Part shown: piece by piece, positions 1 through 33,894 of the stretch
Numbering within the stretch: the stretch's first letter is position 1
Layout of the letters: each line of letters opens with the position of its first letter
NCBI GenBank assembly: GCA_029561145.1
Contig: JAKQJM010000076.1
Coordinates: forward strand, 1-33,894
Length of the DNA stretch: 33,894 bases
Direction of reading: 5' to 3'
From: Pseudomonadota bacterium
GTDB lineage: Bacteria; Pseudomonadota; Gammaproteobacteria; Xanthomonadales; Rhodanobacteraceae
The notes under the pieces: generated by a model
Told to the model about the DNA's origin: nothing
Database searches by the model: none
The model's input: only the letters and a program-made list of their open reading frames with translations
Translations under genes and position numbers: made by a program

Positions 1-463
1 GATGGAATGCGAATCCGTTCAGCCACGCCGCAGCGAACAGGGCCAGCGCCATTCCCGGCAGCGAATACAACCAGAGATTGCGCACGCCGGTATTGATCTT
101 GTCCGCAGTCACGACGCTCAGCAGGACGGCGGAGGGCAACAAATTGAAATGCAGTATCGGCACCCAGGCGCCGGCGATTGCCGAGTCGATGACGAAGTTG
201 CGCAGCTCCGCGGCGAATGGATCGCGACTGTTGCGCGCGAGCACATGGGCGAGATGTGGCCACAGCAGGCAGCTCAGCACCATCCACGACCAGGCGATCC
301 ACGACGATTGCAACTCATGCATGACGGCAATGAGCGGCAGGGCGGCGAGACCCATGCCGAGGACGCGAAGTCCGTACGCACGACGCGGGAGCGACTGCTG
401 TGCGCTCGTGCGCTTCGCGACCGGTGGACCGTGTTTCATCACGTGATTGGGCGGAACGGGCAT
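1..463 (-). CDS. MASE2-domain cyclase (probable diguanylate cyclase), 5' part only
   Basis: The first 154 or so residues are visible and the gene runs off the left edge of the window. After a short basic N-terminus the frame reads RRAYGLRVLGMGLAALPLI, then WPHLAHVLARNSRDPFAAEL, RNFVIDSAIAGAWVP, HFNLLPSAVLLSVVTADKI. This is the conserved pattern of MASE2, a membrane-embedded sensory module of about 90 residues that precedes GGDEF domains (AdrA/DgcC type) or, less often, class III adenylate cyclase domains. Hydrophobic stretches match several inner-membrane helices. The catalytic domain is outside the window, so the product cannot be fixed. I use the ATG at 463; a second in-frame ATG lies at 439. 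Neither has a strong ribosome site. It is divergent from the gene at 610, with 146 bp between them for both promoters. Confidence 0.8.
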   Translation of the reverse strand, partial: MPVPPNHVMKHGPPVAKRTSAQQSLPRRAYGLRVLGMGLAALPLIAVMHELQSSWIAWSWMVLSCLLWPHLAHVLARNSRDPFAAELRNFVIDSAIAGAWVPILHFNLLPSAVLLSVVTADKINTGVRNLWLYSLPGMALALFAAAWLNGFAFH

Positions 464-609
464 GCCTGTATTTCATCGAGGGTCGGCCGCAGCATAGCCG
501 ATCCGAAATCCAGCGGAAAAACGGTCGTGTTTGCCTCACCCGCGCTGCCGACCGAGCACGCGACTGCCCGAACGGGTATCGTTATCCCCAATCGAGCGAG
601 GCCTGCGAG

Positions 610-1107
610 ATGATCGACGATCAATCTTCCGCGAACGGTGGAAAACAACGCGGCTTCCTGGACAGACTGTTGCTGGCGACGCTTGCCGGCGGCACGCTCG
701 ACATCACCTATGCCTGTGTTGTCAGCTATTTCCGCGGGCGCACACCGACGGCCGTACTGCAGAGCGTCGCCAGCGGATGGCAAGGTGCCGATGCCTACCA
801 GGGCGGAGCAGGTTCGGCCTTGCTCGGACTGGTGACCCATTACGGCATCATGACCGCGATGGTCGCGACGTTCGGCGTTGTCGCGATGCGCGTTCCGGCG
901 TTGATCCGCAAGCCCTGGCTGAGCGGGCCTGTCTACGGGCTCGCGCTTTACGCCGTCATGTACGGCATCGTCCTGCCGTTGCGCTTTCCCGACGTCTTCC
1001 CCCGGCTCAATGGCTGGATCACGGTCAGTGACATCATCGTGCACATGGGCGTCGGCCTGATCATCGCCCTCGTCTTTTCGCGAACGAGGCGTCCTGCGCC
1101 GCGATGA
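610..1107 (+). CDS. Conserved four-helix membrane protein, function unknown
   Basis: This 165-residue protein starts at an ATG preceded by GAGG about 8 bases upstream. An upstream extension of the open frame has no membrane character and is not used. Hydrophobic segments at roughly residues 18-36, 58-86, 97-115 and 131-155 suggest four transmembrane helices, and the C-terminus is basic (SRTRRPAPR). It resembles small inner-membrane proteins of the DUF1440/YagU kind in layout, but I cannot assign the family firmly. The next gene starts 70 bp downstream on the same strand, so the two may be co-transcribed. No catalytic or binding motif is visible. Confidence 0.75.
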   Translation: MIDDQSSANGGKQRGFLDRLLLATLAGGTLDITYACVVSYFRGRTPTAVLQSVASGWQGADAYQGGAGSALLGLVTHYGIMTAMVATFGVVAMRVPALIRKPWLSGPVYGLALYAVMYGIVLPLRFPDVFPRLNGWITVSDIIVHMGVGLIIALVFSRTRRPAPR

Positions 1108-1177
1108 CCCGCGCTCGGCACGCGGCCGGGTGACCTTGCCAAGGTATCCAGGAAATACCACACAGGACAGGACGACC

Positions 1178-2395
1178 ATGTTGGAGAATCCCGCGGGCAG
1201 GACCATCGGCGGCATCAGGAAAGCACTCGAGCGACATTCCCGGCGCGCCACGGCGAGCGGTCTTCAGGCGGTACTTGCCGATCGCATCGATTTCCTCAAT
1301 CCCGTGCATTGGGATGCGCTGGCCGCGAATGCCTCGTTCTTCATGTCGCGGGCCTATCGCGCCTTGCTGGAAACCTATTCGCCGGACGGCATGCATCCGC
1401 GCTATGCACTGGTCTACCGTGACGGCGAACCCATCGTCGCGCTCGCCGCACAAGTACTCGAGGTGTCGGGCAACCAGTTGCAGAGCCTGCCGGACTCGCG
1501 CGTGCGCAAGAAGGCGCTGCAATCCTTCAAGGCGCGCTTGCTCGTTTGCGGAAATCTCGTTTCGAGCGGCTTCCACGGGCTTGCATTCGCCGCCGACGTT
1601 GATGCCGACATGCTCTGGCACGCGGTTGCCGAAGCGCTGTTCCGCATTCGCCGTGCGGATCGTCTTTGCGGCAAGATCGACTACGTGCTGATCAAGGATC
1701 TCGATCAGGTGCGTTCGGAGCAAGCTCGACCGCTGCGCCAGTTCAGCTATCGGCCACTGCAGACCGAACCCGAAATGGCGATGCCGATCCGACCGGGATG
1801 GAAGTGTTTCGACGACTATCTGGCTGATCTCAACACGAGCTATCGCGGCAAGGCCCGCAAGATCATCAAGCAGGTCGCCGAGGCCGGTTATCGCGTCGAA
1901 CGCAACGCCGACGCCACCCGGCACGATGCCGAGTTGAACGCGCTCTACCGCGAGGTCGAGCAGCGCGCGTCGACGCGACTGTCGGCCTTGCCGCCCGGCT
2001 ACTTCGGCGCCCTCGCAAGCCTGGCCGGTTCGGCGCGTTTCCGCTGCACCTTGATTCGCGATGACAACGCGATCGTGGCCTTCATGACCACGATCAAGGA
2101 CGGTGATCGTGCGCTTGGCTACTATGTCGGCATCGACTATGAGGTGAACGCCAGGGTGCCGTTGTACCTGCGCCTGTTGCAGTGCCTGATCGACGATGCG
2201 ATCGAACTGGAATGCGTCGAACTGAGTTTCGGGCGCACCGCGATGGAACCCAAGGCGTCGCTTGGTGCCATCGCGCAATCCAGCCATGTGTGGTTGCGTC
2301 ACCGGATTCCGGTGGTCAATGCGCTCGTGCGCGAGGTGTTCACGCGCGTGCAACCCGGCGAAGCACCCCAGCGACGACCGTTCAAGGAAACCTGA
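1178..2395 (+). CDS. GNAT-superfamily acyltransferase, FemAB/BioF2-like
   Basis: The protein has 405 residues. The ATG start at 1178 has AGGA five bases upstream, while the longer open frame before it has none. The C-terminal half carries the pattern of the BioF2-like/FemAB-like GNAT domain (Acetyltransf_6): a basic helix SYRGKARKIIKQ, then VEQRASTRLSALPPGYF, then a core strand-helix region with FRCTLIRDDNAIVAFMTTIK, LGYYVGIDY and VPLYLRLLQCLIDDAIE. It ends with the typical SFGRTAMEPKASLG loop. The domain transfers an acyl or aminoacyl group to an amine, but the substrate cannot be read from the sequence. No signal peptide is seen, so it is probably cytosolic. The DUF6916 gene follows after 75 bp on the same strand, and tail-collar genes lie just beyond on the other strand. 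Confidence 0.85.
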   Translation: MLENPAGRTIGGIRKALERHSRRATASGLQAVLADRIDFLNPVHWDALAANASFFMSRAYRALLETYSPDGMHPRYALVYRDGEPIVALAAQVLEVSGNQLQSLPDSRVRKKALQSFKARLLVCGNLVSSGFHGLAFAADVDADMLWHAVAEALFRIRRADRLCGKIDYVLIKDLDQVRSEQARPLRQFSYRPLQTEPEMAMPIRPGWKCFDDYLADLNTSYRGKARKIIKQVAEAGYRVERNADATRHDAELNALYREVEQRASTRLSALPPGYFGALASLAGSARFRCTLIRDDNAIVAFMTTIKDGDRALGYYVGIDYEVNARVPLYLRLLQCLIDDAIELECVELSFGRTAMEPKASLGAIAQSSHVWLRHRIPVVNALVREVFTRVQPGEAPQRRPFKET

Positions 2396-2470
2396 TCTGT
2401 TCGCGCGCACGCTATCGGGATCGACTACGGACCGCTACGATGTACGCCGCCGAATCTGGAGCGTTTGCCG

Positions 2471-2758
2471 ATGTTGGATCTCGCACATGTGAAGCCTGCG
2501 TCGTTCGATGGCCTGGTCGGCGAGGAATTCGCCGTGGTCGACTCCCCGATTTCCCTGGTTCTCAGGAGCGTGGCGCGCATCAATTCACCATCGCCGCGTG
2601 GCGAACCGTTTTCGCTGGTCTTCACCGCGCCGAAAAGCGCGAGCGGCGCGCAAGGCACCTATCGCCTGCGCCATGCGGATCTCGGCATGCTCGAGATCTT
2701 CCTCGTGCCGATCGCACCGGAAGGTGGGTACCCTCAGTTCGAGGCGGTGTTCAACTGA
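2471..2758 (+). CDS. DUF6916 family protein
   Basis: This is a 95-residue soluble protein without a signal peptide. The ATG at 2471 is chosen over a TTG two codons earlier because GGAG sits nine bases before the ATG and only three before the TTG. The sequence runs LDLAHVKPASFDGLVGEEF, then EPFSLVFTAP, QGTYRLRHADLG and ends EIFLVPIAPEGGYPQFEAVFN. This is the full-length pattern of the DUF6916 family, whose function is unknown. The conserved aromatic/FN C-terminus is present. Its last 25 bp overlap the 3' end of the convergent GNAT gene. Its position facing three tail-collar genes suggests it belongs to that module, but this is inference from context. Confidence 0.8.
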   Translation: MLDLAHVKPASFDGLVGEEFAVVDSPISLVLRSVARINSPSPRGEPFSLVFTAPKSASGAQGTYRLRHADLGMLEIFLVPIAPEGGYPQFEAVFN

Positions 2759-3285
2759 TCAGCGGCCTGCGCTGACCAGCCGAGGAAATCGTAGACGCCA
2801 CGATTCTCGATGAGGCGGAAGCCGAGTCGCTGGTACAGGTGCTGGGCCGGATTGGTCGGCTCGACGTGCAGGGTCAGATCCACGCCGCGTCTGGCGGCTT
2901 CATCGCGGAGCGCATGCACGAGTCGGCTGCCAAGGCCGCGATTGCGCTCGGTGCTGCACAGGGCGATATCCATCAGGCGGATTTCCTTGCCCGTCGCATG
3001 CACATACAGGCGGCCGATCGACCGGGCGTCGCGTTCGATGATCAGAAACTCGGCACCGACGTAGTGTTTCGCATAATGGTCGCGCTGCAGTCGGCATTGC
3101 GCATCGAGGAAATCGCGCTTGGCCTGGCCCGGCCATGGCACGGGGGCGAGCTCGTCGTGGCGGACTTCGGCGTAGAGCGCGCAGACGAAGGCGAAATCAG
3201 CGCCGGTTTCGGCGCGCAAGGCATAACCACCGGCGCCATCCTGCAGCGCTTGCGCGAGCAATCGCACAATGGACGATGGTGTCAT
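2734..3285 (-). CDS. GNAT family N-acetyltransferase
   Basis: The protein has 183 residues and a classical GNAT fold. The acetyl-CoA pyrophosphate-binding loop is seen as RNRGLG within STERNRGLGSRLVHALRDEA, followed by DLTLHVEPTNPAQHLYQRLGF, the usual motif B with the N-x-x-A/A-x-x-L-Y-x-x-x-G-F pattern. The start ATG overlaps the stop of the upstream Tat-signal gene as ATGA, so translational coupling is likely. A longer open frame extends upstream but lies across that gene and is rejected. It is the last gene of the block that begins with the giant repeat protein, and its 3' end overlaps the convergent DUF6916 gene by 25 bp. The substrate is unknown; a protein of the same block is possible but unproven. 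Confidence 0.9.
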   Translation of the reverse strand: MTPSSIVRLLAQALQDGAGGYALRAETGADFAFVCALYAEVRHDELAPVPWPGQAKRDFLDAQCRLQRDHYAKHYVGAEFLIIERDARSIGRLYVHATGKEIRLMDIALCSTERNRGLGSRLVHALRDEAARRGVDLTLHVEPTNPAQHLYQRLGFRLIENRGVYDFLGWSAQAADQLNTASN

Positions 3286-3917
3286 CCGCGGATCAGCGGA
3301 TGCACCGAGAAGGTCAACCAGCCGAAACGGGTATTGCCACCGTCCGCGTCGATGAGCGGATAGCCGACGTGTTGCGGGACGGCGAGCGCCTCGAAATCCG
3401 GTGCGCGCAGGTCGCTCGCGACCACGAGCAGATAGCGCCCGGCATCGAGCAGCGGGCGTGACGGACCGAGCAGAGGCACTCCGGAAGCGGTCATCGGTCC
3501 CCCTTCCGGTCCCGCGTGCTCGACACGAAAGCCGGCCAATCCAGCGGAGTCCGCCTCGAACGAAAACGGCTTGCTCGTCGGCGAAAGCGAAGCGGGTTGA
3601 TGGCTGGCGATGCGAAACGCACGCAGACCCGCGTGCGTGTCGAACATGGCATCGATGGCGAGCCCGCCGAATTCCGTCGGAAACGCCAACGCGTCGACGG
3701 CAATCCTCATTGGCTGGGCTGCCCCACAGGCGCCACTGCTGCAATGTTCCAGAGCGCGCCAGCGCGACACGCCATCCCGCGTTTCGAGTCGGGCCAACGC
3801 GATACGCAGCGTGCTGCGCGAGTCGTTCTGGAGCGCTGCGTAGGCGCTCGGCAGGGCCAGCGAACACACCGCGCCGGTACCGAACAGGGCGGTTCTGACA
3901 AAGTCGCGACGTTGCAT
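3282..3917 (-). CDS. Tat-exported protein of unknown function
   Basis: This is a 211-residue protein whose N-terminus is a twin-arginine signal: MQRRDFVRT, a hydrophobic stretch ALFGTGAVCSLALPSAYA, and a likely cleavage after AYA. I use the second methionine because GGTGA lies five bases before it; the first, four codons upstream (start at 3929), has no ribosome site. The mature part has no motif I recognise; it contains two Cys close together (SSGACGAA) and looks beta-rich. It lies 17 bp downstream of a tail-collar gene and overlaps the GNAT start by four bases, so it is part of the same transcript. Tat export suggests it folds, possibly with a cofactor, before crossing the inner membrane. 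No cofactor motif is visible. Confidence 0.82.
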   Translation of the reverse strand: MQRRDFVRTALFGTGAVCSLALPSAYAALQNDSRSTLRIALARLETRDGVSRWRALEHCSSGACGAAQPMRIAVDALAFPTEFGGLAIDAMFDTHAGLRAFRIASHQPASLSPTSKPFSFEADSAGLAGFRVEHAGPEGGPMTASGVPLLGPSRPLLDAGRYLLVVASDLRAPDFEALAVPQHVGYPLIDADGGNTRFGWLTFSVHPLIRG

Positions 3918-3934
3918 CGAGGTCACCATTGGGC

Positions 3935-4459
3935 TCAGGTACGCGGGGGGTACACGCCCTGAAGGGCGATATTGAAATAGAAGGTCAGGTAGGGCTGCAT
4001 GTTGTTGTGCGGCTGATCACCGCCGGCCGGCGCGAGGCTGGACGCATTCATCGCAACCAGGTTGAGGGCGCTCGTGAACGCGGTGGCATTTGCCGAGTTG
4101 GCAATTGACCGGTTGGGTGATGGTGCGTTGAGTTCGCCGAGATCGAGATCATGTGCGCGCAAGGTGTGCGTGTGGTTCGGGATTTCCGATTCGAGCAAGG
4201 TCACCGTCTCCACTCCCGATTGCTCGCCGAGATCGTGCAGCGAAAGCCCGGGACCCTGTCCCGGATGCATCACGGCGCGCCCTTGCAGGTCAGGCAGCGA
4301 GAAGTTCGATTTGCCATTGCCGCCGTAGGTCGTGCCGAGCAGCGAAAACAGCGCCGTGTTCTGCGACAAGGGCAGCAATTGTCCGTCGCACCATGCCCAG
4401 CCCCTCGGCGCGAAGTTGAACGGAAAGACTCGGATTTCCGCGACAAACGGATCAGCCAT
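3935..4459 (-). CDS. Phage tail collar domain protein (microcystin-dependent-protein family), paralogue 1
   Basis: The protein has 174 residues, full length for the family. The N-terminal tail collar domain (Pfam Collar) spans about residues 6-60: AEIRVFPFNFAPRGW, CDGQLLPLSQNTALFSLLG, TTYGGNGKSNFSLPDLQGRA. A His-x-His motif follows in EIPNHTHTL, then a variable insert, then the conserved end QPHNNMQPYLTFYFNIALQG. Collar domains form trimeric beta structures in tail fibres; cellular homologues of this short type are known as MdpB-like proteins and their role is unsettled. There is no signal peptide. AGGAG lies seven bases before the ATG. It is the third of three paralogues in a row and is separated by 87 bp from the one upstream. 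Confidence 0.93.
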   Translation of the reverse strand: MADPFVAEIRVFPFNFAPRGWAWCDGQLLPLSQNTALFSLLGTTYGGNGKSNFSLPDLQGRAVMHPGQGPGLSLHDLGEQSGVETVTLLESEIPNHTHTLRAHDLDLGELNAPSPNRSIANSANATAFTSALNLVAMNASSLAPAGGDQPHNNMQPYLTFYFNIALQGVYPPRT

Positions 4460-4546
4460 GACGATGCTCCTGGAAGGCTCGTGCCGCAGCGCGACGAAAC
4501 ACTGTCTGCGCGGCGCGATCGATGGATGGTTTGGACACGCTTGGCA

Positions 4547-5050
4547 TCATGTGGGCGAAGGAAAGATGCCGAACAGGGAAATGATGAAATCGACGCACAG
4601 GTAGGGCTGCATGTTCGTGTGCGGCTGGCTGCCACCGATATTGGAAACCGACAGGAAGTTGAGATTGGTGTCGGGTGCGTCCTGGATATACAGCAGGGCA
4701 CTGCCGGATTGGCCAAGCACCTTGTTCTGCGGACTGGTGTCCTGCGAAACGTTGATCGAGGCCAGCAGCGGGTGGCTGTGCGTCGGTATCTGCGCGGTCG
4801 TCAGCGTGATCTCTTCAGCGCCACCGGTTTCGGCCAGTGTGAATCCGTTGCCTTGGTGGATCGGCACGCGGCCGCGCAGATCCGGCAAGGCAAAGGTCGA
4901 TTGCCCGTCGCCGCCATACGTGGTGCCGATCAGGTTGAACAGGGTTTCGTTTTCGGAGATAGGCAGGAGCTGCCCCTCACAAAACATCCATCCCGCGGGA
5001 GCGAAGTTGCCCGCGAACATGCGTATTTCCCCGACGTAAGGCTGTGCCAT
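4547..5050 (-). CDS. Phage tail collar domain protein, paralogue 2
   Basis: The protein has 167 residues and the same architecture as its two neighbours: collar domain with GEIRMFAGNFAPAGWMFCEG, LLPISENETLFNLIGTTYGG, FALPDLRGRVPIHQG, then an HxH in QIPTHSHPL, a Ser/Asn-rich insert (about residues 103-140), and the closing SQPHTNMQPYLCVDFIISLFG. GAGGA lies seven bases before the ATG. Only 10 bp separate it from the stop of paralogue 3, so these two are surely co-transcribed. The insert between the HxH and the QPH motif differs strongly among the three paralogues while the flanks are conserved, as expected for a variable exposed face on a fixed scaffold. No signal peptide is visible. Confidence 0.93.
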   Translation of the reverse strand: MAQPYVGEIRMFAGNFAPAGWMFCEGQLLPISENETLFNLIGTTYGGDGQSTFALPDLRGRVPIHQGNGFTLAETGGAEEITLTTAQIPTHSHPLLASINVSQDTSPQNKVLGQSGSALLYIQDAPDTNLNFLSVSNIGGSQPHTNMQPYLCVDFIISLFGIFPSPT

Positions 5051-5060
5051 TGGAGGTTCC

Positions 5061-5561
5061 TCAAGTTGGGCTGGGGAAAATGCCCTGCAGGGCGATCGAG
5101 AAATTCAGCGTGAGGAACGGCTGCATGTTGAGATGAGCCTGGGTTCCGCCGACATTCGGTACCGATTGGGGGTGCAGGGTGGTCACATTGGTCGGATCGG
5201 CATAGGCCCGACCCGGTATGGCGCCGAGTACATTGCCTGCCGCGGACTGCGAATTTCCCGGATCTGTGCTGGCCATGACCTGGTGCGTATGGGTCGGCAT
5301 CTCGCCAAGCGTCACGGTGTGGCCCTGCTCACCGCCACGCTCGCCGAGCGTGTGGCCGGCGCCGACATGGATCGGAGTCCTGCCACGCAGGTCCGGCAGT
5401 CCGAAATTCACGCGTCCGTCGCCGCCAAAGGTTGTCCCGAGAAGCGAGAACAGTCCCTGGTTCTGGTTGATCGGCAGCAACTGGCCGTCGCAAAGGGCCC
5501 AGCCGCGAGGCGGGAATCCGAAGCTCATCAAGCGGATTTCACTGAGGAAGGGTTCGGCCAC
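5061..5561 (-). CDS. Phage tail collar domain protein, paralogue 3 (GTG start)
   Basis: The protein has 166 residues. The start is a GTG seven bases after a perfect AGGAG. The frame stays open upstream into the giant gene, but that extension is arginine-rich antisense-like sequence and is not used. The collar domain reads SEIRLMSFGFPPRGWALCDG, LLPINQNQGLFSLLGTTFGG and FGLPDLRGRTPIHVGAGH. The HxH is in EMPTHTHQV, and the end is TQAHLNMQPFLTLNFSIALQG. It is the first of the three paralogues in transcription order and starts only 26 bp after the stop of the 2435-residue repeat protein, which argues for co-expression with that protein. Confidence 0.93.
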   Translation of the reverse strand: MAEPFLSEIRLMSFGFPPRGWALCDGQLLPINQNQGLFSLLGTTFGGDGRVNFGLPDLRGRTPIHVGAGHTLGERGGEQGHTVTLGEMPTHTHQVMASTDPGNSQSAAGNVLGAIPGRAYADPTNVTTLHPQSVPNVGGTQAHLNMQPFLTLNFSIALQGIFPSPT

Positions 5562-5587
5562 GTGGCTGCTCCTGCGTCGGATTCTGA

Positions 5588-8500
5588 TTAGGGAATGATC
5601 GGTGCGGCGCAGGCGGCGCCGCCGGCGAAACCCATGGAATCGAAGGTCGCCGTCGGCGTGCTGACCAGTGTGTTTCGACTGCTCAGGTAGGCGATCACCG
5701 CGCCGGTGTTGGTCGCTCCGCCCGCATAGCCCGGCAGGCGCACGGTGCCATCGTTGCGTTGCCGTACGCGGACGTCGCCACCTGCCATCACCCCACCGAG
5801 TGAATGGGTGAACGTGTTGGACAAGGCTCCGCCACCGCCAAGATCGAAGCACAGGGCCGACGTGTTGCCGGGCCCGGTGATCGCGGACTGGGCGAGGATG
5901 CCGGCGATCGCATTGTTGAAGCTGTCAAGCTGTACGTCGATCGTGTTGCCGGTGATCGTCGTGTCGATCGTGCCGTTTCCGTCCTGGCCGGCCTGCACGA
6001 GGATCGCGCGCTGGGTTCCCGCGTAGACGATGTTGTTGTCGGTGATCGCGGCGCGCAGTGCACCGGCACCGGCCTGGAACACGGAAATCGCGTCCGTGGT
6101 TCGTCCGTTCGCGATGTTGATCGGCGAGTTGTTGCGCACGGCACCTTCCAATGTTCCGGTAGTCGAGAACGCTGCCTTGAGCAGGGTCACGGCGAGGAAA
6201 TCATTGCCGACGAAGCTGTTGCCGTTGATGTCGAAGGTCGACACGCCGTTGTTGGCACTGACCTGCACGCCGTCATTGTTGTTCGAGAGCGTCGAACTCA
6301 GCAGGCGCAGGACCAGGGTCGCGTTGTCAAAGCCATCCGCCACCACGCCGCCGCTGAAATTGTTGTCGACCGTGACACCGGTGATGTTGACCGTCATGTT
6401 TGCCGCTCCGCGGCTGCCGAACAGTAGTCCGCTGCCCAGCGTGCCGGCATTGAAACTGCCGCCGGTGAACGTGATCGTCGAGGCTGGCCCGCTCAAGTTC
6501 TGGATGTTCACGTTGTCGTCGCCGCTGCCCGTGATCGAGGTGGCGGTGATCGCATTCGTTCCGAACAGGTTGGTGAAATGCAGGCCGTCCTCGTCCGGCC
6601 CGTTGCCGAGGCCTGACAGCACGCTGTTGCTCAGGGTGAAGCCGGTGACGTTGATGCCGTTGATGCCTTGCTGGCCGCTGCTGGTCAGGTTCAGGCCGTT
6701 CAGGCTCACCGTCGAAACCGTGTCGAGATGGATCGCGGCGCTGCAGCCGGTATTTGCCCCGGCCACGGCGGCGCTTCCGCAAGGCGCACCGGCGGATGTT
6801 GCCGTATTGGTGAAGTTCATCTGCGCGAGACTGATGTTGGAGGCATTGACGAAGGACGCGCCACGGTTGCTGGTGCGCTGGATCGTTCCACCGCTGCCGG
6901 CCGAGCCCGTGCCGCTGACCGTCAATCCTCCACTACCGCCCGTGCCGCTGAGCACGATGCCGTTGGCCGGACCGGTCGCTGGCGTGCCGGCGCTGATGCT
7001 GCGGAAGTTGAGGCCGCCCGCACCGATCGTGGTACCTGTGACATTGATCGCCGTGGCAGTAGTCGTTGTCGCGGTGCTTGTCGTATTGGTCGCCGTGATC
7101 GTGCCGCCGCCGGTGGCGGAAAAGGCCGAATTGGCTCCGGTACTGAGGGTCAACGCGCCACTGAAGTTGATCGTGGCGCCGGTGTTGGTGGTCAACAGGA
7201 TGCCACTGCCGGTTTCTGCGATCGCTCCGCTGAGCGTCACCGTATCGCTGCCGCGGTTGGCGACGTTGACGGCATTGCCGCTGGTCGAATTGATCGCGCC
7301 AGGGAAGCTGACGTTGCCGTTGCCGCCATCGACGCGGAAGGCGGTTCCGGATGCGCCCGCGGGATCGATGATCTGCCCGCTCGTCGCCGAGAATGCGGTG
7401 TTGCCCGCGCCGCCGAACGCGTTGACCAGCGAGATTCCCGTTGTCGTGGAATTGACGCTCTGCACGTTGTTGAACGGTAGCGTGATCGATGCATTGCCGA
7501 TGTCGACCGCCGGTCCGCCACTCGAAGAAATGGAGCCGACGCCAGCGCCGACAGCGATGCGGAATCCGGTCCCGGCAGCAGCGTTGAGCGCGCCGGTCGA
7601 ACTGGCGCCAAGCCCGGTACCGCCATCGTTGAAGATGTCGAGATCGGTGAATGCGAGATCGCCGGTCACGTTTGACAGGATCACGCCGCCAGCCCCGGTT
7701 CCGTTGCCGGATACGCCAACCGCGGTGGTGCCGCCATTGACCTGATTGATCGGATTGCCCGGCGTGGCATCGAAGGTCGCGCCATTGACGAGAATGCCCG
7801 TGCCGACGGTATTGCCCGCGATCGTGTTGTTGTCGAACGCGGTGATCGTTGCGGTTCCGACCGTGCGTGTGACGTCGATGCCCGTGCCTCCCGCCGTGAT
7901 CGCGTTGTTCTGGATCGCGACCTGCTGCGTCCCGCTCGAGCCGAAATTGACATCGAAGCCCTCGGCGGTCGAACCGCGCACGGTGTTGCCTGCGATCGTC
8001 ACGCCGACATTGTTGGCCCCGGTCGCGGTCACATCGACGGCATTGTTGCCCTGCAGATCGAGGCCGCGGATTTCGACGCCGGTCCGGTTGCCCGCTGTGG
8101 CCGGCACCGAGACTGCGTCGGTGCCGCCGGCATTGATGCGCGGCTGGGTGCCGGCAGCGACCAGGGCGCCAAACGGAGCGACGTTCAGGCCGAAGCCCTC
8201 GCCCCAGAGACGCTGACCGTCCTTGAGCACGATGCCGCCGCTGAGCGGCGTGGTCGCGCTCAGGCCATTGAAGACGAACAGGATGTCGCCATTGCCCGAT
8301 GCGGCCTGCGCTGCAGCCAGCGTCTCGAATGCGTTGTTCGAGCGCCCGTCACTGCCGGCCGCGGGATTGTTCACGCTGGTCTCGTTGTCGATGTACCAGA
8401 CCCGCGGGCCGACCGCGATGTTGATCGTGCCGACGACGGTTCCGGGTGTCGGCGTGTTGCCGTCGGTGACCGTGTACGTGAAGCTGTCGGTGCCGACAAA

Positions 8501-11500
8501 ATTCGGCGCCGGCACGTAGGTGAACGCGCCACCCGCGTCGATCGAGAAATCACCGCCGTTGGCGCTGGTGCCGGATGCCGGCACCACACTGGGTGCGGAC
8601 GGTCCATCCGTATCGGTCGGGATCGATTTGGCCAGCGCGCTCTGTGCATCGCTGATCGAGACGAGACCGGGGATCGTTGCTCCGGCGACCTGCAACTGCG
8701 TGTTGCCGGCGGTCGAGTAGCTGATCGGATTGTTGGTCAGGACGGGCGGCACGTTGGCATGCGTGATCGCGATCACGAACGACTGCGTGGCCGAGACGTT
8801 GACGCCGCCATTGGCGGTGCCGCCATCGTCCAGTGCATGCAGCACGATCGTTGCCGTCGTCGTCCCGGCAGGAACGATCGCCGGCGTATAGGTCAGCACG
8901 CCGGTCGCCGACACGCTCGGGCCCGCCGCGAACGCGGTCGGTGCCGAATTGCTGTCGATCACGAAGCTGATGCTCTGCCCGCTTTCATTCGCGGGGCCGG
9001 TCGAGATCGCAGTGGCCCAGGGGTTGACCGTGACCGCGCCGGCATTGTCGAGCACGGCCTGATCGGCACCCTTGACGAAGCCCGGAATGTCGTTGATCGC
9101 GGTGACGTTGATGACGAAGGTCTGCACCGGCGATGTGTCGATGCCGCCGTTCGCCGTGCCGCCATTGTCAGACAGGGTCAGCGAGATCGTCGCCGTGCCG
9201 TCCGCGTTCGCCGCGAGGGTATAGGACAGGGTGCCTGTTGCCGATACGGTCGGCGTGGCGGCGAACAACGCCGGGTTGGTATTCCCGGTGATGTTGAAAG
9301 TCAGTGATTGTCCCGACTCATCGGCCGGCCCGGACGAGATCGCGGTGGCCCAGCCGATGACCGATTGCGCCGCGGCGTCTTCGAACACGGTCTGGTCGGC
9401 ACCCTTGACGAAGCTCGGCGCATCGTTGACCGAATTCGCGGTGATCGTTAGTGTCTGCGCGGCGCTCGTGTTGTTGTTGCTGCCGTTGTCGGTCAGAACG
9501 ACATTGAAGGTCGCGCTGCCGGAGGCGTTTGCCGCCGTCGTGAAGGTCAGCGTGCCGGTCGGCGAAATCGCCGGAGCGGCGCTGAAGCCGAGGCTGCCAC
9601 CAGTTGGCGTCACCGTGAAATTGAGTGTCTGCGCACCACCGTCGTTGTCGTTGATCGCGGTCGCCCAGGCGGCGATGGTCTGCGCACCGGCATCCTCGTC
9701 CACGCTGACCGCCGGGCCGGCGGTGAAGCTTGGAATCGTGTTGACGCCGACCACGCTGACGGTGGAAATCGCGATGTTGCTGTTGACCGCTCCGTCATTG
9801 GCGACGAAGTTGATTACGCGCGCGGTCTCGTTCGGTGCAGTCGAGGTATTGAGGTAGGTGACGCTGCGCAGCACGGCCTGGTAATTGGCGAGCGTGTCGC
9901 TGCCAGTCAGGCTGAGTATTCCGCCGGCATACGCAGCGGTGATCGCGGTGCCACCGGTGGTCGCGGCCAGGGTCTCGAGCGCGCCATCGAGCGGGTTGCT
10001 GATCGTCACCGTCGCACTGGCCAGGTTGGCGTTGTCGACATCGCTGATCGTGAGGCCCGTCGGGTTGACGATCGCGAGGGCCGGATCGCCTTCCGTGTAG
10101 GTCGCGGCGAAGTCGGTGCCGGCTGCCGGGCCATTGAGGTCGAGCGCCGGCGCGTCGTTGACTGCGCTGACCGTGATCACGAACGTCTGCGCGGGCGAGG
10201 TGTCGATGCCGCCACCCGCGGTGCCGCCGTTGTCGCTCAGGGTCAGGCTGATGGTCGCCGTGCCGCTTGCGTTGGCAGCTGGCGTATAGGTCAGCACGCC
10301 ACTTGACGAGATTGCCGGAGCGGCGCTGAACAAGGCGGCGTTGGTGTTGCCGGTGACGTTGAACGTCAGGGTCTGTGCCGACTCGTTGGCAGGGCCCGCC
10401 GAAATCGCAGTCGCCCACGGATTGACGGTCTGCGCGCCGGCATCCTCGGGCACGGTCTGGTCGGCGCCCTTGATGAAGCTCGGCGCGTCATTGACGGCGG
10501 CGACATTGATGACGAAAGTCTGCGCCGCGCTCGTATCGACGCCACTGTTCGCGGTGCCACCGTTGTCCGACAGGGTCAGCGTGATCGTGGCACTGCCGTT
10601 GGCGTTCGCCGCGGGCGTGTAACTCAGCGCACCGCTTGACGAGATCGCCGGGGCGACACTGAACAAGGCGGCATTCGTGTTGCCGGTGACGTTGAACGTC
10701 AGGGTCTGCGCCGATTCGTCGGCAGGTCCCGCCGAGATCGCGGTTGCCCAGACCGCGACGTTCTGCGCGCCGGCATCCTCGGCCACGTTCTGGTCCGGGC
10801 CTTTGGTGAAGCCTGGTGCGTCGTTGACCGAGGTCACCGTGATATCGAAGGATTGCGCAGGCGAGGTGTCGACGCCGCCGTTCGCGGTGCCGCCATCGTC
10901 GACCGCAACCAGCGTGATCGTCGCCGTGCCGTTCGCATTTGCGGCAGGCGTGTAGGTCAGGACGCCACTCGAGGACACCGCCGGCGGAGCACTGAACAAG
11001 GCCGCATTGGTATTGCCGGTGATGTTGAAACTGACGACCTGGCTCGATTCGTTCGGAGGACCGGCCGAGATCGCGGTCGCCCACGGATTGACCGTCTGTG
11101 CACCAGCGTCTTCGAGCACGGTCTGGTTCGGGCCCGCCGTGAAGCTCGGCGCATCGTTGATGCCGGTGACCGTGATCGTGAACGTCTGCGCCGCCGAGGT
11201 ATCGATGCCACCGTTGGCCGTACCACCATTGTCGCTGAGGCTCAGCGTGACGATGGCGCTGCCATTCGCTGTCGCAGCCGCCGTGTAGGTCAGCACGCCA
11301 GTCGGCGATACCGCCGGCTGCGCGCTGAACAAGGCGTTGTTGTTGTTGCTGACCGTGAAGCTGAGAGTCTGTGTCGCCTCGTCGGGCGGGCCGGCGGAAA
11401 TGCCGGTGGCCCATGGATCGATGGTCTGCGCGGAGGCGCCTTCAGTGACAGACTGATCCGGCCCCTTCGTGAAGGCGGGGACGTCATTGACGCTGCCCAC

Positions 11501-12895
11501 CGTGATCGTGAAGACCTGCGAGGCCGACGTGTCGACGCCGCCGTCGGCGGTACCGCCATTGTCATGCAGGCTGACCGTCACGTTCGCCGTGCCGTTCGCA
11601 TTCGCAGCCGGCGTGTAGGTCAACACGCCGGTGGGCGAAACCGCCGGTTGCGCACTGAACAACGCGTTGTTGTCGTTGCTGACAATGAAATCGAGTGCCT
11701 GGCCGGATTCGTTGGCTGGGCCGGGTGAAAGATTGCTGGCCCATGCCGCAACGGATTGCGTGCCTGCATCCTCGAGCACGGACTGGTTTGCACCGGCGGT
11801 GAAGACCGGCACGTCGTTGACCGGCGTGATCGTCAGCGAGATCGTTGCCGGCGCCGACGTGGCCTGGCCGTCGTCGACCGTGAAAGTGAAGCTGTCGCTG
11901 CCATTGGCATCGGCATTCGGCGTGTACTGCACGGTTGCCGATTGCGGTCCGCCCGGCACGATCGCGCCGAGGCTGCCATTGGCCGGCGGGTTGACGATCG
12001 CGAACGTGAGCGTGTCGTTCTCGTTGTCGGTGCCGGTCAGGTTCAGCGCGATGGCCTCATCTTCGAGCAGGGTCGCGCTGCCAGCCACCGCGATCGGCGC
12101 GTTGTTCTGCAGGTTGCTCACGTCGATGCGCATGAACACGCGGTTGTTCTCGATCGCGGCAAAGAATGCACGCAGGTCGATCGCGCTCTCGCCACTGGTC
12201 GAGTCGCCGGCCGGATCGGTCGCGAGCGGCGAGACCCCGTTCCAGTCACCGACCTGGCCATCGACGACGAAGTTGGCGGCAAGCGCGATACCGCTGGTCA
12301 GGAAGACCAGCGCCACCACGCGCCACAGGCCGCGGCGACGCGCCACGCGCGCGCCGACTATCGCGATCAGGATGGCCATCAGGATCAGGGCCGGAATGCC
12401 GAGCACGGGAATCGGTATGGCGGGCAAGCCAAGGGTAATCGGCGGGCCACCGACCGAACCATCGGTGCTCAGCAGGCTGTCCTCACCGGTCGCGCTGTTC
12501 GCCACCACCGAAAAATGCAGGGACGGCGAACCGCCGCCGATCAGGAATTGGCCAAGGCTGTCGGAAAGTTCGATGACATCGCCACCCGCGGTGCCGTTGT
12601 CCGTGCCGACGGGATAGTTGCCGCCGATGACGCCGTCGGCGACAAACGCGCCGCCCGCGCAACGTGCACGCGTGACCTGCAGCACCTGCGGTGCGAGCCC
12701 GCTGCTGGCGGTGACCTGGAGTCGGACCTCGGAACCGGCAACCGGGCCTTCGTTGCAGCCCGTGCTCGGCCGCGCATCCGAATCGACGTAGACGGAATAG
12801 TTGTAGGTCTGCGCCGAGGCCACGGTCGGCATGGCCGACAGGCACAGCGCAGCCAGGAAAAGCGCAAAAGAGCCTTTCGACTTCGATTCCATCAT
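5588..12895 (-). CDS. Giant exported repeat protein (2435 aa): Big/cadherin-like tandem repeats plus parallel beta-helix
   Basis: Residues 1-28 are a signal peptide (FALFLAALCLSAMPTVASA). Residues 158-187 form an IPTL-like membrane segment (IPIPVLGIPALILMAILI, then RVARRR), followed at once by a second hydrophobic stretch at 190-207. Residues 209-260 read VDGQVGDWNGVSPLATDP, a DOMON/CBM9-like start. Residues 265-365 are one Big_9/tandem-95-type domain (ATLLEDEAIALNLTG). Then come eight units of about 110 residues (consensus QxVxEDAGAQxVxxWATAIS ... YTPAANANGTA ... DNGGTA), with a different unit inserted after the fifth. After another Big-like domain, residues from about 1498 to 2420 are rich in G-N-T-I/V rungs typical of a right-handed parallel beta-helix (RVWYIDNETSVNNPAAGSDG opens it). 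AGGGG precedes the double ATG. A surface adhesin is likely by architecture; ligand and anchoring mode are unknown. It leads the block that runs to 2734. Confidence 0.9.
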   Translation of the reverse strand: MMESKSKGSFALFLAALCLSAMPTVASAQTYNYSVYVDSDARPSTGCNEGPVAGSEVRLQVTASSGLAPQVLQVTRARCAGGAFVADGVIGGNYPVGTDNGTAGGDVIELSDSLGQFLIGGGSPSLHFSVVANSATGEDSLLSTDGSVGGPPITLGLPAIPIPVLGIPALILMAILIAIVGARVARRRGLWRVVALVFLTSGIALAANFVVDGQVGDWNGVSPLATDPAGDSTSGESAIDLRAFFAAIENNRVFMRIDVSNLQNNAPIAVAGSATLLEDEAIALNLTGTDNENDTLTFAIVNPPANGSLGAIVPGGPQSATVQYTPNADANGSDSFTFTVDDGQATSAPATISLTITPVNDVPVFTAGANQSVLEDAGTQSVAAWASNLSPGPANESGQALDFIVSNDNNALFSAQPAVSPTGVLTYTPAANANGTANVTVSLHDNGGTADGGVDTSASQVFTITVGSVNDVPAFTKGPDQSVTEGASAQTIDPWATGISAGPPDEATQTLSFTVSNNNNALFSAQPAVSPTGVLTYTAAATANGSAIVTLSLSDNGGTANGGIDTSAAQTFTITVTGINDAPSFTAGPNQTVLEDAGAQTVNPWATAISAGPPNESSQVVSFNITGNTNAALFSAPPAVSSSGVLTYTPAANANGTATITLVAVDDGGTANGGVDTSPAQSFDITVTSVNDAPGFTKGPDQNVAEDAGAQNVAVWATAISAGPADESAQTLTFNVTGNTNAALFSVAPAISSSGALSYTPAANANGSATITLTLSDNGGTANSGVDTSAAQTFVINVAAVNDAPSFIKGADQTVPEDAGAQTVNPWATAISAGPANESAQTLTFNVTGNTNAALFSAAPAISSSGVLTYTPAANASGTATISLTLSDNGGTAGGGIDTSPAQTFVITVSAVNDAPALDLNGPAAGTDFAATYTEGDPALAIVNPTGLTISDVDNANLASATVTISNPLDGALETLAATTGGTAITAAYAGGILSLTGSDTLANYQAVLRSVTYLNTSTAPNETARVINFVANDGAVNSNIAISTVSVVGVNTIPSFTAGPAVSVDEDAGAQTIAAWATAINDNDGGAQTLNFTVTPTGGSLGFSAAPAISPTGTLTFTTAANASGSATFNVVLTDNGSNNNTSAAQTLTITANSVNDAPSFVKGADQTVFEDAAAQSVIGWATAISSGPADESGQSLTFNITGNTNPALFAATPTVSATGTLSYTLAANADGTATISLTLSDNGGTANGGIDTSPVQTFVINVTAINDIPGFVKGADQAVLDNAGAVTVNPWATAISTGPANESGQSISFVIDSNSAPTAFAAGPSVSATGVLTYTPAIVPAGTTTATIVLHALDDGGTANGGVNVSATQSFVIAITHANVPPVLTNNPISYSTAGNTQLQVAGATIPGLVSISDAQSALAKSIPTDTDGPSAPSVVPASGTSANGGDFSIDAGGAFTYVPAPNFVGTDSFTYTVTDGNTPTPGTVVGTINIAVGPRVWYIDNETSVNNPAAGSDGRSNNAFETLAAAQAASGNGDILFVFNGLSATTPLSGGIVLKDGQRLWGEGFGLNVAPFGALVAAGTQPRINAGGTDAVSVPATAGNRTGVEIRGLDLQGNNAVDVTATGANNVGVTIAGNTVRGSTAEGFDVNFGSSGTQQVAIQNNAITAGGTGIDVTRTVGTATITAFDNNTIAGNTVGTGILVNGATFDATPGNPINQVNGGTTAVGVSGNGTGAGGVILSNVTGDLAFTDLDIFNDGGTGLGASSTGALNAAAGTGFRIAVGAGVGSISSSGGPAVDIGNASITLPFNNVQSVNSTTTGISLVNAFGGAGNTAFSATSGQIIDPAGASGTAFRVDGGNGNVSFPGAINSTSGNAVNVANRGSDTVTLSGAIAETGSGILLTTNTGATINFSGALTLSTGANSAFSATGGGTITATNTTSTATTTTATAINVTGTTIGAGGLNFRSISAGTPATGPANGIVLSGTGGSGGLTVSGTGSAGSGGTIQRTSNRGASFVNASNISLAQMNFTNTATSAGAPCGSAAVAGANTGCSAAIHLDTVSTVSLNGLNLTSSGQQGINGINVTGFTLSNSVLSGLGNGPDEDGLHFTNLFGTNAITATSITGSGDDNVNIQNLSGPASTITFTGGSFNAGTLGSGLLFGSRGAANMTVNITGVTVDNNFSGGVVADGFDNATLVLRLLSSTLSNNNDGVQVSANNGVSTFDINGNSFVGNDFLAVTLLKAAFSTTGTLEGAVRNNSPINIANGRTTDAISVFQAGAGALRAAITDNNIVYAGTQRAILVQAGQDGNGTIDTTITGNTIDVQLDSFNNAIAGILAQSAITGPGNTSALCFDLGGGGALSNTFTHSLGGVMAGGDVRVRQRNDGTVRLPGYAGGATNTGAVIAYLSSRNTLVSTPTATFDSMGFAGGAACAAPIIP
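8755..11812 (-). repeat. Eight tandem units of about 330 bp inside the giant gene
   Basis: Unit starts, read at the recurring (A/V/I)P-x-F-x-x-G motif, fall near 11812, 11480, 11150, 10820, 10490, 9735, 9425 and 9090, ending near 8755. Spacing is about 330 bp except for the interval 10490-9735, which also carries a non-homologous unit (about 10150-9735, ALDLNGPAAGTDFAATYTEG). Units 3, 4 and 5 are the most alike at DNA level, sharing runs around the codons for ALFS, YTPAANANG and DNGGTA. The sixth unit (about 9735-9425) is shortened. Copy number could change by recombination. Confidence 0.85.
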
Positions 12896-13021
12896 TGTCC
12901 CCTGGGTGAATCCAATACGAGCACGACAGCAGGATCCCCGAAAGTCGGGCTATGCGGCATGAACGTGAACGCCGGATATTACGCCGTTTGACGGATATTG
13001 CGAACTGGCACGCGAGGTAAA

Positions 13022-13050
13022 AATGGACGACGCTGCAAAAAACGTCCATT
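13022..13050 (-). terminator. Possible weak intrinsic terminator
   Basis: An 8-bp perfect inverted repeat (AATGGACG / CGTCCATT) with a 13-base loop lies 60 bp after the stop of the gene at 13110. On the minus strand it runs into a short T-rich stretch. The stem is short, so this is tentative. It would separate the 13110 gene from the giant gene starting at 12895. Confidence 0.3.
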
Positions 13051-13109
13051 CCGGGCCGGACCTTGTCGTCTCACCGGTCCAGGTGCGCAGCAGTGTCGGG
13101 CGGATCCGG

Positions 13110-13559
13110 CTAGTCCGCGTCGGTTTCCGGCGCAATCGTCCTGGCGGCGCCGGACGAATTGCGCACGGTGCCGATCGCGATCACGCGGCCGTCGTCGAGG
13201 GTCAGGCTGCCCTCGCGCAGCTCTTCGGTATCGGCATCCACCGTTACAAAGCGGCCGACGAGCAGGCCCTGGGCCCGCTCGCCCGTGATGCGATAGGCGA
13301 ATTCCTCGCTGCCCGGTGCTTCGCCGGTCGCGCTGAAATCGAGGTGGATTTCGCTTATCGCACCGACCGCATCAACGACGCCCGGATCGGCGCGGATCGC
13401 AGCGCCTGCCTGATCGTTGAACAGGCCGATGCCATACCAGACGAAGCCGCCGGCAGCGCCGACAACCAGCAACACGAACAGGGCGACGACGCCACCGATG
13501 ATCCATGACGTCGCGGACCGGCGGCGCGGAACATCACGATGCTGCAGGGATTCGCTCAT
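13110..13559 (-). CDS. Single-pass membrane protein, possibly Coa1-like
   Basis: The protein has 149 residues with one strong transmembrane helix at about residues 18-43 (ATSWIIGGVVALFVLLVVGA) after a basic, probably cytoplasmic N-terminus (RDVPRRRSATS). The rest is a beta-rich extracytoplasmic domain (GLFNDQAGAAIRADPGVVDA, then SEEFAYRITGERAQGLLVG). The layout, with a helix, a short helix carrying DP-V-x-x-A-x-G and then a five-strand region with a G-x-G-x-L-like turn, resembles the Coa1/TIM21-like fold of bacterial 'cytochrome oxidase assembly factor 1 family' proteins. The match is loose and I give no function. The ATG start is preferred; a GTG five codons upstream (13574) also exists. It is transcribed toward the giant gene, with 214 bp between them. 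Confidence 0.7.
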   Translation of the reverse strand: MSESLQHRDVPRRRSATSWIIGGVVALFVLLVVGAAGGFVWYGIGLFNDQAGAAIRADPGVVDAVGAISEIHLDFSATGEAPGSEEFAYRITGERAQGLLVGRFVTVDADTEELREGSLTLDDGRVIAIGTVRNSSGAARTIAPETDAD

Positions 13560-13775
13560 CACAGGCACCGTCACGGAAGAAATCGCCGCAGGATAGTCGA
13601 GAACGCAGGTCAGGCGCCAAACCGCGGATCGGGCCAGCCATCGATACTCCTGCGCCCGCGCGGCGCAAGATGCCCATCGGCGTCAGCAAGACTGGTTCGC
13701 CGGTCGAGGGCAGTTCACCGCCGGCTGGCGATACGCCCGGGCCGCTGTGCCGTGCCACGGAGGTCCAGCGCTGCC

Positions 13776-15623
13776 CTAGCCTGTGCGCTGCGAGAGCGCG
13801 GGCCGGTGTTGCAGCTGATCGATCAGGTCGACCAGGGCGACCGGGCGACTGAACAGGAAGCCCTGATAGTTGAAGCAACCGAGGGCCTGCAAGCACGCGC
13901 GTTCCGCCTCGGTTTCGACACCTTCCGCAATCAGGTCGATCCCCAGGGCGTGGCCCAGCGCGACGATGGTTTCGACGATGGCGCGGTTGCCGGCATCCGA
14001 ATCGATGTTGCGGACGAAGGTCTGGTCGATCTTGATCGACTCGACCGGCAGCCGGCTCAGGTACGAGAGAGACGAGTAGCCCGTGCCGAAATCGTCCACG
14101 GCCACTTCGATGCCCCTGGTCTGCAGTAGCGCAATGCGCGCTGCGGCGGCCTCGTTGTTGCGGACCAGCGTGGTTTCGGTCAGCTCGATCGCAAGCAGGC
14201 GCGCATCGATGCCCGCGTCATCGATTTCGCCCAGCAGGGAGTCGATGAAAGAGGCATGGTTGAACTGTATCGCGCTGACATTGATCGACACCCGTCGAAA
14301 CGTCGGTGGAAGCGCGATCGCCTGCAGGCGCTTGATGTCCGCGCAGGCGCGGCGGATCACCCATCCTCCGAGTTCGAGCATCAGCCCGGTCTCCTCGGCT
14401 ATCGGCACGAAGGTGGCAGGCGAGAGTCGATCGCGGCACGGATTGTCCCAGCGGATGAGCGCCTCGGCGCCGATGCATTCGCCGGCGAGATTGTGCTGGG
14501 TCTGATAGTGGAGGTCGAACTGGCGCGGGTCCTTGAGGGCGAGCTGGAGTTCCTTCTCGATCTCGCGTCGTCGCTCCAGTCCGGCGGAAAGCTGTCGATC
14601 GTAGTAGACCGAACTGTTGAGGCCGTTGAGCTTGGCCTGATACATCGCGGTGTCGGCGCGACGCAGGATCTGGTCCGCGCTGCAGTCGCCATCGGGGAAC
14701 ACCTCGATTCCGGTCGAAGGCGTCACGTGCAGCAAGTGGTCGCCGGCGGCAAGCGCATTCGAGAACCCGGCACGAATCTTCGTCATCAGCTCATCGACGC
14801 GGACCCGCGTCTGCTCGGCGGACCGGTCGCCGCTGGCGAGCAGAATCACGAATTCGTCACCGCTGAGCCGGCAGACGATTCCTGCGTCAGCGACGATCCG
14901 GCCGAGGTTCGCAGCGACCGCCACGAGCAACTGATCGCCGACCGCGTGCCCGAGCGTATCGTTGACGACCTTGAACCGGTCGAGATCGAGAAACAGGAGG
15001 GCGCCGTGGGTGCCCCCACTGATCGCCCTGGCGAGCTCCGCGTCGAGGCGCTGCATCAGGTAGCGCCTGTTTGGCAGGCGGGTCAGGTCGTCGTGCAGCA
15101 ACTGGAACAGGATGGTCTGCTCGGCGTGTTCGCGCGCTGCAACAGCTTGCAGCAGGTTTTCATGCTCGATCGACGCCTGGCAACTCAGGCCGAGACGGAT
15201 GATCAGGGGTTTCAGCAGCTCGATGATCGGCGCATCGAGGCCGGTGCCGAGGCGCTGCAGGGTTACTGTGCCGAAGCCGCCGAGGTCGAACGCATAGAAC
15301 AGCAGGTCGATCCCCGCTTCCTGCGATTGCCAATGAACGCACTCGACCGCGCTCGCGGCGATGCGTTCGAAACGCGGCGGCGGCGGTGCCGGCGAGTTGC
15401 GTGGAACACTGAGGAAATGCCCCAGGCTGCCCGTATCTGGCCCGCCGTGCAGGACCGGTTCGCCTTCGGCACCTTGCAGGAAATGGAAATGCACGGCGGC
15501 GAGCCCGAGCCTGCGCAGGCATACGCGCGAGAATGCCGCCAACATCGGTTGCAGGCGCAGGGCCATGCCGATCGACATGCCCAACTCATGCTGGATGGAG
15601 ACGTACTTGAGCGTGTTGGCCAT
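13776..15623 (-). CDS. GGDEF-EAL c-di-GMP enzyme (probable phosphodiesterase)
   Basis: The protein has 615 residues. Residues 1-155 form an unassigned GAF-like sensory region (SIQHELGMSIGMALRLQPML), followed by a short helical linker and a GGDEF domain at about 172-340 (LTRLPNRR, FLDLDRFKVVND). The signature is SGDEF (254-258) instead of GGDEF, and the upstream RxxD inhibitory site is not in the usual register, so cyclase activity is doubtful. The EAL domain (about 360-600) keeps the catalytic set: EAL at 387-389, Asn in SINVSA, Glu in ELTET, DDFGTGYSS at 510-518, Lys in IKIDQ and Glu in EGVET. It should hydrolyse c-di-GMP. The ATG at 15623 is 12 bp after the stop of the FIST gene, so the two form an operon. 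The open frame continues upstream through that gene's 3' end; that part is rejected. Confidence 0.9.
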   Translation of the reverse strand: MANTLKYVSIQHELGMSIGMALRLQPMLAAFSRVCLRRLGLAAVHFHFLQGAEGEPVLHGGPDTGSLGHFLSVPRNSPAPPPPRFERIAASAVECVHWQSQEAGIDLLFYAFDLGGFGTVTLQRLGTGLDAPIIELLKPLIIRLGLSCQASIEHENLLQAVAAREHAEQTILFQLLHDDLTRLPNRRYLMQRLDAELARAISGGTHGALLFLDLDRFKVVNDTLGHAVGDQLLVAVAANLGRIVADAGIVCRLSGDEFVILLASGDRSAEQTRVRVDELMTKIRAGFSNALAAGDHLLHVTPSTGIEVFPDGDCSADQILRRADTAMYQAKLNGLNSSVYYDRQLSAGLERRREIEKELQLALKDPRQFDLHYQTQHNLAGECIGAEALIRWDNPCRDRLSPATFVPIAEETGLMLELGGWVIRRACADIKRLQAIALPPTFRRVSINVSAIQFNHASFIDSLLGEIDDAGIDARLLAIELTETTLVRNNEAAAARIALLQTRGIEVAVDDFGTGYSSLSYLSRLPVESIKIDQTFVRNIDSDAGNRAIVETIVALGHALGIDLIAEGVETEAERACLQALGCFNYQGFLFSRPVALVDLIDQLQHRPALSQRTG

Positions 15624-15634
15624 CGCCGTGGAAC

Positions 15635-16777
15635 TCAGTACAGCGAAACGAGGGTGGACTTGTTCATGAGCTCGATGAGTCCGCGTCTGGAACTCGCGAT
15701 TTCGCCGAGCGTCAGTGCGCCGATCATGCATTGCGCATCGGGCAGGGCGCTTCCGATCGCGTTGAGTTCATCGGCAAACGCGTCGTCGAGGAACAGCACG
15801 CGACTGATGCAATCGAAGACGAGCGCAAGCGGGGCGTCGGCGGGCTCGCCGGCGAGACGGAGCGCCCGCTGCGAACAGGCACTGGTTGCCGCTTCGGCAG
15901 CCGCAGCGATCAAGCCTGCCGCTTCGCCCTTGAGCAGGTAGACCGCGGCATTTTCCGGGACCTCGCCGACACAGACCAACGCATCGCCGACCGCCTTGAT
16001 CGGATCGCGGACGAGGAACTCCCCGTCGACGCTCTCGATTCCGAGCGGGAATGTCTTGGCGATCGAAAAGAAATCCGTGTTCGAGAAGCTCGCCTCGGTG
16101 TGCGCTTCGACCTCGCTGCGGTAGGTGTCGTATGCCGAACAATAGTTGAGTTCGCGAAGGACGTTGCCTTGTGATTTCGTGACGAGGAAGGGACCAGCCA
16201 GCACCTGCCAGCCATGCGATATGCCGCGATCGACGAACCACGGCATGGCCACGAGAACCGCGCTGTCGTCGAGCACGCCGGCATTCGTGATCAGGCAGGG
16301 ACGTTGCACGAGATCCAGGTGGCCGGCGCCGCCGCCGGTGACCGGGACGCGCACGCCGGTGACGCCGTACAGGCATTCGACCAGGGCTTCGAGGTTCGCC
16401 GACAGCCCATCGACCAGGGCAATCAGCGAGCGGGCGTTTTCGAGCAGTGGCGCGAGCCGCTGCAGTTGCGGTTCAATCCCGCTGCGTTCGCCGAGCCGCG
16501 AGACCACCGCAATCTCCAGCTTCACGGCGAAGCCGACGATCACGGTGCCGTGCCGATGGAGCCTCCCCGCATGGATGATGCGCGGAAAGATGCCGCCGAA
16601 AACCGGCAGGTCGAGCGATTGCAAAAAGACCGAGAGCGCATCCTGCGGCCAATCATCTTCACCACAGGCGAGGATCATCGCGCTTTGCATGCCGTTGGCA
16701 CGCAGCGTATCGAAGGCCGCGCGCAGGTCGTCCACCCGGTTCCCTTCGAGAAACAGCGCGAGCTGGCAACGCTTCAT
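15635..16777 (-). CDS. FIST domain sensor protein (FIST_N + FIST_C)
   Basis: The protein has 380 residues, soluble, with no signal peptide or membrane helix. It matches the FIST architecture: N-domain with MKRCQLALFLEG, MQSAMILACGEDDWPQ and ARSLIALVDGLSANLEALVE, then VRVPVTGGGAGHLDLVQRPC and a C-domain with FPLGIESVDGEFLVRDPIKA, AVYLLKGEAAGLIAAAAEA and a hydrophobic Cys-containing strand ALVFDCISRVLFL. FIST proteins bind small ligands; one subgroup (NosP) binds haem and senses NO, is of similar length, and sits beside kinases or c-di-GMP enzymes. Whether this one binds haem cannot be told by eye. The start ATG has GAGG six to seven bases upstream; an upstream open extension lacks family similarity. 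It is the first gene of the FIST/GGDEF-EAL operon. Confidence 0.88.
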   Translation of the reverse strand: MKRCQLALFLEGNRVDDLRAAFDTLRANGMQSAMILACGEDDWPQDALSVFLQSLDLPVFGGIFPRIIHAGRLHRHGTVIVGFAVKLEIAVVSRLGERSGIEPQLQRLAPLLENARSLIALVDGLSANLEALVECLYGVTGVRVPVTGGGAGHLDLVQRPCLITNAGVLDDSAVLVAMPWFVDRGISHGWQVLAGPFLVTKSQGNVLRELNYCSAYDTYRSEVEAHTEASFSNTDFFSIAKTFPLGIESVDGEFLVRDPIKAVGDALVCVGEVPENAAVYLLKGEAAGLIAAAAEAATSACSQRALRLAGEPADAPLALVFDCISRVLFLDDAFADELNAIGSALPDAQCMIGALTLGEIASSRRGLIELMNKSTLVSLY

Positions 16778-16943
16778 TCCCCACCTCTCTTGCAACGATC
16801 CCGGCGTTGCCAACGCTGTCGAGGCATTCGGGTCATCGACGACAGCCGCCCCATCCGGCACTCCCGCGCAACCGGGATGATCCGCTTTTTTAGGCAACAG
16901 GAACGCTAACAGATTCCTCGCTCGCAGGGTGGCGCGGATTTCG

Positions 16944-16965
16944 CTTCCGCAAGGCGTTGCGGAAG
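16944..16965. other. 9-bp perfect hairpin between FIST gene and permease gene
   Basis: The arms CTTCCGCAA and TTGCGGAAG pair perfectly around a four-base loop. The hairpin lies 109 bp after the stop of the permease (minus strand) and 167 bp before the start of the FIST gene. There is no T-run after it on the minus strand, so it may be a factor-assisted terminator, an operator or an mRNA structure in the FIST leader. The rest of 16778-17073 holds no gene I can support. Confidence 0.4.
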
Positions 16966-17073
16966 GTGCCGGTGCCAGACGCCCTGATCGACAGGTCCGC
17001 GCCGCGTGCCCGCAATCGATGCACGCGGTTGGTCAGCCTCCCTGCATCATCGGGACGCGCTCCAGGAGCGAGG

Positions 17074-18432
17074 TCACCCTTGCCCGTTCTTCTGCAGGCC
17101 GAGCTTGACGATCCGATACACCGGCAGGCTGCAGACCAGCAGTCCGAGCGCGATCAGGCCCTTCCCGGGATCACTCCACAACGACGCGCCGAGGAAGACC
17201 AGTGAGCCGACCAGCGCCAGGCCAGGCACGAGCGGGTAGGCTGGAACCCGGAACGGTCGTGGCGCATCGGGCGATCGCCAGCGTTGCACGAACAGCGCAA
17301 TGAAGACGAGCGCATAGTTGGCGACGAAGAAGAACGCGAGCAGGGCCATGACCGTTTCGAAGGTCCCGGCAACGATCACCAGGGTCATCGCGGTCAGTGC
17401 GACCAGGCCCGGCATCGGTGTGCCGCCGGCATTGACCTTGCCCATGAGCGCAGGCATCAGCCGGTCGCGGCTCATCGCGTACGGAATTCGCGAGCCTGCC
17501 AGCAACAGCGCATTCACCGAGGCGAACAGCGACACGATCATCAGCACGCGCAGGACCGTGTCGCCGACCGGGCCGAACAATCGACTCGCCGCAGTCGCCG
17601 CGACGAACGGATCACCGGCCATGGCTTCGATCCCGACCACATGCAGGAACGCCAGGTTGAGCGTGAGATAGATCAGCAGGACGAGGATCACGCCGCCGAT
17701 CATCGAGCGCGGGATCTCGCGGCCGGCATTCTCGATCTCCTCGCCGAAGTAGATCGGAGCGGTCCAGCCATCGTAGGTATAGATCGCCGACTGCAGCGCA
17801 ACCACGATCGCGGCAACCAGCAACAGGCCACCGGGCAGCTCGCGCGCGGTTGCCGCGGCGCCTTGTGGCGGCTCGGGAACGATCACGACGAAGGCCGCGA
17901 TCGCCAGGCCAAGCAGGGCGACGCCCTTGATCGAACTGGTGACGAGTTGCACGACATTGCCGATGCGGATTCCGCGCCACTGGATCAGCGCGAACATCAT
18001 CACCACAGTCCAGGCGATCGACGTTTCATGACCTTTCAGGACCGGGACCAGCGGCCCGATGTATTCACCGATCACGATCGAGACGGCCGCGATGCTGCCG
18101 GCATAGCCGAGCAAGTCGGTCCATCCCGAAACGAAACCGGCGAACGGTCCGAGTGCGTCGTGCACCATTGGATAGAGGCCGCCCGAGCGGGGTCGTATCG
18201 TGGCCAGCTCCGAGACGCTCAGCGCGCCGAGCAGGGCGTAGCAGGCTCCAAGGACCCATACCAGCAGGAACCACGGCACCGAAGGAACGCTTGCGGCCAC
18301 CTCACCGGGCGTGCGCAGGATACCCATTCCTATCGTCGTGCCGACCATCACGGCCAGGCCGAAGGCGAGTCCCAGCACACGCAACAACTTGCCGGCTGTC
18401 GACGCCGGTACCTCTGCTGCCGCAGATGACAT
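17074..18432 (-). CDS. APC-superfamily amino acid permease
   Basis: The protein has 452 residues with about 12 hydrophobic segments over its whole length, the usual size for the family. The N-terminal helix 1 motif GLAFGLAVMVGTTIGMGILR, broken by the G-T-T-I-G-M-G-I unwound stretch that binds substrate carboxyl and amino groups in LeuT-fold APC carriers, is intact, followed by RTPGEVAA. ELATIRPRSGGLYPMV and YDGWTAPIYFGEEIENAGRE are also typical of APC/LAT-like exchangers, as is the late RPFRVPAYPLVPGLALVG. It is predicted to be an inner-membrane amino acid transporter; the substrate cannot be named. GGGGAG lies eight bases before the ATG. It stands alone on the minus strand and is divergent from the hydroxylase at 18734. 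Confidence 0.92.
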   Translation of the reverse strand: MSSAAAEVPASTAGKLLRVLGLAFGLAVMVGTTIGMGILRTPGEVAASVPSVPWFLLVWVLGACYALLGALSVSELATIRPRSGGLYPMVHDALGPFAGFVSGWTDLLGYAGSIAAVSIVIGEYIGPLVPVLKGHETSIAWTVVMMFALIQWRGIRIGNVVQLVTSSIKGVALLGLAIAAFVVIVPEPPQGAAATARELPGGLLLVAAIVVALQSAIYTYDGWTAPIYFGEEIENAGREIPRSMIGGVILVLLIYLTLNLAFLHVVGIEAMAGDPFVAATAASRLFGPVGDTVLRVLMIVSLFASVNALLLAGSRIPYAMSRDRLMPALMGKVNAGGTPMPGLVALTAMTLVIVAGTFETVMALLAFFFVANYALVFIALFVQRWRSPDAPRPFRVPAYPLVPGLALVGSLVFLGASLWSDPGKGLIALGLLVCSLPVYRIVKLGLQKNGQG

Positions 18433-18529
18433 GGTTGGATCTCCCCTGTTGGCGTGACCGGTGACTCAGGTCTTGCTGCGTTTCCGCCTGTTGATCCCGA
18501 TCCGCGGAGCAGACTATCGCGTATCGGGA

Positions 18530-18564
18530 GCCGCTAGCCATGCCGACCAGCCATGGCTAGCGGC
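18530..18564. promoter_or_regulatory. 13-bp perfect inverted repeat in a divergent promoter region
   Basis: The arms GCCGCTAGCCATG (18530-18542) and CATGGCTAGCGGC (18552-18564) are exactly complementary around a nine-base spacer. They lie between the divergent permease (start 18432) and hydroxylase (start 18734), 98 bp and 170 bp from the two starts. Both genes point away from it, so it is not their terminator. An operator for a dimeric regulator is the simplest reading. A second, shorter palindrome (GCCTGT-CA-ACAGGC, 18688-18701) lies closer to the hydroxylase. I see no other feature in 18433-18733. Confidence 0.45.
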
Positions 18565-18733
18565 ATTCGCCGGGTGCGGCGGCGCGTTCGCGACCGCAAA
18601 TCGCCCCTGCCCGGCCCGGCCGAGCGGGTACTGATCGGCCGGTCGCAGCAAATATGTCCCGCGTTTGTCACAATGCGCGCCGTGACTGCCTGTCAACAGG
18701 CGTACCCAATCCTGCTCCGGTGTTGAAATCGCC

Positions 18734-19378
18734 TTGAACGATCCTCGCAGAAATCTTTCCCCGACCAGTGCCGGCAACCTGTGGGGCGCGGCACGCGCCA
18801 TGGCCTCGGCAACGCTCGACGGCATCATCCGCATGTCGGCGACGCGGACGAACTACTGGCTGGAATTCCTGTTCACCGGTTGCCTGGCAACGACCCTGCT
18901 GGCGACCGGAGTGGGTCGGCACAACGGGTCCTGGCTTGCCGCGTTCCTGACAGTGCTGGCCGGACTGTTCGTCTTCAGCTTCATCGAATACCTGTTCCAT
19001 CGCTGGATCTTCCACGGACCGGAGTCGATGTACCGGCGCGGCCACGACGCTCATCATCGAGATCCCCGCGGCTACGATGCGCTGCCGTTCTTCCTGCCTT
19101 CGGCCATCCTGCTCGGCTTGACCCTGTTGTTCGCGCTGGTGATGCCGGGCAGCCACGCCTGCCTGCTGGGCGGCGCCATCGCGTTTGGCTACGTCGGCTA
19201 CGGCCTCAGCCACTTCGTGATCCACGCGACGCGCTTCCGCCAGCCGTGGTTGCGGCATTGGGCAGCGCGCCACCACATCCATCATCACCATCCCGATGGA
19301 AACTTCGGCGTCACCACGCCGCTGTGGGATCACCTGCTCGGCACGCGCTACGAAGGCCGCAAGACGCCTCGCGAATAG
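18734..19378 (+). CDS. Fatty acid hydroxylase / sterol desaturase superfamily protein
   Basis: The protein has 214 residues, membrane-embedded, with the complete histidine set for a di-iron centre: H89-x4-H94 in YLFHRWIFH, H104-x2-HH in HDAHHRD, H160-x3-H164 in SHFVIH, and a HHxHHHH cluster from residue 180. The last is followed by the typical GNFGVTTPLWDHLLGT end. Hydrophobic segments at about 46-60, 65-85, 117-137 and 143-157 fit a small integral-membrane hydroxylase. It probably hydroxylates a lipid acyl chain; FA2H-, carotenoid- and sterol-acting members share this motif set and cannot be separated here. The TTG start is uncertain: no ribosome site is evident, and the next in-frame ATG (18800) still keeps the whole catalytic domain. 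Confidence 0.88.
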   Translation: MNDPRRNLSPTSAGNLWGAARAMASATLDGIIRMSATRTNYWLEFLFTGCLATTLLATGVGRHNGSWLAAFLTVLAGLFVFSFIEYLFHRWIFHGPESMYRRGHDAHHRDPRGYDALPFFLPSAILLGLTLLFALVMPGSHACLLGGAIAFGYVGYGLSHFVIHATRFRQPWLRHWAARHHIHHHHPDGNFGVTTPLWDHLLGTRYEGRKTPRE

Positions 19379-19458
19379 GGTTGTCCAGCCCTACAGGAGC
19401 CTGGGGGCTTGTGCGGAACCCGACGCGCCGCGCGCGGCTCGTATAGCATGTCGATGTC

Positions 19459-19665
19459 ATGCCTAGTCCTGCGAATCTGTTTGCCCTGATCGTGTTCAGC
19501 GTGACCGGCTTCGCCGTGTTCAACTGGGCGCGCAAGCAGGCTGCGTGGCGGGCCGCCGGAATCGGCGTCGCGCTGATGGTCTACCCGTATTTCGTCGATC
19601 GCACCTGGTTGCTGTATGCGATCGGATTGGCCCTGTGCGCCGCGCTCTACTGGTTCCGCGACTAG
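19459..19665 (+). CDS. Small two-helix membrane protein, function unknown
   Basis: This is a 68-residue protein with two hydrophobic segments (about residues 5-22, NLFALIVFSVTGFAVFNW, and 33-66) separated by a basic loop, ARKQAAWRAAG. It resembles small conserved membrane proteins of Xanthomonadales but has no named family that I recognise. It starts 80 bp after the hydroxylase on the same strand. A clear ribosome site is not visible before the ATG, but codon use and the regular membrane pattern support a real gene. The loop charge predicts both ends outside and the loop in the cytoplasm. Confidence 0.68.
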   Translation: MPSPANLFALIVFSVTGFAVFNWARKQAAWRAAGIGVALMVYPYFVDRTWLLYAIGLALCAALYWFRD

Positions 19666-19840
19666 TCGCCCGCGTCGCAGGGCCGGTTCGAGCGAGCGGG
19701 ATGCGGAATCCGTCGCGATCCGATCGAACCTCGCCTGCAACATGAACACCCGCCATGCACGCGCAGCGCAATTCAGCGCAGATTGCGTCTCGGCCTCTCA
19801 CTGTCTCGCCGTACATCCAGTCCAACGGGAGACATGCATC

Positions 19841-20305
19841 ATGCGTCATGCACGCTTCGCCATCGCACTCGGCATCCTGATCGCGGTTCCAGCATTTGCC
19901 GATACCGCACCGACCACGCCACCAAGCAATACCACGATTGCGCCCTCTACTGCGTTGACCCAGCAAGCGGTCGAAAGCCGCATCGCGAACGCTGGCTTCC
20001 AGGAAGTTCGTAGCCTGACCTTCAAGCACGGCATCTGGCAGGCCGACGCACGTGGCGGCGAGAAGGAATGGGTGGGGATATACGTCCATCCCCTGAGCGG
20101 AAAGATCTTCCAGGAAGGAGCGCCGTCTCCGCTCAACAAGCAGGAGATCGAAGCCAAGATCACCGCCGCCGGCTACCAGAACGTCGAAAATGTCGATTTC
20201 AAGGACGGCCTGTGGATGGCCGAAGCGGAGAACGGATCCGGCAAAGCGGTCAAGCTGATGGTCGACCCGGATGATGGTTCAGTCATCGGTGAAGCACTCG
20301 ACTGA
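19841..20305 (+). CDS. Periplasmic protein with two PepSY domains
   Basis: The protein has 154 residues. The ATG at 19841 has GGAG nine bases upstream; the longer open frame is rejected. A signal peptide (FAIALGILIAVPAFA, cleavage before DTAP) is followed by a short Thr/Pro linker and two PepSY-like repeats at about residues 38-92 and 97-152. The repeats match each other: AVESRIANAGFQEVRSLTFK with EIEAKITAAGYQNVENVDFK, and each ends in a D/H-P-x-x-G strand. PepSY domains are thought to inhibit peptidases or act as small interaction modules. It stands alone between a small membrane gene and the convergent fadD gene. Confidence 0.88.
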   Translation: MRHARFAIALGILIAVPAFADTAPTTPPSNTTIAPSTALTQQAVESRIANAGFQEVRSLTFKHGIWQADARGGEKEWVGIYVHPLSGKIFQEGAPSPLNKQEIEAKITAAGYQNVENVDFKDGLWMAEAENGSGKAVKLMVDPDDGSVIGEALD

Positions 20306-20349
20306 TCAGGGCGGTCTCTGCACCACGACTCCGTCGACGGACGACCATC

Positions 20350-20373
20350 GATCCGGCGCTACCAGGCCGGATC
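20350..20373. terminator. Hairpin between convergent genes
   Basis: The arms GATCCGGC and GCCGGATC are exactly complementary around an eight-base loop. The hairpin sits in the 77-bp gap between the PepSY gene (plus, ends 20305) and fadD (minus, ends 20383), where a shared bidirectional terminator is expected. Neither strand has a T-run, so it is not a classical intrinsic terminator. Confidence 0.4.
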
Positions 20374-20382
20374 AATCGGCGG

Positions 20383-22056
20383 TCAGCGCAACTCGCGGCG
20401 GAGGACCTTGCCGACCGCGGATTTCGGAAGGCTGGCGCGGAACTCGATGACCCGCGGTTGCTTGTAGCCTGTCAGGTGCTGGCGACAATGCGCGCGTAAC
20501 GCCTCTTCGGTGAGGGTCGCGTCCGTGCGCACGACGACCAGGCGGACTGCTTCGCCGCACTTTTCGTCCGGGATGCCGATCGCCGCGGCTTCGAGCACGC
20601 CCGGATGCATCGCGACGACATCCTCGATCTCGTTCGGATACACGTTGAAGCCCGAGACGAGGATCATGTCCTTGCGGCGATCGAGGATGTAGTAGTAGCC
20701 CTGTTCGTCGACTCGTGCGATGTCGCCGGTGCGGAACCAGCCGCCGGCGAAGAACGCGCCGGCCGTTTCCTCGGGCTGGTTCCAGTAACCCGTCGTGATC
20801 TGCGGACCACGTGCGCAGAGCTCGCCGGCTTCGCCGACTGCCACGAGGCTGCCGGCTTCGTCGCGCAGGCTGATCTCGACTTCGGCGAGGGCAAGGCCGA
20901 TCGAGCCGACGGGATTGGATCCCGCGGGACGGTTGTAGGTGATCGCGGCGCTGGTTTCCGACAAGCCATAACCTTCGATCACGGCCACGCCGGTCAGCGC
21001 CTTCCAGCGCTCGGCTGTGGACCGTCTCAGCGCCGTGCCGCCCTGCAGGCACAGCCTGAGACCGGAAAAATCCACCTTGGCAAAATCCGGATGGTTGAGC
21101 AGGGCGTCATAGAGCGTGTTCACGCCCGAGAAGAAGGCCGGCCGGGTCCTCGCAAACGTGGCGATCAGCAGCGGAATATCGCGTGGATTGGTGATCAGTA
21201 CAGTATGGAAACCATGCGCCATGTTGAACAGGAGATTGCTGTACGCCGCGATGTGATAGACCGGCAGGCAGATCATCACGGTGTCGGTTTGCGGATCGAG
21301 CAGTCGGCCGAAACACAGTTCGGCCGATGCGACGTTTGCGATCGGCGCGCGATGCGGCAGTACGGCGCCCTTGGAGAGCCCCGTGGTGCCGCCGGTGTAT
21401 TGCAACTGCGCCGTGTCGTCCGGACCCGCCACGGATTCGACGCGTGGCAAACGCGCGCCATCGGCGAGCGCATCCTTCCAGCGGACTGCGCCATCGATCC
21501 GGAATGGCGGAATCATTTTCCGAATGTACTTGAGCGTCATGTCGACGAGCAGCGATTTCGGCCACGACAGCATGTCGCCGACACGAGTCGTGACGACCTG
21601 CGAAACCGACGTGCCCGGCAGGGCTTCGGCAGCGACCGCGCCGAAGTTCTCGAGCACGATGAGCAGCTTCGCTCCCGAGTCGACCAGTTGGTGGTGCAGT
21701 TCGCGCGCCGTGTACATCGGATTGACGAGGACGGCGACCAGATCGGCGCGAAGCACACCGAGCAGGGCCACCGGGTACTGCAGAAGATTGGGCAGCATGA
21801 TCGCGACGCGGTCGCCCCGCTGGAGGCCCGCCGCATGCCGAAGAAACGCGGCGAAATCCGCACTCAGGCGATTGATGTCGGCATAGCGGATGCTGCAATC
21901 GAGATTCGTGAAAGCGCGCCGGTCGGCATGGCGTTCGCAGGCCGCAATCAACATCTGCGGCACGGTCTGCCCCTCATCGAATGCACGGCAGGCGACGTTC
22001 TCGAAGGCGGCCTGGTTGAGCACCGAACTCACATTGCTTCCGAAAGGCTGGTTCAA
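20383..22056 (-). CDS. fadD: Long-chain fatty acid-CoA ligase (FadD type)
   Basis: The protein has 557 residues, close to E. coli FadD (561). It activates fatty acids to acyl-CoA through an acyl-adenylate. Visible ANL motifs are the ATP/AMP loop YTGGTTGLSKGA (220-231), LPVYHIAAYSNLLFN, the adenylate motif EGYGLSETSAAITYN, the hinge region GWFRTGDIARVDEQGYYYIL with RRKDMILVSGFNVYP after it (the FACS signature), and the catalytic C-terminal lysine in PKSAVGKVLRREL. The FadD-specific stretch GDMLSWPKSLLVDMTLKYIR is also present. The start is TTG, supported by GAGGAG six bases upstream; no better ATG lies near. It has no transport or beta-oxidation neighbour here. The enzyme is probably peripheral on the inner membrane. 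Confidence 0.92.
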   Translation of the reverse strand: MNQPFGSNVSSVLNQAAFENVACRAFDEGQTVPQMLIAACERHADRRAFTNLDCSIRYADINRLSADFAAFLRHAAGLQRGDRVAIMLPNLLQYPVALLGVLRADLVAVLVNPMYTARELHHQLVDSGAKLLIVLENFGAVAAEALPGTSVSQVVTTRVGDMLSWPKSLLVDMTLKYIRKMIPPFRIDGAVRWKDALADGARLPRVESVAGPDDTAQLQYTGGTTGLSKGAVLPHRAPIANVASAELCFGRLLDPQTDTVMICLPVYHIAAYSNLLFNMAHGFHTVLITNPRDIPLLIATFARTRPAFFSGVNTLYDALLNHPDFAKVDFSGLRLCLQGGTALRRSTAERWKALTGVAVIEGYGLSETSAAITYNRPAGSNPVGSIGLALAEVEISLRDEAGSLVAVGEAGELCARGPQITTGYWNQPEETAGAFFAGGWFRTGDIARVDEQGYYYILDRRKDMILVSGFNVYPNEIEDVVAMHPGVLEAAAIGIPDEKCGEAVRLVVVRTDATLTEEALRAHCRQHLTGYKQPRVIEFRASLPKSAVGKVLRRELR

Positions 22057-22259
22057 ACCGGACTCCTCGCCACGCAGGGATGCGTCTTCGTGATGCGGTT
22101 GCTCGCAATCGGATACGGATCATCGATGCCGCGCCCGCGGTTGTCCGTGCCGGCGAAGTGTAGCGACGCCTGGGCGCGGGTGCTTGCCGGGCTGCGCGCG
22201 CCTGCCTGGACGCGTCGTAGCTGATCCATCGTGCCGGGCAGGCGCCGAACCTCTTGCGC

Positions 22260-22292
22260 AAAAAAAAGAAGCCGCCAGATCCTGGCGGCTTC
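22260..22292 (-). terminator. Intrinsic terminator of the BNR-repeat gene
   Basis: An 11-bp perfect stem (GAAGCCGCCAG / CTGGCGGCTTC) with a three-base loop is followed on the minus strand by eight T residues (the A-run at 22260-22267). It lies 60 bp after the stop of the gene ending at 22352 and before fadD. This is the clearest intrinsic terminator in the window. Confidence 0.9.
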
Positions 22293-22351
22293 CTTGCCAA
22301 TCCGGCGATCGCGACGCATTGCCGCGATGCCTGTGTGCGATGCGGCGTCGG

Positions 22352-25147
22352 TCAGTTCGGCAGCTCGAACCCATCGACGAATATGACGTCCGGCAGCGGC
22401 ACTGCATTGCACGACTGCACGACCAGGTCGTCGATGTACCAGCCGTGCGGGACACGTCCTGCAGAACTGTCGGTGCCGAGGCGGAAGCGGAAACGGACGG
22501 TCTGGCCCGCCAGCGTGGTCAGGTCGACCACCGAACGCAGGTAGGCTTGCGGATCGCCACACCACGCATTCAGCCCGGACAACGGATTCTGGAACGTCGT
22601 CGCGATCGGGCCGTTGTACGGATCGGTCAGCATCGCTGCGGCGCCGACCTGGGTGAAGGTCGTGCCGCCATCGGTCGACACCTCGAGGATGCCACCGTCG
22701 TAGCAGCTCGCGCCGTTCGATTCGATCGTCTGGTCACTCCAGAAGATCAGCGACAATGGACTCTGGCCAACCGGCAACGCGACTGCAGGCGATACCAGGC
22801 GCTGATCCGAAAGCGAGAGGACGTCCTGGGCCAGGTACGACTTCGTGCCGCCGTGTGGACGTGCCGCCGAGATCGCCCAGTTGCTGGGGCCCGAGCTGCC
22901 GGAGCCGAGCGTCCAGGCCGAGTTGTCGCCCTCGAAATCCGTCGAGTAGAGCGCGGTGCTGGTCGATCCGATCGGGCAGTCGCCGGGCAGCGGCACGGTC
23001 GTGAACGAGAAGGCGCTGGCGTCGGGACCGGTTCCGCAGATGTTGTTCGAACGCACGCGCCAGTAGAGCGTGGCGTTGGACGGCAAGTCGGAAGTCGGCA
23101 CGTGGCTGGTGCCGGTCACCGTGGCGGTATAGGTCAGCGGTGGTGCGAAGCCCGGCTCGTTGTCCACTTCGAGGATGTACTGGGCGCCCTGGCTCGATGC
23201 CGACCATGTGAAGGTCGGACGCACCGGCACGATGGTCGCATTGTTCGCCGGGCTCGAAAGTGCCGGGGCCGGCGGTGCGGCTGTCGCGATGCTGAGTCCG
23301 AGCGCCGTGCTCTGCACGATCGCGCCCGGGGTCGAGGTGCCCGTGATGCCGATGACCGAACTTCCGGCGGCGACGCCGGCGGTCGTGACCGTCACCGTGC
23401 TCGATCCCGCGGGGGCTACCGGATTGGTGCCGAAGCTCACGCTCGATCCGACCGGGTTTCCGCTCGCGGCGAGCGTGACCAGTTCCGAGAAGCCCTGGAA
23501 CTGGCCCACATTGATCAGGTAGTTCGCGTTGTCCGGTGCACACACCGATACATTGCCCGCGACCGGAACCAGCAGGTAGTTGGTGCCGACCAGGGTGCGA
23601 TCGGTAAAGACGTCCGGCGTGCCGCCGCGGTCATCGGACCAGAGGTAGTGCGCACGACCGTCCTCGTCCTGCAGTTGCTGGTCATAGTCGCCGTGGTAGC
23701 ACGTCGCGAGCGAGGTATCGAGCACGACGGGGCTCGATGTATCGGTCAGGCGCACGCTGGGTTGTGTCCAGGTCGCGCCATTGTCGAACGACGTACGCGA
23801 GTAGTAGTCGTAGCTCAGGTTGTTCGGGTCGAGCTGACGACTGTAGTAGCCCACGGTGACCTGGCCGGCCGCTCCCACCGAAACAGTCGGTTGGTACTGG
23901 TCGCGCGTCGTGCCGTCGTCGTTGATGCGGACTTCGGCGCTCCAGGTGCTCGTGCCGGGGTTGTAGCGCCGGTAAAAGACGTCGATGACATCGCCCGTGC
24001 CGAAGCCATCCGGATCGTAGGCATATACCGTGTGCAGGTAGCCGTTGCGAAACACGATCTGCGGCGAGGGCAGCAGGCGGATGTTGCCCTTGATGGCCGG
24101 GCGCGAGCACGAGGTTGTCGCCGCGGCGTCGCGCGGGTTGATCTGGTTCGTCATCGCCGGAGTGAGCGTCGTGTAGCTGACGCCGCCATCGGTCGAACGA
24201 AGGATTGGCACCTCGATGTTTCCGTTCGGGTAGCCGGTCGGTGGCATCCACTTGAGCCAGGTGACGTAGACGTCGCCGTTCGGCGCGATCGTCGGCCATG
24301 CGCCCTGGTTGCTTTCGCCGGCCGGGCTGATCGCCAACTGGGTGGACCAGGTCGCCCCGGCGTTGGTCGAATAGATGCTGTGGATGCGGCTGCCGGTGCC
24401 GAAGTCGGTCCAGACGATGTAGATGCGGCCGTAGAACGGGCTGGTCGGCTCGTTGTCGATCGCCATGATTTCCTTGTCGTCGTTGCCGCTCGCGAGTTGG
24501 CTGACGAAGACAAAGGTCTGGCAGTCATCGTCGGACCGGAAAAGGCCGAGGCCGCCGCTGCGCAAGGCAGCGTAGTAGAACTTGCCATCCTGACGACGCC
24601 AGACCAGGCTCGGATCGCCCGAATCGCTCGAACTCAGCGCCCCACGATCAACCCAGGTGAGGCCGCCGTCGGTCGATCGCGAGAAGCCCGAGAATCCCTG
24701 CGCCTGGGTCACGCCGTGGAACGAGTCGTTGTATGCCGCGCACAACGTGCCCGTGACCGGATTGCGCTCGATCGAAGTTTCACTCTGCGTGCGCGTGGCG
24801 CCGGTATCACCGGTCGGATTGCTGACATTGACGTCGGTACCTGGCTCCAGATAGGGCAGCGCCAATCCGTAGGGCTGCTCAGACTCGACCTGGCCGATGA
24901 AATCGGCTTGCCGACCGCAGGCCTTGGCCAGGAAGAAAAGCAGGCCGTCCATCATGCGCGCCTTGCCTGGATCATCCAGCAACGCGCAGGATTCCGCGGT
25001 CACATACGGTGCGGCGTTCGCTGCCGCTTTTGCAGCGGCCGCATCGACATCCGCCGCCGCGGCGGCTGCGCCTCCGCTCAGCGCAAACCCAAGCAACGCG
25101 CCAAGCACTCCTCCCACATGCACCCGTCCGAACGGATATCGGCTCAC
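22352..25147 (-). CDS. Exported BNR/sialidase-like protein with C-terminal DVIFxxGFE tail
   Basis: The protein has 931 residues. It starts with GTG, eight bases after GGGGAG. A signal peptide with a long alanine run covers about residues 1-32. The first 560 residues carry Asp-box motifs of six-bladed propellers: RSTDGGLTW (157-165), STNAGATW, RSTDGGVSY and SFDNGATW, as in sialidase/BNR proteins. I do not see a full sialidase active-site set (Arg triad, Tyr/Glu), so enzymatic activity is not claimed. After a Ser/Val-rich region and an Fn3-like domain (SPANNATIVPVRPTFTWSAS), a C-terminal jelly-roll-like domain (STDFEGDNSAWTLG, GWYIDDLVVQSC) also contains an Asp box (VSTDGGTTF). The protein ends DVIFVDGFELPN, a tail shared with two other proteins in this window. 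It is predicted to be secreted. Confidence 0.88.
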   Translation of the reverse strand: MSRYPFGRVHVGGVLGALLGFALSGGAAAAAADVDAAAAKAAANAAPYVTAESCALLDDPGKARMMDGLLFFLAKACGRQADFIGQVESEQPYGLALPYLEPGTDVNVSNPTGDTGATRTQSETSIERNPVTGTLCAAYNDSFHGVTQAQGFSGFSRSTDGGLTWVDRGALSSSDSGDPSLVWRRQDGKFYYAALRSGGLGLFRSDDDCQTFVFVSQLASGNDDKEIMAIDNEPTSPFYGRIYIVWTDFGTGSRIHSIYSTNAGATWSTQLAISPAGESNQGAWPTIAPNGDVYVTWLKWMPPTGYPNGNIEVPILRSTDGGVSYTTLTPAMTNQINPRDAAATTSCSRPAIKGNIRLLPSPQIVFRNGYLHTVYAYDPDGFGTGDVIDVFYRRYNPGTSTWSAEVRINDDGTTRDQYQPTVSVGAAGQVTVGYYSRQLDPNNLSYDYYSRTSFDNGATWTQPSVRLTDTSSPVVLDTSLATCYHGDYDQQLQDEDGRAHYLWSDDRGGTPDVFTDRTLVGTNYLLVPVAGNVSVCAPDNANYLINVGQFQGFSELVTLAASGNPVGSSVSFGTNPVAPAGSSTVTVTTAGVAAGSSVIGITGTSTPGAIVQSTALGLSIATAAPPAPALSSPANNATIVPVRPTFTWSASSQGAQYILEVDNEPGFAPPLTYTATVTGTSHVPTSDLPSNATLYWRVRSNNICGTGPDASAFSFTTVPLPGDCPIGSTSTALYSTDFEGDNSAWTLGSGSSGPSNWAISAARPHGGTKSYLAQDVLSLSDQRLVSPAVALPVGQSPLSLIFWSDQTIESNGASCYDGGILEVSTDGGTTFTQVGAAAMLTDPYNGPIATTFQNPLSGLNAWCGDPQAYLRSVVDLTTLAGQTVRFRFRLGTDSSAGRVPHGWYIDDLVVQSCNAVPLPDVIFVDGFELPN

Positions 25148-25322
25148 GATTCGTACTCCCCTGATGGCCCCAAAGCGACAAGCAACGCTGCCAACAGTAG
25201 CCCAGCATGGGCCCTGTTGCCTAGTTCCACAGATGGAGTGGATCCACCCTGCGACGTATCAGCGGGGGAGTGGCATCGGGAACGGTCGTTTCCGCCGCTT
25301 CGCCGGCACATCCGCCGTGCAA

Positions 25323-26174
25323 TCAGTCCCGCCCCTCGCAATCGACCGCGGGCAATGCCTGGCCCGAGAATGCCTGACGCAGGATTTCCTTTTCGAGGCG
25401 GGTGTAGATGTTGGCGTGAACGAGCTCGGGGTGCGGCGCGTAGCTCCAGTGCAGGTCCGGCACGGGGTTTCGGCACAGGGCGTCGGCAAGATGGGCAGTG
25501 GACGCACCGCTGTCGCCGGCCGAAGCGAGCAGCAAACGCGCGCGGATGCCGGGCGATCCTTGCAGTCGCGTGCCCGCTTCGCGCCACCATTGCTCCGCGT
25601 TCCACCACAGGCTCGGGTCGAGCGCGATATACGTATCGAACAGGTCTGGCTGCAGGAACAGCGTCTCCACGACGAACAGCCCGGCCAGCGACTCGCCGAT
25701 GATCGCCGTCTCGTCGCCGACCCGGTAGAACATGCGGATCCGCGGCATCAGCTCGTGTTCGATGAATCCGCGGAAGTTGGCTGACCCGCCAACCACGGGC
25801 GCGATTTCGCGGTCGCTCGCGACATCGGTCGGCCCGGTCAGGTCGCGTCGTCGTTCGGTGTTCTCGATGCCGACCAGCAGCATCGCCGGGATCTCGTCCT
25901 GCTCGATCAGCGCATCGAGCGTGGCCGCGAGATGCGGGAAATCCTCTTTCTCGCCGCCGTCGAGCATGTACAGGACAGGATAGAGGACCTCCGCCTTGCC
26001 GTCGTAGCCGGGCGGAACATGGACGTTGACCACGCGCGTCTCGGACAACAGGGTCGACGGAATGCGCAGGGTCAGGTGCGGCGGCACTGATTCATCGGCG
26101 ACGGATGTCCCGCCGTGCAGCATGCAGCAAACCATCCATGATCCGGCAAGAATGCGACGAATGGAGGAATGCAT
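25323..26174 (-). CDS. Exported serine esterase, Fes/IroE-like alpha/beta hydrolase
   Basis: The protein has 283 residues; AGGAG lies seven bases before the ATG. A signal peptide is likely (GSWMVCCMLHGGTSVADES), with Cys residues near the cleavage zone, though no clean lipobox is seen. The fold is that of the esterase D / ferric enterobactin esterase family: YPVLYMLDGGEKEDF, FIEHELMPRIRMFYRV, then the nucleophile elbow IIGESLAGLFV (Ser162), the acid in ALDPSLWW (Asp186) and the His in LVHANIY (His253). Members hydrolyse siderophore or simple esters; no siderophore gene is nearby, so the substrate is open. It lies 30 bp downstream of a small secreted protein gene, probably in the same transcript. 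Confidence 0.88.
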   Translation of the reverse strand: MHSSIRRILAGSWMVCCMLHGGTSVADESVPPHLTLRIPSTLLSETRVVNVHVPPGYDGKAEVLYPVLYMLDGGEKEDFPHLAATLDALIEQDEIPAMLLVGIENTERRRDLTGPTDVASDREIAPVVGGSANFRGFIEHELMPRIRMFYRVGDETAIIGESLAGLFVVETLFLQPDLFDTYIALDPSLWWNAEQWWREAGTRLQGSPGIRARLLLASAGDSGASTAHLADALCRNPVPDLHWSYAPHPELVHANIYTRLEKEILRQAFSGQALPAVDCEGRD

Positions 26175-26204
26175 CTGTTTTCTCCTGTGTCCGAGGGATC
26201 GCCT

Positions 26205-26798
26205 TCAGGATTCGAAACCGTGCGCGAAGATCAGGTCGGGCAACGCCGGCGTGGTGATGCCTGCGCCACTGTCCTCATAGCACCAGCCTTCGATGGTCGC
26301 CGGGAATCCGAGCGGAGCGGACGTCGACAAGGCCATCCAGCCATAGTTGATCAGGGTCGTTCCGTCATTGCGAAAACGCAGTCCGAGATAGCCCGATGTG
26401 CCTGCTTGCCACGCATGGGTGTTGCCGGTGAAGGCAGCGCGCGTGAACAGCGAATTTGCGTCGATCAGGGTACTCGCGCCCAGCACCGCGTAGATGTCGC
26501 CGCTGCTGGCAACGCCCGCGCCGCCCGTGCTTTCCGGTCCCCAGTAGAAGCGCAACTGCCCGCTCGGGTTCGTGCTCGCTGCAGCGTAGATGTCGATGTC
26601 GAATCCCGGTACCGTCGCCTCGGTGATTCCCGACACGCCACTGACCAGATTGACGTAGAGCCCCTCGGTAGTGGCCGGTACCGACAGCGCCGTGGTCGGA
26701 CCACACACGATCGCCGCCTGCGCCGAACTGCCTGTGAGGCACAGGATCAGGGCAGTTGCGACACGCCGATGCGCGGCACCGTGGAATCTTCCTCGCAT
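26205..26798 (-). CDS. Small secreted protein ending in DLIFAHGFES
   Basis: The protein has 197 residues, counted from an ATG that gives a clean signal peptide (HRRVATALILCLTGSSAQA, cleavage before AIVCG). The frame is open further upstream, but that part is arginine-rich and unlike a real N-terminus. The mature protein is beta-rich with Gly/Ser/Thr and aromatic residues (VPGFDIDIYAAASTNPSG, GTSGYLGLRFRNDG, TLINYGWMALSTSAP) and a likely Cys pair. I recognise no named family; the LGLRF-x-N and YGWM-x-L strands resemble the repeated beta sandwich of PEP-CTERM-type proteins. It ends with DLIFAHGFES, matching the tails of the neighbouring BNR and delta-60 proteins. The esterase gene follows after 30 bp. 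Confidence 0.8.
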   Translation of the reverse strand: MRGRFHGAAHRRVATALILCLTGSSAQAAIVCGPTTALSVPATTEGLYVNLVSGVSGITEATVPGFDIDIYAAASTNPSGQLRFYWGPESTGGAGVASSGDIYAVLGASTLIDANSLFTRAAFTGNTHAWQAGTSGYLGLRFRNDGTTLINYGWMALSTSAPLGFPATIEGWCYEDSGAGITTPALPDLIFAHGFES

Positions 26799-26942
26799 GC
26801 GTCTGCAACCTCGCCTCAGCCGTGTTGCTGTCGATCTTCCGCGAAGGCCTCCGACATATCCAGCCTCCAGCCTGACTGGTTGAAGGTAATGCAGATCAGG
26901 TGGCACAGCCGTGCGGCGTATCGGGCGCGGCGGTGCCGGCAA

Positions 26943-27296
26943 TCAGGGCGTCATGGCTTTCGCGGCTTGCTTGCGTCCCGCAAGGTTCGTCACGTATTCG
27001 ACGGTGTTGCCCTTGCCTGCGTCCTGGAAGGTGATGCGCGTGCCACTGGGATCGCGGCTGAGCGTAATCAGGCCGCCTTCGGAAAACATGCACCGGCCAG
27101 GATGAAGGCCATCATTGAACACTTCGATGCAGTCGCTGACTTCAAAGTCCTCGGCCTGGATCTTGACGACCTGGGTATCCCCATACGCGGTGATGCGCGC
27201 GCCGTTGCCGACAGTTTCGACCGTGACCTGGTTGTTCGGGCCGAAGCGCCCGGCAGAAAGCACCGCAGCAGCGACGAAGACGGTGGTAACAAGCAT
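26943..27296 (-). CDS. Small secreted protein, unknown
   Basis: The protein has 117 residues. The ATG at 27296 has AAGGGGG about eight bases upstream; the open frame before it is not used. A short signal-like segment (LVTTVFVAAAVLSAG) opens it. The mature part is beta-rich with DTQVVKIQAEDFEVSDCIEV, a Cys pair about 20 residues apart that could form a disulfide, and a lysine-rich end (GRKQAAKAM). No family is recognised. It is flanked by secreted proteins on the same strand, with gaps of 144 bp downstream and 170 bp upstream, so it may have its own promoter. Confidence 0.65.
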   Translation of the reverse strand: MLVTTVFVAAAVLSAGRFGPNNQVTVETVGNGARITAYGDTQVVKIQAEDFEVSDCIEVFNDGLHPGRCMFSEGGLITLSRDPSGTRITFQDAGKGNTVEYVTNLAGRKQAAKAMTP

Positions 27297-27466
27297 GGAT
27301 GATCCCCCTTTGATCAATGGATGCCCCGCCAACCTTACCGCGATTTGCGCCTGTCATTTTGCTGCGATGCAGCAACAAGGCGGAGGCGAGGTGCCGGACG
27401 GGGTTGCCGATGCCTTGGGACGGAGGTCCAGTCCGATGCGCGCGCGCAGAAAAAGCGCGCGATCCC

Positions 27467-28789
27467 TCATTCGAATCGGCCGTCGAAGATCAGGTCGAAA
27501 CGCGCCCGCACGATGCTGACGTAGTCATCGCCGCTGGAATTGTCCTCGAAGAACGTGCGACCGAAGATCAGCATGCAGCCATCGGCCGCGTCGTGGCCGA
27601 TGGCATGCATCTGGTCGTAGTCGCCGGATTGGCCGATGCCTGCCGGGTCGGCAATCGTGTAGCTGTTCCAGCCGTTGTGGCCAAACGCCATGTCGAGGCC
27701 TCCATCCGCAAACGTGCGGAGCAGGGTGAACTGGGTGCGATGCCCGAACGGCGCGGAAAACGGAAACGAGATCGCGCCGACGATGATGCGGTGGTTGGGC
27801 AACAGTTCGAGCGCATCGCGTTGCTCGAAGAACGGATAGATGCTCGGCTGTCCGGAAAGGCTGTAAAGCCTAAGGCCGAAGTTCGGAACGATCTGGCCAT
27901 GCGTATCGAGTCGCGTGATCAGGATGCAGCAACTGATGAAGCTGTTGCTTCCCTTGCCCGAGACCACGAGAGATCCGTCGACGTCGAGCGCCAGTGCGTT
28001 GGCGATCGTGCCGTTGAAATCCGGTGGCGGTTCCATGTCGACGAAGCCATCGTCGTTCCAGTCGGGATCCGGCGAGCCGTCCACGCGCAACTGGGCAACG
28101 ACAAGGTTGGGGCCATGCGTGTTGCCGCGCGAGCCACCGACCAGGATGCGCCCGTCCGGACGCACCACGAGCGCGTTGACGTCATGCCACGCGTTCGCGG
28201 GAAGGTTCATCACGACGCTGCCCGCAGTGCCGAAGGTCACGTCCGCCGCGCCGACACTGTCAAAGCGATACACCTTGCCCTGCTGTCCCTCGCGCCCGCC
28301 CAGCACGAACCGACCTGCCGAATCCCGCGCGAGATCGGCGGCGTCGAATCCATCCGCCGGCATCGGACCCTGGCCGAAAGTGGGCTCCGTCGTGCCGTTG
28401 GCGAGCACGTGACGCAGGCATCTGCTCGACCACAGGTAGGCGCCACTCGCGCCATCGCCGATCAGTCGAACATCGCGTTTCTGCCCGCAAGCCGGAAGCG
28501 TGATGCGACCTGTTCCGTCGCTGCCGAAGCTCGTGTCTGCGGCCCCGCTGCGCCAGGCGCGCCCGACCCAGACACTTCCGTCATCGAGCGGTGCGGCCCA
28601 GATGAAGCGTCCGTCGGCGAATACGTCGAGATCGCCGGTCGGCTGCGAAGAGTTGCCGGGCGTCTGTTGCGGTCGAAGAATGACGACCTGACCGTTCGTG
28701 CCGAATGCAGGATCGACGTCGCCCTCGAGGGCGCAGGCCTGCGACGCAGTGAAGCTCAGCAGGCAGAAGAGGATCGGTGGTATGCGCAT
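27467..28789 (-). CDS. Exported delta-60 repeat protein with C-terminal DLIFDGRFE tail
   Basis: The protein has 440 residues; GGAG lies six bases before the ATG, and the signal peptide is MRIPPILFCLLSFTASQACA. The mature protein is built of delta-60 repeats: VDPAFGTNGQVVILR, ADTSFGSDGTGRITL, ADVTFGTAGSVVMN with NALVVRPDGRILVGGSRGN, and LDMAFGHNGWNSYT. These modules of about 55-60 residues alternate a D-x-x-FG-x-x-G strand and a DGRI-x-V-G-G strand and are thought to form a propeller. Function is unknown in this family; most members are secreted or surface-exposed. The protein ends DLIFDGRFE, the same pattern as two neighbours. The 5' side opens into the 700-bp repeat-bearing gap. Confidence 0.87.
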   Translation of the reverse strand: MRIPPILFCLLSFTASQACALEGDVDPAFGTNGQVVILRPQQTPGNSSQPTGDLDVFADGRFIWAAPLDDGSVWVGRAWRSGAADTSFGSDGTGRITLPACGQKRDVRLIGDGASGAYLWSSRCLRHVLANGTTEPTFGQGPMPADGFDAADLARDSAGRFVLGGREGQQGKVYRFDSVGAADVTFGTAGSVVMNLPANAWHDVNALVVRPDGRILVGGSRGNTHGPNLVVAQLRVDGSPDPDWNDDGFVDMEPPPDFNGTIANALALDVDGSLVVSGKGSNSFISCCILITRLDTHGQIVPNFGLRLYSLSGQPSIYPFFEQRDALELLPNHRIIVGAISFPFSAPFGHRTQFTLLRTFADGGLDMAFGHNGWNSYTIADPAGIGQSGDYDQMHAIGHDAADGCMLIFGRTFFEDNSSGDDYVSIVRARFDLIFDGRFE

Positions 28790-29080
28790 TCGGAACTCCA
28801 GTGCGAATCGACGGATGACACGAACGCCGGATCGTGATCGATCAGGGCACGGATGCGTCCGGTAAACAGACAGGTTTCCCGCCCGTGGAAGCAACCGGGA
28901 GGCACAAGTCGCAGTATTCATGGACCCAGCCCGTAGGTACCGCAAGGGCGGCTGGCGGTTGCACGTGATCCGGGAGTGGCACTGCCGGATCGATGAGGAA
29001 GCGGAGCTTACCCGCCATTGGCGATCCTCCTGGGCTCAGGAGACATTCCGGAAAAGGGAATTCGCACGAGCCTGCATGCC
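28790..29080. other. Intergenic stretch without a supported gene
   Basis: Together with the repeats that follow, this forms a 698-bp gap between the delta-60 gene and the DUF5916 gene. It should hold the promoter of the delta-60 gene. Short open frames here have poor codon use and no protein pattern. A short hairpin (CTCCTG-GGCT-CAGGAG) lies just before the repeats. Confidence 0.5.
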
Positions 29081-29455
29081 CTTCGAAAGCCCCTCATCCG
29101 CCTTTGGCACCTTCTCCCGCGGGCGGGAGAAGGGAGTCAATGAAGGCGGAATCACGGACGAAGGGCTGATGATCAACGCATGCGTGCAAGAGGTGCGCAT
29201 TGACGGGTTCATGACGGTGCGGGTGGATGGCCTGCGCTTCGATAAGCCCCTCATCCGCCTTTGGCACCTTCTCCCGCCCGCGGGAGAAGGGAGTCAATAA
29301 AGGAGATATCGCTGCCGATGGGTTGATGGCGATGGCATGTGCGCAAGAGGTGCGCATCCACGGGCTCATGACGGTGCGGGTGGATGGGCCTGCGCTTCGA
29401 TAAGCCCCTCATCCGCCGTTGGCACCTTCTCCCGCTGGCGGGAGAAGGGGGTTGA
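29081..29455. repeat. Two and a half tandem copies of a 157-bp unit with palindromic core
   Basis: Copy A starts at 29081, copy B at 29237 and partial copy C at 29395. Each copy opens with CTTCGA(T)AAGCCCCTCATCC followed by a GGCACC box and a perfect 11-bp palindrome, CCTTCTCCCGC / GCGGGAGAAGG, around a two-base loop that differs in each copy (GG, CC, TG). The spacers of A and B share AAGAGGTGCGCAT and CTCATGACGGTGCGGGTGG or close variants. This is a mobile-intergenic-repeat type of element (BIME/REP-like). The palindromes lie 33 bp and more after the stop of the DUF5916 gene and could act as terminators or mRNA stabilisers. Confidence 0.85.
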
Positions 29456-29487
29456 TCGATGCGCGGTTCGGGCGTCGGGTTGCCCGA

Positions 29488-31719
29488 TCACAACTCGAAG
29501 CGATAGCTGAACTTGACCAGCAGTTGCTCGTCGTCGCGCAACGAGAAGCTTTCGCGCAGCAGGTGGCCGGTATCTTCGGAGAACAGGTCCTGCTGGTAGC
29601 CGCCGCGGCCGTACACGACATACAGGTAGGACAGCGGCGCGACTTCGTAGCGGTAGCGGACCTGGAAGCCGAGATTGCGCACGCTGAAATCATCGACCGG
29701 TTCGTCGCTGGCGATCGCGTTGCCGCTGGCTCCGACGCGATAGGCCTGATCCAGGTCGGCGTCGAGTGCGATCGCCTGCAGCTTCACGCGCAGTTCCTGG
29801 CGGCTGTCGATGGTCCAGTCGAGGCCGGCATTGAGATCGAATTCGCGGCGGCCGAAGCTGCCGATCAGGTTGTCGCGTTGCCAGACCAGCCAGTCGGGCG
29901 AGCGGTCGCTGAAGAACCCGGCGTGGATGTTGAAGGCGTCGCTGATGAAGTAGGTCGCATCGTATTTCACGCTGTAGCCGGCATTGAACTTGCCGGACAG
30001 TCCGCCGCTGTAGGCCTGCAGCTCGACGTTGTGCGCCCAGTCGCCCTTGCGCGGGCGCTCGTACTGGTAGAACGCGTTGAAGTTCGCGGGTTTCTTCACG
30101 GAACCGTTGCCTCGCGTCACCAGGTCGTTGACGCCCGCGCTGTTGATGTTGATCTGTGCATACTCGTAGCCGCCGTTGCGCAGCCGGCCTTCGCGGCTCA
30201 GGCGGAACTGGTCGTTGAGTTTCTCGCCATGGTCGTTGTTGTTCGTGCTGACCCGGCCGCGCCAGTCCTTCGATGCATAGCGCGATGACTCCGCCAGGTC
30301 GCTGAAGCGCCGCCGCAATTCCCAGTGCAGGTAGTTGGTGCTGTTGCGCGACAGGTATCCGGCGTCGTTGATGTCCAGATCGTTGCCGAAGTGCATCGCG
30401 ATCCACTGCTGGCGCCAGCCGTGATCCATTTCGTAGTCGGCCCACACGGTGGCGCCGAGATCGCTTTCGATGGCGCCGGCCTGGTCGATGCGGCTGCCGA
30501 ACACGCGCGTCTGCACGTTCCAGCGCGGCGTCGGTCGCCAGTTGTGATCGACGCCGAATACGGTCGCCTCGCGGTCCAGCCACGGGCGTTCGACGTTGGT
30601 CAGCATCATGCCGACGTTCTGCGCATCGAAATCATGCACGAGGCGCAGCGCGCTGAAGCTGCGCCCGACCTCGTCTGCCTCGTCGGCGACGAACACGCCG
30701 TACTTGGTTGCGCCGAAGCTGCCGTTGACCTTGCCCGCAGCGGTGATGTCGCCCGCACCGTTGCCATCGTCGGCCGGGCCGCCGATGCGTCGCGTGTAGA
30801 GCAACTGGCTGTCATCCGAGGGCGTGGTGTACTCGAACAGGCCCTGGTTCTCGGTGAAGAACGGACGCTTGTCGCTGATGAAGGTTTCGGTCGCGTCGAA
30901 ATTCACGACCAGATCGTCACTCTCGACCTGGCCGAAATCGGGATTGACCGTGGCCGTCATCTGGAACTGCCCGTTCGGCTTCCAGAAGATGTCTGCGCCG
31001 CCATCGAAAGTGCTGCCGCCATGCACGTTGTCGTACAGGCCGGAGACGTAAGGCGTGACTGCAAACAGCGACTGGCTGTACGCGGCGACTTCCACCGGCG
31101 CGAAATCGGACAGGAAGCGCGACCGCTCAAAACTCGCGGCCGGCCACGCGGTACGTTCGCCGGTCGAACCGATCACGCGATCCAGGTAGACCTTGAACGT
31201 GCGCGTGTCGCCGACGGCCTTGCCCATCGGCGCGATGTACCACGGAATCAGCATCTCGACCGACCAGCCTTCGGCATCCTCGCTGACCGCATGCCGCCAG
31301 TTGCCATCCCAGTCGGTATTGAACTGGGTTTCGTTGGTGATGACCGCGTCGGCAATGCCATTCGTCGAGGACACGGTGAAGTTGTAACCCGTGCGCGCGC
31401 CACCGTCGAAATCGATGTTCAGGTTGACGCGATCAACCTGCACATCGAAATCGCGCTGCACGCGCTGCCGCGTGCGCGGCACGTCAGCCGGTTGCGTGTT
31501 GTGGAAGCCGATCGCGAGACCTTCCGGGGTGGCGAGGATCCAGGCTTCGGTTGGCAGCGAGCCGGGCTCACCGCTCAACGGCTGCACCTTGCGGAAGTCC
31601 GTCACATGCCGTGCGCCCTGCCACTCGGCCGGATCGATACGGCCATCCACTTCGATCGCCTGTGCCGACAGGGCAAACCCCGCAAGAAGAAAAATTCCGC
31701 AATACCCCGACACATGCAT
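29488..31719 (-). CDS. CBM9-like/DUF5916 outer-membrane-type protein
   Basis: The protein has 743 residues with a signal peptide (YCGIFLLAGFALSAQA). Residues 22 to about 200 match the carbohydrate-binding family 9-like domain found in this family (IEVDGRIDPAEWQGA, FHNTQPADVPRTRQRVQRD, VDRVNLNIDFDGGARTGYNF, WSVEMLIPWYIAP). The rest is DUF5916: NPDFGQVESDDLVVNFDATE, FISDKRPFFTENQGLF and LLYTRRIGG, followed by a long beta-rich part with alternating aromatic strands (YRYEVAPLSYLYVVYGRGGY) that ends in KFSYRFEL. That pattern suggests a beta-barrel in the outer membrane, although the last residue is Leu instead of Phe. The role is unknown; sugar or polymer binding is inferred from the N-domain only. 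GGAG lies ten bases before the ATG. Confidence 0.88.
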   Translation of the reverse strand: MHVSGYCGIFLLAGFALSAQAIEVDGRIDPAEWQGARHVTDFRKVQPLSGEPGSLPTEAWILATPEGLAIGFHNTQPADVPRTRQRVQRDFDVQVDRVNLNIDFDGGARTGYNFTVSSTNGIADAVITNETQFNTDWDGNWRHAVSEDAEGWSVEMLIPWYIAPMGKAVGDTRTFKVYLDRVIGSTGERTAWPAASFERSRFLSDFAPVEVAAYSQSLFAVTPYVSGLYDNVHGGSTFDGGADIFWKPNGQFQMTATVNPDFGQVESDDLVVNFDATETFISDKRPFFTENQGLFEYTTPSDDSQLLYTRRIGGPADDGNGAGDITAAGKVNGSFGATKYGVFVADEADEVGRSFSALRLVHDFDAQNVGMMLTNVERPWLDREATVFGVDHNWRPTPRWNVQTRVFGSRIDQAGAIESDLGATVWADYEMDHGWRQQWIAMHFGNDLDINDAGYLSRNSTNYLHWELRRRFSDLAESSRYASKDWRGRVSTNNNDHGEKLNDQFRLSREGRLRNGGYEYAQININSAGVNDLVTRGNGSVKKPANFNAFYQYERPRKGDWAHNVELQAYSGGLSGKFNAGYSVKYDATYFISDAFNIHAGFFSDRSPDWLVWQRDNLIGSFGRREFDLNAGLDWTIDSRQELRVKLQAIALDADLDQAYRVGASGNAIASDEPVDDFSVRNLGFQVRYRYEVAPLSYLYVVYGRGGYQQDLFSEDTGHLLRESFSLRDDEQLLVKFSYRFEL

Positions 31720-31996
31720 TCGATGTCTGCTCCGTCCTGTTGTTGTTCCCGCCCCATGCAGGTTGTGGCAGTCGGGAAGACCTCGCCACTGGCACAGGTC
31801 ACGACGACCTGTTGCGAGGGACTTGGATGCACGGTGTCGGAAAAAGGTTACGGTGGAAGCTGGGATGCCAGAGCGAGCGCATGCGCATCCGAAAAGCCGC
31901 TGGGCACGCTATTCCCGCAGCGTCATGGAGGTCAGGTTCGATCGTCGGGGTCGCGGCCTGCCGATTTCTCGAAGCAGCGCGACAAGACGAATACGG

Positions 31997-32413
31997 TCAC
32001 GCGTCCTTCGAGATGCGCGTTTTCGCAGCCGCACGGATCATCGAAGAAAGCACGTTCAGGTCGATATCCGACAACTGCTTCAGATACAGGCAACCTTTTC
32101 CGGTCTTGTATTTGCCGAGTCGGGGAAGCAACGCGTTTGTCCCGTCCGCGATGTCGAGTCCATACAACGCGATCTCGTTCTTGCGCGAAGCAAAGCCGAC
32201 CGCACAGATTTCGCCGGATCGTCCGCTCTCGTATTGGTATTTGTGAACGCCAAAGCCAACGATGCTCGCGCCCCACATCCGGGCGGATTGGCCGCTCGCC
32301 TTGGCCATCAGCTCGGTCAGCGCCACGCAATCTTCACGGCGAGCCTCGCTTTCAATGCCGTCCAGATACGCGGCGACATCTGCATCGGTCTGCTGGGTCT
32401 TGTTTGATTTCAT
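31997..32413 (-). CDS. DUF1801 domain protein
   Basis: The protein has 138 residues, soluble, and full length for the DUF1801 (YdhG-like) family. Typical stretches are DVAAYLDGIESEARREDC, MWGASIVGFGVHKYQYESG, GFASRKNEIALY, LPRLGKYKTGKGCLYLKQL and DIDLNVLSSMIRAA. The family has a SufE/iron-chaperone-like fold in structural surveys but no firm function. GGAGG is four to five bases before the ATG. It lies 277 bp before the DUF5916 gene, on the same strand; that gap holds no gene I can support and probably carries the DUF5916 promoter. Confidence 0.92.
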   Translation of the reverse strand: MKSNKTQQTDADVAAYLDGIESEARREDCVALTELMAKASGQSARMWGASIVGFGVHKYQYESGRSGEICAVGFASRKNEIALYGLDIADGTNALLPRLGKYKTGKGCLYLKQLSDIDLNVLSSMIRAAAKTRISKDA

Positions 32414-32551
32414 CGTGCCTCCAAGCCGGGTTCAGCACCCGATGAATCACTTTGATCGCATGCCTTGACGGCATGAAAACAAGTCTGGACTACTTCCCGT
32501 TCCCGTCATGCATTCAGGATTCAAGGTCTGAATGCCGTTTCGCCGGCATCG

Positions 32552-33025
32552 CTAGCACTCGAATCCATTTTCGCGTCGGTAGTGCTCAACTTCATGAGCG
32601 GGCAAATGCTTGAACACCACGCACACCGTGAAGCTGCCCTTTTGCTTGCCATTCAGCGCGTACCCCCAGTCGGAGACGTCTTCTCGTGAAAAACGGATCG
32701 TCTGCCCATTTTTCACGCTTGTGACGTACTCCGGCTCATTGGCCAATACACCTGAAAATCCCTGGCCGGATAGTTCAAAGGGGGTGACCCACATATGTTC
32801 AGAGCCGTGGGCATCGGTAATCTGCACCTTGATCTTGAAGTCCGATGCGCCTGCTGGCGGATTGGCCTTTATTCTCAGAAATTCGTCGAGAGTAGTTCGT
32901 GCGTTTGCGATGGCCTCGTTCATTTCCTGATCTTCAGAGGCTACGAGAACCGTTTGATCCTCCTTTCCGATTGCCGGAACAGAAGTACAAAGGAGAGCTG
33001 CCGCCAATGCATATCGGAAATTCAT
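32552..33025 (-). CDS. DUF2314 (YegJ-like) exported protein
   Basis: The protein has 157 residues. I start at the ATG with AAGG eight bases upstream because it gives a signal peptide (FRYALAAALLCTSVPAIG); the open frame extends 26 codons further up without support. The mature part matches DUF2314: DQEMNEAIANARTTLDEFLR, SDFKIKVQITDAHGSEHMWV, GFSGVLANEPEYVTSVKNGQ and SREDVSDWGYALNGKQKGSF. The H-M-W, N-E-P-x-Y and D-W motifs are all present. Function is unknown. The 138-bp gap downstream contains several short inverted repeats (for example GCATTCAG / CTGAATGC, 32510-32535), and base composition here is lower in GC than in the rest of the window. Confidence 0.9.
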   Translation of the reverse strand: MNFRYALAAALLCTSVPAIGKEDQTVLVASEDQEMNEAIANARTTLDEFLRIKANPPAGASDFKIKVQITDAHGSEHMWVTPFELSGQGFSGVLANEPEYVTSVKNGQTIRFSREDVSDWGYALNGKQKGSFTVCVVFKHLPAHEVEHYRRENGFEC

Positions 33026-33136
33026 GCACTTTGCCTTATAAGAAAAGCGAACGGGTGGGTCACAGATGATCCGTACAAAGTCTTTAGGCCAGCGTAGATT
33101 CAAGATTCAAAGCGAGCTGAGCTTCTTTAGACGAGA

Positions 33137-33385
33137 CTACGTGCTTTCAGACTTCGAGCCATTCGGAGTGATCGGCACATCGGGTGAAGTGGCATCCCTG
33201 CGACGCGAGAGGTAGACGACGAGCCAAACGAAACCGCTCACCGCAAGCGCAAGAACGAGAAGAAAGAATAGAGCAACGAACAAGGACAGTCCCACAGCAA
33301 CTCCCATTACGCGATTGATTGACGCCCAACGCTTGAGGTAAGCGGCTGCCGCCGCGGACGTTGCGATCTTAGCGCGGACCGGCAC
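33137..33385 (-). CDS. Small membrane protein next to an IS end
   Basis: The open frame is 82 residues with a GTG start. A basic N-terminus is followed by a long hydrophobic region at about residues 26-60 (MGVAVGLSLFVALFFLLVLA, then a second hydrophobic stretch and RRR), long enough for one or two helices, and a polar tail. No ribosome site precedes the GTG, and the IS element ends only about 25 bp upstream. The true 5' end could therefore have been altered or removed by the insertion. An internal ATG at 33307 would give a shorter protein that keeps the membrane part. No family is recognised. Confidence 0.5.
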   Translation of the reverse strand: MPVRAKIATSAAAAAYLKRWASINRVMGVAVGLSLFVALFFLLVLALAVSGFVWLVVYLSRRRDATSPDVPITPNGSKSEST

Positions 33386-33410
33386 CGGCAGGAGACTTCC
33401 CTCGAAAAAA

Positions 33411-33894
33411 TGGACACCTGATGGTTAGGTGCGCTGGGCTTCGAACTCGATGGGAGAGCGGTAGCCGAGTGCGGAGTGTAAACGCTGTTTGTTGTAGAAA
33501 TCGATATAGCTGCGTACCGCCGATCGCAGTGTCTTCTCGTCGCTGAAGGATTGCCGGTGGTACATGTCCGATTTCATCGACTTGTTCCACGATTCCATAT
33601 GCGCGTTGTCGGTCATGCGGCGCGGTCGGTTCACGCTCTGTACCAGGCCGACCTTAGTCAGCATTTGTCTGAACTCTGCGGCCAGAAACTCGACGCCCCG
33701 ATCGCTGTGAAAGAGGGTGCCGGGCTGGGGTTTGCGATGGCGTAGGGCCGAGGCCAGGGCACGGGCGGTCAGGCGAGCACTCTTTTCGGATCCCAGTGAC
33801 CAGCCTACTAGGCGGCGCGAATGTCGATCCATGATCGTTGCCAGATAACGCCACTGACCTGCAACCTTCAGATACGTCACATCGCCCACCCAGA
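33411..33894 (-). mobile_element. IS3-family insertion sequence, one end only
   Basis: The element is recognised by its transposase. The likely terminal inverted repeat starts at TGGACACCTGATGG (33411), 14 bp beyond the transposase stop, after an A-rich run. The other end, orfA and the target duplication are outside the window, so the exact boundary is an estimate to within about 10 bp. Confidence 0.7.
33425..33894 (-). CDS. IS3-family transposase (OrfB), C-terminal part
   Basis: About 156 residues are visible; the N-terminal half runs off the right edge. This is the integrase core (rve) of an IS3-type OrfB with all three acidic residues of the DDE triad: Asp in WVGDVTYLK, Asp in [10 protein letters not shown] and Glu in [14 protein letters not shown]. 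The usual IS3 end [19 protein letters not shown] is present. The visible part has no frameshift or stop, so the copy may be active. It catalyses excision and insertion of the element. It is transcribed toward the small membrane gene at 33385 and could influence its expression. Confidence 0.93.

Follow-up and report, generated by a model that had tools for sequence, protein, structure and literature searches.

A shared strand-like tail on exported bacterial proteins and a putative catcher protein that may dock it

The shared tail is real and genome-wide

Why should three neighbouring, apparently exported proteins that are otherwise unrelated end in nearly the same nine residues? We asked this of a 33,894-nucleotide stretch of DNA (the window) from a gammaproteobacterial genome, in which a sequence-only reading had noted the shared C-terminal tail, considered it unlikely to be chance, and proposed that it could be a recognition tag for secretion or surface attachment or the last strand of a common small fold. 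The three tails and their proteins, all on the minus strand, are:
22352..25147, minus strand: tagged protein 1, a 931-aa BNR/sialidase-like protein with a choice-of-anchor-J-like domain and an apparent signal peptide
22364..22390, minus strand: tag 1, D-V-I-F-V-D-G-F-E, followed by L-P-N and stop
26205..26798, minus strand: tagged protein 2, a 197-aa protein without a known family (start at the ATG before the apparent signal peptide; the open frame begins at 26942)
26211..26237, minus strand: tag 2, D-L-I-F-A-H-G-F-E, followed by S and stop
27467..28789, minus strand: tagged protein 3, a delta-60 repeat protein (start at the ATG before the apparent signal peptide; the open frame begins at 28945)
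27470..27496, minus strand: tag 3, divergent, D-L-I-F-D-G-R-F-E and stop

The observation holds: the tails are where they had been placed, and the three proteins match different families, namely BNR plus a choice-of-anchor-J-like domain (28.7 bits, below the cut-off of 30), no family, and delta-60 repeats. To test whether the motif is enriched at C-termini, as the earlier reading would require, we searched the whole genome (3.6 Mb, 149 contigs) for I-F-x-x-G-F-E, which returned 26 matches against none for the reversed pattern. In 23 of the 26 the frame closes 0-14 residues later, one runs off the end of its contig (C10), and two lie near the start, behind an apparent signal peptide; signal peptides were judged by eye throughout. 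A binomial test gives about 1e-33 if the contig-edge case is counted as terminal and a frame of 450 residues is assumed. Tag 3 (GRFE) departs from the strict pattern and is not among the 26; variants such as IFxxGFD, IFxxDFE, IFxxSFE and IFxxRFE also exist, so that all counts given here depend on a strict pattern that leaves them out and includes a few chance matches. In two further genomes of the same genus, 52 of 59 matches lie within 25 residues of a stop (one of them, at locus L215, shows no signal peptide and may be chance), three lie behind an apparent signal peptide, three are inside longer proteins and one is a chance overlap. The motif is therefore not strictly C-terminal, as 5 of 85 matches in the three genomes (2 of 26 plus 3 of 59) sit behind an apparent signal peptide, and tandem tags occur at loci L109, L111 and L116. 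The glycine codon uses all four third bases in the window's genome (A7 G4 T12 C3), which speaks for conservation of the protein and led us to reject a mobile DNA repeat.

The tagged proteins are diverse. Of 129 tagged open frames scanned at E 0.001, 20 match choice-of-anchor Q, 5 delta-60, 3 choice-of-anchor J, 1 choice-of-anchor D and 3 aminopeptidase LapA, while 3 were tyrosyl-tRNA ligases, taken as chance hits. Because these families are unrelated, we rejected the reading that the tail is simply an internal strand of the clients themselves. A crude rule, applied to a set that contained such chance hits, assigned a signal peptide to 56 of 80 frames with a closed N side. In the C-terminal cases few residues follow the motif (0-21 in 128 tails, often none), and, read by eye, no transmembrane helix or basic end follows it.

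Distribution of the tag

In the family of the window (59 genomes, 26 genera), the pattern count is 16 or more in 11 genomes of four genera and 3 or fewer in the other 48. In a sample of 369 genomes of the class only two, both of this family, exceed 5. A stricter pattern run over a collection of named genomes returned at least 117 stretches, 80 of them listed with titles; among these 80, C-terminal tags lie in Dokdonella, Tahibacter, Rudaea, Marinicella, Wenzhouxiangella and other Lysobacterales records, and in Acidobacteriota/Thermoanaerobaculia. Some of the 117 are plainly chance matches (for example Clostridium, Halorhabdus).

The tail resembles the first strand of a jelly-roll domain

The lead came from Anaerolineae, in which the same string does not end proteins but opens a domain of about 205 residues, D-L-I-F-A-D-G-F-E-S-G-N-L-S-A-W-S..., often repeated. 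In two Sedimenticola MAGs a tagged gene is followed at once by a gene for a protein with an apparent signal peptide that is homologous to this domain but starts only at C-S-T-A-A-W-S or C-S-T-S-A-W-S. At locus L102 the stop of the tagged gene ends at 5612 and candidate start codons of the next gene lie at 5596, 5623 and 5635. The one product scanned also carries S-layer homology (SLH) domains (PF00395, 59.3 bits). This suggested that the tag is strand 1 of the domain, donated in trans to a protein made without it, which we call the catcher.

As the Anaerolineae domains had been picked by the motif itself, we assembled an unbiased set by profile. Of 22 unsplit copies with a visible start, counted by eye, 18 have F-E and 2 F-D at the matching place (e.g., ALFRDSFETAKLGSW, HADNFESGDLTAW), mostly followed by the conserved Trp (for example ALFRDSFETAKLGSW, FLRDDFETGDLSAW, NLHADNFESGDLTAW, SIFADSFDNGDTSAW), and two differ; the residues before are mostly hydrophobic but seldom exactly the I-F of the tag. 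In a structural model of an unsplit Anaerolineae domain (pLDDT 94.3; first ten residues 79), residues 2-5 (L-I-F-A), within the tag, form a strand. The catcher of the window's genome was also modelled confidently (pLDDT 91.2). The predicted folds of both resemble lyase- and lectin-type jelly rolls of the concanavalin-like lectin/glucanase fold rather than an Ig-like fold. Among the nearest solved structures by Foldseek are X122, Cip1 and glucuronan-lyase type domains (2zzj, E 1.8e-8, TM 0.65; 8q2a; 3zyp), at TM 0.48-0.67 and about 12-16% identity; these are complete domains, and X122 domains are beta-jelly rolls without a known ligand (PMC10916295). Matches to clostridial neurotoxin binding domains reflect the general fold. 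No Pfam or NCBIfam family covers the single-domain catchers scanned, and only a weak sequence match was found among solved structures (4c1w, E 0.025).

Catcher genes co-occur with the tag

We next asked whether a partner gene co-occurs with the tag. A first profile of the domain (A2), run on 23 genomes of the family, found short proteins matching it from position 14 or later in 9 of the 11 tag-rich genomes, and in 12 tag-poor ones nothing but one match at E 0.05 (genome G001); this profile missed the g16 catcher, which the later profiles A5 and A6 found. A profile built from more of these proteins recovered the catcher in exactly the 11 tag-rich genomes and in 0 of the 48 others (Fisher p 3.6e-12, although the 11 genomes represent only four genera and the 59 are not independent points). 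In the class sample, in which at most 8 candidates per genome were scored and absences are accordingly weaker, 3 of 369 genomes have a catcher: the two tag-rich ones and G136, which has 1 pattern match and 7% contamination. We also examined 36 genomes (38 handles), chosen mostly because they carry tags, with 3 for contrast (L164, L080, L095), without counting the tags of the two Sedimenticola genomes; sampling was MAG-heavy. Of these 36, 28 have a profile match, including G445, which has only 1 strict match. Of the 32 with 19 or more pattern matches, 26 have a catcher and 6 (G439, G444, G447, G448, G454, G455) have none detectable, also with two further profiles; all six are MAGs by title. A contrast genome (G461) gave a weak match at E 0.2. 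In some Acidobacteriota and in G458 further matches lie in long proteins with the unsplit domain.

The organism of the window is probably a relative of Dokdonella: its catcher is 71% identical to that of an unclassified gammaproteobacterial MAG and 53-54% to two Dokdonella ones, and a genome of the same genus (G030) has one 77% identical to that of D. immobilis.

The break point is compensated between tag and catcher

Most gammaproteobacterial tags stop at or soon after GFE, and their catchers begin just before the conserved Trp. In contrast, tags of Acidobacteriota continue with S-G-D-x-S-A-W-S-x-T-x-P or the like and mostly stop there, and their catchers begin after that segment (S-L-D-V..., almost directly behind the signal peptide). 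Trp follows GFE in 10 of 10 acidobacterial tags and in 0 of 39 Lysobacterales/Marinicella tags; this count used 48 of the 117 loci, those whose listed title placed them clearly in Acidobacteriota (10) or Lysobacterales/Marinicella (38, with 39 tags), leaving out 37 loci without a listed title and the other 32. Conversely, Trp is present on 30 of 31 distinct gammaproteobacterial catchers and on 1 of 7 acidobacterial/deltaproteobacterial ones, that one within the apparent signal peptide (for locus L291 the profile match starts late, and its start was read by eye). The exception among the 31 is the catcher-like protein of genome G037, which lacks the Trp region and itself ends with a tag-like stretch. 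Tag plus catcher therefore adds up to about one whole domain in both phyla although the cut differs, and we regard this as the strongest evidence, since a passively co-inherited gene would not predict it. Gammaproteobacterial catchers also carry two cysteines (invariant in nine aligned catchers) that four acidobacterial and two unsplit rows of a further alignment lack, possibly a staple for the new N-terminus; L327, an acidobacterial catcher outside that alignment, does have Cys near its start.

Genomic surroundings of the catcher

In the window's genome (the window is contig C29) the catcher lies on contig C104, with the following genes:
10383-11132, minus strand: catcher, 250 aa
9813-10337: gene B, following the catcher, ending LPVSLQNFSVE
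8351-9751: gene C, following gene B

The order catcher-B-C recurs in nine loci of the family and in loci L301, L303 and L315, and C is present in 10 of 11 tag-rich and 0 of 48 tag-poor family genomes. In the Marinicella, Acidobacteriota and Chromatiales loci B and C were not seen beside the catcher. What the loci share is surface-polysaccharide-type genes: glycosyltransferase-like genes in the family, and sulfotransferase-, acyltransferase- and MBOAT-like genes in Marinicella and Acidobacteriota, all names that rest on protein starts read by eye. A set of 15 loci was inspected in this way, in two of which (L302, L311) our gene caller did not call the catcher. No chaperone or usher genes were recognised by eye in the inspected loci. 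In a Chromatiales MAG the catcher is followed on the same strand by a protein ending STSIFSSSFE, a putative metalloprotease by its HExxHxxGxxH motif.

A putative tag-catcher system

Taken together, we consider a tag-catcher system the most probable explanation, and hold it with fairly high confidence. In this view the tail D-x-I-F-x-x-G-F-E is the first beta strand of a concanavalin-like jelly-roll domain, and the rest of the domain is made as a separate exported protein. Client and catcher would be exported separately, and the tag of each client would insert into the gap left in the catcher and complete its fold (donor-strand complementation), so that one catcher would dock dozens of unrelated exoproteins. 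Because catcher genes lie beside surface-polysaccharide-type genes and one type of catcher carries SLH domains, the catcher most likely holds clients at the cell surface or in its polysaccharide coat. Our analysis establishes the genome-wide tag, its likeness to strand 1 of the unsplit domain, the catcher without that strand, the strong co-occurrence, the compensated break point and the tag-catcher gene pairs in three MAGs, whereas export is inferred from signal peptides, and physical binding, location and surface docking as the purpose are likewise inferences from sequence and predicted structure. The interpretation of the sequence-only reading is thus partly supported: the tail is a shared tag on apparently exported proteins with a co-occurring partner gene, and it looks like a strand of a common small fold, but the first strand rather than the last, and of a separate protein encoded elsewhere in the genome. 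The partner recovered by our jelly-roll profiles is a predicted jelly roll, not a sortase or protease.

The best surviving alternative, which is less likely but cannot be excluded, is that the catcher is a periplasmic or secretion chaperone that holds the tag strand in transit and releases it, as FimC does for pilins. It follows the same strand-complementation logic, and the nine family catchers examined have an apparent signal peptide and no added anchor domain; however, the SLH domains of the Sedimenticola catcher and the polysaccharide-type neighbours point outward. An unlikely alternative is a conventional C-terminal sorting or processing signal, read by an unknown secretion machine or protease (for example a type II secretion receptor), with the catcher a co-inherited accessory. 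The choice-of-anchor Q, J and D domains among the clients, which elsewhere precede sorting signals, and the 6 of 32 tag-rich genomes without a detectable catcher might favor it, yet it does not explain why the tag resembles strand 1 of the catcher's own domain or why tag length and catcher start shift together, some tags lie behind an apparent signal peptide, and the helix and basic end of sortase/exosortase-type signals are absent. That the tails are functionless debris of truncated jelly-roll domains is very unlikely, since, despite their resemblance to the start of such a domain and the internal or near-N-terminal position of some, tag-rich genomes hold 19-91 pattern matches in the 36-genome set and 16-49 in the family, with varied synonymous codons in the window's genome, against chance-level counts in the 48 family genomes without a catcher.

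Comparison with known systems

PEP-CTERM/exosortase, GlyGly-CTERM/rhombosortase and MYXO-CTERM/myxosortase likewise place a short C-terminal homology region on many otherwise unrelated exported proteins, many-to-one with a partner protein and patchy across species, and PEP-CTERM is also linked to exopolysaccharide genes (PMC1569441, PMC3237569, PMC11980579). Here the tag has no transmembrane helix or basic end and can also lie near the N-terminus, and the partner found is a predicted jelly roll that lacks the strand the tag resembles. In chaperone-usher pili a fold lacking one strand is completed by a strand from another protein; here the acceptor would be a concanavalin-like jelly roll instead of an Ig fold, serving dozens of unrelated exoproteins and not a polymer of like subunits. 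SpyTag/SpyCatcher (PMC6539128) is an engineered domain split into a short peptide tag and a protein catcher, whereas the present pair is natural and genome-wide, and no isopeptide bond is suggested, since no Lys is among the invariant residues listed for the mature part of nine catchers. The system would work like donor-strand complementation and like an engineered split-domain tag, but belongs to neither family. In cohesin-dockerin systems many enzymes carry a small docking module that binds a common receptor; here that module would be one strand of the receptor's own domain. Literature searches listed no paper describing this tag, as far as titles and the openings of abstracts show.

It is likely, on present evidence, that this is a previously undescribed, widespread protein-docking system of Gram-negative bacteria, in which a lectin-like domain has been split at different points in different phyla, its first strand has spread as a portable tag onto dozens of exoproteins, and the remainder serves as one common surface receptor encoded beside polysaccharide genes. 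If so, it would be a protein-sorting principle without an enzyme or membrane anchor, a strand-swapping tag read by fold completion. It gives an immediately testable function to a set of uncharacterised genes, would let one predict the docked exoproteome of Dokdonella, Tahibacter, Rudaea, Marinicella and thermoanaerobaculian genomes from sequence, and offers natural tag-catcher pairs (short and long split) for biotechnology. Beside the tagged genes themselves, a kinase-like family (12 loci) and a second small family (7 loci) recur; as regulatory neighbours they would not explain recognition of the tag.

Next, we examined the surroundings of the tagged genes. At the tagged loci L073, L077, L078, L098, L125, L131, L150, L177, L179, L193, L212 and L213, a gene family that by eye resembles Ser/Thr kinases lies beside tagged genes in 12 loci, and a second small family, sigma-factor-like by eye, does so in 7 loci, which might point to joint regulation of the clients. 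In a subtilisin-like protein (by eye) at another tagged locus, L132, the tag lies in the middle of the chain rather than at an end.

Further observations concern the catcher loci. Protein B, encoded beside the catcher at 9813-10337 of L256, the catcher locus of the window's genome, and its homologues in the catcher loci L258-L264, L301, L303 and L315 have their own conserved C-terminus, LPVxLQxFSx[ED] or close to it, which may represent a second kind of terminal strand or signal. A catcher-like protein without the Trp segment, at locus L283 of genome G037, ends DDVLFWQNFELDQQ, a stretch that is itself tag-like and could allow self-completion or chaining. At locus L292 of genome G453, a catcher is followed by a dockerin-like stretch, although its match to PF00404 reached only 13.8 bits, below the family cut-off of 22.9. 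In addition to its main catcher, the genome of Dokdonella immobilis (G435, locus L329) holds two further catcher-like proteins.

Two regions of the window contain genes that could be tentatively assigned by resemblance alone:
3935-5050, two neighbouring genes whose starts look like those of phage tail-collar / microcystin-dependent proteins
33425-33892, an open frame at the contig end resembling an IS3-type integrase
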